From Corallococcus macrosporus (lineage in GTDB: Bacteria; Myxococcota; Myxococcia; Myxococcales; Myxococcaceae), in assembly GCF_017302985.1 (NCBI RefSeq), contig NZ_JAFIMU010000007.1, forward strand, positions 806,001 through 870,000: a DNA stretch of 64,000 nt, in the 5' to 3' direction. The position numbers were made by a program, and so were the translations under genes. Shown here piece by piece: positions 1-64,000 of this stretch (position 1 is the stretch's first letter; every line of letters starts with the position of its first letter). The notes beneath the pieces were generated by a model. The model was not told the DNA's origin. It searched no databases and saw nothing but the letters and a program-made list of their open reading frames with translations.

Positions 1-1121
1 CCGTTTCCGCCCCCGCCCTTGTACTGGGGCTTGTTGATTTCACACGCCTCCACCGTGATGTTGCGCGCGTAGTTCAGGTCGATGCCGTTGGACGTCACGT
101 GCACGTCCTGCGTGTTGGACGCAGGCCGGTAGGAACTGACGCCGCGCACCCAGCCGTCCACCACGTGGTTCATCAGGAGCGCCGTGGACTCGTGCACCTG
201 GTACCCGCCCGTGCCCTGCACCGAGTAGTCCTCCTCCGCCATGCCCGGCGTGGGGTTCTCCCGCATGCCGATGGCCAGGTGCTCCACGCCCACCTCCGAC
301 AGGTGCGCGGGCACGCGGTACACCCGCGCGTTGTCGCGCATCAGCAGCCCCTGGCGCAGCGGGATGTCCAGCGTCAGCGTCCGCGTGGCCGCGTCCACCG
401 CCACCACCTGCCGGTAGAACGCGGGCCCGGGCAGCGACGTCCACGTCGTGCCCATGTTGAGCTCGCCGCTGCGCGCCGCCGTCAGGTCCGCGCGCACCAC
501 CAGCCAGGTGCCCACGGTGTAGCCCGTCACGCTCGCCACCTGGATGCGCGTCGCCTGGTTGGGCGCGTCCTGCGTGAGCGCCGTCGCCGCGGTCGAAGCG
601 GACGTCCAGGACACCGTCGTGTCGCGCGGGCCCACCTGCACCACGCGCTTGCTGCGCATGTCCGTCGCGGAGTTGTAGAGGAACGTCGCCGTCGCACCCT
701 GCCCTCGCAGCACCACGTTGCTGTGATGGATGAGCAGCGCGTACGGCTTGCCCGAGGGCGGCGCCACCCGGTACGTGCCCCGGGGCAGGTACACCACCCC
801 GCCGCCCGCCACCGCCCCGGCGTCGTCAATCGCCTGCTGCAGCACCGCCGTCACGTCCGCCCCGCCCGTGTTGTCCGCGAAGTACGGCGCCTGCGTCACG
901 TCCAGCACCCGGTCCATCCGCACCGGCGGCTCCGCCTGCCGCATCCGGTAGCCCGCGTAGGAGAAGTCATGCAGGAACCGCGACGGCGTGCCCGGCTGCG
1001 AGTACCCCGGCGTCCACGTCGACGGATACAGCACGCTGCGCCAGGGCGCCGCGTCGGCCACCCCCACGGCGGCAATCAGCCCCGCCCCCAGCAGTCCCTG
1101 CCATCCCTTGCGCGCGCCCAC
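1..1121 (-). CDS. Secreted pectate-lyase-like beta-helix protein (3' end cut by window)
   Basis: The open frame runs off the left edge, so only about 373 N-terminal residues are visible. The start is a GTG at 1121 preceded by a strong GGAAGGAG ribosome-binding site six bases upstream; no ATG fits as well. After a short basic N-terminus comes a hydrophobic signal peptide (WQGLLGAGLIAAVGVADA). Around residues 80-110 is the hallmark of the right-handed beta-helix (Pectate_lyase_3) fold, ending in GGGVVYLPRGTYRV, followed by the helix-type rungs IHHSNVVLRGQGATATFLY and further Asn-rich turns. Proteins of this fold usually bind or cleave polysaccharide outside the cell, but catalytic residues cannot be judged in a truncated copy. 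It could equally be a non-catalytic adhesin. The 3' neighbour is outside the window. Confidence 0.8.
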   Translation of the reverse strand, partial: MGARKGWQGLLGAGLIAAVGVADAAPWRSVLYPSTWTPGYSQPGTPSRFLHDFSYAGYRMRQAEPPVRMDRVLDVTQAPYFADNTGGADVTAVLQQAIDDAGAVAGGGVVYLPRGTYRVAPPSGKPYALLIHHSNVVLRGQGATATFLYNSATDMRSKRVVQVGPRDTTVSWTSASTAATALTQDAPNQATRIQVASVTGYTVGTWLVVRADLTAARSGELNMGTTWTSLPGPAFYRQVVAVDAATRTLTLDIPLRQGLLMRDNARVYRVPAHLSEVGVEHLAIGMRENPTPGMAEEDYSVQGTGGYQVHESTALLMNHVVDGWVRGVSSYRPASNTQDVHVTSNGIDLNYARNITVEACEINKPQYKGGGGN

Positions 1122-1220
1122 GGTGTGCTCCTTCCCGGTGTCGGGTCCGGCCTCCCTGCAATGGAAGACCCATCCAAGGAAATCAGCACAAACGAGTAAA
1201 AACCAGAAGCCCCTCTGTAT

Positions 1221-1255
1221 ACAAAAAGGCCGCGAGGGGAGTGCCCCACGCGGCC
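1221..1255 (-). terminator. Rho-independent terminator of the PhoD gene
   Basis: Read on the minus strand, arms CGCGGCC/GGCCGCG close a G/C-rich stem with a GGGG/CCCC inner part, followed directly by five Ts (complement of A at 1223-1227). It lies 28 bases after the stop of the PhoD-type gene. Confidence 0.8.
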
Positions 1256-1282
1256 CTTCGCTTCACTTCATGGCCGTCCGGC

Positions 1283-3430
1283 TCAGGCCGGCTGGATGTC
1301 GCTGTTCTTCACGCGGAAGGTGTGCGTGGTGAACTTCGCCTCCAGCTCGCTGTCCGCGCGCTTGGAGTAGTCCTTGGCCACCTCGGCGGCGGGGATGAGG
1401 TGGAAGGTGGCCAGCGTCTCATCCGCCTTCACCTCCACCATCACGAAGCCGTGCGAGTCCGCGTCCGCGAAGCGCATGCCCGGGTTGGACCGGGTGAGCG
1501 TCTGCTCCATCTCCGTGACGGCGTGCTGGTACACCGGCGCCCCCGTCGCGTAGCCCGCGCCAATCAGCGCCAGGCTGGCCAGGCTCTTGATGGAGCCGGA
1601 GGTGATGCCCGGCGCGGTCAGCATGGGCACGCCCTCCTCCACCGACGCGAACGACGCGTGGATGTCCCCGGAGATGAACAGCGTGTTCTGCACGCCCTGC
1701 GCCTTGAGCGTGTTGAGCATCACCTTCTTCTTCGTGGGGAAGCCGTCCCACTGGTCCACGCTGAAGTAGAAGCGCTGGCGCAGCGTCGGGTCGCTGATGT
1801 CCGCCTGCTGCCGGAAGTCCCAGATGAGCGCCGACAGCGACGTGGAGCTCACCACCATCTTCCAGGTGTTCTGCGCCGTGGCGAGCGTCTCCTGGAACCA
1901 CTTCTCCTGCGCGGGGCCGAACACGTCCTCGCTCTTGCCCCCGGTCTGCTGGTACTTCACCGCCGCGAACAGGTCGAAGGTGTCCTTCACCACCACGTAG
2001 CGCGAGCCCTGGATGTTGAAGAGCGCCGCCTTGCCCATGTGCGCGTACGCCAGGCCCCGGGGCATGTCCGCCGTGGGCGTGATCTGCAGCGCCTTGTTCA
2101 CCGCTGCCAGCACCTGGTTCACGTAGTAGAGCGCCAGCGGGCCCGCCACCCACTTCGCCGCCTTCACCGCGGCCTCCGCGTCCGTCAGGCCCGCGGCCTT
2201 CGCCTGGCTCACGTACACGCCCTGGAGCACCTTCTTCTGGGCCGCGTACGCCGCGTCGTCGATGTTCACGTACGCGAACGTGTCCGTCCGGAACGTGGCC
2301 TTCACCGCTTCCGGCTGGTCCTGGAGCGCCGCGCTCAGCAGCGGGTGCTCCAGCGCCACGGTGCCCGGATACCCGTCCTCCGGGATGAGGTGGTCCGGCC
2401 GGTAGCTGCGGTAGTCCGTCACCAGCAGCTTCAGGTGCCGGCCGTACTCGAAGTCACGGTAGATGCGCGAGTTGGGGAAGCGCGGCTCCTGGGCCACGTC
2501 GATGGCGCCTTCGGGCGACTGCACCGTGTCCAGCGGGATGTACTCCAGGAAGGCCTGCTCCGCGTTGAGCTTGCGGTTCTCCTGCGTCTCGTCCCGCTTG
2601 CCGTCCTCGTACGTGGCCACGTCCTGCCAGCAGTCGTCGGAGAACTCGTGGTCGTCCCAGACGATGATGAACGGGTAGCGCTCGTGCACCGCCTGCAGCT
2701 GCTTGTCCGTGCGGACGTTCTTGTAAAGGTCGCGGTAGTTGGACAGCGAGTTCGCCGCGAGGAACGCGGTGACGCCCGAGCCCTGCGGCAGGGCCTCTTC
2801 CGGCGCGCTGAAGCGCACGGCCCGGCCGCCGTCGCCGGACTGGAAGGACGTGTCGCCCGTCGTCTCGTAGACGTAGTCGCCCAGGAACACGACGAAGTCC
2901 AGGTCCGCGTCCAGCTGCAGCAGCCGCTGCCAGGCGTTGTAGTAGCGGCCAATGAAGTCCTGGCAGCTGGCGAAGACGAACTTCACCGGCACGTCATCCC
3001 CCGCCGCCGGCGCGGTGCGCGTGCGCCCCACGCGCGTGGTGTGCCGCTGGCCGTCCTTCTCGTAGCTGAAGCGGTAGTAGTACGTCGTGCGCGGGGACAG
3101 CCCCGTGACCTTCACCTTCACCGCGTGGTCGTGCTCCGCGAGCGCCCGCAGGTCCGTCTTCTCCACCACCAGCGTCTTGAAGTCCTCCGCCGGGGAGACC
3201 TCCAGCCGCAGGGGCAGGTCCTCACCGGCGCGGGCCGTGTCCTCCACGCGCACCCACAACACCACGCTGTCCGGGCGCGGGTCCCCCGACGCCAGCGACT
3301 GCGGGAAGTAGGGCGAGCCAGCCGAGCCCTCCGGCGTCTCGGCGTCGTCGTCGGAGCAGCCAAAGGTCGTCGTCGCCGCGACAGCAACCACGGCTTGCAG
3401 GAACGTGCGGCGTTTGAAGGGGTTGAACAA
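1283..3430 (-). CDS. phoD: PhoD-type alkaline phosphatase/phosphodiesterase, Tat-exported lipoprotein
   Basis: PhoD enzymes hydrolyse phosphate mono- and diesters outside the cytoplasm using Ca/Fe. I chose the TTG at 3430 because it has a GGAG nine bases upstream and puts the twin-arginine motif (FKRRTFLQ) at residues 5-12 and a lipobox-like Cys at residue 25; an in-frame ATG at 3514 would give a 28-residue extension without a clear ribosome site. An N-terminal fibronectin-like PhoD_N domain (about 40-140) is followed by the metallophosphatase core: SCQD near 156, GDYVYE at 184-189, WDDHEFSDD from 258 and SGDIHASF in the last third. An Ala-rich helical insertion in the middle makes it about 715 residues, longer than typical PhoD. 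It stands alone, with terminators on both sides, so it is probably transcribed singly; phosphate control is expected but no Pho box was recognised. Confidence 0.9.
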   Translation of the reverse strand: MFNPFKRRTFLQAVVAVAATTTFGCSDDDAETPEGSAGSPYFPQSLASGDPRPDSVVLWVRVEDTARAGEDLPLRLEVSPAEDFKTLVVEKTDLRALAEHDHAVKVKVTGLSPRTTYYYRFSYEKDGQRHTTRVGRTRTAPAAGDDVPVKFVFASCQDFIGRYYNAWQRLLQLDADLDFVVFLGDYVYETTGDTSFQSGDGGRAVRFSAPEEALPQGSGVTAFLAANSLSNYRDLYKNVRTDKQLQAVHERYPFIIVWDDHEFSDDCWQDVATYEDGKRDETQENRKLNAEQAFLEYIPLDTVQSPEGAIDVAQEPRFPNSRIYRDFEYGRHLKLLVTDYRSYRPDHLIPEDGYPGTVALEHPLLSAALQDQPEAVKATFRTDTFAYVNIDDAAYAAQKKVLQGVYVSQAKAAGLTDAEAAVKAAKWVAGPLALYYVNQVLAAVNKALQITPTADMPRGLAYAHMGKAALFNIQGSRYVVVKDTFDLFAAVKYQQTGGKSEDVFGPAQEKWFQETLATAQNTWKMVVSSTSLSALIWDFRQQADISDPTLRQRFYFSVDQWDGFPTKKKVMLNTLKAQGVQNTLFISGDIHASFASVEEGVPMLTAPGITSGSIKSLASLALIGAGYATGAPVYQHAVTEMEQTLTRSNPGMRFADADSHGFVMVEVKADETLATFHLIPAAEVAKDYSKRADSELEAKFTTHTFRVKNSDIQPA

Positions 3431-3571
3431 GGCGATGGACTCCAGCGGGAAGCGGGGGTGAAGGCGCTTCCAGAGCGCGCAGTCTAGAGGCGCTCCTCCC
3501 TCCACACGAAACATCCCGGCGACAGCCCGGTGATGACGGTGCGCGTCACGCGCCCAATCCCTCTCACGGTG

Positions 3572-3610
3572 AAGAAAAAGGGGCCGGCCCCATCGCTGGG
3601 AACCGGCCCC
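3572..3610 (-). terminator. Rho-independent terminator of recA
   Basis: On the minus strand, perfect arms GGGGCCGG (3603-3610) and CCGGCCCC (3580-3587) are followed by TTTTTCTT. It lies about 70 bases past the recA stop and before the PhoD start. Confidence 0.8.
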
Positions 3611-3681
3611 CTTCCGCTTCACCCGCCGCGCCGCTCCCCCCGGAGGTACGCGGCGGGCCCATGCTCACGAGCCGTGCGGGA

Positions 3682-4767
3682 CTACTTCACGGCCTTCACG
3701 CGCGGGCGCTTCTCGCCTTCCGCGGGCTCGCTGGCTTCCGCCGCCGGAGCCGCCGCGGCCGCGGGCTTGCCGATGCCGTACTTCTCCAGCACCAGGCCCT
3801 CGACCTCCTTGTAGGTCTCCGGGTGCTCGCGCAGGTACTCCTTCGCGTTCTCCCGGCCCTGGCCGATGCGCTCTCCCTTGAAGGAGAACCAGCTGCCGCT
3901 CTTCTCGATGATGTTCTCGTTGGAGGCGAGGTCGATGAGGTCGCCCTCCTTCGAGATGCCCGCGCCGTACATGATGTCGAACTCGACTTCCTTGAACGGC
4001 GGCGCCACCTTGTTCTTCACGACCTTCACGCGGGTGCGGCTGCCCACCACGTTCTCGCCGTTCTTGATGGCGCCCACGCGGCGGATGTCCATGCGCTGCG
4101 ACGCGTAGAACTTCAGCGCGTTGCCGCCCGTCGTGGTCTCCGGGTTGCCGAACATCACGCCAATCTTCATGCGGATCTGGTTGATGAAGATGACGCAGGT
4201 CTGGCTCTTGGAGATGGTGCCCGTGAGCTTGCGCAGGGCCTGGCTCATGAGGCGCGCCTGCACGCCCATGTGCGCGTCACCCATCTCACCCTCGAGTTCC
4301 GCCTTCGGCACGAGCGCGGCCACCGAGTCCACCACCAGCACGTCGATGGCGCCGGAGCGCACGAGCATCTCCGCGATTTCGAGGCCCTGCTCACCGGTGT
4401 CCGGCTGGGACAGGAGCAGGTCGTCGGTGCGCACGCCCAGCTTGCGCGCGTAGCCCACGTCCATCGCGTGCTCGGCGTCGATGTAGCCGCACACGCCGCC
4501 CTTCTTCTGGGCCTCGGCGACGATGTGGAGGCACAGCGTCGTCTTGCCGGAGGACTCCGGCCCGAAGATTTCGATGATGCGTCCGCGCGGCACGCCGCCC
4601 ACGCCCAGGGCGATGTCGAGCGAAGTGGACCCCGTCGAAATGGCCTGGACGTCCTTCATCATGGGCTCGTCGTTGCCGAGCCGCATGATGGACCCCTTGC
4701 CGAACTGGCGCTCCACCGCGGCCAGCGCCAACTCGATCGCCTTTTCCTTCTCCTGATTCACGGCCAT
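3682..4767 (-). CDS. recA: Recombinase RecA
   Basis: RecA forms ATP-dependent filaments on single-stranded DNA, drives strand exchange, and stimulates LexA self-cleavage. The 361-residue product starts [15 protein letters not shown] and has Walker [10 protein letters not shown] (about 66-74), the IDAEHA segment, Walker [11 protein letters not shown], the L2 loop [18 protein letters not shown] and the usual acidic/basic C-terminal tail. The ATG at 4767 is chosen because AAGGAG lies eight bases upstream. Myxococcus carries two recA genes; the perfect LexA-type box ahead of this one (4807-4823) fits the damage-inducible copy. It is transcribed alone: its promoter lies just upstream and a terminator follows. 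The identification is secure; which of the two paralogues it is remains an inference. Confidence 0.99.
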
Positions 4768-4788
4768 TTCTCGTCGCTCCTTGGAAGA

Positions 4789-4807
4789 GTGGACCACCCC
4801 GGTCCAC
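4789..4807 (-). repeat. Hairpin in the recA leader
   Basis: A perfect seven-base inverted repeat (GTGGACC / GGTCCAC, five-base loop) lies in the recA 5' leader and shares one base with the LexA box. It could fold in the mRNA or add dyad symmetry to the operator; no function is shown by sequence alone. Confidence 0.5.
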
Positions 4808-4823
4808 CTGAACGCGCTTTTAG
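4807..4823 (-). promoter_or_regulatory. LexA (SOS) box of recA
   Basis: The minus-strand sequence CTAAAAGCGCGTTCAGG fits, at all 17 positions, the Myxococcus LexA motif CTRHAMRYBYGTTCAGS as I remember it from the literature. It overlaps the candidate -10 element, so LexA bound here would block RNA polymerase until DNA damage triggers LexA cleavage. Confidence 0.8.
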
Positions 4824-4848
4824 TACGCGATGGGTAGACCCTAGTCCA
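4820..4848 (-). promoter_or_regulatory. Candidate sigma-70-type promoter of recA
   Basis: On the minus strand TGGACT (4848-4843) resembles a -35 box and TACTAA (4825-4820) a -10 box, with a 17-base spacer. Matches to consensus are only 4/6 and 3/6, but the overlap of the -10 with the LexA box supports the assignment. Confidence 0.45.
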
Positions 4849-4879
4849 CCCCTCTGACATCCGTTTCGGGTCCTGGCGG

Positions 4880-5638
4880 TCAGCTCTTGCGCAGGGCAGC
4901 CAGGAAGGCGGCCACCAGCCCGCCCAATCCAGCGGCCCAACCCGCCGGAACGTCCGGCACCAGCACCATCCCCAACCCGACCCCGGACACCACGGTCAGC
5001 AGCGCCAGGGCTCCGCGATACAGGGGAGAGCCCACGGCGGCAACCGTCAGCAGGGTCAGGGACAGCAGGGTCAAAAGCCCCTGCAGGATGAGCAGCCCGC
5101 CAGGCACGACGGCGCCCGTGAGCCCCAGCACCACCTGGAGGGCCAGCGCGCCCAGCCCCACCGCCAGCGCCGGGAAGGGGCCCCCCGGAGGAGGCGACAG
5201 CCGGGTGCCCGGGACGGGGGCGTTCTTCAGGTGCTCCAGGTCCTCCGGGCGCACCTCCAGCGCGTAGGGGAAGCCCAGCGCCAGCAGCGACTCCACCGCC
5301 GTGGCGCGGCAGGAGCGCCCGTCCGCGTCCACCAGCCCGTCCAGGTTGCCCCCCTCCAGCAGCCGGTGGAAGGCGTCCGCCTCCGGCCGTCCCCCGCCCT
5401 GCGCCGCCATCTCCTCCAGGAGCTGGTTGAGGTTCCAGGCCAGCCGCTGCCGCTCCTCGCCCTCCGCGCGCCGGGCCTGCTGCGCCAGCAGGTACATGGG
5501 CAGCGGCGAGTCCGTGGGCGGGGTGGGCGTGCCGCCCTGCGCCGGAGGCTCCCAGGCCGCCAGGTCCGACGGAGCCTCCACCTCCCCTCCAGGGTGGGGG
5601 GCGGGTGTGCGCGAACGTGGGCGGAAAGCATCGGACAC
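4880..5638 (-). CDS. Conserved-looking membrane protein of unknown function
   Basis: The 252-residue product is not recognised. It has a Pro-rich N-terminus (about 1-50), an amphipathic helical middle ([15 protein letters not shown], then a segment rich in Leu/Ala to about 125) and, from about residue 150 to the end, three or four strongly hydrophobic segments. The N-terminal two thirds look cytoplasmic and the tail is the membrane anchor. The GTG at 5638 is preferred over a TTG at 5695, although neither has a good ribosome site, because the extra residues look like read-through. It lies upstream of recA on the same strand, but the separate recA promoter argues against a shared job. Confidence 0.65.
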
Positions 5639-5733
5639 GGTGGCGAAACTGTAACCGGGGCGCGGCGTGGGGTTCAAAGTGGGTGCGGCCCGCAACTTCC
5701 AAAGGGCAACGGGCCCCGCGCCGGGGGTGGCGG

Positions 5734-5773
5734 AAAAGAAGAAGCCCGGGCCCCCGTGAAGGGAGTCCGGGCT
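5734..5773 (-). terminator. Rho-independent terminator of glmS
   Basis: On the minus strand AGCCCGGACTCCC pairs with GGGGGCCCGGGCT around a short loop, followed by TCTTCTTTT. It begins about 35 bases past the glmS stop codon. Confidence 0.85.
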
Positions 5774-5807
5774 CTTTCAGAGCTTCAGGCGCGAAGGCCG
5801 TGAAGCG

Positions 5808-7643
<1,836 letters not shown>

Positions 7644-7757
7644 GTTCTTCCTGCCTCTTTCTCGTCCCGCGGCCGCCGGAGCAAACCACGGGAATCCCGT
7701 TCACGCCCAACACGCCCAACCCCGCCCCGCCGACCGAACAGCAGGCGAGCACTCTTG

Positions 7758-9158
7758 CTAACCAGCCTTCACCTTCGTCTGCCGTGCCTTCTTGGCCGCC
7801 ACCCAACCCTCCTTCACCACCTGTGGCGCACGGGACACAGCGAGGCTCCCAGGAGGCACATTTTTCGTCACCGTGGTGCCCGCGCCGACATACCCGCCGT
7901 CCCCCACCTTCACCGGCGCCACCAGCTGGCTGTCCGAGCCGATGAACACGCCATCGCCCAGTTCAGTCAGGTGCTTGTTCACCCCGTCATAGTTACAGGT
8001 GATGGTGCCCGCGCCGATGTTGCAGCCCGCGCCGATGTTCGCGTCGCCCAGGTAAGTCAGGTGGTTGGCCTTGCTGCCCTTGCCGATGCGGGCCTTCTTC
8101 GTCTCCACGAAGTTCCCCAGATGCACTTCCTCTGCCAACTCCGTGGCGGGGCGCAGCCGGGAGAACGGGCCGATGATGCACCGCTCACCCACACGCGCCT
8201 CCTCCAGCACGGAGTAGGGCTTGATGTGGGTGCCATCCGCCACGTGGGAGGCCGTGAGCACGCTGCCCTGGCCGATGATGACGCCCTTCCCGATGACGGT
8301 GCCGGCCATCAGCGACACGCTGGGGCCTACTTCCGTATCGGTGCCGATGGTGATGCCCTCTTCGATGTACGCGGTGGCCGGATCCTGGATGGACACGCCC
8401 GCGCGCATGTGGACTTCGTTGATGCGCTGCTGGAGGACGCGGGCGCGCGCCGCCAGCTCCACCTTGTCGTTCACGCCCGCGGTCTCCGTGGCGTCCGCGT
8501 CCACCGCGCCCACGGGGCCCACCTTGGCGGCCATCTCCACCAGGTCGGTGAGGTAGTACTCGCCCTGCGCGTTGACGGGTTTGATCTCCGCCAGCGCCTT
8601 CCAGAGGAAGGCCGCGTCCACGGAGTAGATGCCCGCGTTGCACTCCTTCACCGCGCGCTGCTCCGGGGTGCAGTCCTTGTGCTCCACGATACGGGAGACC
8701 TTGCCACCCTCGCGGATGACGCGGCCGTAGCCGGTGGGGTCCTCCAGCGTGGTGGACACCAGCGCCAGCACCCCGCCCGCCGCGTCGTGCGCGGACAGGA
8801 GCGCCTGGAGCGTCTCCTTGCGCAGGAGCGGCACGTCTCCGTAGAGGATGAGCACGCGGCCGTCATGGCCCTTGAGCGCGTCCTCTGCCGCCTTCACCGC
8901 GTCCGCCGTGCCGCGCTGCTCCTTCTGGAGCGCGAAGCGCAGGGGCGCGTCCGGGAAGTGGGCGCGGATGGACTTCTCCACCTCCGCGGCCTGATGTCCC
9001 ACCACCGGCACCACGTGCGTGGCGCCCAGTTCCAGGGCCCGCTTCAAGGGATACGCGCAGAGGGGACGGCCGAGGATGGGGTGAAGGACCTTGGCCTTCT
9101 CCGACTTCATCCGCGTGCCCTTGCCCGCGCACAGCACAACCGCCGCCAGAGCTGTCAT
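7758..9158 (-). CDS. glmU: Bifunctional GlcNAc-1-P uridyltransferase / GlcN-1-P acetyltransferase
   Basis: GlmU performs the last two steps to UDP-GlcNAc in the cytoplasm: acetylation of glucosamine-1-phosphate and uridylylation. The 466 residues begin with the nucleotidyltransferase signature [19 protein letters not shown] (about 9-27), include the YGDVPLL and NAGIYS segments, and finish with a left-handed beta-helix acetyltransferase domain (from about 250) with hexapeptide repeats and the catalytic-region motifs [18 protein letters not shown] and NYDGVNKH. There is no strong ribosome site at the ATG at 9158, but the N-terminus matches the family. It is the first clear gene of a glmU-glmS unit. 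A possible short ORF ends 35 bases ahead of it. Confidence 0.98.
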
Positions 9159-9533
9159 ATGCGGCGGAGAATTAGGGAGCGCCGATCAACTCGTCAACCG
9201 CGTCCGGGCGTCAAACCTGATCGCGGAGCTTCCGGAGGGGGCCGGGCGCTGACTGCTACACACAACGTGTTGCATTGGACCGTGATGCCGAAGCGCGGCT
9301 TGTAGAACGTCGTCAGCCGCGCCGGAGTGGAGGCCGCGGTCGGAACGGACGCCGGGCTTTCCACGGGGTTCGGAGGACTCATAAGCACCGCCCGTTGCTG
9401 CACATGGCTCAAGAGTGCCCCGGCTCCGCTCACAATCCAAGGAAAAAAATGTTGTCTTGTTGAAACCCTGGTCCGGGCGCGGTGCATGGTGCATTAGGGA
9501 ACGGCTGGAAATCACAAGGAAAGGCGTCCACAG
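9159..9533. other. Divergent intergenic region glmU / ggt
   Basis: About 375 bases separate the divergent glmU and gamma-glutamyltransferase starts. It is more A/T-rich than its surroundings around 9430-9470 (including a run of seven As at 9444-9450), as expected for promoters, and carries a direct TGCAT repeat near 9484-9494. The only coding candidate is a 62-codon minus-strand frame at 9194-9382. No clear sigma-54 site or terminator was found. Confidence 0.6.
9194..9382 (-). CDS. Possible small ORF upstream of glmU
   Basis: This 62-codon frame starts at an ATG (9382) and ends 35 bases before glmU. The predicted peptide is Pro/Ala/Thr-rich at first, then contains TTFYKPRFGITVQCNTLCVAV, a compact segment with a CxxxC pair, and a low-complexity tail. 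By my count 34 of the first 40 codons end in G or C but only 45 of 62 overall, weaker than neighbouring genes (usually above 90 percent). The ribosome site (GGGCGG, five to seven bases upstream) is poor. It may be a leader peptide of glmU-glmS, an independent small protein, or chance. I do not recognise it. Confidence 0.3.
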   Translation of the reverse strand: MSPPNPVESPASVPTAASTPARLTTFYKPRFGITVQCNTLCVAVSARPPPEAPRSGLTPGRG

Positions 9534-11312
9534 GTGGTGAAAGCACACATGGGAGCCGTGGAACGACAGACGTTCCGCGCGCTGGGACTCGCGGTGTTGC
9601 TGGTGGCGACTCAGGCGGGTGCGGCACGTCCCTACCGGGGAGGTGCGGTGGCCACGGCGTATCCGCCCGCGAGCGAGGCCGCGCTCCAGATGCTGGAGAA
9701 GGGCGGCAACGCGGTGGACGCGGCGGTGGCGGCGGCCTTCGTGGCGGCGGTGGTGGGTCCGTATCACTCCGGTGTGGGCGGCGGCGGGTTCGCGCTGGTG
9801 CACGACGCGAAGTCGGGCGGCACACAGGTGCTGGACTTCCGGGAGGTGGCTCCGAAGGGCGCCTCGCGCGACATGTATGTGCGGGACGGCGCGCTGGTGC
9901 CGGGGCTGTCCACGGACGGCGCGCTGAGCGTGGCGGTGCCGGGCGCGGTGGCGGGCTACCTGGAGCTCTTGTCGAAGCACGGCAAGCTCAAGCCCGCGGT
10001 GGTGCTGGCCCCCGCCATCCGGCTGGCGAAGCAGGGCTTCTGGGTGACGCCCAAGTACCAGCAGATGGCCACGGGCCGGGCGGAGTGCCTGCGCCAGGAC
10101 CCGGAGGCCGCGCGCATCTTCCTCACGCCCAACGCCCAGGGCACGCCGGACGTGCCGCCGCTGGGGCATCTCATCAAGCAGCCGGACCTGGCGCGCACGC
10201 TGGAGCGCGTGGCGAAGGGCGGCGCGAAGGCCTTCTATTCGGGCCCGGTGGCGCAGGCGCTGGTGAAGACGGTGAAGGACGCGGGCGGGCTGCTCACGCA
10301 GGAGGACCTGACGGCGTACACGACGCGCAGCCCCGCGCCGCTGGAGACCACCTACCGGGGCCACCGCATCCTCACCATGCCCCCGCCCAGCGCGGGCGGG
10401 CTGGCGGTGGTGCAGGTGCTGGGCATGCTCCAGCAGTTGCGGCCGCAGGGCGTGCCCTACCGCGATCCGGAGTCGCTGCACCTCTACGTGGAGGCCGTGC
10501 GGCGCGCGTACGTGGACCGCGCGAAGTACCTGGGCGACCCGGCCTTCGTGCAGGTGCCGCTGGAGCGGCTGACGTCCCCCGGCCACATCGCGGACCTGGC
10601 GGGCGGCATCGACGCGAAGAAGGCCACGCCCAGCGCGTCGCTGCTGGCGCCGGTGACGGGCGGGCCGGCCTCCACGCTGCGCAAGGACGCGGGGCCGCTC
10701 ACGCCGGAGCCGGAGAAGAAGAACACCACGCACATCTCCGTCATCGACAAGGACGGCAACGCAGTGGCCATGACGACCACGGTCAACTACAGCTTCGGCT
10801 CGTGCCTCGTGGCGAAGGGCACCGGCGTGCTGCTCAATGATCAGATGGACGACTTCGCCGCGCAGCCGGGCGTGCCCAACGCGTACGGGCTCGTCACCGG
10901 GGAGCCCAACGCCATCCAGGCCGGCAAGGTGCCCCTGTCCTCCATGTCGCCCACGCTGGTGTTCGCGAAGGAGGATCCGAAGCGGGTGATGCTGGCGGTG
11001 GGCAGCCCCGGCGGCTCCACCATCCCCACCACCGTCATCCAGGCCATCAGCAACGTGGTGGACCACGGCATGGACGTGGCGCGCGCGGTGGGCACGGGCC
11101 GGCTGCACCACCAGTACCTCCCGGACGAGCTGTGGGTGGACAAGTGGGGCCTGGAGCCGGCGACGCTGTCCACGCTGGAGGCGAAGGGCCACAAGATTCG
11201 CCGGGTGGACGGCTGGGGCGACGCGGAGGCCGTCTACAGCGACCCGCGCACGAACCTGCGCTATTCCTCCAGTGACCCGCGCAACGAGGGCGCCGCGACG
11301 GGCCAGGACTGA
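9534..11312 (+). CDS. ggt: Gamma-glutamyltransferase (secreted)
   Basis: The enzyme cleaves or transfers the gamma-glutamyl group of glutathione and related peptides, normally in the periplasm. The precursor of 592 residues has a signal peptide (ALGLAVLLVATQAGA) followed by the small-molecule binding half with GGNAVDAAVAAAF and SGVGGGGFALVH. The self-cleavage and catalytic site is KNTTHISVID, with Thr398 as the predicted nucleophile; the oxyanion region PLSSMSPT and GSPGGSTIP follow. Length is normal for the family. The GTG at 9534 has AAGGAAAGG nine bases upstream; an in-frame ATG five codons later is also possible. The TatD-like gene follows after 23 bases on the same strand and is probably co-transcribed. 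Confidence 0.95.
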   Translation: MVKAHMGAVERQTFRALGLAVLLVATQAGAARPYRGGAVATAYPPASEAALQMLEKGGNAVDAAVAAAFVAAVVGPYHSGVGGGGFALVHDAKSGGTQVLDFREVAPKGASRDMYVRDGALVPGLSTDGALSVAVPGAVAGYLELLSKHGKLKPAVVLAPAIRLAKQGFWVTPKYQQMATGRAECLRQDPEAARIFLTPNAQGTPDVPPLGHLIKQPDLARTLERVAKGGAKAFYSGPVAQALVKTVKDAGGLLTQEDLTAYTTRSPAPLETTYRGHRILTMPPPSAGGLAVVQVLGMLQQLRPQGVPYRDPESLHLYVEAVRRAYVDRAKYLGDPAFVQVPLERLTSPGHIADLAGGIDAKKATPSASLLAPVTGGPASTLRKDAGPLTPEPEKKNTTHISVIDKDGNAVAMTTTVNYSFGSCLVAKGTGVLLNDQMDDFAAQPGVPNAYGLVTGEPNAIQAGKVPLSSMSPTLVFAKEDPKRVMLAVGSPGGSTIPTTVIQAISNVVDHGMDVARAVGTGRLHHQYLPDELWVDKWGLEPATLSTLEAKGHKIRRVDGWGDAEAVYSDPRTNLRYSSSDPRNEGAATGQD

Positions 11313-11335
11313 AAGCCGAAGGAGAACGACTGCCC

Positions 11336-12118
11336 GTGGCCGAGCCGATCCCGCTGTTCGATGCGCACCTCCACCCGGAGGCCCTGACCGACCAGGACCT
11401 GGAGTCCATGCGCTTCTTCGGCGTGGAGCGGGCCCTGGTGGTGGCGCATCACTTCCCGGAGCCCACGGCCAAGGGGCTGCGCCAGCACTTCGACCAACTG
11501 GTGGAGAAGCAGCTGCCCCGGCTGGAGCGGCTGGGCATCCGCGCCTGGGCCGCCCTGGGCGTGCACCCGCGCTGCATCCCGCGCCGGGGGCTGTCGGAGG
11601 TGTTGAGCCACCTGCCGGACTACTTCGAGGGCGGCCGGGTGGTGGCCCTGGGGGAGACGGGCCTGCACGGGGGCGGCGAGGAGGAGGAAGAGGCCTTCCT
11701 GGAGCAGCTCGCCCTGGCCCGCCAGCTCAAGCTGCGCGTGGTGGTGCACACGCCGCTCAAGGACAAGGAGCGCCACACGCGGCGCATCCTCACGCTCCTG
11801 CGCCAGTCCGGCCTGGCGCCGTCGCGCGCGCTGGTGGACCACGCCAACGCGCGCACCGTGCGGACCATCCTGGAGGTGGGCCACTGGGCAGGGCTCACCC
11901 TGCACCCGGAGGCCCTCCAGGCGGACCGGGCGGTGGCCCTGGTGCGGAGGCTGGGCAGCGAGCGCCTGGTGCTGGACTCGGACGCGGGCGACGGCGCCGG
12001 CGACATCCTGGGGCTCGCGCGCACGGCGAACCTCCTGGGCAAGGCGAAGCTGTCCGAGCGCATCGTCCGGCGGGTCACCCGGGACAACGCCGCCCGCTTC
12101 TTCCAGATCCACGACTGA
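11336..12118 (+). CDS. TatD-family metal-dependent hydrolase
   Basis: The 260-residue protein has the TIM-barrel metal-hydrolase pattern of TatD/YcfH-type enzymes: the first metal ligands in FDAHLHPE (about 8-15), GVHPRC, ALGETGLH, VVVHTPLKDKE, VDHANA and the final acidic ligand in VLDSDAGDG. Many TatD proteins are 3'-5' DNA exonucleases, but this subgroup is short and the substrate is unknown. The start is a GTG at 11336 with GAAGGAGA eleven bases upstream. It follows ggt closely, suggesting an operon, and is separated from the next convergent gene by a long hairpin. Confidence 0.85.
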   Translation: MAEPIPLFDAHLHPEALTDQDLESMRFFGVERALVVAHHFPEPTAKGLRQHFDQLVEKQLPRLERLGIRAWAALGVHPRCIPRRGLSEVLSHLPDYFEGGRVVALGETGLHGGGEEEEEAFLEQLALARQLKLRVVVHTPLKDKERHTRRILTLLRQSGLAPSRALVDHANARTVRTILEVGHWAGLTLHPEALQADRAVALVRRLGSERLVLDSDAGDGAGDILGLARTANLLGKAKLSERIVRRVTRDNAARFFQIHD

Positions 12119-12190
12119 GCGCGGCATCCACCCGCCGTGCGGGTGGAGCGCGGTGCGTTGAAAAGTGGACGCCCCGCGGGCCCTGTCAGC

Positions 12191-12245
12191 GCTGTAAATG
12201 CGACGGGCCCCACGCAGTGAAGCGCGGAGCCCGTGGCTTTACAGC
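12191..12245. terminator. Long bidirectional hairpin between convergent genes
   Basis: Outer arms GCTGTAAA (12191-12198) and TTTACAGC (12238-12245) are perfect; inside, ACGGGCCCCACGC pairs with GCGCGGAGCCCGT with two mismatches around a short loop. It sits between the stop codons of two converging genes and the A/T outer arms would give short U stretches in both directions. Confidence 0.7.
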
Positions 12246-12266
12246 TTTCGTCCCCGGAAAGGGGGC

Positions 12267-12542
12267 CTAGTTCACCGACACGGAGACCTGGGTCTCCGGG
12301 TGCAGGGTGAGGCCCTGCGCGTCCGGCGCCAGCCGCACCTGCACGGGCACGCCCTGGGAGCGGTACTCCGCGAGGGAATCCGCCGCCTCGTCGAGCAGCT
12401 GCTGGTAGCGCTCCTCGAGCTCCACCGCGATCAGGAGCATGGTCTCACCGGCGTCCGTCACGCCCGGCCGGTACACCTGGCACCGCTGGAACCGCGCCCA
12501 GCGACCGTTCTGCATCTTCACAAGCTCGCCGTCGTAAGCCAT
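12267..12542 (-). CDS. Small protein of unknown function (91 aa)
   Basis: The ATG at 12542 has AAGAGGTG six bases upstream, a clear ribosome site, and codon third positions are strongly G/C. The product begins MAYDGELVKMQNGRWARF and continues with beta-rich and then helical segments (LEERYQQLLDEAADSLAEY), ending in a beta-like tail VSVSVN. No signal peptide, Cys pair or membrane segment is present, so it is a soluble cytoplasmic protein. I do not recognise the family. A divergent 324-base region separates it from the next plus-strand gene. Confidence 0.7.
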   Translation of the reverse strand: MAYDGELVKMQNGRWARFQRCQVYRPGVTDAGETMLLIAVELEERYQQLLDEAADSLAEYRSQGVPVQVRLAPDAQGLTLHPETQVSVSVN

Positions 12543-12866
12543 GCGCAGCACCTCTTGAGTGAAATCCGACGGACGCAATGTAGAGGCGAACGCCCCGGCT
12601 GTCATCCCCCCGTTTGAAAATTCGTAAACCCTTCGGAATTCCAGGCAGTTGCCAGGACTCCAGGGCATGCCCAGGGGCGCTCCGGCGGCCGGACCGGCGC
12701 AAAATGTAAACTGGCGCACTGTCAACGCGGTTAACCTGTACCGGGGTCCGATGCCGCGTCGCGCTGTCAACACTCCGTGAACCGGGCGGGCGGGGAGGGG
12801 CAGCCAGGGGACGGGGGCGGGACTGACGCGTGGCAGCCGGGTGGGGCATCCCTTAGATTCCAGCGG
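12543..12866. other. Divergent intergenic region with direct repeats
   Basis: This 324-base region separates two divergent small genes and must hold both promoters. It is locally A/T-richer (12610-12640 and 12700-12735) and carries the 8-mer CTGTCAAC twice, at 12719-12726 and 12764-12771, in direct orientation 45 bases apart. No coding frame with G/C-rich third positions was seen. Confidence 0.5.
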
Positions 12867-13112
12867 ATGAAGTTGCCCCTGCCGTTCCGTCGCGACCGTC
12901 CCATCATTCCGTCCGCCAACGCGCAGGATCACGCGGAGCGGTTGATCGCCGAGTCCCTGCGCATGCTCGGCCAGGTGTGTTCCAAGGTCGCGGACGCCAT
13001 CGAGGCGCAGCGGCTGGAGCGCCACGGTTACGCGCACAACAGCTACCTGCGGCGCCTGGACGACGAGGAGGACGCGAAGAAGCCCTCCGGGCCGGGCAGC
13101 ACCGGCGGATGA
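12867..13112 (+). CDS. Small helical protein of unknown function (81 aa)
   Basis: The ATG at 12867 gives MKLPLPFRRDRPIIPSANAQ, then a predicted long helix (DHAERLIAESLRMLGQVCSKVADAIEAQRLER) and a charged, Gly/Ser-rich tail. Its stop overlaps the start of the next gene as ATGA (13109-13112), so the two are translationally coupled and the small protein probably acts with, or is regulated with, the amidohydrolase. I do not recognise it. An upstream GTG-type extension is possible but lacks support. Confidence 0.7.
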   Translation: MKLPLPFRRDRPIIPSANAQDHAERLIAESLRMLGQVCSKVADAIEAQRLERHGYAHNSYLRRLDDEEDAKKPSGPGSTGG

Positions 13113-14077
13113 CGGCTCCCCGGGAGCCGCACGGGCACGACGACGCGCCCGTGCCGTGCCTGGCGTCCTCGCCGTCACCCACCTGGCGGGAGCTGGGCAT
13201 CCAGATGCCCATGCCCGCGCTGGCGGACGAGGAAGGGCCCCGCGTGGACCCCGGCCTGCCGCCCGTCGTGGACGCGCACGTGCACCTGTTCCCCGACCGC
13301 GTCTTCGAGGCGGTGTGGCGCTGGTTCGACCGCCACGGCTGGCCCATCCGCTACAAGCTGCACACACCCCAGGTGGTGTCCTTCCTGCTGTCCCGGGGCG
13401 TCGAGCGCGTGGTCGCCCTGCACTACGCCCACAAGCCGGGCATGGCGCGCGCCCTCAACGCCTACGTGGCGGAGGTGGCGAAGGCCGAGCCCCGCGTCAT
13501 CGGGCTTGGCACCGTGTACCCGGGCGAGCCCGACGCCGTCGCCATCCTGGAGGAGGCCTTCGCCCTGGGCCTGAAGGGCGTGAAGCTGCACTGTCACGTG
13601 CAGGCCTTCTCCCCGGACGCGCCCCAGCTGCACGAGCTCTACGCGGCGTGCGCGCGGGCGGGGAAGCCGCTCGTGATGCACTCGGGGCGGGAGCCGTCCA
13701 GTCCCCAGTACCCGGTGGATCCGCACCAGCTCTGTAGCGCCGAGCGCGTGGAGCGCGTGCTGAAGGATCATCCCACGCTGAAGCTGTGCGTGCCGCACCT
13801 GGGAGCGGACGAGTTCGACGCGTACGCGCACCTGCTGGAGCGGTACGACACGCTCTGGCTGGACACCACCATGGCGGTGGGCGGCTACTTCCCCGTGCCC
13901 CTGCCCCGCCAGGCGCTGGAGGCGCGGCCCGGGCGCATCCTCTACGGGACGGACTTCCCCAACATCCCCTATGCGTGGGACCGGGAGCTGCGGGCGCTGG
14001 CGGGGCTGGGGCTGGACGAGGCCGCGCTCGCGGGCGTGCTGGGCGGCAACACGCTGTCCCTCTACGGCGAGTGTTGA
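13109..14077 (+). CDS. Amidohydrolase-2 family metal-dependent hydrolase
   Basis: The 322-residue protein matches the COG2159 (amidohydrolase_2, ACMSD-like) TIM-barrel: first metal site VDAHVHLFP (about 50-58), KLHCHVQAF in the middle, MHSGREP, VPHLGADE and the final acidic ligand in LYGTDFPNIPYAW. Family members are decarboxylases or hydrolases of small carboxylated compounds; the substrate here is not evident. The ATG overlaps the stop of the preceding small gene. An in-frame GTG/ATG further upstream would run through that gene and is rejected. A hairpin follows the stop. Confidence 0.85.
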   Translation: MTAPREPHGHDDAPVPCLASSPSPTWRELGIQMPMPALADEEGPRVDPGLPPVVDAHVHLFPDRVFEAVWRWFDRHGWPIRYKLHTPQVVSFLLSRGVERVVALHYAHKPGMARALNAYVAEVAKAEPRVIGLGTVYPGEPDAVAILEEAFALGLKGVKLHCHVQAFSPDAPQLHELYAACARAGKPLVMHSGREPSSPQYPVDPHQLCSAERVERVLKDHPTLKLCVPHLGADEFDAYAHLLERYDTLWLDTTMAVGGYFPVPLPRQALEARPGRILYGTDFPNIPYAWDRELRALAGLGLDEAALAGVLGGNTLSLYGEC

Positions 14078-14090
14078 AAAGAAACGAAGG

Positions 14091-14109
14091 CCCTTCCGCA
14101 ATGGAAGGG
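14091..14109 (+). terminator. Short hairpin after the amidohydrolase gene
   Basis: Perfect arms CCCTTCC and GGAAGGG around GCAAT lie 14 bases past the stop. No T run follows, so termination is a weaker inference. Confidence 0.45.
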
Positions 14110-14179
14110 GCATTCCCATCTTCGACCCCATAGAATCGCGGTCCCCAAGCAGACGCCGCCACTCCAGAGGCTCAAGCCC

Positions 14180-14560
14180 ATGTCGAACTTCATCCTGGTC
14201 GTCGACGACGACGCGAGTCACCGCACGCTCATCTGCGATGCCCTCCAGGAGATGGGCTATGCCACCATCGAGGCCAAGAACGGCCGCGAGGCGCTGGATC
14301 TTCTGGAGGACGACATCCCGGGCGCCGTGCTGCTGGACCTGCGCATGCCCGTCATGAGCGGCTGGGGCCTGCTGGACGCGCTCAAGAAGATGCCGCGGGC
14401 GCGCAACCTGCCCATCATCATCATCTCCGGCTACGGCTTCGAGTGGGAGGCGGAGCTGGTGGGCGCCGCCGGCTACATCTCCAAGCCGGTGGACCTGGAC
14501 AAGGTGCGCACCACCGTGCAGCAGATCGTCGGGCCGCCGGAGGTGGCCATGGTGCACTGA
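14180..14560 (+). CDS. Single-domain response regulator (CheY-like)
   Basis: The 126 residues form one receiver domain and nothing else: acidic pair Asp10-Asp11 in VVDDDASHR, phosphorylation site Asp53 in LLDLRMP, Ser83 in IISGYG and Lys102 in YISKPVDL. It would be phosphorylated by a histidine kinase not encoded nearby and act through protein contact, since no output domain is present. The ATG has AGAGG nine bases upstream. It is flanked by an amidohydrolase and an ABC transporter with no obvious link. Orphan receivers of this kind are numerous in myxobacteria. Confidence 0.93.
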   Translation: MSNFILVVDDDASHRTLICDALQEMGYATIEAKNGREALDLLEDDIPGAVLLDLRMPVMSGWGLLDALKKMPRARNLPIIIISGYGFEWEAELVGAAGYISKPVDLDKVRTTVQQIVGPPEVAMVH

Positions 14561-14633
14561 GTCGGGAAGCGCCTGTCAGGCCGCACCATCCGTCAACCCG
14601 AGGATTGTGGGCGGCCCCCGGGGGCATGGTGTG

Positions 14634-15476
14634 ATGGCGTCCTTCATGACGCCCCCCTCCTCCGCAGAACCGGCCGAGCTGGCCATCGACGCTCGCGGCC
14701 TCGTCAAGCGCTTCGGCACCTTCACCGCGCTGGACGGCCTGGAGCTTCAGATTCCCCGGGGCGCCTTCTACGCGTTCCTCGGCCCCAACGGCGCCGGCAA
14801 GTCCACCTCCATCGCGCTGCTCACCGGCGTGTACGGGCCGGACCAGGGCAGCATCCGCATGCTCGGCGTGGACGCCGTGGCGAAGCCGCTGGAGGTGAAG
14901 CAGCGTGTGGGCGTGGTGCCGGAGGAGCTGAGCCTCTTCGAGCGCCTCACCGGCCGGCAGTACCTCACCTTCTGCGCGCGCATGTACGGGCTGGATGGCG
15001 CGGAGGCCGCGTCGCGCGCGGTGGAGCTCCTGGAGCTGACGGAGCTCACGTACAAGGCCGGCGCGCTGGTGGCGGAGTACTCCAAGGGCATGCGGCGCAG
15101 GCTCGCGATCGCCGCGGCGCTCATCCACGCGCCGGAGCTGGTGCTGCTGGATGAGCCCTTCGAGGGCATCGACGTGCTCGCCGCGGGCGTCATCCGGGAG
15201 CTGTTGCGCGAGCTGTCCCGCCGGGGCGTGACGCTGCTGCTCACCACGCACGTGCTGGAGATCGCCGAGCGGCTGGCCACGCACGCGGGCGTCATCCGGG
15301 GCGGGCGCATGTTGGATCAGGGCCCGGTGGACCAGCTCCGCCAGCGCCACGGCGTCTCCACGCTGGAGGCGGTGTTCGAAAAGCTGATCGCCGTGCCGGC
15401 CGCGCGCAACGCGAAGCTGTCGTTCTACGGCGAGCCCGCCGCGAGCGTGGTGCCGCTGCGCCGGGAGTCCGCGTGA
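14634..15476 (+). CDS. ABC transporter ATP-binding protein (ABC-2 type)
   Basis: The 280-residue ATPase has Walker A GPNGAGKST (about 50-58), a Q-loop region, the signature YSKGMRRRLAIA, Walker B LVLLDEPFEGID and the switch His in TTHVLE. This architecture belongs to ABC-2-type exporters, as in the DrrA/CcmA group. Its stop overlaps the GTG of the permease gene (GTGA at 15473-15476), so the pair is coupled. The ATG at 14634 is chosen; an ATG four codons later is possible. The exported substrate cannot be told from the sequence. Confidence 0.92.
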   Translation: MASFMTPPSSAEPAELAIDARGLVKRFGTFTALDGLELQIPRGAFYAFLGPNGAGKSTSIALLTGVYGPDQGSIRMLGVDAVAKPLEVKQRVGVVPEELSLFERLTGRQYLTFCARMYGLDGAEAASRAVELLELTELTYKAGALVAEYSKGMRRRLAIAAALIHAPELVLLDEPFEGIDVLAAGVIRELLRELSRRGVTLLLTTHVLEIAERLATHAGVIRGGRMLDQGPVDQLRQRHGVSTLEAVFEKLIAVPAARNAKLSFYGEPAASVVPLRRESA

Positions 15477-17137
15477 GCGCCGCGCGTCCGAAGGTCCCCG
15501 GCTTCTTCCAGCACCTCCTGCTGCTCTGGGGTCTGCGCCTGCACCTGGGCCTCAACCAGGGCCCGGGGAAGAGCCGCCTGCTCGCGGTGGCGGCGTTCCT
15601 GGGCTCCAGCGCGCCGGGCGTGCTGCTGGGCCTGAGCTTCTTCAAGCTGATGCGGCTGCCGCTCATCGTCCACAGCAACGTGTGGCCGTACTTCATCCTC
15701 AACCTGCTGTGCTTCGTCACCGCCGCCACCTGGGTGACGTGGCCGCTGTTGTCCGCGGGCGTGGATGACCACTCGGAGCTGTCGCGCTACGCCGCGTTCC
15801 CCATCTCGCCGTTCCGGCTGCTGATGGGCTCCACGGTGGCCAGCCTCTTCGAGCCGCGCGCGCTGGTGTTCTACGCGCCGCTCACCGGCGCGGCGGTGGG
15901 CTATGCGTCGCGCCACCGGCTGGCGTCGCCGTGGCTGGCGGCGGTGCTCTACGTGCTGTTCGCGCTCTTCTGCGCGGCGTGGAGCCGGGTGGGCCTCTAC
16001 ACGGTCATCAACGTGCTGCGGGAGAAGCACAGCGCGCGCATCATGGGCGGCGGCATGGTGGCCTTCCTCGTGGCCGCGTCGTTCATCCCGCCCATCGACA
16101 CGTCGTGGCTCACCAGCGTGGGCGAGGCGGGCGTGGGCGCGCTGGACATGAGCCTCATCATCAACGCGGCGGTGGCGCTCAGCCAGGTGCCCCCGGGCTT
16201 CTTCGGGGACGGCCTGGGGCAGCTCGCGCACGGGCGCGTGGGCATCGCGATGCTGGAGGCGTTCGGGCTGCTGTTCTTCACCGCCATGGGCATGGGCGTG
16301 GCGTACGCGCTCCTGATGCGCTTCCACCGGCAGGCGGGAGGCCGCTCCGGCGGTGACCGGGGCGACGGCAAGGACAGCGACCCGTTCGCCACCACGAAGT
16401 CGCGCTTCGACACCCTCCTGCGGCGCGAGGTGCTGGACCTGTGGCGCAACCCGCGCGCGCGGCTGCTGGCGGCGGTGCCCTTCATCCTGGCCATCCTGCT
16501 GAAGCTGCTCTCCGGCCGGGACCTGTTCGTGTACCTGCTGGGCAACAGCGCGGATGCGTGGGTGATGGGCGGCATGAGCATCTACGGCGCGGTGGTCATC
16601 GCGTCCACGTTCTCCCAGAACACGTTCGCGTATGACGGGCACGGCTTCGCGGTGTTCCTGGCGGCGCCCATGAGTCTGGCGGACGTGCTGCGCGCGAAGA
16701 ACCGCGTGCAGGGCGTGGCGGCGCTGGGGATGGCGGTGCTGGTGGGCGCGTTCTACCGGGTGTACTTCGGCTCGGGCACGCTCGTGGACTTCCTGTGCGC
16801 CATGGCCGCGGTGGCGGCGGTGCTGCCCATGCTGCTGGCCGCGGGCAACTTCCTGTCGCTGTACTTCCCGGTGAAGTTCCACGCGAGCCTCAAGCGCCGC
16901 GACCGCATCCCCCTCACCGCGTCCATGCTGGGCATCCTCGCGGCCAGCGTGGGCTGCATGCCGTTTGGCCATGCACTGCGGGCGGCGGGGAAGGACGGAC
17001 CGGGCTGGCAGTCCGTGGCCTTCATCGCCGCCTTCGCGGTGCTCAACTTCGGCGTCTACCTGGCGACGCGCCCCCTGGCGATGCGCCTGCTGGAGCAGCG
17101 CCGGGAGATCGTCCTGCGGGCGGTGACGCGCGAGTAG
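15473..17137 (+). CDS. ABC-2-type transporter permease
   Basis: This 554-residue integral membrane protein has about 12 hydrophobic segments, in two groups separated by a charged loop rich in Gly/Asp/Lys (around 285-310). It starts at a GTG overlapping the stop of the ATPase gene and should form the membrane half of that exporter. The first residues are cytoplasmic. It is longer than a single ABC-2 permease, and the two hydrophobic halves suggest that one chain may supply much of the pore. It ends only three bases before the convergent VWA gene. Confidence 0.85.
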   Translation: MSAARPKVPGFFQHLLLLWGLRLHLGLNQGPGKSRLLAVAAFLGSSAPGVLLGLSFFKLMRLPLIVHSNVWPYFILNLLCFVTAATWVTWPLLSAGVDDHSELSRYAAFPISPFRLLMGSTVASLFEPRALVFYAPLTGAAVGYASRHRLASPWLAAVLYVLFALFCAAWSRVGLYTVINVLREKHSARIMGGGMVAFLVAASFIPPIDTSWLTSVGEAGVGALDMSLIINAAVALSQVPPGFFGDGLGQLAHGRVGIAMLEAFGLLFFTAMGMGVAYALLMRFHRQAGGRSGGDRGDGKDSDPFATTKSRFDTLLRREVLDLWRNPRARLLAAVPFILAILLKLLSGRDLFVYLLGNSADAWVMGGMSIYGAVVIASTFSQNTFAYDGHGFAVFLAAPMSLADVLRAKNRVQGVAALGMAVLVGAFYRVYFGSGTLVDFLCAMAAVAAVLPMLLAAGNFLSLYFPVKFHASLKRRDRIPLTASMLGILAASVGCMPFGHALRAAGKDGPGWQSVAFIAAFAVLNFGVYLATRPLAMRLLEQRREIVLRAVTRE

Positions 17138-17140
17138 GCT

Positions 17141-18460
17141 TCAGTACGCGACGCCGAACTTCGCGGCCTGGGCCTTCACGCTCTTCATCACGTTGGCGTC
17201 GAACGCGTCCTCCTTGGTGGACGCGTTCTTCGACAGCCACTGGTCGCGCTCGGTGGCCAGCTTCGCGACCTTCTCCTCCAGCACCTTGCGCTCGGCGGCG
17301 AGCTGCTTCACCTTCGCGGCCTGCTCCTCCTTCTTGAGGCCCTTGAGCTCCTGGGGCAGCTCCTCGTCCTTGAGGGTGTCGAGCGCGGCCGGCTTCTCCA
17401 AAAGGTCCACCGCGCCGCCGACGGCCACGGGCGCGCTGCTCACCGCCGCAGCGCTGGGAGCGCTCTTGCCCGCGCCCCGGCTCGACTTCATGTAGCTGAT
17501 GCGGTCCGCGACGGCCTCCGCGGCCATGCCCTTGGTGGCCTCCGAGCGGGCGAGGTTCATTTCGCGCGCCTCCTTGCGGCCGCCGTAGAGCGTCTTCGAC
17601 GCCAGCTCCGCGTTCACGCGCGACAGCTCCGCGTCATAGGGCGTGGCCACCGCCACCATGCCGCCCGACGCGTCGATGGAGTCGAACGTCCCGTCCGTCA
17701 GCTTCGCCACGTAGCGCCAGGACTCCTCGGTGCTCGTGTCCGCGCCGCAGCGCACGGTGTTCACCACGATGTGGCGCTCCTTCGCGCGCTTGGACCACAG
17801 CTTGAAGTCCCAGGCGGCCTCGCGCTCGGCGGGGGGCGCGTCGCCCACCAGGAAGATGACCTTCATCACCTCGCGGTTCTGGCTCCACTTGAGCAGCGAC
17901 ACGGCCTCCCCCAGGCCGCGCCCCACGTGCTCCGGGAAGTCCCCGCCTCCGTTCGCGTCCAGCTTGCGCAGCTCCGCGAACATGGAGTCCATGTCGTCGC
18001 TCAGCTCGAAGCGCTTCGTCACATAGGCGTCCCCGTTGTCACGGTAGGCCACCAGCGCGACCTTCAGGTGCGGCGTGGGCTTGCCCTTCGCGATGCGCGA
18101 CGCGATGGAGAAGATCTTCTGCTTCGCGCCCTCCAGCAGGCCGCCCATGGACCCCGTCGTGTCCAGCACGAAGGCCACCTCGATCTCGGGCTGGGCTCCC
18201 TGCGGCTGCACCTGCGCGTCCTGGACCTGCGAACCCTGGGCCTGGGCCGGCGTGCCCTGCCCCGCGGGCGCGGGGGTGGGCTTCGCGGGCTCGGCCTTCG
18301 TGGCGGGAAACTCCCGGGGGGCGAGCGGCGGCTTCACGGGCGGACGGGAGGGATAGGGCGTGACGGGATAGGTGGGCGTGACGGCCCAGGCGGAGGTGGC
18401 GGACAGACCGGTGGCGAGCGCGGCCGTCAGGACGGCCCGCGAGAGGGGCTTCAGGTTCAT
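17141..18460 (-). CDS. Secreted von Willebrand factor A domain protein
   Basis: The 439-residue precursor has a Sec signal peptide (to about AWA at 26), a Pro/Ala/Gln-rich linker to about 90, and a VWA domain whose metal-ion site is DTTGSMGGLL (near 99), with VALVAYRDNGD and IFLVGDAPP as further core strands. The last 120 residues are Ala/Lys/Glu-rich and include a predicted coiled coil (LAAERKVLEEKVAKLATERDQW). VWA domains of this kind bind protein partners outside the cytoplasm; the partner is unknown. The ATG at 18460 has GGAG seven bases upstream. It converges with the ABC permease. Confidence 0.85.
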   Translation of the reverse strand: MNLKPLSRAVLTAALATGLSATSAWAVTPTYPVTPYPSRPPVKPPLAPREFPATKAEPAKPTPAPAGQGTPAQAQGSQVQDAQVQPQGAQPEIEVAFVLDTTGSMGGLLEGAKQKIFSIASRIAKGKPTPHLKVALVAYRDNGDAYVTKRFELSDDMDSMFAELRKLDANGGGDFPEHVGRGLGEAVSLLKWSQNREVMKVIFLVGDAPPAEREAAWDFKLWSKRAKERHIVVNTVRCGADTSTEESWRYVAKLTDGTFDSIDASGGMVAVATPYDAELSRVNAELASKTLYGGRKEAREMNLARSEATKGMAAEAVADRISYMKSSRGAGKSAPSAAAVSSAPVAVGGAVDLLEKPAALDTLKDEELPQELKGLKKEEQAAKVKQLAAERKVLEEKVAKLATERDQWLSKNASTKEDAFDANVMKSVKAQAAKFGVAY

Positions 18461-18588
18461 GGGTGGGCTCCGGAACGGCGGTTCGCGCGGCGGGTTTCCC
18501 GCGCCGCCTGCTCCTGTAACGGACAGGCCCGCCGGAAGATCTACGCCCCCGGTTGCGGCCTCCGGAAACGGGCGTTACGCCCGGGTCC

Positions 18589-19488
18589 GTGCGCGTCTTC
18601 CACATCGACAGGTACTCCGTCCCCCTGCCCGACGGGCACCGCTTCCCCATGGAGAAGTACCGGCTGCTGCGCGAAATCCTGCTCGCGCGCGGCATCCTGC
18701 CCCCGGCCGCCTTCCACGAGGCCCCCCGCGCGGAGCGCCACGAACTGGAGCGCGTCCACACCCCGCGCTACCTGGACGCCTTCTTCGGTGGCGCCCTCAC
18801 GGACGCGGAGCTGCGCCGGCTGGGCTTCCCCTGGTCCCCGCTGCTGGTGGACAACGCGCGCGCGTCCGTGGGCGGCACCCTGGCCGCGGCCCGCGCCGCC
18901 CTGGAGGACGGCTTCGGCGCGAACCTGGCCGGCGGCACGCACCACGCGTTCCCGGACCACGGGGAGGGCTTCTGTGTCTTCAACGACATCGCCGTGGCCA
19001 TCCGCGTCCTCCAGGCGGAAGGGGCCATCCGCCGCGCGGTGGTGGTGGACCTGGACGTGCACCAGGGCAACGGCACCGCGGCCACCTTCGCGAACGACGC
19101 GTCCGTCTTCACCTTCTCCATGCACGGCGAGCACAACTTCCCCTTCCGCAAGCAGCCCTCGCACCTGGACCTGGGGCTGGAGGACGGCGTGGGGGACGCG
19201 GAGTACCTGGCCGTGCTCGACGCCCACCTGCCCCACGTCCTGGAGTCCGCGCACGCCGACCTGCTCTTCTTCCAGGCCGGCGTGGATCCGCTGGCCGAGG
19301 ACACCCTGGGCCGGCTGTCGCTCACCCACGCGGGGCTGCGCGAGCGCGACCTGCGCGTCATGCGCGCGGCGAAGGAGCGCGGCCTCCCCGTGGTGCTCAC
19401 CCTGGGCGGCGGCTACGCGAGGCCGCTGGCGCCGTCCCTGGAAGCCCACGTCGGGACTTATCTCGCCGCATGTTCGTTGTTCCGCTGA
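18589..19488 (+). CDS. Histone deacetylase-superfamily protein
   Basis: Bacterial members of this family deacetylate acetyl-lysine, polyamines or small molecules using Zn. The 299-residue protein keeps the catalytic set: the His pair in GGTHHAFPDHGEGFCVFND (His118/119), metal ligands in VVVDLDVHQGNGTA (Asp154, Asp156, His158), and the C-terminal Tyr in LTLGGGYARP. It is close in length and layout to the class IV/HDAC11-like group. I chose the GTG at 18589 (MRVFHIDRYS) because the family normally begins here; a TTG 36 bases earlier is possible. The substrate is unknown and neighbours give no hint. Confidence 0.9.
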   Translation: MRVFHIDRYSVPLPDGHRFPMEKYRLLREILLARGILPPAAFHEAPRAERHELERVHTPRYLDAFFGGALTDAELRRLGFPWSPLLVDNARASVGGTLAAARAALEDGFGANLAGGTHHAFPDHGEGFCVFNDIAVAIRVLQAEGAIRRAVVVDLDVHQGNGTAATFANDASVFTFSMHGEHNFPFRKQPSHLDLGLEDGVGDAEYLAVLDAHLPHVLESAHADLLFFQAGVDPLAEDTLGRLSLTHAGLRERDLRVMRAAKERGLPVVLTLGGGYARPLAPSLEAHVGTYLAACSLFR

Positions 19489-19572
19489 CGCCCGCCTTCC
19501 CCCGGGCCGCTTGCGGGCGCTCGCGCCCCGGCCCCATGCTCAACCCCGCTTCGCCACCCCTGGAGCCCTCCC

Positions 19573-20286
19573 ATGTCGCGTCCCCTTCGCCGTCTTGCCT
19601 TCCTTGCCTGCGCGCTGGCCCTGGGCTGCGGCGGCAACGGTCCCTACTACCGTCTGGACTGGGGAGGCGCGGACACCATCACCGCCGCGCCCGGCGAGTC
19701 CGTCCCCTATGACATCGCCATCCAGCGCATCGCGGACAACCTGGGGGAGGTGCGCGTCCGCGCGGCGAGCGCCCCCGCGGGTGTGACGTTCGGCCCGGAG
19801 TTCTCCCTCCCGGAGGGGGAGACCGTCGTCAACACCACCGCCACGCTCACGGTGGCCCCCACCGTCACGACCTACGGCGTGAACGCGCTGCAGCTCGTTG
19901 CCGAAGACCCCGCCAACAACGTCACCGCCACCAGCGGCATCGCCGTGGTCATCCTCCAGCCGCCCGAGCCCCAGCCGGACTTCTCCATCTCCGTGGAGCC
20001 CCGCCAGGTGAACATCACGCCGGGCCAGTCCGTCCTGACGACGGTGACGGTGACGCGCGCGGAGGGCTTCACCGGCCCGCTCACCATCACGCTCGAGACC
20101 CCTTCCAACACCTCCCGGCTCACCGCGGAGACGGTCACCCTGGCCCCGGACGAGACGACCGCGAAGGTGCGCGTCGGGGCGGACCGCTCGCTCTCCGCGC
20201 TGCCCTACGTGGTGAAGTTCGTGGCCACCGCCGAGGACCAGCGCGCCGCCAAGACGGGCTTCACGTTCAACCTGAACCTCACCTGA
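19573..20286 (+). CDS. Lipoprotein with Ig-like beta domains
   Basis: The 237-residue precursor has a lipoprotein signal ending ALALGC (Cys19). The mature part is rich in Thr/Val/Pro beta strands and reads as two Ig-like units (about 30-125 and 133-237), each with APGESVPYDI/ITPGQSVLTT-type openings. Such lipoproteins are common on the myxobacterial surface and have no known activity. It converges with the pirin gene (15 bases between stops). I do not recognise a named family. Confidence 0.8.
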   Translation: MSRPLRRLAFLACALALGCGGNGPYYRLDWGGADTITAAPGESVPYDIAIQRIADNLGEVRVRAASAPAGVTFGPEFSLPEGETVVNTTATLTVAPTVTTYGVNALQLVAEDPANNVTATSGIAVVILQPPEPQPDFSISVEPRQVNITPGQSVLTTVTVTRAEGFTGPLTITLETPSNTSRLTAETVTLAPDETTAKVRVGADRSLSALPYVVKFVATAEDQRAAKTGFTFNLNLT

Positions 20287-20301
20287 GGGTGACGCTCGCG
20301 C

Positions 20302-20997
20302 TCACGCGAGGTCGAACAGCAGCGCCTCCGTGGGCGTCCTCGCCTCCAGGGCCAGCGCCGTCTCCTCGGACACCGCCACGCCGTCACCGGCCTTGAGCGC
20401 CACGCCGTTGAGCGTGGCCTCGCCCCGGATGACCTGGAGCCAGGCGTGGCGGCCGGGCTGGAGCGCGTAATCCACCCGCTGGCCCGCGCCCAGCTCCGTG
20501 GCGGACAGCACCACGTCCTGGTGCACCGTCAGCGACCCGTCCCGTCCGTCGTGTGACGCCACCACGCGCAGGCGGCCCTGGCGCTCCTGGGGCGCGAAGC
20601 GCTTCTGCTCGTAGCCGGGGGGCAGGCCCTGGCGGTCCGGCGACAGCCATATCTGCAAGAGGTGCAGCGGCTCATCCAGCGGGTTCGTCTCGCTGTGCAC
20701 CACGCCGGTGCCCGCGCTCATGCGCTGCACCTCGCCCGGGCGGATGAGGGCGCGCGTGCCCATGCTGTCCTCGTGCTCCACCGCGCCGCTCACCACGTAG
20801 GTGAGGATCTCCATGTCCCGGTGCGGGTGCTTGCCGAAGCCCCGGCGCGGCGCGACGGTGTCCTCGTTGATGACGCGCAGCGAGCGGAACCCCATGAAGT
20901 CCGGGTCGTAGTAGTCCGCGAACGAAAAGGTGTGATGGGTGTCGAGCCAGCCGTGCTCCGCGTGGCCCCGCGCTTCCGACGTCCGGACGTACATCAT
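20302..20997 (-). CDS. Pirin-family protein (YhhW type)
   Basis: The 231-residue cupin protein has the pirin metal site: [15 protein letters not shown] near the start, then [21 protein letters not shown] with the His/His/Glu ligands, and [15 protein letters not shown]. Bacterial YhhW-like pirins show quercetin 2,3-dioxygenase activity in vitro; physiological role is unclear. The first of two ATGs (20997) has a strong GGAGGAGGG seven bases upstream. The gene is divergent from the ArfB-like gene and likely monocistronic. Confidence 0.92.
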
Positions 20998-21085
20998 GGG
21001 GTGTCCCTCCTCCCGCCGGTTTCACCAGCGGGTGTCAGGAGAGCAGTACCGACGGCGTCCCCCCGGCGCTACCTTGAGGACCGAC

Positions 21086-21478
21086 ATGACGCCGACCCTG
21101 CCCATCGCTCCCCCAGCACGACGCCAGGCCGCCCGGGAGGCCCTCGCCCTGGATGACGAGGCCCTGCTCAAGGTCTGCGACGTGGAGTTCTTCATCGCCT
21201 CCGGGCCCGGCGGTCAGCACCGCAACACCACCGCCAGCGGCGTGCGCCTCACCCACCCGCCCACGGAGCTGTCCGTCACCGCCACCGAGCGCCGCAGCCA
21301 GTCCCAGAACAAGGACGCGGCCGTGCGCCGCCTGCGCGCGGGCCTGCAGGCCCTCACCTTCGTGCCCAAGGTCCGCAAGGCCACCCGCCCCACCCTGGGC
21401 TCCAAGCGCCGCCGCCTGGAGGACAAGAAGCGCACCTCGGAGAAGAAGGCCGGGCGCGGCGGCAGGCTGGGCGACTAG
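21086..21478 (+). CDS. ArfB/YaeJ-like peptidyl-tRNA hydrolase (ribosome rescue)
   Basis: The 130-residue protein has only the catalytic domain of a class I release factor: the GGQ loop in [19 protein letters not shown] (Gly42-Gln44) and a basic C-terminal tail ([20 protein letters not shown]), as in ArfB, which inserts the tail into the mRNA channel of stalled ribosomes and hydrolyses peptidyl-tRNA. No codon-recognition domain is present. The ATG at 21086 is preceded by TTGAGGACCGAC; longer in-frame starts would run into the divergent pirin gene. The short hydrophobic N-terminus is atypical for ArfB, so an RF-H-like role is an alternative. Confidence 0.85.
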
Positions 21479-21668
21479 GCGTCCTCCGCTATGCAGGACG
21501 TGCGGACCTCGCAAGCTTTGCGTAGCCGCTGACGCCGGTTGCCCACAACGACACGGTTTCTTTCCAGGGCCTTCCCAGCAGGGGAGCCCTCCGCCGCCAG
21601 GGCACACCGTGTGCACACACCGAGGGTGGCCCCTGACCCCAGGGGGTCCGTTGGTCCCCCAACCCCCG

Positions 21669-24600
21669 GTGAACTCCTTGGCCCCCAACTCCCCCAGAGT
21701 TTCCGCGTCGCGGCGAATCCTGCTGGGCCTGGCACTGCTGACAGCGCTGCCGGCATCCGCCACGGACATCGTCACCTTCAGCCAGGGCGCGCTCATCATC
21801 CCGGAGCAGGCCACCTTCCAGCAGGGCTGTGGAAGCCTGTCGGCCTACGGCCTGGTGTGGCGCCTGCTGCAGTCCAACGAGGCGGGCGGCTTCAACGCCA
21901 ACCACCCGGTGACGGTGTACCTGGCCATCGACGACACGAAGCGTTCGCCCAACCGCTGCGTGCCCACCAACAAGCACCTGCCGCCGGCGCCGAACAACGG
22001 CCAGTGGAACGACCCCAGCTGGAACGACGGCTGCGACTTCCACATCAGCAACTCGGCCGCGGCGCCCGTCGTGCCGGTGCCGCCCCTGCAGGGGCTGCCC
22101 TCCGGCGGCCTGTTCCCTGAAGGGGACGTGGACAACTTCGCCACCACCACGGCCGAGGCCCGGCCCAACTTCGCGCAGGCGACGCTCAACACCGCCAGCA
22201 ACTTCCGCGACATCCAGTACATGGGCGGCGCGTTCATCATCGACGCGAAGGACGCGAAGAACGCGCTCGACTTCCTGAACTCCTCCGGCGGGGCGGACGC
22301 GCCGAAGAAGTTCCGCACGCCGTGCAACTGCGACACGTTCACCAACGGCAGCGGCTGCTTCTACGTGCGCATGCACCAGGCCACCATCGAGTTCAACGCG
22401 CCCATCGGCCGGCGCCTCAACCGCGTGCCCCCCAAAATCGCCCTGCTGGACCGGGACGACCACGACTCCGGCGACGAGTCCTACGTGAAGGGCGGCATGC
22501 TGGACGACTACCTGCGCAACGCGGGCCTGGACTTCCCGGGCGCGGGCGGCTGCCCCCAGGGCACCACGAAGACGTGCACGCGCAACGGCGGGCAGCCCGG
22601 CCTCATCTACGACGCGCTCCACGCCAACGCGGACCTCGTGTCCACGTCCGCGTTCCCCCACGGCCTGCTCAACGCCGTGGACCCCGTCACCCAGCGCCCC
22701 CGCTACCGCGTGTTCTGGGCGCCGCACTGGGAGCTGGGCAACAGCACGCGCCCCGAGTACCGCGACAACGGCGACGGCGCCGTCAACCAGGCGGAGAACG
22801 TCCTCAACAACATCGCGTACTTCACCAACCAGCGCGGCAACGGCCTGTTCGCGGAGTGCGCCAGCATCTGGTCCTACGAGCACACCGAACGGCCGGACGG
22901 CTCGATGGTGTCCACCTCGCGCTTCCAGAGCGACGGCCTCTTCGAGAGGAACGCGCTGCTCAACGGCTCGACGTGGAACGGCCGCAACTGCACGGACCCC
23001 GACTACCGCAACGAGTCCTCGCCCCGGCCCGCGTGCATCCTCTACCCCAACCCGGGCGACCCCTTCTCCCAACTGGGCGACTTCCGCTTCAACAACGTGC
23101 CGGGCCACACGGAGAACTACCGCACCCCGTTCAAGAACGGCGTGCGGCGGCTGGCGGTGAGCTGGAAGGACTACGCGCCCGGCAACCAGTACGACAACCC
23201 GGTGCACGTGGCGGCGAACGCCCAGCGCGGCCACGACTTCTTCTCCTTCAACCAGAAGGACAATGATCCGCAGAAGGCGACCATCGTCTACCTGGCGGGC
23301 CATGACTTCAAAGGCAGCGTCGCGGGCACGCGCATCGTGCTCAACACGCTGCTCAACCTGGGCAGTGAACCGCTGCAGAGCGAGCGCACCGTGTCCGCGC
23401 CGGTGACGCTGGACGACACCAACGGCAACGACACCAACGGCTCGCGCGCGCTCCTGTTCAAGACGTCCTACAACGCCGTGACGGGCTACCCGCCCGGCGC
23501 GGACACGTACACGCCCGCGCAGGGCTCGCACTGGGTGTTCCCCTACTACCCGGGCACGCTGCGCGCGCACTCGCTCATTGGCGGGGACGCGCTGGCCAAC
23601 GGGGAGAACTCGCTGTCGGACGGCACGCTGTGGAACGCGGACGCGCGCATGCCCGCGCCCGGCGACCGCAACCTCTTCACCTACTTCGGCGGCGAGGTGA
23701 CGGTGAACCCGCCGCTGGGCGCCAACCGCAGCGCGCCGCACGGGGTGCTGCAGGTGGGCTGGGAGCCGGAGGAGGTTTCCGGCACGCGCATCAACAAGAG
23801 CTACAGCGCGACCCCCAACCCCCGCTGCGTGGACGTGCTGAAGCTCAACCGCGCCCAGGCGCGCGACGGCACCTTCCACTACGACTTCGTGAAGGGCGCC
23901 GACGGCGTCTGTGACTTGCAGCAGGCGACGCAGTACTCGCCGCAGTTGGGCGGCTCCGACTTCGGCATCACCAACGAGCTCATCAACAAGGGCCAGCTGC
24001 TCAACGACTTCAACGCGGTGGCGATGATGCTCCAGCGCGTGCGCGGCTACTGCTACGCCACGGCGTCCGGCCGCGACGGCGCCAACGAGACGCCCATCCT
24101 CGAGCCCACCAACGCGCAGTGCAACAACGAGAGCGCGGACAACAAGGCGCACCTGGGCGGCTTCATCCACTCGTCGCCGGTGGTGGTGCCCGCCAGCACC
24201 TTCATCCCGGACCGCAACGCCGCGCGGCCCACGGTGGCGTACGCGGCGGGCCTGGACGGCCAGGTGCACGCCTTCTACGTCTCCGGCGGCTCGCGCTACG
24301 ACGGCCCGGCGGAGGCGCTCCAGTTCCCCAACCCGGACGCCAGCGCGCGCTTCAAGACGGACTTCGCCCAGCGCTTCCGCAACGGAAATCTGCCCCTGCC
24401 CGGCACGGAGCTCTGGAGCTTCCTGCCCGCCACGCAGCTGTCGGGCCTGCGCAACAACACCGCGCGGGTGAACAGCGCGCCCGTCGTCTTCGACGTGTTC
24501 GCGGACTTCGTGGGCACCGGCCGCCGGGAGTGGCACACGGTGCTCGTCGCCAACGTGGGCCAGACGGGGCGCGACCTGTTCGCCCTGGACGTGACGAACC

Positions 24601-25916
24601 CGCTCAAGCCCGTGCTGCTGTGGCACCTGGTGGGCAGCCACTACGCCACCTCCAGCGCGCCGCACTCCGTGGTGTCGCTGGCGGACCGGAGCGTGGGCGG
24701 CACGGACTGGACGTACACCTGGGACGAGGACACCAGCCTCTTCCTGCTGCCGCCGCGCACGGACCCCGGCCGCACGGCCAGCGGCCTCTACGACTACAGT
24801 GGCCTGGGCGGCTCGCGCGGGCTGTCCGTGGGCATCAGCTGGGCGGGGCTCTCGCCCGTGTACACCGTCTTCGTCGCGTCCAGCAGCTCCGGCGCGCCGG
24901 CCGTCCCGGGCTCGCCGGCCTCTCCCGCCAAGGGCGTGCAGGTGTTCGCCATCGACGTGGCCACCGGCCAGAAGCTGTGGCAGTGGCAGCAGGCCTACGC
25001 CAGCAGCGTGGACAACAGCGCGCCCGCCGCGCCCACCGTGTCGCAGGACTCCAGCGGCGCCGCGCGCCTCTACGTGGGTGACATGGAGGGCCGGCTCTGG
25101 GAGCTGGACGCGTCCACCGGCATGAACGTCAACGTGGCGCGCATGGGCCCGGTGTGCAGCGACGCCTCGCCCTGCAAGTACACCGCGATGAACATTGGCG
25201 GGCTGCCCGTCACCAGCCAGCCCATCAGCACCAACGTGGGCCTGGCGCGCATCCCGCGCGACGCCTCGGACACCTCCGCCTTCGGGCAGTACAAGGGCAA
25301 GGTGGTGGCCCTGGTGGGCACCGCCGGCATGGACTGGGTGCCGGACACCGTGGGCGGCCGCTTCCACGCGCTGCTGCTGGACGCGGGCCTGCGGCTGCCC
25401 CTGGGCCAGGACGGCAAGCGGCTGGACGGCTCGCCCATCAGCGCGAACCTGGCCCACTCGGAGGCGACCACCTACGGCATCCTCCAGGAGCCCGCGCCCT
25501 TCCCCATCGTCTTCGCCGCGCCCGAGCACGTCTACGGCAACATCACCATCGCGGGGCGCACCGCGTACTTCAGCACCGCGGAGGAGTCCGTGAACGACCC
25601 CATGCTGCTGAGCGCCTCCGTGCGCGGCCACACGTACAGCATCGACCTGGGCGAAACGCCCACCACGCTGGGCGACATCAACCCGATGAGCGGCGCGACG
25701 CTGGCCAACTACGGCGGCGTGGCCGTCTACCACCGCGACAACGGCGGCACGTCCCAGGACTTCGTCGTGGGCGCGGAGGTGAGCGCCCTGCGCGTCACGC
25801 GCATCGACAACGGGACGCCCGAGGGGCCCTCCAGCCCCGACGCGAAGCACTCCGTGGCCGGCGAGAACGGCGTGCTCTACCAGCTCCTCAACTGGAGCCA
25901 GAGGTTCCTCGAATGA
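21669..25916 (+). CDS. pilY1: PilY1/PilC-type type IV pilus tip protein
   Basis: PilY1 proteins sit with minor pilins at the pilus tip, prime pilus assembly and mediate adhesion. This 1415-residue precursor has a signal peptide (ILLGLALLTALPASA) and a long N-terminal part with paired cysteines. The C-terminal half carries the PilC/PilY beta-propeller signature: VAYAAGLDGQVHAFYV, LFALDVTNPLKPVLLWHLVG, GVQVFAIDVATGQKLWQW and ARLYVGDMEGRLWELD. No von Willebrand domain was seen in the N-terminal part. The GTG at 21669 is chosen because it places the signal peptide correctly; the ribosome site is weak. Its stop overlaps the pilV start, so the four genes of the cluster are coupled. Confidence 0.93.
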   Translation: MNSLAPNSPRVSASRRILLGLALLTALPASATDIVTFSQGALIIPEQATFQQGCGSLSAYGLVWRLLQSNEAGGFNANHPVTVYLAIDDTKRSPNRCVPTNKHLPPAPNNGQWNDPSWNDGCDFHISNSAAAPVVPVPPLQGLPSGGLFPEGDVDNFATTTAEARPNFAQATLNTASNFRDIQYMGGAFIIDAKDAKNALDFLNSSGGADAPKKFRTPCNCDTFTNGSGCFYVRMHQATIEFNAPIGRRLNRVPPKIALLDRDDHDSGDESYVKGGMLDDYLRNAGLDFPGAGGCPQGTTKTCTRNGGQPGLIYDALHANADLVSTSAFPHGLLNAVDPVTQRPRYRVFWAPHWELGNSTRPEYRDNGDGAVNQAENVLNNIAYFTNQRGNGLFAECASIWSYEHTERPDGSMVSTSRFQSDGLFERNALLNGSTWNGRNCTDPDYRNESSPRPACILYPNPGDPFSQLGDFRFNNVPGHTENYRTPFKNGVRRLAVSWKDYAPGNQYDNPVHVAANAQRGHDFFSFNQKDNDPQKATIVYLAGHDFKGSVAGTRIVLNTLLNLGSEPLQSERTVSAPVTLDDTNGNDTNGSRALLFKTSYNAVTGYPPGADTYTPAQGSHWVFPYYPGTLRAHSLIGGDALANGENSLSDGTLWNADARMPAPGDRNLFTYFGGEVTVNPPLGANRSAPHGVLQVGWEPEEVSGTRINKSYSATPNPRCVDVLKLNRAQARDGTFHYDFVKGADGVCDLQQATQYSPQLGGSDFGITNELINKGQLLNDFNAVAMMLQRVRGYCYATASGRDGANETPILEPTNAQCNNESADNKAHLGGFIHSSPVVVPASTFIPDRNAARPTVAYAAGLDGQVHAFYVSGGSRYDGPAEALQFPNPDASARFKTDFAQRFRNGNLPLPGTELWSFLPATQLSGLRNNTARVNSAPVVFDVFADFVGTGRREWHTVLVANVGQTGRDLFALDVTNPLKPVLLWHLVGSHYATSSAPHSVVSLADRSVGGTDWTYTWDEDTSLFLLPPRTDPGRTASGLYDYSGLGGSRGLSVGISWAGLSPVYTVFVASSSSGAPAVPGSPASPAKGVQVFAIDVATGQKLWQWQQAYASSVDNSAPAAPTVSQDSSGAARLYVGDMEGRLWELDASTGMNVNVARMGPVCSDASPCKYTAMNIGGLPVTSQPISTNVGLARIPRDASDTSAFGQYKGKVVALVGTAGMDWVPDTVGGRFHALLLDAGLRLPLGQDGKRLDGSPISANLAHSEATTYGILQEPAPFPIVFAAPEHVYGNITIAGRTAYFSTAEESVNDPMLLSASVRGHTYSIDLGETPTTLGDINPMSGATLANYGGVAVYHRDNGGTSQDFVVGAEVSALRVTRIDNGTPEGPSSPDAKHSVAGENGVLYQLLNWSQRFLE

Positions 25917-26512
25917 GCGCCCGTCTCCCTTCCTCCTCCCGCCGGGGCAGCGGCATCCTGGAGGTCCTCATCTCCATGAGCGTCCTGGCGCTGGCCGCCG
26001 TGGGCGCCGTCATGGGCATGGTGGCCGCCACCCGCGACGTGAAGGACGGCCAGGTGCTCCAGGGGCGGCGCATGCTGCTGGAGGCGCGCACGCAGCGCCT
26101 GTGGCTGGCGTCCAAGATGGAGCTGGCGAACGAGGCCGTCGCGCGGCCTTCCACCTATCCGCCGGAATTGGCCCTGGGCGCGACGCCCTGGAAGCTGGAC
26201 CCCAGCACGCCGCAGGCGGGCGACGTGGGCACCGGCGCCTACTTCCGCGTGCTCCCCACGGGCCAGGTGGAGCCGGCGCTGGACGTGCCCAACGGCACGC
26301 CCTGCAGCGCCACCACTCCGGACGGGGTGCTGCCGCGCGACGTCTACTGCCGTGAAATCCTGGTGACGAAGGGGCTGCCCAAGGACCTGCCGGCCGCGGC
26401 CCAGGCCATGGTGCCCGCCGGCGCCCTGCCCTTCACCTTCTGGACGCGCGCGTACCGCAAGGGCGACAGCCTGGAGCGCGCCATCGTGCACAGCGAGGTG
26501 TTCGTCCAATGA
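25913..26512 (+). CDS. pilV: PilV-like minor pilin
   Basis: The 199-residue protein has a type III (prepilin) leader: basic start, then cleavage expected after Gly in RRGSGILEVLISMSV, giving Glu at mature position 5, followed by a 20-residue hydrophobic helix (LALAAVGAVMGMVAA). The remainder is a small globular head with two cysteines. Minor pilins of this type prime pilus assembly and carry PilY1. It starts at an ATG overlapping the pilY1 stop (ATGA at 25913) and its own stop overlaps pilW. Assignment to PilV rather than another minor pilin rests on gene order. Confidence 0.85.
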   Translation: MSARLPSSSRRGSGILEVLISMSVLALAAVGAVMGMVAATRDVKDGQVLQGRRMLLEARTQRLWLASKMELANEAVARPSTYPPELALGATPWKLDPSTPQAGDVGTGAYFRVLPTGQVEPALDVPNGTPCSATTPDGVLPRDVYCREILVTKGLPKDLPAAAQAMVPAGALPFTFWTRAYRKGDSLERAIVHSEVFVQ

Positions 26513-27600
26513 GGCACAGGTCGACGACTCGCGGCATGACGCTGCTGGAGACGATGGTGGCCGCGGCGCTCGCCACCATCATCCTCGCGGCGGCCACGGC
26601 GCTGCTGCTGGCGGGCGGGCGCGTGGTGCACAACACGGAGCACGTGGCGGACAGCCACGACCACGCGCGGCTCGCGGGAGAGACGCTCCTGTCCGCGGTG
26701 CGCCAGGCCGGCGCGGGCATGTCCGAGGGCCTCTGGGTGGTGTCCGGTGGAACGCCCCAGCACATCAACCCCGTCTTCGGCGGGGATGGCGCGGGCTCCG
26801 GCGTGCTCGCCGCCACCACGTCCGGCAACCTGCCGGGCACGGACGGCAGCGACGACCTGTGGCTGGTGATTCCGGACCGCAACTACCTGGGCCGCGACTG
26901 CGCGCCGGGCGCGGCCATGTCCGTGGTGAAGAGCGGCACCGGCCCCATCGAGGTCAACTGCGTGGGCACGCCCAGCGGCGCCCCGCCCGCCAATCCCATG
27001 CTGGTGGCCAGCAACATGAAGAGCGGCGCGCTGCTCACCCAGGCGTCGGTGACGAGCACCCCGCCCACGGCCACGGTGAACTACCTGGAGTCCGGCGTGC
27101 CGGGCTTCTCCAACGCGCCCCACAAGGGCGGCTTCCAGCGCACCGACATGGTGTACCCCGTGCGGCTGCTGCACTTCTTCATCGGGACGAACCCGGTCAA
27201 CGGCCGCAAGGCGCTGATGCGCGCGGAGGGCACGCCGGGCGGTGACGTGTCCGGGCGGCCCTTCCTGGACATGGGCGACCCAGTGGTGGTGCAGGACTTC
27301 GTGGAGGACCTCCAGGTGGCCTTCGGCGTGGACGCCACGAACACGGGCGACCCCGCCAAGTACGCGTTCCAGGACGGCTTCAAGCCCGAGTACACGCCGG
27401 GCCTGCGCTCCGTGCGCATCAGCGTGGTGGCCACCGGCCGCACGCCCCGCCGCGACACGCGGGACCAGGCCGTCCTCTCCGAGGACCTGCCGCTCGCGGT
27501 GGAGAACCACACGCCCGCCGTCGTCCCCGCGGACGGCTACTTCCGCAGCCTCTTCTCGCGCCGGGCGGAGCTGCCCAACCTGGCCTCGGCCAGCCTGTGA
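26509..27600 (+). CDS. pilW: PilW-like minor pilin
   Basis: The 363-residue product has the prepilin motif TTRGMTLLETMVAAALAT, with cleavage after Gly and Glu at mature position 5, then a hydrophobic helix and a large head of about 330 residues, the size expected of PilW. Ser/Gly-rich beta segments dominate the head, with VEDLQVAFGVDATNTGD and VRISVVATGRTPR toward the end. ATGA overlap with pilV at 26509-26512 shows translational coupling. It should form the pilus-tip complex with PilV, PilX and PilY1. Confidence 0.88.
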   Translation: MRHRSTTRGMTLLETMVAAALATIILAAATALLLAGGRVVHNTEHVADSHDHARLAGETLLSAVRQAGAGMSEGLWVVSGGTPQHINPVFGGDGAGSGVLAATTSGNLPGTDGSDDLWLVIPDRNYLGRDCAPGAAMSVVKSGTGPIEVNCVGTPSGAPPANPMLVASNMKSGALLTQASVTSTPPTATVNYLESGVPGFSNAPHKGGFQRTDMVYPVRLLHFFIGTNPVNGRKALMRAEGTPGGDVSGRPFLDMGDPVVVQDFVEDLQVAFGVDATNTGDPAKYAFQDGFKPEYTPGLRSVRISVVATGRTPRRDTRDQAVLSEDLPLAVENHTPAVVPADGYFRSLFSRRAELPNLASASL

Positions 27601-27626
27601 GTCCGTCTTCCGTGAGGTCCCCCGCC

Positions 27627-28262
27627 ATGTCCCCGCGCCCCTCATCCCGAGCCTCCCGCTCCACCCGCGGCGCCACGCTGCTGCTCGTCGTGCTGCTCGT
27701 CACCGTGCTGCTGGGACTGGTGGCGGGCGTGATGGCCTACGCCAGCAGCGAGCGCACGCGCGCCGTGACCTCCAGCCGCTCCGGCCAGCGTCAGGGCTGC
27801 GCGGAGAGCGGCCTGCAACTGGCGCGCGCCTACTTCGGCCGCAACTTCGCGAAGTGGAACACCTTCCTGAGCGCGCCGTCCGTCTACGACCCCATCGCCT
27901 CGCCCACCAACCCGTCCCCCGCCAACCCGCGCACCGCCGCCGGCCGCGCGGCCATCAAGACGGTGAACCCGGCGCTGTTCGCGGACCTGGACGGAGACGG
28001 CAAGGACGACGTGTACCTCTACGTCCGCGACAACGAGGACGAGCTCAAGCCGCTGCCCCCCGAGTGGAACCGCGACAACGACCAGAACGTCATCGTGGGC
28101 GCGCTGTGCATCAGCGAGACGCTGATTCCGCGCCGGGGGGACACCAACCAGCTGGACCCCAACGCGCTCGCCGTGGAGGGGCTCTTGAAGTTCAGCGGCG
28201 GCGGTGAGGCCTACTCGGCGCAGGCGGGCGCCGGCACGGGCTCCGGCAACCTCAACCGTTGA
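27627..28262 (+). CDS. pilX: PilX-like minor pilin
   Basis: The 211-residue protein has a PilX_N-type leader: after STRG comes ATLLLVVLLVTVLLGLVAG, a prepilin-like hydrophobic helix that lacks Glu at mature position 5, as is usual for PilX and GspK proteins that cap the complex. The head includes a Ca-binding-like DLDGDGKDDVYLYV loop and ESGLQLARAYF, a typical PilX segment. The ATG at 27627 has GAGG nine bases upstream; a GTG at 27597 overlapping the pilW stop is the other option. It is the last gene of the pilus-tip operon. Confidence 0.85.
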   Translation: MSPRPSSRASRSTRGATLLLVVLLVTVLLGLVAGVMAYASSERTRAVTSSRSGQRQGCAESGLQLARAYFGRNFAKWNTFLSAPSVYDPIASPTNPSPANPRTAAGRAAIKTVNPALFADLDGDGKDDVYLYVRDNEDELKPLPPEWNRDNDQNVIVGALCISETLIPRRGDTNQLDPNALAVEGLLKFSGGGEAYSAQAGAGTGSGNLNR

Positions 28263-28297
28263 GCCGTGCGGGCGCCGGGCGTGCGAAGCTTCACGCC

Positions 28298-28720
28298 ATG
28301 CCCACGCTCGAAGACGCCATCGCCCTGGCGGTGGCCGCGCACCAGGGTCAGCGCGACAAGGCAGGACAGCCCTACATCCTCCACCCGCTGCGGGTGATGC
28401 TCCGTCTGTCATCCGACGCGGAGCGCACCGCGGCCATCCTCCACGACGTGGTGGAGGACACGCCGTACACGCTGGAGCGCCTGCGGGAGCTGGGCTACCC
28501 GGAGGACGTGCTGTCCGCGCTGGACTGCCTGACGAAGCGCGAGGGCGAAAGCTACGAGGCCTTCATCGAGCGGCTGCGTCCCCACCCCCTGGCCCGCCGC
28601 GTGAAGCTGGCGGACCTGGAGGACAACATGGACGTGCGCAGGCTGAAGGACGTCACGCCCAAGGACGCCGAGCGCCTGTCGCGCTACGTGGCCGCCTGGA
28701 CGCGCCTGCGCGCGGAGTAG
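28298..28720 (+). CDS. Lone HD-domain (p)ppGpp hydrolase-like protein
   Basis: The 140-residue protein is just an HD domain of the RelA/SpoT hydrolase type: AHQGQRDKAGQPYILHPLRV (His29), ILHDVVEDT (His49-Asp50 and Glu53) and VKLADLEDNMD. Small alarmone hydrolases (Mesh1/SAH type) of this size remove the 3'-pyrophosphate from (p)ppGpp using Mn; other members act on unrelated phosphates. No synthetase, TGS or ACT domain is present. The ATG at 28298 is the natural start. It follows the pilus cluster but belongs to no obvious pathway there, and a strong terminator follows. Confidence 0.85.
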   Translation: MPTLEDAIALAVAAHQGQRDKAGQPYILHPLRVMLRLSSDAERTAAILHDVVEDTPYTLERLRELGYPEDVLSALDCLTKREGESYEAFIERLRPHPLARRVKLADLEDNMDVRRLKDVTPKDAERLSRYVAAWTRLRAE

Positions 28721-28737
28721 CTCCCGGGAAAGACGAC

Positions 28738-28776
28738 GGCCCGGCGACCCTCCCGTGAAGCGAGGGCGGCCGGGCC
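28738..28776. terminator. Bidirectional terminator between HD gene and acnA
   Basis: Eight-base arms GGCCCGGC/GCCGGGCC and an inner CCCTC/GAGGG arm form a long G/C stem between two convergent stop codons. There is no T run, so efficiency is inferred. Confidence 0.7.
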
Positions 28777-28802
28777 GCGAACCACCGTGTCGTGCCGCCT
28801 GC

Positions 28803-31538
<2,736 letters not shown>

Positions 31539-31666
31539 GTGCGTTGCCGTCCTTCCGTGCCGGAATGACGCAACTTCTAGGCGTGTCCCCCCCGGCATGC
31601 AAAGGGTTCCTGCACCGCGTTGAAGACGGTGGACGGTTGGCTCGAACCCCGGGCTTACGGCCCCGC

Positions 31667-32935
31667 TCAGAGCACCTTGCGGAAGAAGTACAGCACGCGC
31701 TCCACGGCCTTCTGCCAGAGGGGCCGGCGGCGGAAGAGGGCCAGGTCCACCTCGCGGCAGTTGCCGCAATCCAGGCGGAACGAGTCCTCCAGGTCGCGCC
31801 CCAGCCGGGGGTCCGCGAAGACGGCGTTCACCTCGTGGTTGAAGGCCAGGGACAGCCGTTCCAGGTTGAACGACCCGATGGTGCCCCACACCCCGTCCAC
31901 CACGGCCGTCTTGGCGTGCAGCACGCCCCGGCGCCACTCGAAGATGCGGATGCCGGCCTCCATCAGCGGCTCGTAGAAGGCGCGCGTCGCATGCTCGAGG
32001 AACGGGTGGTCGCTCTTGCCCCCGTTGAGCAGCAGGCTCACCTCCACGCCGCGCTTCGCCGCGTCCTTGAGCGCGGCCACCATGCGCCGGTCCGGCACGA
32101 AGTAGCCCGCGGCGATGAGCACGCTGGCCCGCGCGCGCTGGATGGCGTGCAGATACGCGCGGTGGATGCTGCGGCGGCTGGACAGCACCGCCAGTCCCAC
32201 GTCCCCCTTGGCCAGCAGCGCCCTGGGCGCGTGCGCCCCGCCCTGGATGCGGCGGCGCAGCCGGCTCAGCCGGTCCCGGAACATCATCCGCCACGTGGCC
32301 AGGAACCTGCGCTCCAGCTCGTGCACCGCCGGGCCTTCGATGCGCAGCACGTCGTCGCGCCACGCCACGCCCTGCCCCTCCGGGGCCCAGTGCGCCGCGA
32401 TGTTCACCCCGCCCGTGAAGGCCACCTGGCCGTCCACGACGAGAATCTTCCGGTGGTCCCGGCGCAGCAGGTGGCGCAGCCCGCGCTGGAGGCTGAAGGG
32501 CTTGAACGCCCGCACGTCCACGCCGCGCTGGCGCAGCCCCTCGAAGAAGCTCCTGCGGCTGGTCCAGGACCCCACCGCGTCGTACAGCACCTTCACGTGC
32601 ACGCCGCGCTCGGCGGCCTCCGCCAGCGCCTGGCCGAAGAGTTCGCCCACCGCGTCGGTGACGAACATGTACGTCTCCAGGCGGATGGAGCGGCGCGCGC
32701 GGCGGATGGCCTCCAGCATCTCCGGGTAGGCCTCCACGCCGTCGCGCAGCAGGCGGCACGCGTTGCCCTGGAGCGTGGGGTGGTGCTGCGGCAGGTAGTA
32801 GCGGGCGAGCAGCCGCCGGGACACCCCGTCGCTCCACACCGGAGCGTGTTCGGGCACCGGCCCCACCGAGCGCGCCGGCCTGGGCGCCGCTGGAACCAAC
32901 CCCTCCGTCTGACCCTCCCCCGCCAGCTCACGCAT
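31667..32935 (-). CDS. Phospholipase D/cardiolipin synthase-like protein
   Basis: The 422-residue protein has two HKD motifs of the PLD superfamily: [18 protein letters not shown] in the first half and [18 protein letters not shown] in the second. This pair is the cardiolipin-synthase layout, which condenses two phosphatidylglycerols. Unlike classical Cls it has no clear N-terminal transmembrane pair, so it resembles the ClsB/YbhO-type enzymes that lie on the inner membrane. The ATG at 32935 is preferred; a six-base inverted repeat (32936-32951) abuts it. The FHA gene lies 101 bases upstream. Confidence 0.85.
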
Positions 32936-33036
32936 CACCCTATTGAGGGTGGGACCGGGGGGAGTGACCGGCAACCCGGACGGGCCCTGCCCGCCTCCCT
33001 GGCGGGGTTGCACCGTCCGCCAGGCAACGGCTGGGA

Positions 33037-34644
33037 CTACAGGCCGTACTCGATGCGCTTGTTCTCCGCGCGGGTGGCGCACGGCTGGTCGTACTCGGGG
33101 AAGTACTCGCGCATGTGGTCCAGCGTGGAGGCGGCCTGCTTGAAGTGGCCCTGGTTGTAGTAGCCCTCCACCTCCAGCAGCAGCTTGGAGCAGGTGCGGT
33201 CCAGCTCCTGCTGGGCGCGGCGCATGGCCTCCTGGGCCTCGTCGTACAGGTCCGGCTTCGGATCCGGGTGGGCCTCCAGCATCAGCCACGCCTCGCGGAA
33301 GGACTTCCAGGCCTCGTAGCGGTTGCGCGCGCCGATGTCCGGCGTCTCGAAGTTCTTCTGGCCCTTCTTGAAGAGGTCCCGGGCGTTCGCGACCAGTTGC
33401 TGCGTGGAGAGCTGCTCGGGCAGGAGCGCGCGCTCCACCCAGACGTTCCACACGCGCCAGGTGTCCTCGCCGGGCGGGTTGCGGGTGTTGTCGAAGATGA
33501 TGCGGTTGGGCTCACCCTTGCGCAGCTGCTGGGGCGGGATCATCAGCTCCAGCGAGCGCTCCTGGCTGGCCATCGTGTCCGGGGGCACCTTGCCCACGTC
33601 CACGCCGTTGACGCTCACCACCACCTCGTCCTTGGAGATGCCCTGGGCCTGGTAGTGGAGGATGACCACCGCGCGCGTCGCGGCGACGAACTCCCACTCG
33701 AAGACCTTCATGTCCGGCCGGTTCCAGGTGACGCCGTCACCCAGGCCGAACGAGTCGTTGATGGGCTGGTTGGACAGGCGCACGGGCTCCTCGCCCTTCT
33801 GCACCTTGTCGTCACCGCCCAGCACCAGCCAGTACATGAGGGCGAAGAGGCCCAGCACCACCACGCCGCCGCCGGCCATCACGCCCGCGCGCACCTTGGA
33901 GTTCGCCTCCGCCCAGAACAGGCGCAGGTTGGCCACCAGGCCCGGCGTCTCACGGCGGATGCGGGCGCGCTCGGCCGCGGACAGACCGCCGCCGCTGGAG
34001 CCACCGGCGCGGGGCGTGCGGGCCACCGCGCGGGACGACTGCGAGCCGGTGCGGCGCGCGGGCGGGGGCGCCGCGGGGGCCTTCTCGATGGTGGCGGGAC
34101 CGTCCTCTTCCGGAGGAGGCTGCTCCTGCGGCACGGCGCGCTGGGCGTTGGAGGTGGGCCGGCGGATGGCGCGCATGTTCATGCGCGTGGACTCCGCGCG
34201 GATGCCCTGCAGGTCCTCCTCGTCCGCGCCTTCCGGCACGAGCGCGGCGCCCTTCTTGTTGCGCTGCTTGCGCACGGAGTCGATGGAGACGATGCGCGTG
34301 CTGTTGGCGCCGTCCTCCGCAGGCTTCTCGTCCTCGCCGGTGGGCGCGTCCTCCGCCGCGAGCGCGAACAGGAACGTCACCGGGCCCAGCGTCAGCGTGT
34401 CGCCGTCCGTCAGTGTCTGCTTCTGCACGGCCGCGCCGTTGACGAGCGTGCCGTTGGCGCTCTTCTGGTCCTCCACCGCGTAGCCGTCACCGTCCTGGAA
34501 GATGCGGCAGTGACGGCGGGAGATGCCGGGGTCGTACAGCACCACGTCGCACTCGGAGGTGCGCCCGATGAGCACGGAGTCCTGGTCGAAGACGAACTCC
34601 TTGCCGGCGTCTTTTCCCTCGGAGATCGTCAGTTGGAAGGCCAT
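33037..34644 (-). CDS. FHA-domain membrane protein
   Basis: The 535-residue protein begins with an FHA domain (about 1-95; LIGRTSECDVVL, ISRRHCRI, SANGTLVNG), which binds phosphothreonine peptides. A long Pro/Ala/Arg linker follows to about 240, then one transmembrane helix (VMAGGGVVVLGLFALMYWLVL, about 255-275) and a C-terminal region outside the membrane with helical, TPR-like repeats (AWKSFREAWLMLEAHP, YYNQGHFKQAASTLDHM). It could relay kinase signals across the membrane. The AGGA ribosome site overlaps the stop of the upstream WYL gene, only six bases away, so it belongs to that operon. Confidence 0.88.
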   Translation of the reverse strand: MAFQLTISEGKDAGKEFVFDQDSVLIGRTSECDVVLYDPGISRRHCRIFQDGDGYAVEDQKSANGTLVNGAAVQKQTLTDGDTLTLGPVTFLFALAAEDAPTGEDEKPAEDGANSTRIVSIDSVRKQRNKKGAALVPEGADEEDLQGIRAESTRMNMRAIRRPTSNAQRAVPQEQPPPEEDGPATIEKAPAAPPPARRTGSQSSRAVARTPRAGGSSGGGLSAAERARIRRETPGLVANLRLFWAEANSKVRAGVMAGGGVVVLGLFALMYWLVLGGDDKVQKGEEPVRLSNQPINDSFGLGDGVTWNRPDMKVFEWEFVAATRAVVILHYQAQGISKDEVVVSVNGVDVGKVPPDTMASQERSLELMIPPQQLRKGEPNRIIFDNTRNPPGEDTWRVWNVWVERALLPEQLSTQQLVANARDLFKKGQKNFETPDIGARNRYEAWKSFREAWLMLEAHPDPKPDLYDEAQEAMRRAQQELDRTCSKLLLEVEGYYNQGHFKQAASTLDHMREYFPEYDQPCATRAENKRIEYGL

Positions 34645-34650
34645 GTCGTC

Positions 34651-35580
34651 CTAGGAGCCTATCGAGGCATGTACGGCTCGGGCAACGGCGGCGCGCGCGC
34701 TCGCCGGCTCCAGCACTTCCGCCTCTCCCCCGAAGGATAGCACCCACTGCGTGAGCCAGCGCTCACTGTCTCCGGCCACCCGCACCTCCACCCCACCGTC
34801 AGCGAGCGGGCGGGCGTCCTGACCGAAGCGCTCCTTCACGTAGGGTGCGGCCGTCGGAGTGAAGCGCACCCGGACGGAGGCCTCGCTGGCGCTGCGCGCC
34901 GGGTTGGGCACGTCCGCGCGGGCGTCCGGCGGCGGCTGGAAGGCCGTGGTCGTGACGGCCAGGTCCTCCATGCGATCCAACCGGAACAGGCGCGCGTCCT
35001 GGCGGGTGTGGCAGAAGCCCTGGAGGTACCACTGGCCGCGGTGGCTGAGCAGCTCGTAGGGGCGCACCCGGCGGGGCTCCGGGGCGCGGCCGGGGCTGGC
35101 GTAGCCGAACGTCACCTCCAGCCGCTCCAGGATGGCGCGCGTGAGCGGCCCCAGCGCCGGGGGCGCGTCCGCGGAGGCGTCGATCTTCCGGTACATGTCC
35201 CGGAAGCGCTCGCGGGCCGCGGGCGGGATGATGCCCTCCAGCTTCGTGAGGGCGCTCTGGAGCGCGTCGCCGGTGGCCGGGCGCAAGAGCTCCGCCGCGG
35301 CGGCCAGGGCCGCGGCCTCGCCCGCCGTCAGCCGGGGCGGCGCGAACAGGCGCTGGTCCAGGTCCACGTAGACGCGGTCGTTGTCCACGTAGATGTCGAT
35401 GTAGTCGTCCGGGTTGAAGGGCGGCCGGCCCACGCAGGTGAGCAGGTCCAGCTCCTCCAGCAGGTCCTCGCGGCTGATGTTGAGGGCCTTGGCCAGGGCG
35501 TCCACCGTGACGCCCGGGTGCTTGGAGACGTAGGGGACGAGGAACAGCAGGCGGCGCAGCCGCTCGTGGACGTTGCTCAT
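34651..35580 (-). CDS. WYL-domain transcriptional regulator (second of pair)
   Basis: The 309-residue protein has an N-terminal winged-helix region (about 1-70; TVDALAKALNISREDLLEEL) and a WYL domain (about 140-230; LSHRGQWYLQGFCHTRQDARLFRLDRMEDL), then a C-terminal WCX-like part. WYL pairs such as PafB/PafC in actinobacteria activate DNA-damage genes; other WYL proteins sense nucleic acid. Its ATG overlaps the stop of the first WYL gene (ATGA at 35577-35580). It runs directly into the FHA gene. A role in damage response is suggested by family only. Confidence 0.9.
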   Translation of the reverse strand: MSNVHERLRRLLFLVPYVSKHPGVTVDALAKALNISREDLLEELDLLTCVGRPPFNPDDYIDIYVDNDRVYVDLDQRLFAPPRLTAGEAAALAAAAELLRPATGDALQSALTKLEGIIPPAARERFRDMYRKIDASADAPPALGPLTRAILERLEVTFGYASPGRAPEPRRVRPYELLSHRGQWYLQGFCHTRQDARLFRLDRMEDLAVTTTAFQPPPDARADVPNPARSASEASVRVRFTPTAAPYVKERFGQDARPLADGGVEVRVAGDSERWLTQWVLSFGGEAEVLEPASARAAVARAVHASIGS

Positions 35581-36602
35581 GCGCTCACCCGCTGACCTTC
35601 CACCGGCGCGTGCTTCGCCAGGATGTTCGCGGCCATCCGCTCCAGGCGCTCGCGCGCCTCCGGAGGCCCTTCCATGCGGCAGTCCGCGCCCAGGGACAGG
35701 ACGAAGCGTGCCAGCCCGTCCAGGAACGTCACCGGGAAGCGCGCCCGCACGACGCCCTCCCCTACCGGCTCCAGCGCCGCGCCCGGGAACAGCGAGCCCG
35801 CGCGCGAGGCCTGCGGCCCGGTGAGCTGGAGTGTCACCTCCATGGGCTCATGGAAGCGGTACTGCCAGGGGAAGTAGGCCACGTGGGCGTCCAGCGAGAA
35901 GTCCGCCGGCACCTCGAAGTCCGGCGTGCGCGGCCGCGCGGTGTTCACCTTCAGCTCGCGGATGCGGTGGACGTGGAAGGTGCGCAGGCCCTGGCGCAGG
36001 TGGCAGTAGCCCACCAGCGTCCAGACGCCGCGCCGGAGCGCCAGGCCGTAGGGGTCCACGCGCCGTTCCGTGACGCCGTCCTTGCGCGGGCTGCCGTAGG
36101 TGATCTGCACCCACTTGTGCGCGGAGCACGCGTCCCAGAGCTGCTCCAGGCGGGCGGAGACCTCCTTCTCCTGGCCCTCCTGTCCGGTGCCCAGCTCCAT
36201 GCGCACACGCGGCGTGGGCAGGGACTCCCCGGCGAAGAAGCCAATCTTGCGCAGCGCGTGCGCCAGGTCGTCGCGGCCGGGGAAGGCGCCGGACGCCAGC
36301 GCGGCGGACCCGGCGGCGTAGAGGACGGCCAGCTCCTCCTTCGTGAGGTCCGCCTCCGGCAGGTAGTAGACGTTGCGGTCGACGAGGTAGCCGTCGCGCC
36401 GCTCGTCGTCGCCCTGCACGTAGCTCAGCGGGAAGCCCAGCTCGACGAGCTCCGCCTTGTCGCGTTCGAACTTGCGTTCCGCGGCGTCGTCCGAACCGCC
36501 GTAGTCCGCGGGGAAGTGCTCACGCAGCTCGGCCCACGAGATGGGTTCCCGCGCGTCGAGCAGCAGTGCCACGAGATCAAGGATGCGTTCCGTGCGGTCC
36601 AT
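35577..36602 (-). CDS. WYL-domain transcriptional regulator (first of pair)
   Basis: This 341-residue partner starts MDRTERILDLVALLLD and has a winged-helix domain (to about 100), a WYL domain (around 165-220; YGLALRRGVWTLVGYCHLRQGLRTFHVHRIREL) and a C-terminal WCX-like extension with GVVRARFPVTFLDGLARFVLSLG. It is the first gene of a three-gene unit (WYL-WYL-FHA). No ribosome site is evident at the ATG (36602). A weak LexA-like site lies about 150 bases upstream (36752-36768). PafB-type function is plausible but unproven. Confidence 0.9.
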   Translation of the reverse strand: MDRTERILDLVALLLDAREPISWAELREHFPADYGGSDDAAERKFERDKAELVELGFPLSYVQGDDERRDGYLVDRNVYYLPEADLTKEELAVLYAAGSAALASGAFPGRDDLAHALRKIGFFAGESLPTPRVRMELGTGQEGQEKEVSARLEQLWDACSAHKWVQITYGSPRKDGVTERRVDPYGLALRRGVWTLVGYCHLRQGLRTFHVHRIRELKVNTARPRTPDFEVPADFSLDAHVAYFPWQYRFHEPMEVTLQLTGPQASRAGSLFPGAALEPVGEGVVRARFPVTFLDGLARFVLSLGADCRMEGPPEARERLERMAANILAKHAPVEGQRVSA

Positions 36603-36977
36603 TCAGGAGATCGGTGACGATGGCGGACAGGACCCGGGAGATCAAGAGACCGGGGACTTCCGGGGTGGGAGAAGGGAGCAGGCCAGGAAAGGGACAGGGA
36701 GGGAACACCGGAGGGGGCTGGCTCCGTCCAAGGGGGAGATAGTCGCCCCAACCTGAACAGGCAAGCAGGTATCACCATGTACCCCTCGTTTCGTCCGCCA
36801 GGCAGCAGACAACCCCGGGCGTGGGGCTCGCACTCGGGGCGCGTCTGGGTTATTCCTTGGGCCCTGTCGAATTGGGTGAGAAGCGACAGCGTGCCTCCTC
36901 CAGAGCCTCTGGTGGAAGCTCCGCTGGCTGCCGTGGGGGCGACGCGGCGGACGGAAGGCTTTGACGAGGGCTCGACC
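36603..36977. other. Divergent intergenic region ahead of the WYL operon
   Basis: This 375-base region lies between the divergent WYL operon and a secreted-protein gene. It is Gly/purine-rich near the WYL start and holds the dyad ACCTG...CAGGT at 36751-36770 that includes the LexA-like sequence. In-frame codons upstream of 36978 look non-coding. No terminator is seen. Confidence 0.5.
36752..36768 (-). promoter_or_regulatory. Weak LexA-like site ahead of the WYL pair
   Basis: Read on the minus strand, this site agrees with the Myxococcus LexA motif at 15 of 17 positions, including the GTTCAG core and final S, but not at two positions in the left half. It could be a degenerate operator or chance in a 375-base region. 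Confidence 0.3.
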
Positions 36978-37451
36978 ATGGACCGCACCTCCCTGCTGAA
37001 GAAGTGGCTTCCCGGGCTGGCGCTGGTGCTGCTGGCCTTCGCCTCCGCGCCCGCGCACGCCCGCTCCGAGCCGCTCTACTTCGCGCTGGAGGTCCGGCGC
37101 GACGGCCGGCTGATCGCCCAGCCCAAGCTGCTGGGAGAGGCGGGCCGCACGCTGCGCGCCGAGCGCCGCCGTCCGGGCGCGACGGTGCCGGACTACCGGC
37201 TGGTGCTCACGCCCAAGGGCGAGGGCGACTCCTTCCAGCTCCAGGTGGACCTGTCCCTGCCGGAGGGCGAGGGCCACTCGCAGCTCGCGCTGCTGCACGG
37301 CCAGGAGCGCAAGCTCCAGCTGGGCCGGGTGCCGGGCGAGCTGGAGGTGTCGCTGCTCCTGATGAAGGTGGACTCCCCGGAGTTCCGCGCGCTGATGCAG
37401 CTGACGGAGAACACGCCCGGCACGGTGAAGTCCGTCTCCTCCTCCATCTAG
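36978..37451 (+). CDS. Secreted protein of unknown function
   Basis: The 157-residue product starts at an ATG (36978) with GAGGG seven bases upstream, and has a clear Sec signal peptide (WLPGLALVLLAFASAPAHA). The mature part has beta-strand-like segments (YFALEVRRDGRLIAQPKLLGEAG, FQLQVDLSLP) and no Cys, suggesting a small periplasmic beta-sandwich. I do not recognise a family. It converges with proB, with 24 bases between stops. Confidence 0.75.
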   Translation: MDRTSLLKKWLPGLALVLLAFASAPAHARSEPLYFALEVRRDGRLIAQPKLLGEAGRTLRAERRRPGATVPDYRLVLTPKGEGDSFQLQVDLSLPEGEGHSQLALLHGQERKLQLGRVPGELEVSLLLMKVDSPEFRALMQLTENTPGTVKSVSSSI

Positions 37452-37475
37452 TCAGGCGGCTTGCGCGCACGGCCC

Positions 37476-38600
37476 CTACAGCACCGCCAGGTCGTCGCGG
37501 TGCACCGCTTCATCCAGGTAGCGGTAGCCCAGCACCGCCTCGATGTCCGCGCTCCGCCGCCCGGCGATGCGCTTGAGCTCGTTGGCGTCGTAGGTGGACA
37601 GGCCCCGGGCGAACACCGTCCCGGCCGCGTCCGTCAGGTCCACCGGGTCTCCCCGGCCGAACTCCCCCTCCACGCCCGTCACGCCGCTGGGCAGCAGGCT
37701 GCGCTTGCCGGTGACGATGGCCTCCTTCGCGCCCGCGTCCACCACCAGCCGGCCCCGGGGCCTCAGGGCGTGGGCGATCCAGGCGGTGCGCGCGCTGCGG
37801 CGTCCGGCGGGCTCGAAGAGCGTGCCCACCGCCTCCCCCTGCAGCACGCCGCGCAGGCGGCCGGGCACCGCGCCGGAGGTGATGACGCACGGGATGCCCA
37901 GCTCCGCGGCGCGAGCGGCGGCGCGCACCTTGGACGCCATGCCGCCCGTGCCCACCGCGCTGGTGGCGTCCCCGGCCAGGGCCAGCACGTCCGAGGTGAC
38001 GCGCGGCACGGAGGGCATGAGGCGGGCGTCGGCGTCCCTGCGCGGGTCGGCGGTGTAGAGCCCCTCCACGTCGGAGAGGAGGACCAGCGCGTCGGCCTCC
38101 ACCACGCCGGCCACCAAGCTGGCCAGCGTGTCGTTGTCGCCGAACTTCAGCTCGTCCACCGACACGGTGTCGTTCTCGTTGATGACCGGCACCACGCTCG
38201 CGGCCAACAGCCGGTCCAGGGTGTGCTTCACGTTGAGGTAGCGCCGGCGCTCCTGCACGTCCTCGTGGGTGAGCAGCACCTGGGCCACGGTGCGCGCCGC
38301 GTGGCTGAAGGCCTCTTCGTACGCCTGCATCAGGCGGCTCTGCCCCACCGCCGCGCACGCCTGCTTGCCCGGGATGTCCCGGGGACGCGCGGGCAGCCCC
38401 AGCCGCTCCATGCCCAGCGCGATGGCGCCGCTGGACACCACCACCAGCTCCCGGCCCCCGGCGGCCCACAGCAGGTCCTGTCCCAGCGCGTCGAAGTGGG
38501 CGCGGTTGAAGCGGCCGGTGGCGCTCGTCAGCGCGTTGGTCCCAATCTTCACCACCACGCGGCGGGCCTCGCGCAGGGCATTGCGTGCGGAATCAGTCAC
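37476..38600 (-). CDS. proB: Glutamate 5-kinase
   Basis: ProB phosphorylates glutamate with ATP in the first step of proline synthesis and is feedback-inhibited by proline. The 374-residue protein has the kinase core (VVVKIGTNALT, VVVSSGAIALGM, VINENDTVSVDELKFGDNDTL, GTGGMASKVRAA) and a C-terminal PUA domain (from about 280; GRLVVDAGAKEAI, ARGLSTYDANELKRIAG). The start is a GTG at 38600 with no good ribosome site. proA is not next to it in this window. It is divergent from hflX with a 169-base gap. Confidence 0.98.
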   Translation of the reverse strand: MTDSARNALREARRVVVKIGTNALTSATGRFNRAHFDALGQDLLWAAGGRELVVVSSGAIALGMERLGLPARPRDIPGKQACAAVGQSRLMQAYEEAFSHAARTVAQVLLTHEDVQERRRYLNVKHTLDRLLAASVVPVINENDTVSVDELKFGDNDTLASLVAGVVEADALVLLSDVEGLYTADPRRDADARLMPSVPRVTSDVLALAGDATSAVGTGGMASKVRAAARAAELGIPCVITSGAVPGRLRGVLQGEAVGTLFEPAGRRSARTAWIAHALRPRGRLVVDAGAKEAIVTGKRSLLPSGVTGVEGEFGRGDPVDLTDAAGTVFARGLSTYDANELKRIAGRRSADIEAVLGYRYLDEAVHRDDLAVL

Positions 38601-38769
38601 GGAAGGCAGCGTAGGCTGGAACGGGAAAGGACGCGCGCGGCCGGCTGTTCACCAGGCTTCGTGGCAGGCGGAAAACAGGGGCCATTGTCATGAAACGCGG
38701 ACGGTCCCTGTCCATCCAATGTCTTGAACGGGGCGCGGGCCCTTCGATGTCCGCGCCAGGAGAAACGGT

Positions 38770-40425
38770 TTGAAGGAAATCTACGGCAACACCCTGGGCC
38801 TGAAGTCGAGCGAGCAGCAGCGGCTGCGCAACACCTTCCGCCGCCGCGTGGATCCGCGCGAAATCGTGTCCGCGGAGCTTGCCCGCCACCTCACCGAGCT
38901 GTCGCACGAGCTCAACCGTCAGGTGGGCGTCCTCATCAACCGCAAGGGCGACATCGAGCACGTCGTCGTGGGCAACGCGCACAAGCTGGAGCTGCCGGAC
39001 ATCGGCCGTGCGCGCGCCGGGCAGATCCGTCTGCGCGGCCTGCGGCTGGTGCACACGCACCTCAAGAGCGAACCCCTGACGAAGGACGACCTCACGGACC
39101 TGGCGCTGCTGCGCCTGGACTGCGTGGCGGCCGTGGGCGTGGGCAACGACGGCCTGCCCGGCGTGATGCACTGGGCCTACCTGGTGCCGGAGAACGGCTC
39201 GGGTGAGTTCTGGCACGTGTCCACCCTGCCCTCCGTGCACGGTGAACAGCCGGACCTGCTGGCCACGCTGGACGCGCTGGAGGAGGAGCTCAACCGCAAG
39301 GCGGCCGCGCGCACGGTGTCCGGGAAGGAGCGCGCCATCCTGGTGGCGGTGTGCCTGGACGGCAACCGCGCCCGGGCGGAGTCCTCGCTGGCGGAGCTGA
39401 AGGAGCTGGCGCGCACCGCGGGCGTGGAGGTGGTGGACAGCGTGCTCCAGATGAAGCGCGAGGCGGATCCTCGCTACCTCATCGGCCGGGGCAAGCTGGA
39501 GGACCTGAACCTGCGCTCCATGCAGTCCATGGTGGACCTGCTCATCTTCGACAAGGACCTCACCCCGTCGCAGGGGCGGCACATCGGCGACGCGACGAGC
39601 CTGAAGATCCTCGACCGCACGCAGCTCATCCTCGACATCTTCGCCCAGCGGGCGCAGACGGCGGAGGGCAAGCTGCAGGTGGAGCTGGCGCAGCTGAAGT
39701 ACCGGCTGCCCCGGCTGGTGCAGGGGGATGACTCGCTCAGCCGCCTCATGGGCGGTGGCGTGGGCGGCCGCGGTCCCGGTGAGACGAAGCTCGAAATCGA
39801 CCGTCGCCGCGTGCGCGAGCGCATCACGAACCTGGAGCGTCGCATCGACGTCATCAGCCGCGAGCGCAGCGTCCGCCGGGCGCAGCGCAACCGGCGCGAG
39901 GTGCCGGTCATCTCCATCGTGGGCTACACCAACGCGGGCAAGTCCACGCTGCTCAACGCCATCACCAACGCGGAGGTGCTGGCGGAGGACAAGCTGTTCG
40001 CCACGCTGGACCCCACCAGCCGCCGCCTGCGCTTCCCGCAGGAGCGCGAGGTCATCATCACCGACACGGTGGGCTTCATCCGGGACCTGCCCAAGGACCT
40101 GGTGGCGGCCTTCCGCGCCACGCTGGAGGAGCTGTACGACGCAAGCCTCCTCCTGCACGTGGTGGACGCGAGCGACCCCGCGCGCGACGACCAGGTGGAG
40201 GCCGTGGAGAAGATCCTCCAGTCGCTGGGCCTGACGGAGAAGCCGCGCCTGATGGTCTGGAACAAGGCGGACCAGCTCACCGCGGACGAGGTGGAGACGC
40301 TGCTTCGCTCCCAGGGCGGCGTGGCCATCAGCGCGGTGAAGCGCGAGGGGCTGGCGACCCTGCTGGCCAAGGCGGACACCACCCTGTTCGCCGAGGGTGC
40401 GTCCGAGTCCATCGGCGTCGTGTGA
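38770..40425 (+). CDS. hflX: GTPase HflX
   Basis: HflX is a ribosome-splitting GTPase that rescues stalled or heat-damaged ribosomes. The 551-residue protein starts at TTG (38770), fixed by AGGAG six to seven bases upstream; no ATG fits. A long N-terminal extension (to about 180) carries LRGLRLVHTHLK and HWAYLVPE and is larger than in E. coli. Then come the HflX helical domain with DPRYLIGRGKLEDL and GGRGPGETKLEIDRRR (about 330-350), and the G domain: G1 GYTNAGKST, G3 DTVGF, G4 NKAD and a G5-like SAVKREGL. It may be co-transcribed with the following gene, 50 bases downstream. Confidence 0.97.
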   Translation: MKEIYGNTLGLKSSEQQRLRNTFRRRVDPREIVSAELARHLTELSHELNRQVGVLINRKGDIEHVVVGNAHKLELPDIGRARAGQIRLRGLRLVHTHLKSEPLTKDDLTDLALLRLDCVAAVGVGNDGLPGVMHWAYLVPENGSGEFWHVSTLPSVHGEQPDLLATLDALEEELNRKAAARTVSGKERAILVAVCLDGNRARAESSLAELKELARTAGVEVVDSVLQMKREADPRYLIGRGKLEDLNLRSMQSMVDLLIFDKDLTPSQGRHIGDATSLKILDRTQLILDIFAQRAQTAEGKLQVELAQLKYRLPRLVQGDDSLSRLMGGGVGGRGPGETKLEIDRRRVRERITNLERRIDVISRERSVRRAQRNRREVPVISIVGYTNAGKSTLLNAITNAEVLAEDKLFATLDPTSRRLRFPQEREVIITDTVGFIRDLPKDLVAAFRATLEELYDASLLLHVVDASDPARDDQVEAVEKILQSLGLTEKPRLMVWNKADQLTADEVETLLRSQGGVAISAVKREGLATLLAKADTTLFAEGASESIGVV

Positions 40426-40475
40426 CGGCGGGCGGGTTGTCGGCGCGGGGGCCCTCCCCGTAGAGTCGGGGGGCC

Positions 40476-40937
40476 TTGGCTCCCGCGCTGAAACTGCTCC
40501 TCCCGCTGTTGACGGCCCAAATCGAAGGTCTGCCCGGACAGGACTCCGGGCCGGACTACGACAGGCCCGTCTCGTCCATCACCACCGGCTACATCGAGCT
40601 GCTCGAGAAGAACAGCCACATCGTCTACCCGGTCATCGCCGTGGTGACGCTGCTGCTCATCGGCTGGGGCATCCTGTCCGCGTGGCGGACGCAGGACATC
40701 GACGGCCTGCAGAAGAACGAGTTCAAGCGCGCCATCATCAACGAGCTGCGCGCCAACATCAGCGGCATGCCCGGCGACATGCTGGGCCGCACCATCGGGC
40801 TGGACCGCCTCAAGACGAACCGTCTGCTGGAGGAGATGCAGACGGAGGGGCTGGTGCTCAGCCACACCAACTCCGAGCGGCTCACCGTGTGGCGCGTGCG
40901 CGGCGCGGGCCCGGAAGCCCGGCCGCGCCGCTACTAG
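40476..40937 (+). CDS. Membrane-anchored winged-helix protein
   Basis: The 153-residue product starts at TTG (40476) behind a GGGGGG stretch. It has a signal-like N-terminus (ALKLLLPLLTAQIEG), a short loop, one strong transmembrane helix (IVYPVIAVVTLLLIGWGILSAW, about 49-70) and then a compact winged-helix-like domain: FKRAIINELRANISGMPGDMLGRTIGLDRLKTNRLLEEMQTEGLV, ending in a wing (SHTNSERLTVWRV). Topology would place the DNA-binding-like domain in the cytoplasm. I know no name for this arrangement. It follows hflX on the same strand and converges with gpsA. Confidence 0.7.
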   Translation: MAPALKLLLPLLTAQIEGLPGQDSGPDYDRPVSSITTGYIELLEKNSHIVYPVIAVVTLLLIGWGILSAWRTQDIDGLQKNEFKRAIINELRANISGMPGDMLGRTIGLDRLKTNRLLEEMQTEGLVLSHTNSERLTVWRVRGAGPEARPRRY

Positions 40938-40946
40938 CGCCCTGCC

Positions 40947-41954
40947 TCAGACGCCGGACAGCTCCGACTTCGGCTGGCGCGTCATCAGGTCCACCACCGC
41001 CATCTTGGCGTTCTTGCCCTCATAGGCGATGAGGTAGACCTGCTCGCAGATGGGCAGCTCCACGCCCGTCTTGAGGGACAGGTCGCGCGCGCTCTTCGCG
41101 GTCTTCACGCCCTCGGCGACCTCCTTCATCTCCGCGAGGATGTCCGGCAGCTTGCGGCCCCTGCCCAGCTCCATGCCCACGTGGCGGTTGCGGCTGAGCT
41201 CGCCCGTGCACGTGAGCACCAGGTCGCCCATGCCGGACAGGCCGGAGAGCGTCAGCGGGTTGGCGCCCTTCCTCACCGCGAGCCGGGTGATTTCCGCCAG
41301 GCCGCGCGTGATGATGGCGGCTCTCGCGTTGTGGCCCATGCCCAGGCCGTCCGCCATGCCCGCGGCGATGGCGATGACGTTCTTCAGCGCGCCGCCGTAC
41401 TGCACGCCCACCACGTCCGTGGACGTGTACGAGCGGAAGGTGTCCGTCTGCAGCGCCTTCTGGCAGCGCTGGGCCACCTTGTCCCAGTGCGACGCGATGG
41501 TCACCACCGTGGGCATGCGCCGCGCCAGCTCCTTGGCGAAGCTGGGGCCGGAGAGCACCGCGACGTACGGGTGGAACTCCTCCGGCAGACAGTCCTCCAG
41601 CAGCTCCGTCATGGTGAGGAGCGTGCCGTTCTCGATGCCCTTGGACACCGTGACGAGGGGCACGCTCTTGGGCAGGAACGTCTTCGCGCGCGCGAGCACC
41701 TCGCGCGTGGCGTGGCTGGGCGTGGCGAGCACCACCATCTCCGAGCCCGCCAGCGCCTCCTCCAGGTCCGTGGTCGCGCGCACGCGCTCGGAGAGGGGGA
41801 TGCCCTTCAGGTAGGTGGCGTTCTCGTGGCGGGTGTTGATGGCCTCCACGGCGGAGGGTTCGCGGCCCCACAGGCGGACTTCGTCGCAATTCACCGCGAG
41901 CACGTTGGCGAGCGCCGTTCCGAAGGAGCCTGCACCGATGACACTGCCGCGCAT
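40947..41954 (-). CDS. gpsA: Glycerol-3-phosphate dehydrogenase [NAD(P)+]
   Basis: GpsA makes sn-glycerol-3-phosphate for phospholipids from dihydroxyacetone phosphate. The 335-residue protein has the Rossmann motif GAGSFGTALANVLA near the N-terminus, VSKGIENGTLL, LSGPSFAKEL, the catalytic Lys region YGGALKNVIAIAAGMADGLGMGHNARAA, and LSGMGDLVLTCTGELSRNR. Length is normal. The ATG at 41954 has GAGGT six to seven bases upstream. A gene for an outer-membrane-like protein ends 34 bases upstream on the same strand, so the two may form an operon. Confidence 0.98.
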   Translation of the reverse strand: MRGSVIGAGSFGTALANVLAVNCDEVRLWGREPSAVEAINTRHENATYLKGIPLSERVRATTDLEEALAGSEMVVLATPSHATREVLARAKTFLPKSVPLVTVSKGIENGTLLTMTELLEDCLPEEFHPYVAVLSGPSFAKELARRMPTVVTIASHWDKVAQRCQKALQTDTFRSYTSTDVVGVQYGGALKNVIAIAAGMADGLGMGHNARAAIITRGLAEITRLAVRKGANPLTLSGLSGMGDLVLTCTGELSRNRHVGMELGRGRKLPDILAEMKEVAEGVKTAKSARDLSLKTGVELPICEQVYLIAYEGKNAKMAVVDLMTRQPKSELSGV

Positions 41955-41988
41955 GAGATGACCTCGGGTCGAGAGGGGTGGGGGGTTT

Positions 41989-42966
41989 TCAGAACAGCGC
42001 GGACACCACGCCCACGGACAGCGTGGGCATGAACTCCGCGTCCGTGGAGCGGCTGCGGAAGTCCCCGCCGAAGGAGACAGCGTAGGACGTCTTCTCTCCG
42101 ACGGGAAACTCCGCGCCCAGCCGGACGAGGACGGCGGCGTCCAGCTTCCACGCGGGCGGCACGCCGGACAGCGGGTCGCGCTGGATGGGGTCCAGGTCGA
42201 AGGCGAAGAGGGCCCGGACATCCAGGTACGGCCGCCACGCGCGCGGGCCGTCGCCCTGGAAGGACGCCACCAGCCCCGGGGCCACGTTCCAGTCGCGCCG
42301 GCCGCTCAGGTAGCGCGCGCCCCGGTCCTCCGTGTCCGGGGGACGCAGGAAGAACGCGCGCCCTCCGTCCACCACGAAGGCCAGGCTCACGTTGGGGCTG
42401 TCCATGAGCGTGAGGCGGGCGCTGGCGCGCAGCTCGGTCATCAGGCCGTAGACGCTGTCCACGCCCAGCCCCAGGTCCAGTCGGTCCAGGACGCCGTACA
42501 CGCCGCGCGCGGACACGAAGGGGTAGCCCAGCTCCATGCCCACGCCCACGTGCCCGGCGCCCAGCGACCGTCCGCCGTAGAGCCCGTAGCGGTTGGGGGC
42601 CTGCGGAGGGCTTGGGGGCCGGGGCGGCCTGGCGCGGCGGCGCGTGGGCTGCGGCTCCGCGGGCAGCGGCGGTGCATCCCGGGGAGGCGGAGGCGGTGGC
42701 GCGGGGACGGGGGCGGAGGCGCCGGGAAAGGACTCCCAGCCCTCGGCTTCGCCCTGGGCGTCGGGCGGAGCCGGGACGCGGGTGGGCTCCTCCTCTTCGG
42801 AGGGGCCGGGTTGCGCGGGAGTGGCCTGGGACGCGGGCTTGCCGGGTTCGCTCCAGGACTCGTCGGGGGTCGCGCTCCGGGAGGGCGGGAGGGGCGTCTG
42901 GGCGCGCGCGGGAACGGCGGGCGCCAGGGCCAGGAGCGACAGGGTGAGGAGACCGGGGAGGCGCAT
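41989..42966 (-). CDS. Outer-membrane beta-barrel-like protein with Pro-rich N-terminus
   Basis: The 325-residue precursor has a signal peptide (MRLPGLLTLSLLALAPAVPARA), a low-complexity Pro/Glu/Ala-rich stretch (about 25-125) and then alternating-residue beta strands ending in an aromatic C-terminus (VGVVSALF), a typical outer-membrane barrel end. Segments such as GLYGGRSLGAGHVGVGMELGYPF and RASARLTLMDSPNVSLAFVV look like barrel strands. The Pro-rich part may span periplasm or lie at the surface. It is not a family I can name. The start at 42966 lacks a clear ribosome site. Confidence 0.8.
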   Translation of the reverse strand: MRLPGLLTLSLLALAPAVPARAQTPLPPSRSATPDESWSEPGKPASQATPAQPGPSEEEEPTRVPAPPDAQGEAEGWESFPGASAPVPAPPPPPPRDAPPLPAEPQPTRRRARPPRPPSPPQAPNRYGLYGGRSLGAGHVGVGMELGYPFVSARGVYGVLDRLDLGLGVDSVYGLMTELRASARLTLMDSPNVSLAFVVDGGRAFFLRPPDTEDRGARYLSGRRDWNVAPGLVASFQGDGPRAWRPYLDVRALFAFDLDPIQRDPLSGVPPAWKLDAAVLVRLGAEFPVGEKTSYAVSFGGDFRSRSTDAEFMPTLSVGVVSALF

Positions 42967-43151
42967 GAGGGAAGAAGACAGGCAGCCTAGCCCACGCTCT
43001 GGCACTGAACGAGGCCGGCCTGCCCGGCCACCCTCCCGCCATCCGGCCGCGTCCGGAAAGCGGCAGCCTGGCCACAATGCTGATGACGGGGGCCGGGCCC
43101 GGTCTACCATCCGCGCCCGCGCGAATGGCGTCGGTGAGGAGAGCCAACGGG

Positions 43152-43943
43152 ATGAGGGTCGGACGGGGTGCATTGCTGATGGCGCTCGCCCTGGGCGCGT
43201 GCAGCAAACCCGGTGCGGGCACGGACACGGCGTCGGATGCGGGAACGCTCCTCCTCGGGTTGCCGGGACGGCCGTCCACGCTGACCGTGCCCTCGTGCGA
43301 GGAATTGCTGCCCGCGGACCTGCGCGACCTCACGCTGAACGGCTTCACGATGAAGGAGGACCGCGCGTGTCCCTCGTGCGGGCCGCTGTGCACGCTGCGT
43401 TCGGCGGCGTTGCCGGACGTGGCCGTGTCGGTGGCGTATGACTGCCAGCCGCACTACGCGAACGCGGATGTGCGCGCGCTGCTCGCGCCCACGTTGAACG
43501 CGGGCGGCGAGGAGATTCCGGCGCTGGGCAAGGCCGCCGCGCGCCGCAATCCCGTGCAGGGCATGACGCAGGTGGTGACGTGGGATGACGACACGCCGTG
43601 CGTCGTCGTCGTGACCTGGCTGGGGGATGACCCCGACCGCGCGCTGGACGTGGCCCGCCTCGCGGTGACGTCGCACCACGGCGTGGTGGATCCAACGGCG
43701 GACGCGGGCACGGAGCTTCCGGCGGACGCGGGGGACAGCCTCCTCCTGGATGCGCCGCTGGAGCCGCTGGACAGCCTCACCACGCCGCGCGCCGGGACGA
43801 CGGATCTGCTCTCCGCGCCGCCGGGCTCGGGCTCCCGCTCAAGCCCGGTGACATCGCCGCCCGTCCCTGCCCCGCGTCCCGCGGTGAAGGCGCCGGTGGT
43901 TCCGAAGCCGGCCACGCCCGGTGTCCCTGACGCGGGCCCGTAG
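43152..43943 (+). CDS. Lipoprotein of unknown function
   Basis: The 263-residue precursor begins MRVGRGALLMALALGAC with the lipidated Cys at 17; a GAGGAG lies ten bases upstream of the ATG at 43152, though an earlier ATG at 43125 is possible. A Cys-rich segment (EDRACPSCGPLCTLRSA) and AYDCQPHYA suggest disulphides. The last third is Pro/Ser/Asp-rich (DAGTELPADAGDS), typical of surface lipoproteins here. No family is recognised. It converges with the broken mannosyltransferase gene. Confidence 0.75.
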   Translation: MRVGRGALLMALALGACSKPGAGTDTASDAGTLLLGLPGRPSTLTVPSCEELLPADLRDLTLNGFTMKEDRACPSCGPLCTLRSAALPDVAVSVAYDCQPHYANADVRALLAPTLNAGGEEIPALGKAAARRNPVQGMTQVVTWDDDTPCVVVVTWLGDDPDRALDVARLAVTSHHGVVDPTADAGTELPADAGDSLLLDAPLEPLDSLTTPRAGTTDLLSAPPGSGSRSSPVTSPPVPAPRPAVKAPVVPKPATPGVPDAGP

Positions 43944-43967
43944 GCAGCCATCGCCTGACGGCCCTTC

Positions 43968-45070
43968 TCAGTAAGGCCACTTCGCGATGGCATCGGCGTG
44001 AGTGACCTTGTGATTGAGCCAGACAAGCACCAGCGCCACGCTCCAGCGCAACGCTCCAGGGCGCGTGGCCAGCCAGTCACCCGCGACGAACCTCACCGGA
44101 AAGAGGACCGCGCCGAAGCGGAAGGCATTTCCCAGGTCGCCTTGCGGCAGCATCACCAGCAGCGACAGCAGGGCATAGAGGCCCAGGGCCCGGTCGCGGC
44201 GCCATGACACCCCCGCGAACACCAGCCACACCGCGCCAAAGACATTCCGCAGCACCAGCCAGCCATTGAAGCCCCGGTGCCAGGGATTGCCAAACCACAG
44301 TCCCCGGATGGCGCCCCAAAGCGAGTCCACGTGGTTCCACTCCCGCTGCGCCTTCAGGAACATGAAGGGGTCACCGGAACGGCTCCACTCGAAGACAAGC
44401 AGCCCGGCGAATGCCAGCAGCGCGAAGCCCCCCATGAAGATGAACCGCACGAAGCGCTCGCGCCACGACGGCTCGCGCATGGCCGCCAGGAGCGCGGCGG
44501 CAATCGCCACGAAGCAGCCCTGATTGCGCGTGAAGATGCAGAGCGAGACCAGCACGGCGGAAGGCAGCAGTTGCCCACGCGAGGCACACGCCAGCGCCCC
44601 GAACGACAGGAGCAGGAAGAGCCCCTCCGTGTGGTGCGAGTGCAGCGCGAAGCTGGCGGGACCGTAGAGGAAGACGAACCATCCCCAAGGTGTCCGGGCC
44701 ATCAGTCCTTCGCGCCACGGCCCCCGCCTCGCCTGGTGGGCGTTCCACGCGACGAAGCCCAGCAGGCATAACGTGGACAGGACCGCGCCGACGACCTGGG
44801 AGGCAGGGTGCCCCCCAGTGCCAGCCGCGCCAGCCAGACCAGGCCCGGGTACAGCGGCAGGAAGGCCCAGAGCGGCCACGTGTACCCCTCCAGAACGAGC
44901 GTGCTGTAGTAGTGGGAGTCCCAGCGCTCCAACACCAGGAGCGGAGGGATGCCCCGGTGCCAGGACGTCCAGGCCCAGAGCCCGAAATGGTGGACCAGCA
45001 CCACGAGCCCCCAGGGCGCATACCCGCCCCTGGGAGGTGATTCATCCGCGGCGTGTGAGGCGAGCCCCAT
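43968..45070 (-). pseudogene. PIG-V-like mannosyltransferase, broken by a frameshift
   Basis: Two adjacent minus-strand frames together encode a GT-C-type multi-membrane protein of about 367 residues. The N-terminal part (45070 to about 44815) has LERWDSHYYSTLVLEGYTWP and FLPLYPGLVWLA, close to the WD...Y...GY and F.PLYP motifs of PIG-V mannosyltransferases. The C-terminal part (about 44815 to 43968), in the -1 frame, continues with VVGAVLSTLCLLGFVAWNA, FTRNQGCF and further helices. The frames join at a run of six Gs (44811-44816 on the plus strand as Cs); one more G restores a single gene. No other stop or shift is seen, so the break is recent, a sequencing error or a phase-variable site. 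The donor is presumably a polyprenyl-phosphate sugar. Confidence 0.8.
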
Positions 45071-45073
45071 GAG

Positions 45074-45097
45074 CGCCGGGGACCATGCCCCCCGGCG
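45074..45097 (-). terminator. Hairpin between the cytochrome gene and the mannosyltransferase start
   Basis: Eight-base perfect arms CGCCGGGG / CCCCGGCG around an eight-base loop lie just past the cytochrome stop and three bases before the mannosyltransferase ATG. It may end the upstream transcript or hide the ribosome site. There is no T run. Confidence 0.4.
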
Positions 45098-45112
45098 TCA
45101 TCGTTCAGGCAA

Positions 45113-47155
45113 CTACAGCGTCTCCAGGTACGCCACCAGGTCGTCCACGTCCGCGTCGGACAGCCCCGCGGTCATGCCGTGCTGGTTCGTCTCGCGGCCG
45201 TTCAGCAGACGCGCCTTGAGCGAAGGCGCGCTGCCGTCGTGCAGGTACGGCGCGGTGCGGCCCACGCCCAGCAGCGACGGCGTGTTGAGCCCCGCCTTGA
45301 TGACCGCCGCCGCGTCCTGCAGCACGCCGGAGCGCACGAACGTGCCCACGTCCGCGTTGGTGTTGTTTGTGAGCGCAGCGCCCGTGTGGCAGGTGTCGCA
45401 CTTCGCCTGCTTGAAGAGGACAGCACCGCGCGCCTGCGGTGCCGTCAGCGGCTCGCCCTGGAACGCGTTGTCCGGCGTGGGGATGGCGTCGATGAACGCG
45501 CCCAGCTTCGCGACCGTGTCCGCGTCCAGGTCCTGGCCGCCCATGCGGTCCTTCACCGTGGCGCTCATGAAGTCCCCCAGCGCGGAGAACTCGCCGCTCC
45601 AGTGGAAGGGCGCCGTGGCCGTCGTCATGCGGCCCGCGAGGCTGGGCGTCTGGCGCGGCCCGTCCGGGAAGCCCCACACGTGGCCGTCCTCGCGGCCCTC
45701 CAGGTGGCACGACGCGCAGGACACCGCCACGGACGGGCTGGTCATCCGCCGGTCCACCGCGCTGAAGAACAGCCGACGGCCCTCCGCCGCCAGCGGCGAC
45801 AGCGTGTCGCCCGCGATGACCAGGCGCGAGCCCTCCTCGCGGATGTCATTCGCCCCGCCCACCAGCGTGCTGACCGTGTGGTCGAACGCGTTGTAGACGT
45901 ACGCCCTGCGCCCGTCCCGCGTGAGCGCGATGCCGTTGGGCCCCGCGCCCACGTCCACCAACTGCCGCACCGGGCTCGACTCGTTCGGCAGGTCGGAGCC
46001 GGTCCGCCGGAACGAAGGCAGGATGGCCACGTTGTTCGAGTCCTGGTTCACCAGGAACAGCCACGCGCCCGTCGGATCCACCACCGCCGCCGAGGGCCCC
46101 TGCAGGGGCGTCGTGAACGATGGGCTCGCGATGAGCGACGTGGGGTAGTCCGGCTTCTCCTCCGGCGGCGGCTTGCACTCGTCCAGGTCGTCCACCACCG
46201 GCCGGGGCGCCTCGTCCTCCGTGTCGAAGGTGATGACGCCCGCCGCCACCACGCCGCCGCCACTGGAGGCACCGCACGGCGTCCCGCCGCCGTACATGGA
46301 ATCGCCCAGGTCCGGGTCGCGGCCGTCCACGGGGCCGCCCAGCGGATCCTCGCGCGACCACAGCACCGGCGCGAAGAGGCGCCGCCCATCCGGCGCGCCC
46401 AGCAGGTCCACCATGCCGCGCGCCCGGAAGGCGCGCGGGAGCTGCTGGACGCCGGGGGGCAGCGGGGTATCGAAGACGTCGTCCGCCGCGGAGCCCCCGT
46501 TGGACACGGAGGCCGAAGGGCGGTTGGCCTTCGCGTTCAGGTCCGTGCCGTCGCGCATCACGCGGGGGTTGTTCGCGTCCGACAGGTCCACCGTCACCAC
46601 GTCGCCCTGCCGGAAGAGCGACACCGCCGCCTTGCGGCCCTCCTCCAGGAGCGCGATGCCGCGCGGCTCCTCGCCCAGCGGCAGCTCCCAGCGCACCGTG
46701 AGCGTGGCCGTGTCGATGGCGGTGAGGCTGCCCCGCGCGGCGGACTTCCGCGTGGCGCTGTTCACCACGTACAGCGTGCTGCCTTCCGGAGACACCGCGA
46801 GCCCCGTGGGCTCCACGCCGACCTGGATGCGCGCGGCCTCCACCGCGTCGCCCTTGCGGATGACGGACACGCTCCGGTCGCCCCGGTTCGTCACGTACAC
46901 GGTGTCGTCCACGCCCACCGTCACGCGCTCCGGGCGCGAGCCCACGCGCACCTCGGAGACCTTCTCCCGGCGGGCGGTGTCCACCACGGCGAGGATGCCG
47001 TTGTCCGCGTCCACCACGTAGAGCAGCGAGTCATCCCGGCTGAGCGCCAGGGACCCGGAGGCGTTGCTCCAGGTGCCCGCGACCTCGCGCTCCTTGCAGC
47101 CCGAAAGCACCAGCGTCGTCACCGCGCACAGCGCGGCCCATCCCTGCCGTCGCAT
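45113..47155 (-). CDS. Beta-propeller di-haem cytochrome c lipoprotein
   Basis: The 680-residue precursor has a lipoprotein signal ending LVLSGC (Cys20). An N-terminal YVTN-type beta-propeller follows, with LLYVVDADNGILAVVDTARR, VYVTNRGDRSVSVIRKGD and TLYVVNSATRKS. The C-terminal part is of the cytochrome c peroxidase type with two haem sites: SCASCH (near 478) and KCDTCH (near 585), and APYLHDGSAPSLK between haem ligand loops. It would carry electrons on the cell surface or in the periplasm. The ATG at 47155 is chosen for its signal peptide; an ATG at 47167 is possible. It is divergent from the two-component genes. Confidence 0.88.
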   Translation of the reverse strand: MRRQGWAALCAVTTLVLSGCKEREVAGTWSNASGSLALSRDDSLLYVVDADNGILAVVDTARREKVSEVRVGSRPERVTVGVDDTVYVTNRGDRSVSVIRKGDAVEAARIQVGVEPTGLAVSPEGSTLYVVNSATRKSAARGSLTAIDTATLTVRWELPLGEEPRGIALLEEGRKAAVSLFRQGDVVTVDLSDANNPRVMRDGTDLNAKANRPSASVSNGGSAADDVFDTPLPPGVQQLPRAFRARGMVDLLGAPDGRRLFAPVLWSREDPLGGPVDGRDPDLGDSMYGGGTPCGASSGGGVVAAGVITFDTEDEAPRPVVDDLDECKPPPEEKPDYPTSLIASPSFTTPLQGPSAAVVDPTGAWLFLVNQDSNNVAILPSFRRTGSDLPNESSPVRQLVDVGAGPNGIALTRDGRRAYVYNAFDHTVSTLVGGANDIREEGSRLVIAGDTLSPLAAEGRRLFFSAVDRRMTSPSVAVSCASCHLEGREDGHVWGFPDGPRQTPSLAGRMTTATAPFHWSGEFSALGDFMSATVKDRMGGQDLDADTVAKLGAFIDAIPTPDNAFQGEPLTAPQARGAVLFKQAKCDTCHTGAALTNNTNADVGTFVRSGVLQDAAAVIKAGLNTPSLLGVGRTAPYLHDGSAPSLKARLLNGRETNQHGMTAGLSDADVDDLVAYLETL

Positions 47156-47325
47156 CGGAAATGCCATCCCCTCCCGCGAAGGCCCGCGCGTGCCTCCAGC
47201 CCCAGCCTCGCGCGGCCTCACGGCCTGTCGGGAGCGTGCCGGCCCAGCTCACACGCCTTCCCGAGGGCCGCATGCTCGCCCAGCCGCCCACCTGAAGTCG
47301 ATGCCCTCCGCACCCGCCGTATGCC

Positions 47326-47354
47326 TCCCGACAATGCCGCCGACAGTGTCGGGA
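47326..47354. promoter_or_regulatory. Operator-like repeats ahead of the two-component operon
   Basis: TCCCGACA (47326-47333) and TGTCGGGA (47347-47354) are perfect inverted arms, 13 bases apart. A third half-site CCGACA (47340-47345) repeats the first directly at 12-base spacing and forms CCGACA-G-TGTCGG with the right arm. Such spacing fits an OmpR-type dimer, and the site lies 66 bases ahead of the kinase gene and within the divergent region to the cytochrome gene. Confidence 0.45.
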
Positions 47355-47419
47355 AGACTCCCCCTTCCCCTCAAATGCCGCGAGCACCCGGCCGCCGTCG
47401 CGTGTAGACACGGGGGGCC

Positions 47420-48952
47420 GTGTCACGTCCCGCGCCCGTCATCCTCAGCTTCCGGCGCACGTTCGCGCTGCTCATCCTGCTGGTCGTGCTGCCCTCGGCC
47501 GGCCTGTCCGGCTTCGGCGTCGTGGCCATCATCAACGAGCGCGCCGCGGTGGAGAAACGCCTGGAGGCCGCGTGGCGCGGCACGCTGGCGGACCTGTCCG
47601 CGGAGGTGCCCCGGGCGCTCAGCCGCGGACGCCTGGAGCCGGTGGGCAACGAGCGGCTGGCGTTCCTCTTGCCGGACGACCAGGAGCTGTCCGACCCGGA
47701 GGGCACCTTCCATGTCGAGAACGGGCTGGTGCGCACGAAGGATCCGCAGTTGGCGGAGGCCCTGGCGGCGCTGGTGCCGGAGGCCGCCTCGCTGCCGACG
47801 GTGACCACCGTCTTCTCGCTCGCCACGGGCAGCCGCGCGGTGATGGTGGCCGCCGAGCGTCAGGGCGCCTCCGTGCGCGGCGTGCGGCTGTCAGGCATCG
47901 CGCTGGACGCGCTCCTGTCGGACAAGGCGCAGGGCCGGGCCACGTCGGAGCCCGTGCGCTTCACGCTCCTGCCCGTGCCGCGCGACACCACCGGCGAGGG
48001 CGGGCTCGTCAACCGGCTGATGTCGGAGGTGGCCCAGGCGCGGCAGAACGCGCTGGGGCCGCCGGTGCTCGCGGAGCGGGTGCTGTCCGCGCCGCTGCAG
48101 GACTTCCGCCTGGTGGTGCTGCCCACCGGCGAGGACCCCGTGGCGAGCGCCTCCACGCGCAACCGCGTCGTTTACGGCGTGCTGCTGGGTTTGTTCTACC
48201 TGACGCTCACCTTCGGCGTGGCGTACACCGGCCGCGTGCTCTACCGCGAGGCGCGCCTGTCGCGCATGAAGACGGACTTCGTGTCGCTGGTGAGCCATGA
48301 GCTGCGCACGCCGCTCACCTCCATCCGCATGTTCATCGAGACGCTGGCGCTGGGACGGTTGAAGGATCCGGCGCAGCAGCAGGAGGTGCTGGACCTGCTC
48401 ACGAAGGAGACCGAGCGGCTGTCGGACCTCATCGAGCGGGTGCTGGACTGGGCGCGCATCGAGAGCGGCCGCAAGGTGTACCAGCGCGACGCGCTGCCGG
48501 TGACGGAGGTGGTGGACGCGGCGGTGGCGGCCTTCCGCACGCAGCGGCTGGGCGACGACATGCAGTTCACCGTGAACGTGGACGACGGCTTGCCTCGCGT
48601 GGAGGTGGACCGCGTCGCGGTGGCGGGCGCGCTGCTCAACCTGTTGCAGAATGCCTACAAGTACAGTGGGCCCACGAACCGCAGAATCGCCCTCCGGGCA
48701 CAGAGAGACGGCGGACACGTGAACCTGTCGGTGGAGGACAACGGGGTGGGAATCGCCAGGAAGGACCGCAGGCGCATCTTCGAGCGCTTCTACCGGGTGG
48801 ACAACCTGCTCACGCGCAAGACGGAGGGCAGCGGCCTGGGGCTCGCCATCAGCAAGCGCATCGTGGAGGCGCACGGTGGCCGCATCACCCTGAAGAGCGA
48901 GCCCGGCCAGGGCAGCTGCTTCACCATCCAGCTGCCGGTGAGCCGCGCATGA
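47420..48952 (+). CDS. Membrane sensor histidine kinase
   Basis: The 510-residue protein has an N-terminal transmembrane helix ([21 protein letters not shown], about 15-35), a periplasmic sensor region of about 200 residues of no recognised fold, a second helix ([20 protein letters not shown], about 253-272), a HisKA domain with phospho-His in [11 protein letters not shown], and an HATPase with N box [19 protein letters not shown] and [10 protein letters not shown]. It starts at GTG (47420). Its stop overlaps the response-regulator start (ATGA at 48949), so the two form a pair. The signal is unknown. Confidence 0.94.
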
Positions 48953-49662
48953 GCACGTCCGTCCCTTCAGAGGAGAAGCCCCGGCGCATCCTGGTGGTGG
49001 AGGACGACCTGTCCATCCTCACCGGCGTGTCCATGAACCTGCGCTTCGAGGGCTACGAGGTCCTCCAGGCCCAGGACGGCCGCACGGGCCTGGCCAAGGC
49101 GCTGGATGAAGCGCCGGACCTGCTGGTGCTGGACCTGATGCTCCCGGAGCTCAACGGCTACGAAGTGATTCGCGAGCTGCGCGCGCGCGGCCGCGACACG
49201 CCCGTGGTGGTGCTGTCCGCGCGGGGCCAGGAGTCGGACAAGATATTGGGCCTCAACCTGGGCGCGGACGACTACGTGGTGAAGCCCTTCGGGCTCCAGG
49301 AATTGCTCGCGCGCATCAAGGCGGTGCTGCGCCGCAGGTTCGGCGGCACGGGCACCGCGCCGCCGCCGGTGACGTTCGGGGACGTGAAGGTGGACCTGTC
49401 CCAGCGCACGGTGTCGCGCGACGGGCAGCCGGTGGACCTGACCGCGCAGGAGTTCAAGCTGCTGGCGCACTTCCTCGCGCACCCGGGCCGAACCTTCACC
49501 CGCGAGGAACTCTTGTCCGGCGCGTGGGGCTACCACTACGAGGGCAGCGCGCGCACGGTGGACAACTTCATGCGCCAGCTTCGGCTGAAGTTCGAAGCGG
49601 ACCCGGAGGCGCCCCGGCACTTCCTCACGGTGCGCGGGCTGGGCTACCGCTTCGAGCGCTGA
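48949..49662 (+). CDS. OmpR-family response regulator
   Basis: The 237-residue protein has a receiver domain (Asp19-Asp20 in VVEDDLSIL, phosphorylation site Asp62 in VLDLMLPEL, Ser90, Lys112 in VVKPFG) and a winged-helix DNA-binding domain (about 145-237) with [21 protein letters not shown] and [15 protein letters not shown], ending GLGYRFER as in OmpR/PhoB. It is translated from an ATG overlapping the kinase stop, so it is the cognate partner. It may bind the CCGACA repeats at 47326-47354. Confidence 0.95.
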
Positions 49663-49671
49663 AGCGGCTCG

Positions 49672-50370
49672 CTAGCTTCCGGCGACGCCAATCTGGCGCA
49701 GGTCCTCGAGGTCGAAGGGCTTGCCGTCGAAGCGGCCGAAGCGCTCGCGCAGCGTAAGGCCGCTGGCGGTGAGGGCGGTCTCCAGCTCCTCGGGGAGGAA
49801 GTGGCGCAGCTTGAGGCGGCGGATGGGGCTCTGGCCGCCGGCCGGGCGCCGCTCGCGCAGGTGCAGGGCGAAGAGGGGGCGGCGGGGCTCCACCGCGGCG
49901 CCGGGCTCGTCGTCGTCGCGCGGCAGCACGGGTTCGCGCGGGGCGTTGAGCACGTCGTAGATGAAGGTGCCGCCGGGGGCCAGGTGGTGGCGCACGGTGG
50001 CGAGGAACGCCTCCAGGTCGTCGCGCCCGGCCATCAGCCCCAGCGCGTGCTGTGGGGCGAGCACCAGGGGGAACTTCTCCGGCAGCCGCAGCGCACGGGG
50101 GTCGGCGGCCATGAGGCGCGTGCGGCCGGAGACGTCGGAGGACTCGGAGGCGCGGCGCTCCTCGGCGGAGCGGATCATCGCCTCCGAGGGGTCCACACCC
50201 ACGGTGTCGAAGCCATGGCCCGCCAGCGCCCAGGGCACTCGGCCATTGGCGGCGCCCAGCACGAGCACGGGACCGCCATGTTCGGAAGCCTGCCGTGTGT
50301 AGAAGACGAGGTCCGGCTCCTGTCCCACGAGGGACAGCGGGGTGCGGCCGCGTGCGTCGTTCCCAGCCAT
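49672..50370 (-). CDS. Class I SAM-dependent methyltransferase
   Basis: The 232-residue protein has a Rossmann-type SAM-binding fold: motif I VLVLGAANGRVPWALAGHG, motif II VGVDPSEAMIRSAEER, and post-I motifs including APGGTFIYDVLN. The first 40 residues may cap the active site. The methylated substrate is unknown. The ATG at 50370 is preferred to a longer start. It converges with the response-regulator gene, nine bases apart, and is divergent from the sigma-54-controlled lipoprotein gene. Confidence 0.85.
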   Translation of the reverse strand: MAGNDARGRTPLSLVGQEPDLVFYTRQASEHGGPVLVLGAANGRVPWALAGHGFDTVGVDPSEAMIRSAEERRASESSDVSGRTRLMAADPRALRLPEKFPLVLAPQHALGLMAGRDDLEAFLATVRHHLAPGGTFIYDVLNAPREPVLPRDDDEPGAAVEPRRPLFALHLRERRPAGGQSPIRRLKLRHFLPEELETALTASGLTLRERFGRFDGKPFDLEDLRQIGVAGS

Positions 50371-50503
50371 TGCCCAGGCCCTAGCACGGTTAGGGGGCGC
50401 TTCGGGACCCCGGCGTTCACACATTGGGTAAACGGTTGCCCACCCGGTGGCGCTCCCGGGACGCGCACTGCCCGTGATCCGACGGTTTTCGGCCTCCAGG
50501 GGC

Positions 50504-50518
50504 TGGCACCCTCCTTGC
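50504..50518 (+). promoter_or_regulatory. Sigma-54 promoter (-24/-12)
   Basis: The sequence TGGCACCCTCCTTGC matches TGGCAC-N5-TTGC exactly, with GG (50505-50506) and GC (50517-50518) separated by ten bases as sigma-54 holoenzyme requires. The expected start of transcription is about 50530, leaving a leader of roughly 58 bases before the ATG at 50588. No separate activator site was identified upstream. Confidence 0.85.
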
Positions 50519-50587
50519 CAGGAAGGGCTCGAACGAGGAGGTCCGGCAAGGGGACCTCCCGCTGCGCGAGTGTGAGGTGGGCGTCAT

Positions 50588-52309
50588 ATGAAGCACGGGT
50601 GGCGGTGGACGGGGGCGGTCCTGCTGGTGGGAGCGCTGGGGTGGGCGGGCTGCGGTGGGGACGACGGCAACACGCGGGACGTGGACAACCCGACGGTGCC
50701 GGTGACGCCGGTGGAGGACCCGCGGCTGCAGGACGGCGGCACGGGTGAGGTGGACGCGGGCACGCAGGTCCCCGACGCGGGCACCGGCACCGATGCGGGC
50801 ACCGGCACGGATGCCGGGACTGGCACCGACGCGGGTACGGGCACGGATGCCGGAACGGGCACCGACGCGGGCACGGATGCAGGCACGGACGCGGGCGTTC
50901 CGGAGAAGGTGCAGACCTATCCTCTGCCCTCGGCACCGGGCTGGACGTTCTACAACCAGGAGATGGGCGCGCCGCGCTACGTGTACGGCATCTCCGCGGA
51001 CCAGGGCGGCAACGTCTGGGTCGCGGGTGGCGAGGAGGGCCTGTTCCTCATCAAGAAGGGCTCCAACACCATCCAACGCTTCACCATGTCCGACGGTCTC
51101 CACCCGTTCGGCCGCATGCGCGACGGCGTGGGCGGTCCTCCGCCGGGCGTGCCGTACCTCAAGGTCATCTCCGTGGCGGGCGGTCCCGCGGGCACGGTGT
51201 TCGTCGGCTACGCCGGCAAGCCGCCCAAGGCGGGCATGCCCACCTGCGAGGACGAGTGGGACCAGGCGGAGAACGACCACCGCGAGCCGGACGCCAGCGT
51301 CTACAAGAGCGGTGACGCGGACAAGGTGACGCTCAAGGCGGACGGCACGCTGGACGTCGTGCACTACGACATCCACACCGGTCCCACGAAGGTCTCCCGC
51401 GAGCTGCGCGGGCGCGAGAAGCTCTGCACCATCTACCGCATCGCCTACGACCCGGTGAAGGAGGTCGTCTGGTTCGGCGGCAACCACGGCTTCGCCATGG
51501 GTGACGCGAAGTTCAACGGCATCGTCCCGGCCTACTGCTGGGATCCCCGCCCCTGGAACCAGCCGCCCGCGCCGGGTGAGGAGAAGTTCAAGTGGGAGTT
51601 CGAGTGCGCGGGCCTCTACGAGCACGTGCACCCCGCCATCGCCGGCCCCAAGGACGAGGTCCTGTCGGACCGGTACTACGGCATCGCCATCACGGAGAAC
51701 CACGACGTCTTCTTCGGTGGGCAGATCCGCTCCACGCGCTTCCGCTACGGAACGAACGGGGACAACTACTGGCGCGCCCAGTCCGAGACGGAGGACTCGG
51801 GTTACGAGTGGAACCGCTTCGACATCTGGGCTGACGCCGTGCCGAACTACCCGAAGCCCGAGCAGCGCGTGGACGACAACGTCTCCGGCATGGCGATGGC
51901 TGGCAACGGAGATGTCTGGGTCAGCTCCTTCTACTACGGCCTGGCGCGCCTGGGCCCGGATGGCACCGTCCAGACGAAGGTGATGCAGGACCTGGTCAAC
52001 TACACGCCCGCGAGCGGTGGCAACTCCGCGATGGCGCCCACGTCCTCCGTGGCGACGGACCCCTGGGACGGCAGCCTCTGGGTGGGCGCCAACTGGTGGG
52101 GCGGCATCACGCGCCTGAAGGGCGGCAGCACGGTGAAGTACAGCGGTGACGTCTTCGGCAACGTGGTCACCTCCGTCAGCAGCGTGTCCGACATCCAGTT
52201 CGACCGCTCCGCCGGCAAGCGCCGCGTGCTCGTGGCCATCGAGGGCGTCAAGAACGCGAAGACGGGCGTCGTCACCCCGGGCCTCATCGGCATCTACGAA
52301 GGCGACTGA
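50588..52309 (+). CDS. Lipoprotein with DAGTGT repeats and propeller-like body
   Basis: The 573-residue precursor has a lipoprotein signal (GALGWAGC, Cys22), then an extended tether of five DAGTGT units and shorter DAGT units (residues 63-103), and a large body with VYGISADQGGNVWVAGGEEG, VWFGGNHGFAMGD and DVWVSSFYYGLARLGPDGT, resembling blades of a beta-propeller. It would sit on the outer face of the cell. The sigma-54 promoter at 50504-50518 suggests expression under a specific signal such as starvation or development. A terminator follows. I do not know its binding partner. Confidence 0.85.
   Translation: MKHGWRWTGAVLLVGALGWAGCGGDDGNTRDVDNPTVPVTPVEDPRLQDGGTGEVDAGTQVPDAGTGTDAGTGTDAGTGTDAGTGTDAGTGTDAGTDAGTDAGVPEKVQTYPLPSAPGWTFYNQEMGAPRYVYGISADQGGNVWVAGGEEGLFLIKKGSNTIQRFTMSDGLHPFGRMRDGVGGPPPGVPYLKVISVAGGPAGTVFVGYAGKPPKAGMPTCEDEWDQAENDHREPDASVYKSGDADKVTLKADGTLDVVHYDIHTGPTKVSRELRGREKLCTIYRIAYDPVKEVVWFGGNHGFAMGDAKFNGIVPAYCWDPRPWNQPPAPGEEKFKWEFECAGLYEHVHPAIAGPKDEVLSDRYYGIAITENHDVFFGGQIRSTRFRYGTNGDNYWRAQSETEDSGYEWNRFDIWADAVPNYPKPEQRVDDNVSGMAMAGNGDVWVSSFYYGLARLGPDGTVQTKVMQDLVNYTPASGGNSAMAPTSSVATDPWDGSLWVGANWWGGITRLKGGSTVKYSGDVFGNVVTSVSSVSDIQFDRSAGKRRVLVAIEGVKNAKTGVVTPGLIGIYEGD
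50774..50896 (+). repeat. Tandem repeats encoding DAGTGT
   Basis: About five 18-base units and two 12-base units of GATGCGGGCACC type encode residues 63-103 of the lipoprotein. The repeats are imperfect at third codon positions but regular in frame, so slippage would add or remove whole repeat units. Confidence 0.9.
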
Positions 52310-52335
52310 CGCCGCAGCCAGCGGCAATGCCTTGC

Positions 52336-52378
52336 ACGGCCGTCCTTCCCGTCACGGGGAGGGCGGCCGTCTTCTTTT
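52336..52378 (+). terminator. Rho-independent terminator of the sigma-54-controlled gene
   Basis: ACGGCCG pairs with CGGCCGT, with an extra TCCTTCCCG / CGGGGAGGG inner arm around a short loop, followed by CTTCTTTT. It lies 27 bases after the stop at 52309. Confidence 0.85.
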
Positions 52379-52519
52379 CACCAGACGTCAATCCAGTCCC
52401 TCCAACGCCAGACACCCAACAATCCCTCCGACTTTCCGCCCCTGACATCGCCAGACCAAACGTGCCGTTGCGTCTTCGAAGCACGCCATCCCCGGCGTCA
52501 ACGTCGACCCACCACCGCC

Positions 52520-55500
52520 ATGTCAGAAGCCATCCATCCCATCCCCCGTCACCTCTTCCATCCTTTATCTGGCGCCCTGCTGCTGCTGGGGCTGGCACTC
52601 GGTTGTCAGGACGTCGAACCTGAGCGGCCCCGTGAAGAGCCGCAGGTCCGCCTGGCCACCAGGACCGCCACGCAGGCGCTCCTGCCTTCCTGCGCGTCCG
52701 TGAGCGCTGGCACCCCCTGCGTCGGTGCGAGAAGCGCCATGAACACGGCGTTCGTCGACGCCGCGCCCTCTGCTCCGCACCTGATCCGTCACGTCGGGAT
52801 CCTCTGCGGGACCTGGGGAGGCATCCCAAACGCGGACCGCCCCTACTGCTCCGACAACAGTGACGGTCTCACGCCCCAGACCGCGTGGGCCACCCTGCAG
52901 TACGCCGTGGACCACGTGCCCCCGGGCGGAACCATCTACGTGCACCAGCCGGCCTTCACCCCCAGCCCGGATGACCGCTACAGCGAGCAGGTCGTCATCT
53001 CCCGGGCCGGCAGTCCGAGCCAGCCGTTCCGCATCATGCGGGCCCCCGAGGAGATGGTCAGCTCCAGTGGGTTCTACGCGAATCCCACCCTCTACTCTCC
53101 CATGCATGCCACCCAGAACCGGCGGCTGGCCCCCCTCGTCTTCGTCGACGGCGCGGCCTACTGGAGTGTCGAGGGCCTGAGCATTGACTGCGAGGAGGCC
53201 CCCGTCGTCGGCATCACGCTGTTCAACACGGTCAACGTCCAGCCCCGCATCCGCTCCATCGCCTTGCGCTTCATGGATGTCCGCCGCTGCGACAACGGCG
53301 GAGCAGTGGTCACGAACTCCGAGGACATCCTCTTCGACCGGAACCACTTCATCGACAACGCGCGGATGTATCCCTCTGGCGACGCGATCCAGGACGCGCA
53401 TGGCATCCTCGTGACCAAGAAGAGCTCGCGGATCCTCGTGCGCGGCAACACCATCACGGGAAGCTCCGGTGACGCCTTCCAGTGCCAGGGCCGGGAGACG
53501 CCGCAGGACGGCTGGACCCCTGAACAACTGGGGCCCTCCACGGACATCACCCTGGAGAACAACACCTTCACGGGTGACTTCGAGAACGCCGTCGACATCA
53601 AGGAGTGCGTGGGCGTCACGGTCCGCAACGGCGTCTATTCAGGCTATCGGCCCAAGTCGAACACCGCGACCCAGTGCGGCGGGGATGCCGTCATCTTCCA
53701 CTTCGGCTCCAGCAACATCCTCTTCGAGAACAACCGCATCTCCGACAGCGGGCTGGGCGTCATGCTCGGCAACAACTTCAAGGTCCAGGCCACGGACTCC
53801 GGCCCCACCTACGTCAGCAACGTCGTCATCCGGAGGAATCAAATCTTCCGGATGACCCAGGATGGCGACGGCGATGCAACGAATGGAACCCAGACGCCGG
53901 GCATTCGTGGCGGCGTCGGCTGCGCGGATGGCATCCGGATCGACTACGCGCGGGACGTGGACATCTACAACAACACCTTCGATGAGGTGGGACACTCGGC
54001 GATCCGCCTGGGCATCGACGGATGGAACAACGACCTGAACGCCCGCCGCCTCCAGCAGGCCGTCAACGTGCACGTCTGGAACAACATCATCCGGAACACG
54101 GGCACCGTGCAGTACCTGGAGGCCAGCAAGGTGGGCCAGCGCAAGGGCGGTGCGCTGGACTTCCACACTTCATCCACCTATTCGCCGGGGCTGACGAGCA
54201 ACTACAACCTCGTCTTCAACACCTCGGGGCCCGTGCTGCTGCGCAAGGACAACGAGCCGGATACCTTCGCGCCGCGAAACCTCGCGCAGTGGAAGTCGGC
54301 GACCGGCCTGGACGCGGCCAGCTTCGAGCTGGATCCCCTCTTCGACCCCAACTCCGCGCATACCGGCTACATGACGCTCACGGGCTCCCCGGCCCGCAAC
54401 GCGGCGCTGGATGATACCAACAACGACAATGATCCCACCGTCCCCTGCGGAAGCCCTGCCCGGCTGGACCTGGGCGCCGTCGAGAGTGATTGCGGCGTGG
54501 GCTCGACTCCTTCCGGCGAGTGGCAGCGGCAGCGCGGCACCAGTGATTCCGACCAATACAACGCGGTCGTGACCGACAGCGCTGGCAATGTCTACGCCGC
54601 GGGTTACTCAAGGGGCAGCTTCGGGTTCACCAACCAGGGCAAGGCGGACGCCATCCTGAAGCAACACTCCGCGACGGGTAACAACGGCTGGACGCGCCAG
54701 CTGGGTGGATCCGAGGACGACCAGGCCTATGCCCTCGCCTACTCGGGCACGCCTCCCTTCGCGCCCACCCAGCACTATCTGTACATGGTGGGATTGACCA
54801 CGGGGCCGCTGCCTGGAACGTCGACGAGTTCGCTCGTGCCCGCCGGCTTCGTGGCGCAGTACGACACGGCCGGCAACCGTGGCTGGACCCAGCGGGTGGG
54901 CACGTCTGGCTTCAGTGATTTGCGCGCGGTGGCGGTGGATGCCGCGGGCGACGTCTATGTCGCGGGTGGGACGTGGGGATACGAAACGGGAGGCGGGATG
55001 CCGGACGGCGCCCTCATCCTCATCGCGAAGCTGAGCGGTGAGACCGGTGCCATCCTGTGGAAGCACGTCCATTTCGGGAACACGAGCGCCAGCCTCGGAC
55101 CGACGGGCATCGCACTCGATGCCCAGGGGAACATCTTCGTCGCCGGGGAGATCCGCTCCTCCTCCAACGCCCAGCCCATCGCGGGGTTCATCGGCAAGTA
55201 CAGCGCCGATGGCACCCAGCAGCTGGCCCATACGTCCCTGGGCGGGCTTGGCATCACCTCCGTGTCGTCGCTTGCCCGCGACACCACTGGCGCGCTGGTG
55301 ATTGGCGGCTTCGCCAGCGGACTCGTTCCTGGAAAGCAGAGCGCCGGTGGCCAGGAGGGCGTCGTCGCCAAGCTCAGCGCGGCGGACTTCTCTCCCATCT
55401 GGCTGGAGCTGGTGGGAACCTGGGGTGACGACGCCGTCAACGCGGTGGCCGTGGATCCCCAGACGAACAACATCTGGGTCGCGGGCCGTACTGGGGGGCC

Positions 55501-55735
55501 GCTCAACGGCTTCCCCAACTACGGCGGCGGCGCGGACTTCTTCCTCTGGAAGTGGAGCCCTACTGGGAGTCCGACCTCGACCTTCCGCCAGGCAGGGACC
55601 GGGCTGGAGGAGGAAGCCATGGCGGTCTGCGTGGATCCCTCTGGGAACGCAGTCTCCGCGGGGTGGACCTCCGGTGCGCTGCTCGGCCAGTGGAACGGTT
55701 CCACGGACGCGGTCCTCCTGAAGAAGAACCCTTGA
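52520..55735 (+). CDS. Large lipoprotein: beta-helix plus SBBP-like propeller
   Basis: The 1071-residue precursor has a lipoprotein signal ending GLALGC (Cys29). From about 110 to 620 it is a right-handed beta-helix (YWSVEGLSIDC, ILFDRNHFIDNA, ITLENNTFTGD, NILFENNRISDSG, VVIRRNQIF), the polysaccharide-lyase or adhesin type. From about 640 to the end come Asp-Ala-Gly-rich propeller strands of the SBBP type (VVTDSAGNVYAAGYSRG, VAVDAAGDVYVAGG, IALDAQGNIFVAGEI, AVDPQTNNIWVAGRTGG). Lower G/C at many third positions than neighbours is noticeable, a possible sign of later acquisition. The start at 52520 lacks a strong ribosome site. Its cell-surface position suggests adhesion or prey polymer binding. 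Confidence 0.85.
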   Translation: MSEAIHPIPRHLFHPLSGALLLLGLALGCQDVEPERPREEPQVRLATRTATQALLPSCASVSAGTPCVGARSAMNTAFVDAAPSAPHLIRHVGILCGTWGGIPNADRPYCSDNSDGLTPQTAWATLQYAVDHVPPGGTIYVHQPAFTPSPDDRYSEQVVISRAGSPSQPFRIMRAPEEMVSSSGFYANPTLYSPMHATQNRRLAPLVFVDGAAYWSVEGLSIDCEEAPVVGITLFNTVNVQPRIRSIALRFMDVRRCDNGGAVVTNSEDILFDRNHFIDNARMYPSGDAIQDAHGILVTKKSSRILVRGNTITGSSGDAFQCQGRETPQDGWTPEQLGPSTDITLENNTFTGDFENAVDIKECVGVTVRNGVYSGYRPKSNTATQCGGDAVIFHFGSSNILFENNRISDSGLGVMLGNNFKVQATDSGPTYVSNVVIRRNQIFRMTQDGDGDATNGTQTPGIRGGVGCADGIRIDYARDVDIYNNTFDEVGHSAIRLGIDGWNNDLNARRLQQAVNVHVWNNIIRNTGTVQYLEASKVGQRKGGALDFHTSSTYSPGLTSNYNLVFNTSGPVLLRKDNEPDTFAPRNLAQWKSATGLDAASFELDPLFDPNSAHTGYMTLTGSPARNAALDDTNNDNDPTVPCGSPARLDLGAVESDCGVGSTPSGEWQRQRGTSDSDQYNAVVTDSAGNVYAAGYSRGSFGFTNQGKADAILKQHSATGNNGWTRQLGGSEDDQAYALAYSGTPPFAPTQHYLYMVGLTTGPLPGTSTSSLVPAGFVAQYDTAGNRGWTQRVGTSGFSDLRAVAVDAAGDVYVAGGTWGYETGGGMPDGALILIAKLSGETGAILWKHVHFGNTSASLGPTGIALDAQGNIFVAGEIRSSSNAQPIAGFIGKYSADGTQQLAHTSLGGLGITSVSSLARDTTGALVIGGFASGLVPGKQSAGGQEGVVAKLSAADFSPIWLELVGTWGDDAVNAVAVDPQTNNIWVAGRTGGPLNGFPNYGGGADFFLWKWSPTGSPTSTFRQAGTGLEEEAMAVCVDPSGNAVSAGWTSGALLGQWNGSTDAVLLKKNP

Positions 55736-55797
55736 GCCCCCACGTCTCACCGCCCGAGAAAACAAACCGGTGAAAACGTCCCCTGGGGAATGACGCG

Positions 55798-55828
55798 CCG
55801 TGCCCGGCTGGCCACCAGCCGGGCACGG
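55798..55828 (+). terminator. Perfect 14-base hairpin
   Basis: CCGTGCCCGGCTGG and CCAGCCGGGCACGG form a perfect stem with a three-base loop, 62 bases after the lipoprotein stop. Without a T run it is a likely but unproven terminator. It lies 57 bases before the FHA-activator start. Confidence 0.6.
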
Positions 55829-55884
55829 TCCGTACCGACAGAACGTTCGCGCGGGCCAGAAGCCGACTAGAATCCCGGCCGCTC

Positions 55885-57249
<1,365 letters not shown>

Positions 57250-57307
57250 AGCCTTCGTGGCATGGTGGCGGCCGCTTCCGCGGTCCCCCATCCCCCAGGA
57301 GGGCTTC

Positions 57308-57955
57308 ATGAAGATGCGTCCGTCCCGCTGGCTCGGCGTGCTGTGCGCGGGTGTCCTGATGATGAACGCCACCGGCTGCTTCGGCTCGTTCAAGCTCACG
57401 ACGAAGATCTGGCAGTTCAACAAGGGCATCTCCGGCAACAAGTTCGTCCAGTGGCTGGTGTTCCTCGTGTTCGTCGTGGTGCCTGTCTATGAGATTGGCA
57501 CGCTGGTGGACGCGCTCGTCGTCAACAGCATCGAGTTCTGGACCGGCAGCAACCCGGTGAGCAGCGTGGAGGGCGAGGACAGCGACACGCGCATCGTGAA
57601 GCTCGGCCCCACCGACACGCTGAAGATGTCCCGCGACGTGGAGTCCGGCGTCATGCGCCTGGAGTTGCAGCGCGAGGGCCAGGAGCCGCTGGTGCGCTAC
57701 TTCGAGCCGCTGGAGGACGGCATGGTCGCGCGCGACGAGGCGGGTGCCCTGCTCATCCGCGCCCAGGGCCAGCAGGACGGCGCGGTGAAGGTGACGGATG
57801 CCCGCGGCACCACCGTGACGGTGCACGCGCGGGACGCGGTGGACGCCGCTCGCCAGCTCTTCCTGGACGGGGGCGCTCCGGCGCTCGCTCGGTTCGCCAC
57901 GCACCAGGGGCAGCTCTCCCAGGGCATGGCGGCGCTCGACACCTGCACGCCGTGA
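57308..57955 (+). CDS. DUF3332-family lipoprotein
   Basis: The 215-residue precursor has a lipoprotein signal with Cys at NATGC and the DUF3332 core: GCFGSFKLTTKIWQFNKGISGNKFVQWLVFLVFVVVPVYEI, then VVNSIEFWTGSNPVSS. One transmembrane-like hydrophobic stretch (about 43-65) is part of the family pattern. The remainder is a soluble beta-rich domain. The function of the family is unknown. The ATG at 57308 is preceded by CAGGAGGG seven to eight bases upstream. It follows the FHA activator by 58 bases and may be in its transcript. Confidence 0.88.
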   Translation: MKMRPSRWLGVLCAGVLMMNATGCFGSFKLTTKIWQFNKGISGNKFVQWLVFLVFVVVPVYEIGTLVDALVVNSIEFWTGSNPVSSVEGEDSDTRIVKLGPTDTLKMSRDVESGVMRLELQREGQEPLVRYFEPLEDGMVARDEAGALLIRAQGQQDGAVKVTDARGTTVTVHARDAVDAARQLFLDGGAPALARFATHQGQLSQGMAALDTCTP

Positions 57956-57966
57956 GACGAAGCCCA

Positions 57967-57996
57967 GGGCTTCCGGCTTGAAGTCACCGGAAGCCC
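57967..57996. terminator. Bidirectional hairpin between convergent genes
   Basis: Ten-base perfect arms GGGCTTCCGG / CCGGAAGCCC lie between the DUF3332 stop and the convergent lipoprotein gene. No T run follows either arm. Confidence 0.6.
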
Positions 57997-58005
57997 CGGG
58001 GTGGA

Positions 58006-58554
58006 TCAGGGAGCGGGCTCGTCCACCACCACGTCGCCCAGGTCCGGACCGAAGCCCGCGTCGAGCGCCAGGGAGTTGAACGTCCCCTCCATGCTGCGCC
58101 CCGCGCCGTAGCCGTCGCCCTTCTTGAACGACAGGGAGAAGTCCCCGCGCGTGGCCTCGCCCGCGTTGCCGCCTTCGTCCAGGACCAGGTCGCCCCGCTC
58201 CACCTGGGTGAAGACGCGCGCGGGCTCGCCCGCGGCCACGTGCACCACCGACGCGCGGTCGCGGCCGGACGGCGTGGTGCCGCCCAGTTGCACCTTCGTG
58301 CCCGGCTTCAGGTCCACGCCCTCCGTGTCCACGGTGAGCCGCGCGACCAGGTCCACGTCCAGGCCGTTGTTGCGGAAGTAGCTCACCTGGAGCGCCTCCG
58401 GGTTGCGGCGGATCTCCACCCGCGACACGTCGGTGACGGGGAACAGCTCCGACACGCTGCCGGACAGCTCGTTGTCACCGCGGCACGCGACAGCGCCCGC
58501 GCCCAGCACGGCCGCGAGCCCCAGCGCCGCCATGGCGCGTCCCGCGAGGCTCAC
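58006..58554 (-). CDS. Lipoprotein of unknown function (second of pair)
   Basis: The 182-residue precursor starts at a GTG (58554) that overlaps the stop of the upstream lipoprotein gene (GTGA). Its lipoprotein signal ends AGAVAC (Cys24). Beta-rich segments (VSRVEIRRNPEALQVSYF, FSLSFKKGDGYGAGRSMEGTF) suggest a beta-sandwich. It is probably made together with the 58551-59879 protein and may bind to it. No family is recognised. Confidence 0.75.
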   Translation of the reverse strand: MSLAGRAMAALGLAAVLGAGAVACRGDNELSGSVSELFPVTDVSRVEIRRNPEALQVSYFRNNGLDVDLVARLTVDTEGVDLKPGTKVQLGGTTPSGRDRASVVHVAAGEPARVFTQVERGDLVLDEGGNAGEATRGDFSLSFKKGDGYGAGRSMEGTFNSLALDAGFGPDLGDVVVDEPAP

Positions 58555-59879
58555 CGCTCCACCGCCAGCGTCAGGGCCTGCGTGCCGCCCGCGCGGTAGA
58601 GCACCACGCGCTGTCCGGTGGACAGGAACGCCAGCTTCGGCGACCAGCCTCCCGCCGTGTCCACCACCACCTCGCGCCACTGGTCCTCCACGCGCGTGGC
58701 GATGACGAGCGCGTCATCCGACGGCGAGCAACTGCCCTCGTTGCGCCCGGACTCCAGCGAGCAGACGTGGAACGCGATGGACGGGTCGTGCGTCTTCGGG
58801 TCGAACGCCAGCGACGGGTACCAGCCGCCGGAGCCCGTCTGGTAGACGGGGTCCGGCGTCGTCCAGTCCTGCGCCGCCGCGCACTTCGTCCCCGTCGTTC
58901 CGCCGCAGCCGATGAACGTGAGCTTGCTGGTGAAGCGGTCCACCGCCGCGATGCCGAAGCCCACCACCGGGTCATACGCCAGGGAGGCGCCCAGCATCGT
59001 GCCGCCCACCGACTGGACCTTCACCGGCGGCGTCCACGTGGTGCCATCCGTGTTGCGGCGCTGGAAGAACACGTTCTGCCCGGAGGCGTCCGCGGCGCCG
59101 AACGCCTGGTCGAACACCAGCGCCGGCTGGTCGCCCGCCATCAACAGCTGGAGGCGCCCGCCATAGGCCGGCTTCTCATCCGTGCCATTGCCTCCCGCCG
59201 CCACCACCCGCTTCTGCCAGGTCGTGGGCCCGCCGCTGGCCAGCTCCACGTCGCTGCCCGCCCAGTCCTGCTGCGGGGACTGCCCGTTGTGCACGTCGCG
59301 GTAGACGACCAGCGCCTCGCTGCCCCTGAAGACGATGGAGGGATTGATTCCCACGAGGTAGCCCGTGTCGCTCACCGGGTTGCCCGCGATGGCCTCGTCG
59401 CCCCGCTTCACCGCGATGCTCTCCGTCCAGGTGCCGTTCGCGTTGCGGAAGGACACCGCCAGGTCGCTCTGGAGCCAGAAGACCGACTGATCACTCCCGC
59501 CACCCAGGTAGCTCACCGCGGGCTGGCCCGTGGAGCTGAACGCCAGCGACACGCCGTACATGCGCTGCACGGTGGCGATCTTCTCCCCCGTCGCCTGCAC
59601 CTGGCCGTCCTTCACCTCGCGGTAGCGCAGCTCGAAGTCCTTGTCGCTCACCTTCACGAAGTAGGCGATGCCGATACGGTCGTCCGGGGCCACCGCCATC
59701 GCGATGTTGGAGAGGGCCGTCTGCTCGCTCGGCTCCGTGTCGACCGTCAGCCGCGCGAAGGGCGTGTCCGTCGTTCCGCCATCGTTCTGCGGATTCGAGC
59801 CCGCGTCCGGGTTGGCCGGCTTGCCGCCGCCACATCCCAGCGCGAGCGCCGCCCCCAGTAGCCACGCGTGCCGTTTCAT
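58551..59879 (-). CDS. Lipoprotein with repeated beta-propeller-like strands (first of pair)
   Basis: The 442-residue precursor has a lipoprotein signal (ALALGC, Cys16) followed by a short Asn/Asp/Gly tether. The body has repeated strands such as RIGIAYFVKVSDKDFELRYREV, VSLAFSSTGQPAVSYLGGG and SLAFDPKTHDPSIAFHVC, typical of a propeller or sialidase-like fold. Several Cys toward the end may form disulphides. The ATG has AAGGAGAAG about seven bases upstream. It is coupled to the following lipoprotein gene. Function unknown. Confidence 0.8.
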   Translation of the reverse strand: MKRHAWLLGAALALGCGGGKPANPDAGSNPQNDGGTTDTPFARLTVDTEPSEQTALSNIAMAVAPDDRIGIAYFVKVSDKDFELRYREVKDGQVQATGEKIATVQRMYGVSLAFSSTGQPAVSYLGGGSDQSVFWLQSDLAVSFRNANGTWTESIAVKRGDEAIAGNPVSDTGYLVGINPSIVFRGSEALVVYRDVHNGQSPQQDWAGSDVELASGGPTTWQKRVVAAGGNGTDEKPAYGGRLQLLMAGDQPALVFDQAFGAADASGQNVFFQRRNTDGTTWTPPVKVQSVGGTMLGASLAYDPVVGFGIAAVDRFTSKLTFIGCGGTTGTKCAAAQDWTTPDPVYQTGSGGWYPSLAFDPKTHDPSIAFHVCSLESGRNEGSCSPSDDALVIATRVEDQWREVVVDTAGGWSPKLAFLSTGQRVVLYRAGGTQALTLAVER

Positions 59880-59953
59880 GCGGTTCTTCTCCTTGGTCCA
59901 ATCGGCCTGGTTGAGCGCGCCATCCTAGGGCACCTGGGCTAGGCTTGCGCGCC

Positions 59954-60607
59954 ATGGCTCGCGCGCGTTCGCTCCCCCCGAAGCTGTCCCGGCGCACCTT
60001 CATCCAGCGGCTCACCTTCTTCGGCGGCGGTGTCGTGCTGCTGGGCGCGGCCGCGTGTAAACGTTCGAAGGAAGCGGAAGCGCCCAAGCCCGCGGAGCCC
60101 ACCGGCACCACCACCGCCGGGCAGGCCCTGCGCACCTTCTCCGCCTTCGAGTACGCCGTCGTCGTCGCGGCCACGGAGCGCCTGCTTCCCCGCGACGAGG
60201 ACCCGGGCGCCCAGGACGCGGACGTGGCGCTCTACATCGACCGCATCCTGGAGACGCAGGGGCTGCAGGCCATGCACCGCGACTTCCTCCAGGGACTGGC
60301 CGCGCTGGAGCGCCGCGCGCAGCGCATGTTCCAGAAGGGCTTCGCCCAGGCCACGCCCGCCCAGCAGGATGAGCTGCTCGCCATCTTCAAGGACAGCCCG
60401 GCCGGCAGCGGCGAAGCCCACTTCTATGAACTGCTGATGACGCTCAGCCTGGAGGGCTTCCTGGGCGACCCGTCCTATGGCGGCAACAAGGGGCGCGTGG
60501 GCTGGCGTCTCATGGGCTTCGACACCGTGGGCACGCTCGCCATGGCGCCCCCCGAGGGCTACGACGGGCCCAAATGCCTGCGCGAGTGCGGAGGTCACCA
60601 CCCGTGA
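59954..60607 (+). CDS. Gluconate dehydrogenase subunit 3-like Tat lipoprotein
   Basis: The 217-residue protein matches the small (gamma) subunit of gluconate/glucose dehydrogenases, which helps export and fold the FAD subunit. It has a twin-arginine signal (LSRRTFIQRLTFFGGG) with a lipidated Cys in GAAAC, and the family core FSAFEYAVVVAATERLLPRDEDPGAQDADVALYID. The ATG at 59954 is chosen over a TTG three codons earlier. The GMC-type dehydrogenase follows with a GTGA overlap (60604), so the two are a coupled pair. The cytochrome subunit usually found with these proteins is not adjacent. Confidence 0.9.
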   Translation: MARARSLPPKLSRRTFIQRLTFFGGGVVLLGAAACKRSKEAEAPKPAEPTGTTTAGQALRTFSAFEYAVVVAATERLLPRDEDPGAQDADVALYIDRILETQGLQAMHRDFLQGLAALERRAQRMFQKGFAQATPAQQDELLAIFKDSPAGSGEAHFYELLMTLSLEGFLGDPSYGGNKGRVGWRLMGFDTVGTLAMAPPEGYDGPKCLRECGGHHP

Positions 60608-62256
60608 GCCTGCCTTCCGTGGACGTGTGCATCGTGGGCAGCGGCGCGGGCGGCGCGCCGCTGGCGCTGGAGCTGGGCCGCGCGGGCTTCAAGGTCGTGG
60701 TGCTGGAGAAGGGGCGCCACTACCAGCCCAAGGACTTCGTCCACGACGAGATCCTCAACAGCCGCCGCAACTTCTTCATGCCGCTGCCGTGGGAGGAGCC
60801 GCACCTGGTGCGCCAGGGGCCCAAGGCCCGCTACGAGCGCAGCAACGCCGCGTGGACCGCCAACTGCGTGGGCGGCGGCACCGTGCACATGAGCGGCTTC
60901 TTCTACCGCCTCAAGCCGGTGGACTTCCGCCTGCGCTCCACGCTGGGCGCCGTGCCCGGCACCACCGTGGCGGACTGGCCCATCTCCTACGAGGAGCTGG
61001 CGCCCTTCTACGACAAGGCGGAAGCGGAGCTGGGCGTCTCCGGCCAGGCCGTCCCCCACCCCTTCGCCGAGCCCCGCAGCCGCCCCTACCCGCTGCCGCC
61101 CCTGGACGTGCACCCGGTGGCGTCGGAGATCGACAAGGTGTGCTCGGCGCTGGGCTGGCACGCGCTGCCCACCGCGCGCGGCATCCTCAGCAAGGCCTAC
61201 AAGGGCCGCGCTCCATGCGCGTACTGCGCGCTGTGCGGCAGCTACGGCTGCGAGACGGGCGCCAAGAGCAGCACGCTCGCGAGCCTCATCCCCAACGCCA
61301 TCGCCACCGGCAACGTGGAGGTGCGCCCGGGCTGCATGGCGCGCTCCATCGAAGTGGACCGGCAGGGCCGCGCCAAGAGCGTGGTGTACCTGGATCCGGA
61401 GGGCGTCGCGCAGGAGCAGCCCGCGAAGGTCATCATCGCCTCCGCCACCGCCGTGGAGAGCGCGCGCCTGCTGCTCAACTCCACCTCCGCGCGCTTCCCC
61501 AACGGGCTCGCCAACGGCAGCGGGCTCGTGGGCAGGAACCTGCTGTTCAGCTCCTTCGGCGGCTCGCGCGCGCACTTCCGGGTGTCGAAGCAGAAGGCCG
61601 CGCGCCCGTGGCTCACGGACCCCGCGCCCTTCGTGAACCGCAGCCTCCAGGACTTCTACATGATGCCGGACGCGCGCCACGGCTTCCGCAAGGGCGGCAC
61701 GCTGGGCTTCATGTGGGCGCACCCCAACCCCATCTACGCGGCGGTGGGCCTGGCGGGCAGCGGTAGGTCCGGCGTGTTCGGCAAGGAGTTGAAGGACCGC
61801 ATGCGCGCGTACCGCGACTCGCGCATCCTCGAGTTCGAGGTCTACGCGGAGTTCCTCCCCACGCCCGGCACCTCCGTCACGGTGGAGCCCGGCGTGAAGG
61901 ACAAGTACGGCATCCCCGTGGCCGCCATCACCCTGGACCGGCACCCGGCGGACTTCGCCGCCACGCGCTTCCTCGTCGAGCGCGGGGAAGAAGTGCTCAT
62001 GCGCCTGGACCCGGACAGCGTGGAGCGCGTGGGCACGCAGGGCGAAACCACCATCCTCCAGCACGGCACCTGCCGCTTCGGCGACGACCCGGCGGCCTCC
62101 GTGCTGGACAAGCACTGCCGCGCCCACGAGGTGCCCAACCTCTACGTCGTGGACGGCAGCTTCATGCCGTCGGGCGGCAGCGTGCCGTCCACGCTCACCA
62201 TCGCGGCGAACAGCTTCCGCGTGGCGGACCACCTGGTGCGCACGCTCAAGGGCTGA
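60604..62256 (+). CDS. GMC-family FAD dehydrogenase with Cys cluster
   Basis: The 550-residue protein has an N-terminal FAD-binding motif (VDVCIVGSGAGGAPLALELG, about 6-25), the second GMC region NCVGGGTVHMSGFFYR, and the C-terminal GMC signature LYVVDGSFMPSGGSVPSTLT followed by TIAANSFRVADHL with catalytic His/Asn. Cysteines at 205, 208, 211 and 216 (CAYCALCGSYGC) fit an Fe-S site as in gluconate and glucose dehydrogenases. It probably oxidises a sugar or alcohol and, since it has no signal of its own, would be exported with the Tat-tagged subunit. GTG start overlapping the upstream gene. Confidence 0.92.
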   Translation: MSLPSVDVCIVGSGAGGAPLALELGRAGFKVVVLEKGRHYQPKDFVHDEILNSRRNFFMPLPWEEPHLVRQGPKARYERSNAAWTANCVGGGTVHMSGFFYRLKPVDFRLRSTLGAVPGTTVADWPISYEELAPFYDKAEAELGVSGQAVPHPFAEPRSRPYPLPPLDVHPVASEIDKVCSALGWHALPTARGILSKAYKGRAPCAYCALCGSYGCETGAKSSTLASLIPNAIATGNVEVRPGCMARSIEVDRQGRAKSVVYLDPEGVAQEQPAKVIIASATAVESARLLLNSTSARFPNGLANGSGLVGRNLLFSSFGGSRAHFRVSKQKAARPWLTDPAPFVNRSLQDFYMMPDARHGFRKGGTLGFMWAHPNPIYAAVGLAGSGRSGVFGKELKDRMRAYRDSRILEFEVYAEFLPTPGTSVTVEPGVKDKYGIPVAAITLDRHPADFAATRFLVERGEEVLMRLDPDSVERVGTQGETTILQHGTCRFGDDPAASVLDKHCRAHEVPNLYVVDGSFMPSGGSVPSTLTIAANSFRVADHLVRTLKG

Positions 62257-62278
62257 AGGCCGCGCGCCGCCGCTGCCG

Positions 62279-62776
62279 TCACTGGATGCGCAGCGGCGTC
62301 ACGTCCACCTTCACCACGTAGCGCGCCTGCATGTCGGAGTCGAACTCCACCAGGTGGTCACCCACGCCGGTGACGTCCGCCTGCTGCGTGAAGACGCCGA
62401 ACTTCTCCATCTGGTCCAACGCCGCGCGGCCCGTGGAGGCCTTGCGCTGCCGTGCGCGGCAGCCCTCCTCGTGCACGGTGATGGCGGTCTCCTCACCCGC
62501 GGCCGTCACCTCCTCCAGGTAGAAGCTCACCTTGATGGTGGAGGCCTCCGGCACGCGCACCAGCACCTGCCCGCGTCCGGGGAAGCGTCCCTCGGAGTAG
62601 CTCTCCGGTCCGAGGATGCAGCCCGCGTACTCACTGCACACGGGCCAGGACGCCTTGCAGACATCCAGCACGCGCGGGCCGATGAAGTCATCCCGCGAGC
62701 CGCCGCATGCGACGAGCATCAATCCCATCACAGCGCCCGCCAGTCGCGAGACATTCCGTGTTACAACACCAGACAT
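62279..62776 (-). CDS. Lipoprotein of unknown function
   Basis: The 165-residue precursor has a signal peptide ending MGLMLVAC (Cys24) and a beta-rich body with Cys-rich start (VLDVCKASWPVCSEYAGC). The ATG at 62776 has GAGG nine bases upstream. It is divergent from the next plus-strand lipoprotein with start codons only 31 bases apart, and it converges with the GMC dehydrogenase. I do not recognise it. Confidence 0.78.
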   Translation of the reverse strand: MSGVVTRNVSRLAGAVMGLMLVACGGSRDDFIGPRVLDVCKASWPVCSEYAGCILGPESYSEGRFPGRGQVLVRVPEASTIKVSFYLEEVTAAGEETAITVHEEGCRARQRKASTGRAALDQMEKFGVFTQQADVTGVGDHLVEFDSDMQARYVVKVDVTPLRIQ

Positions 62777-62807
62777 TCTTCTGAACCTCACCGAGGAGTG
62801 GATGTCC

Positions 62808-63242
62808 ATGCGCCTGCGCAACCTGTGGCTGCCTCTCACCATCATCGCCCTGACGGGCTGCGGAGACGAAACCGAGGACCTGCCCAACACGCCGCAGCTG
62901 CTCATCGACCGCACGGAGCTGAGCTTCGACACGGAGTTCTCCGCGGGCACCTACGTGGGGGCGACGACCTTCAACACGCTCTACATCGAGAACCGCGGGC
63001 TCCAGACGCTGGAGCTCAACGAGGCCTCCATCTCCGGCCCCAGCGTCTTCACGATGAAGAGGCCGGAGGAGTGGCCGGAGAACGGCCCCCTGAAGCTGGA
63101 GACCTACCAGCGCGCCTTCATCGAGGTCGCCTTCAAGCCCAACGCCGCCAAGGAGTTCACCGGCACGCTCACCCTCAAGTCCAACGCCGCCAACGGTGAG
63201 ACGCGGGAGCTGCCGCTCAAGGGCAAGGGCATCGCCCCGTAG
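62808..63242 (+). CDS. Lipoprotein with one Ig-like (choice-of-anchor D-type) domain
   Basis: The 144-residue precursor begins MRLRNLWLPLTIIALTGC (Cys18). GAGGAG lies nine bases ahead of the ATG at 62808, which is why I prefer it to the ATG at 62802. The body has the order of strands seen in ASPM/SPD-2/Hydin-type domains: LSFDTEFSAGTYVGATTFNTLYIENRG, LNEASISG, FIEVAFKPNAAKEFTGTLTLKSNA and LPLKGKGIAP. Such domains often sit at the cell surface. Function unknown. Confidence 0.85.
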   Translation: MRLRNLWLPLTIIALTGCGDETEDLPNTPQLLIDRTELSFDTEFSAGTYVGATTFNTLYIENRGLQTLELNEASISGPSVFTMKRPEEWPENGPLKLETYQRAFIEVAFKPNAAKEFTGTLTLKSNAANGETRELPLKGKGIAP

Positions 63243-63301
63243 TCGCGGCGGCGCCCCCGGAGGCGGCGGAGGCGTGAAGCCCCGCCGCCCGGCCGGCGCT
63301 G

Positions 63302-64000
63302 CTAGCGGGTGAACTGGCAACCGCCCACCCACGTGCCACCGTCCTGCGTGGGCGCCGGGCACGACGTGGGCGAGCCGCCATCCGCCGCCGTGTAGCTGCG
63401 CGGGTAGTCGCCGTAGCCGGTGCGCAGCGTGTAGCCCACGGGCCGGTAGTCCGTGCGCTCCGTGGCGCTCACCGCCACCGAAAGCGTGCCGCCCTTGATG
63501 AAGCGCCGCTCCAGGCAGGAGCACGCGTAGGGCGACACCGTGACGCGCGTGGTGGTGGCCGTCTTCTCCAGTTGATACAGCGCCTGGTAGCTGCTGAGCG
63601 GCGCGCTCGCGGAGGTGTGCCACGCGCGCATGGACGTGGGGCTGTAGGCCAGCGTCAGCGCACCGCCCGTGCTGGTGGTCGTCACCGGCGTGCACGTGCC
63701 GGCGCCACCGTCCGTGCTGTTGCCGTCGCAGAAGGTCAGGTCCAGCGCCAGCCCGTGCGGGGTGCCGCCGTCGGGCAGGTTGTCCACGTCCCACTGCACC
63801 AGCCACGCCGCGTCCTCCGGCGCCGTCCGGTCGGGGAGCTGGTACTTGAAGGTGTCCGTGTCGGAGGCCACCGCGTCGTAGTCCGTGGGGCCGCGCACGC
63901 CCAGGCCCGTGGCGCGGTCGTTGCCGCGCAGGCGGCCGTGGCCGTACGTCAGCTGGCCCTTCGCCTCGAAGGCGGCGTTGCCCACCGGCAGGTTGCCCGT
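63302..64000 (-). CDS. Secreted-protein-like fragment (5' end cut by window)
   Basis: An open frame of 232 codons continues past the right edge on the minus strand. It is rich in Thr/Ser/Gly with Cys in FCDGNSTDGGAGTCTP, SPYACSCLE and the final CQFTR; these look like disulphide-bonded loops of a secreted or surface protein. No domain can be named. The N-terminus and any signal peptide lie outside the window. Confidence 0.7.
   Translation of the reverse strand, partial: TGNLPVGNAAFEAKGQLTYGHGRLRGNDRATGLGVRGPTDYDAVASDTDTFKYQLPDRTAPEDAAWLVQWDVDNLPDGGTPHGLALDLTFCDGNSTDGGAGTCTPVTTTSTGGALTLAYSPTSMRAWHTSASAPLSSYQALYQLEKTATTTRVTVSPYACSCLERRFIKGGTLSVAVSATERTDYRPVGYTLRTGYGDYPRSYTAADGGSPTSCPAPTQDGGTWVGGCQFTR

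Follow-up and report, generated by a model that had tools for sequence, protein, structure and literature searches.

A single-base break in a PIG-V-like GT-C glycosyltransferase gene of Corallococcus macrosporus: very probably a young pseudogene or a consensus error rather than a phase-variable switch

Two kinds of described systems are closest to the locus considered here, namely the homopolymer contingency genes, in which the change of one base in a repeat tract breaks the reading frame, and the membrane glycosyltransferases of the GT-C fold. Phase-variable genes in host-associated bacteria are often cell-surface glycosyltransferases, and the accessory genes of bacteria commonly show single-base breaks, which are due either to mutation or to errors in sequencing. 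The lengths of tract that have been regarded as noteworthy are illustrated by a screen of Bordetella, in which C/G tracts longer than 8 were counted as unusual, with a phase-variable C6 in bvgS also cited in the same paper (PMC1891110).

The window analysed here is a stretch of 64,000 nucleotides (G000:C7:806001-870000) from a genome of 9.8 Mb in 17 contigs. Positions 43968-45070 of its minus strand hold a broken gene for a GT-C glycosyltransferase of the PIG-V/Mannosyl_trans2-like type, as indicated by 15 intact orthologs, a weak PF04188 match and the GT-C fold of an ortholog, and the closest named relatives of this gene are from Corallococcus. A minus-strand frame of 122 aa (45070-44702) is accompanied, in an adjacent frame, by the remainder of the same protein, which ends at 43968. 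Each of the 15 collected orthologs has one uninterrupted frame from end to end, open across the break site, and the split is thus real in this assembly, as the original prediction had it. The C-terminal piece is ~87% identical to the ortholog from the congener G009 and has no stops, and inspection of both frames revealed no further stop or shift in either half, consistent with the lone, clean break that had been proposed. Extra inactivating changes in relatives, for which a check had also been suggested, were not found, as the relatives either have an intact gene or lack it altogether. The upstream neighbour (45113-47221, minus strand) codes for an intact beta-propeller/c-type cytochrome protein and is syntenic in congeners, while the convergent gene downstream (43077-43943, plus strand) codes for a putative lipoprotein whose tail is variable and rich in Pro/Ala. 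Comparison of window positions 43700-43943 with the corresponding loci L096-L100 suggests that the length of this C-terminal tail differs greatly among congeners, unlike the N-terminal part of the lipoprotein, which is conserved.

The two halves had been predicted to meet at a six-base C6/G6 run at 44811-44816. The run is indeed present, but alignment with the 15 orthologs shows that this is not where the frame is lost. Read on the minus strand, the run lies in frame within Leu-Gly-Gly codons, its six Gs forming two glycine codons that several orthologs spell otherwise and without a run. Three orthologs (L013, L014 and L016) have the identical six Gs, and all three genes are intact. Past the run the N-terminal frame still matches (LALGGTLP... 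in the window, LGGTLPPQVV in relatives), and it is lost about 10 bases further on, where CTGCCTCCCCAGG or an equivalent in the relatives corresponds to CTGCCTCCCAGG, with one C fewer, in the window. The lesion thus consists of three Cs on the minus strand at 44798-44800 (GGG on the plus strand) in place of the four seen in intact relatives. Given that the frame of the window stays correct through the G run and that three intact relatives have the same six Gs, the lesion must lie outside this run. An independent pairwise alignment of the window's genome with G009 puts the missing base at the same place, and a change of frame at the G run would instead turn the GGTLPP of close relatives into GGHPAS, in which the HPAS residues match no relative. 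The piece in the ancestral frame accordingly comprises ~90 N-terminal codons with the RWDS motif (44801-45070, minus strand), beyond which the open frame continues out of frame to the stop at 44702, and the C-terminal piece of ~275 codons (43968-44797, minus strand) can be read in the shifted frame without interruption as far as the normal stop.

Pfam searches with the two broken halves returned nothing useful, and the nature of the encoded enzyme was therefore assessed through its orthologs. Thirteen of the 15 match PF04188 weakly at E-values up to 1 (best 3.5e-6), and L016, L013 and L010, scanned singly, score 14.6-17.8 bits (E 0.002-0.02; cut-off 22.4). No solved structure was matched by sequence search. 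With the alignment of 15 orthologs as input, AlphaFold modelled the G009 ortholog (L016) at a pLDDT of 82 and a pTM of 0.81; folding of the single sequence was poor (pLDDT 51). Foldseek alone found no match to this model at E < 0.001 (best 0.008). In VIA-align against solved structures the top matches were ALG12, OST/STT3, Pmt4, ArnT and GPI mannosyltransferase I, with Z-scores of ~15-18 over ~300 residues, and the matches listed were GT-C enzymes or GPI-transamidase subunits. The model has a transmembrane fold over the whole protein, and the first extramembrane loop carries a conserved acidic residue, D52 of the RWDS motif, which is invariant in all 15 orthologs and is likely to be catalytic. 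On the strength of this model the product is classed by fold as a GT-C membrane glycosyltransferase. The PIG-V-like part of the original assignment thus stands, resting on the weak PF04188 match and the GT-C fold, while the name "mannosyltransferase" is a guess; to our knowledge, bacteria do not make GPI anchors. The RWDS motif sits in the N-terminal piece, and the break parts it from the bulk of the enzyme. A distant, intact paralog with ~31% identity, scoring above the PF04188 cut-off, was also observed in the same genome (L187; G000:C8:36720-37697), and matches of this type occur in most congeners.

The gene is present in 10 of 15 congeners and absent from the other five. In the latter, the cytochrome and lipoprotein genes on either side are next to each other, their aligned parts being only 124-768 bases apart, and no trace of the glycosyltransferase gene was detected between them. 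Because a third of the congeners thus cleanly lack it at the same syntenic site, the gene is, on the evidence of this distribution, dispensable. The gene-less species do not form a single group but are scattered on the tree of a flanking gene, tentatively suggesting, to the extent that a single-gene tree allows, that more than one event of loss, or of gain, has affected the gene. The pan-genome of Corallococcus has been described as very open (PMC6306037). Two further congeners show other arrangements. In G010 (L102, 3242-5467) an extra open frame of ~740 aa lies between the cytochrome and glycosyltransferase genes, which implies that the intergenic site varies by insertion in addition to gene absence. 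In G014 (L105, 1780-6463) the glycosyltransferase gene adjoins acyltransferase/PfaD-like genes of a polyketide-type cluster and not the cytochrome gene, implying that the gene has moved.

Selection on the C-terminal part was examined relative to the sister ortholog L013. The branch leading to the window carries 22 synonymous and 13 non-synonymous changes (dN/dS ~0.20), and the same half gives values of 0.11-0.28 in five relatives. Among 166 residues otherwise invariant in 11 Corallococcus orthologs, three are changed in the window, as against 0-6 in the others. Three non-conservative changes in the last 75 residues (L355S, M393R and Y426D, numbered by alignment columns) offer a faint hint of relaxed constraint, and relatives show changes that are equally severe. 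Hence, neither relaxed selection nor a second lesion after the break was detected by dN/dS or by the count of invariant residues. The contention that the break does not reflect old decay is upheld by these values, and an old pseudogene was rejected because decay and a second lesion are absent. As there has been no long neutral period, the break should be either very young or an error.

Taken together, these observations are best explained by an ordinary account in which no switching is involved, and on the whole we hold this account with high confidence. A dispensable accessory gene, encoding a GT-C-type, PIG-V-like membrane glycosyltransferase that probably uses a polyprenyl-phosphate sugar donor, would lack one base in a short run of Cs, which has three in place of four, ~10 bases downstream of the six Gs. 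Should the cell really be without this base, the gene would be a very young pseudogene, with an inactivating change in a gene that is intact in relatives. The N-terminal piece would then keep the RWDS loop with its likely catalytic aspartate and end after 122 aa, and the rest would be made without this loop, so that neither piece is expected to be active. If the base is not missing in the cell, the deletion would be a single error of the consensus.

These two possibilities, a very recent loss-of-function mutation in the strain or species and one base dropped from the consensus at the short C run within CCCAGG with the gene intact in the cell, appear about equally likely, each having close to an even chance of being correct. 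To gauge the quality of the assembly, 1.2 Mb of this genome was screened for shifts of coding frames against 1.2 Mb of the complete congener G009, covering 495 genes and 594 kb of aligned coding sequence (195 genes in the surrounding 400 kb). Gene starts were trimmed, since the untrimmed version was dominated by indels upstream of the true starts. The screen listed five shifts without compensation in the window's genome, one of them in the glycosyltransferase gene. The other four, dismissed on a reading of their context, are two single-base shifts just upstream of likely starts, one 52-base gap and one complex gap. Within the 594 kb, the glycosyltransferase break thus stands alone as a clear single-base shift in the middle of a gene, indicating that the assembly is not generally noisy, though among millions of bases one position of the consensus may still be wrong. 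This cleanness favours a true mutation, as does the absence of the gene at the same place from five congeners that fall in different lineages of the flank tree, and the repeated absence makes true loss plausible; a random error would strike such a gene only by chance. Against a true mutation, decay has not accumulated, and the lack of relaxed selection after the break, the intactness of all orthologs and the loss of a single base in a homopolymer equally suit an error. Of the two origins originally put forward, sequencing or assembly error therefore retains its place, while the switch does not, the site being other than the six-G run.

A phase-variable switch by homopolymer slippage would accord with the frequency of such switching among surface glycosyltransferases of host-associated bacteria and with the otherwise intact state of the gene. 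However, we consider it very improbable, given that the true site is a run of four or three, shorter than contingency tracts usually are and lying outside the six Gs. The window has a GC content of 70.4%, and G/C runs of six are about as numerous in it as chance predicts (29 seen, 28.4 +/- 6.0 expected under a second-order Markov model); those of at least seven are fewer than the same model predicts. The six Gs are not conserved across the orthologs, none of which shows a frame-breaking length difference at this run, the relatives being intact or without the gene, and the Bordetella screen dealt with longer tracts, its mention of the C6 in bvgS notwithstanding. The frame break does not lie inside an over-long tract and, judged by sequence, both the G6 and the C3/C4 run lack the hallmark of a contingency tract. 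That cells of the population truly differ at the C4/C3 site, so that this soil predator could switch a surface-glycan enzyme on and off, is more improbable still; if true, the tract would be far shorter than known contingency tracts. Programmed ribosomal frameshifting, yielding one protein from two frames, would suit the openness of both frames and the conserved sequence but is similarly remote, since one frame suffices for the protein in each of the 15 orthologs and there is thus no maintained frameshift signal. As an ordinary single-base break of an accessory gene the case matters little in itself; its lesson is that aligning relatives shifted the break off an eye-catching homopolymer and thereby removed the case for a phase switch.

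In comparison with known systems, the locus resembles homopolymer contingency genes, such as the surface genes of Bordetella and Neisseria, in that a homopolymer altered in length by one base disrupts a gene of the surface-glycan type, but it differs from them in that the tract is of four or three bases only and is known here from one genome sequence. With NF046093 (AZOBR_p60025 family cell surface glycopolymer formation protein), on which no paper was found in the literature, the orthologs share a partial match over ~140 residues (E 1.7e-7); at 30.7 bits against a cut-off of 150 they fall far short, and membership was rejected. With Mannosyl_trans2/PIG-V (PF04188; CAZy GT76) they share an RWDS-type motif in the first extramembrane loop and a weak profile match over residues 48-183, although the singly scanned orthologs are below the curated cut-off and the match takes in only about a third of the profile. 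With the GT-C glycosyltransferases (ALG12, STT3/PglB, Pmt4, ArnT, GPI-MT-I and PimE) the ortholog, a putative enzyme known here from sequence and model and 7-14% identical to them, shares a fold match over its whole length at Z-scores of ~10-18.
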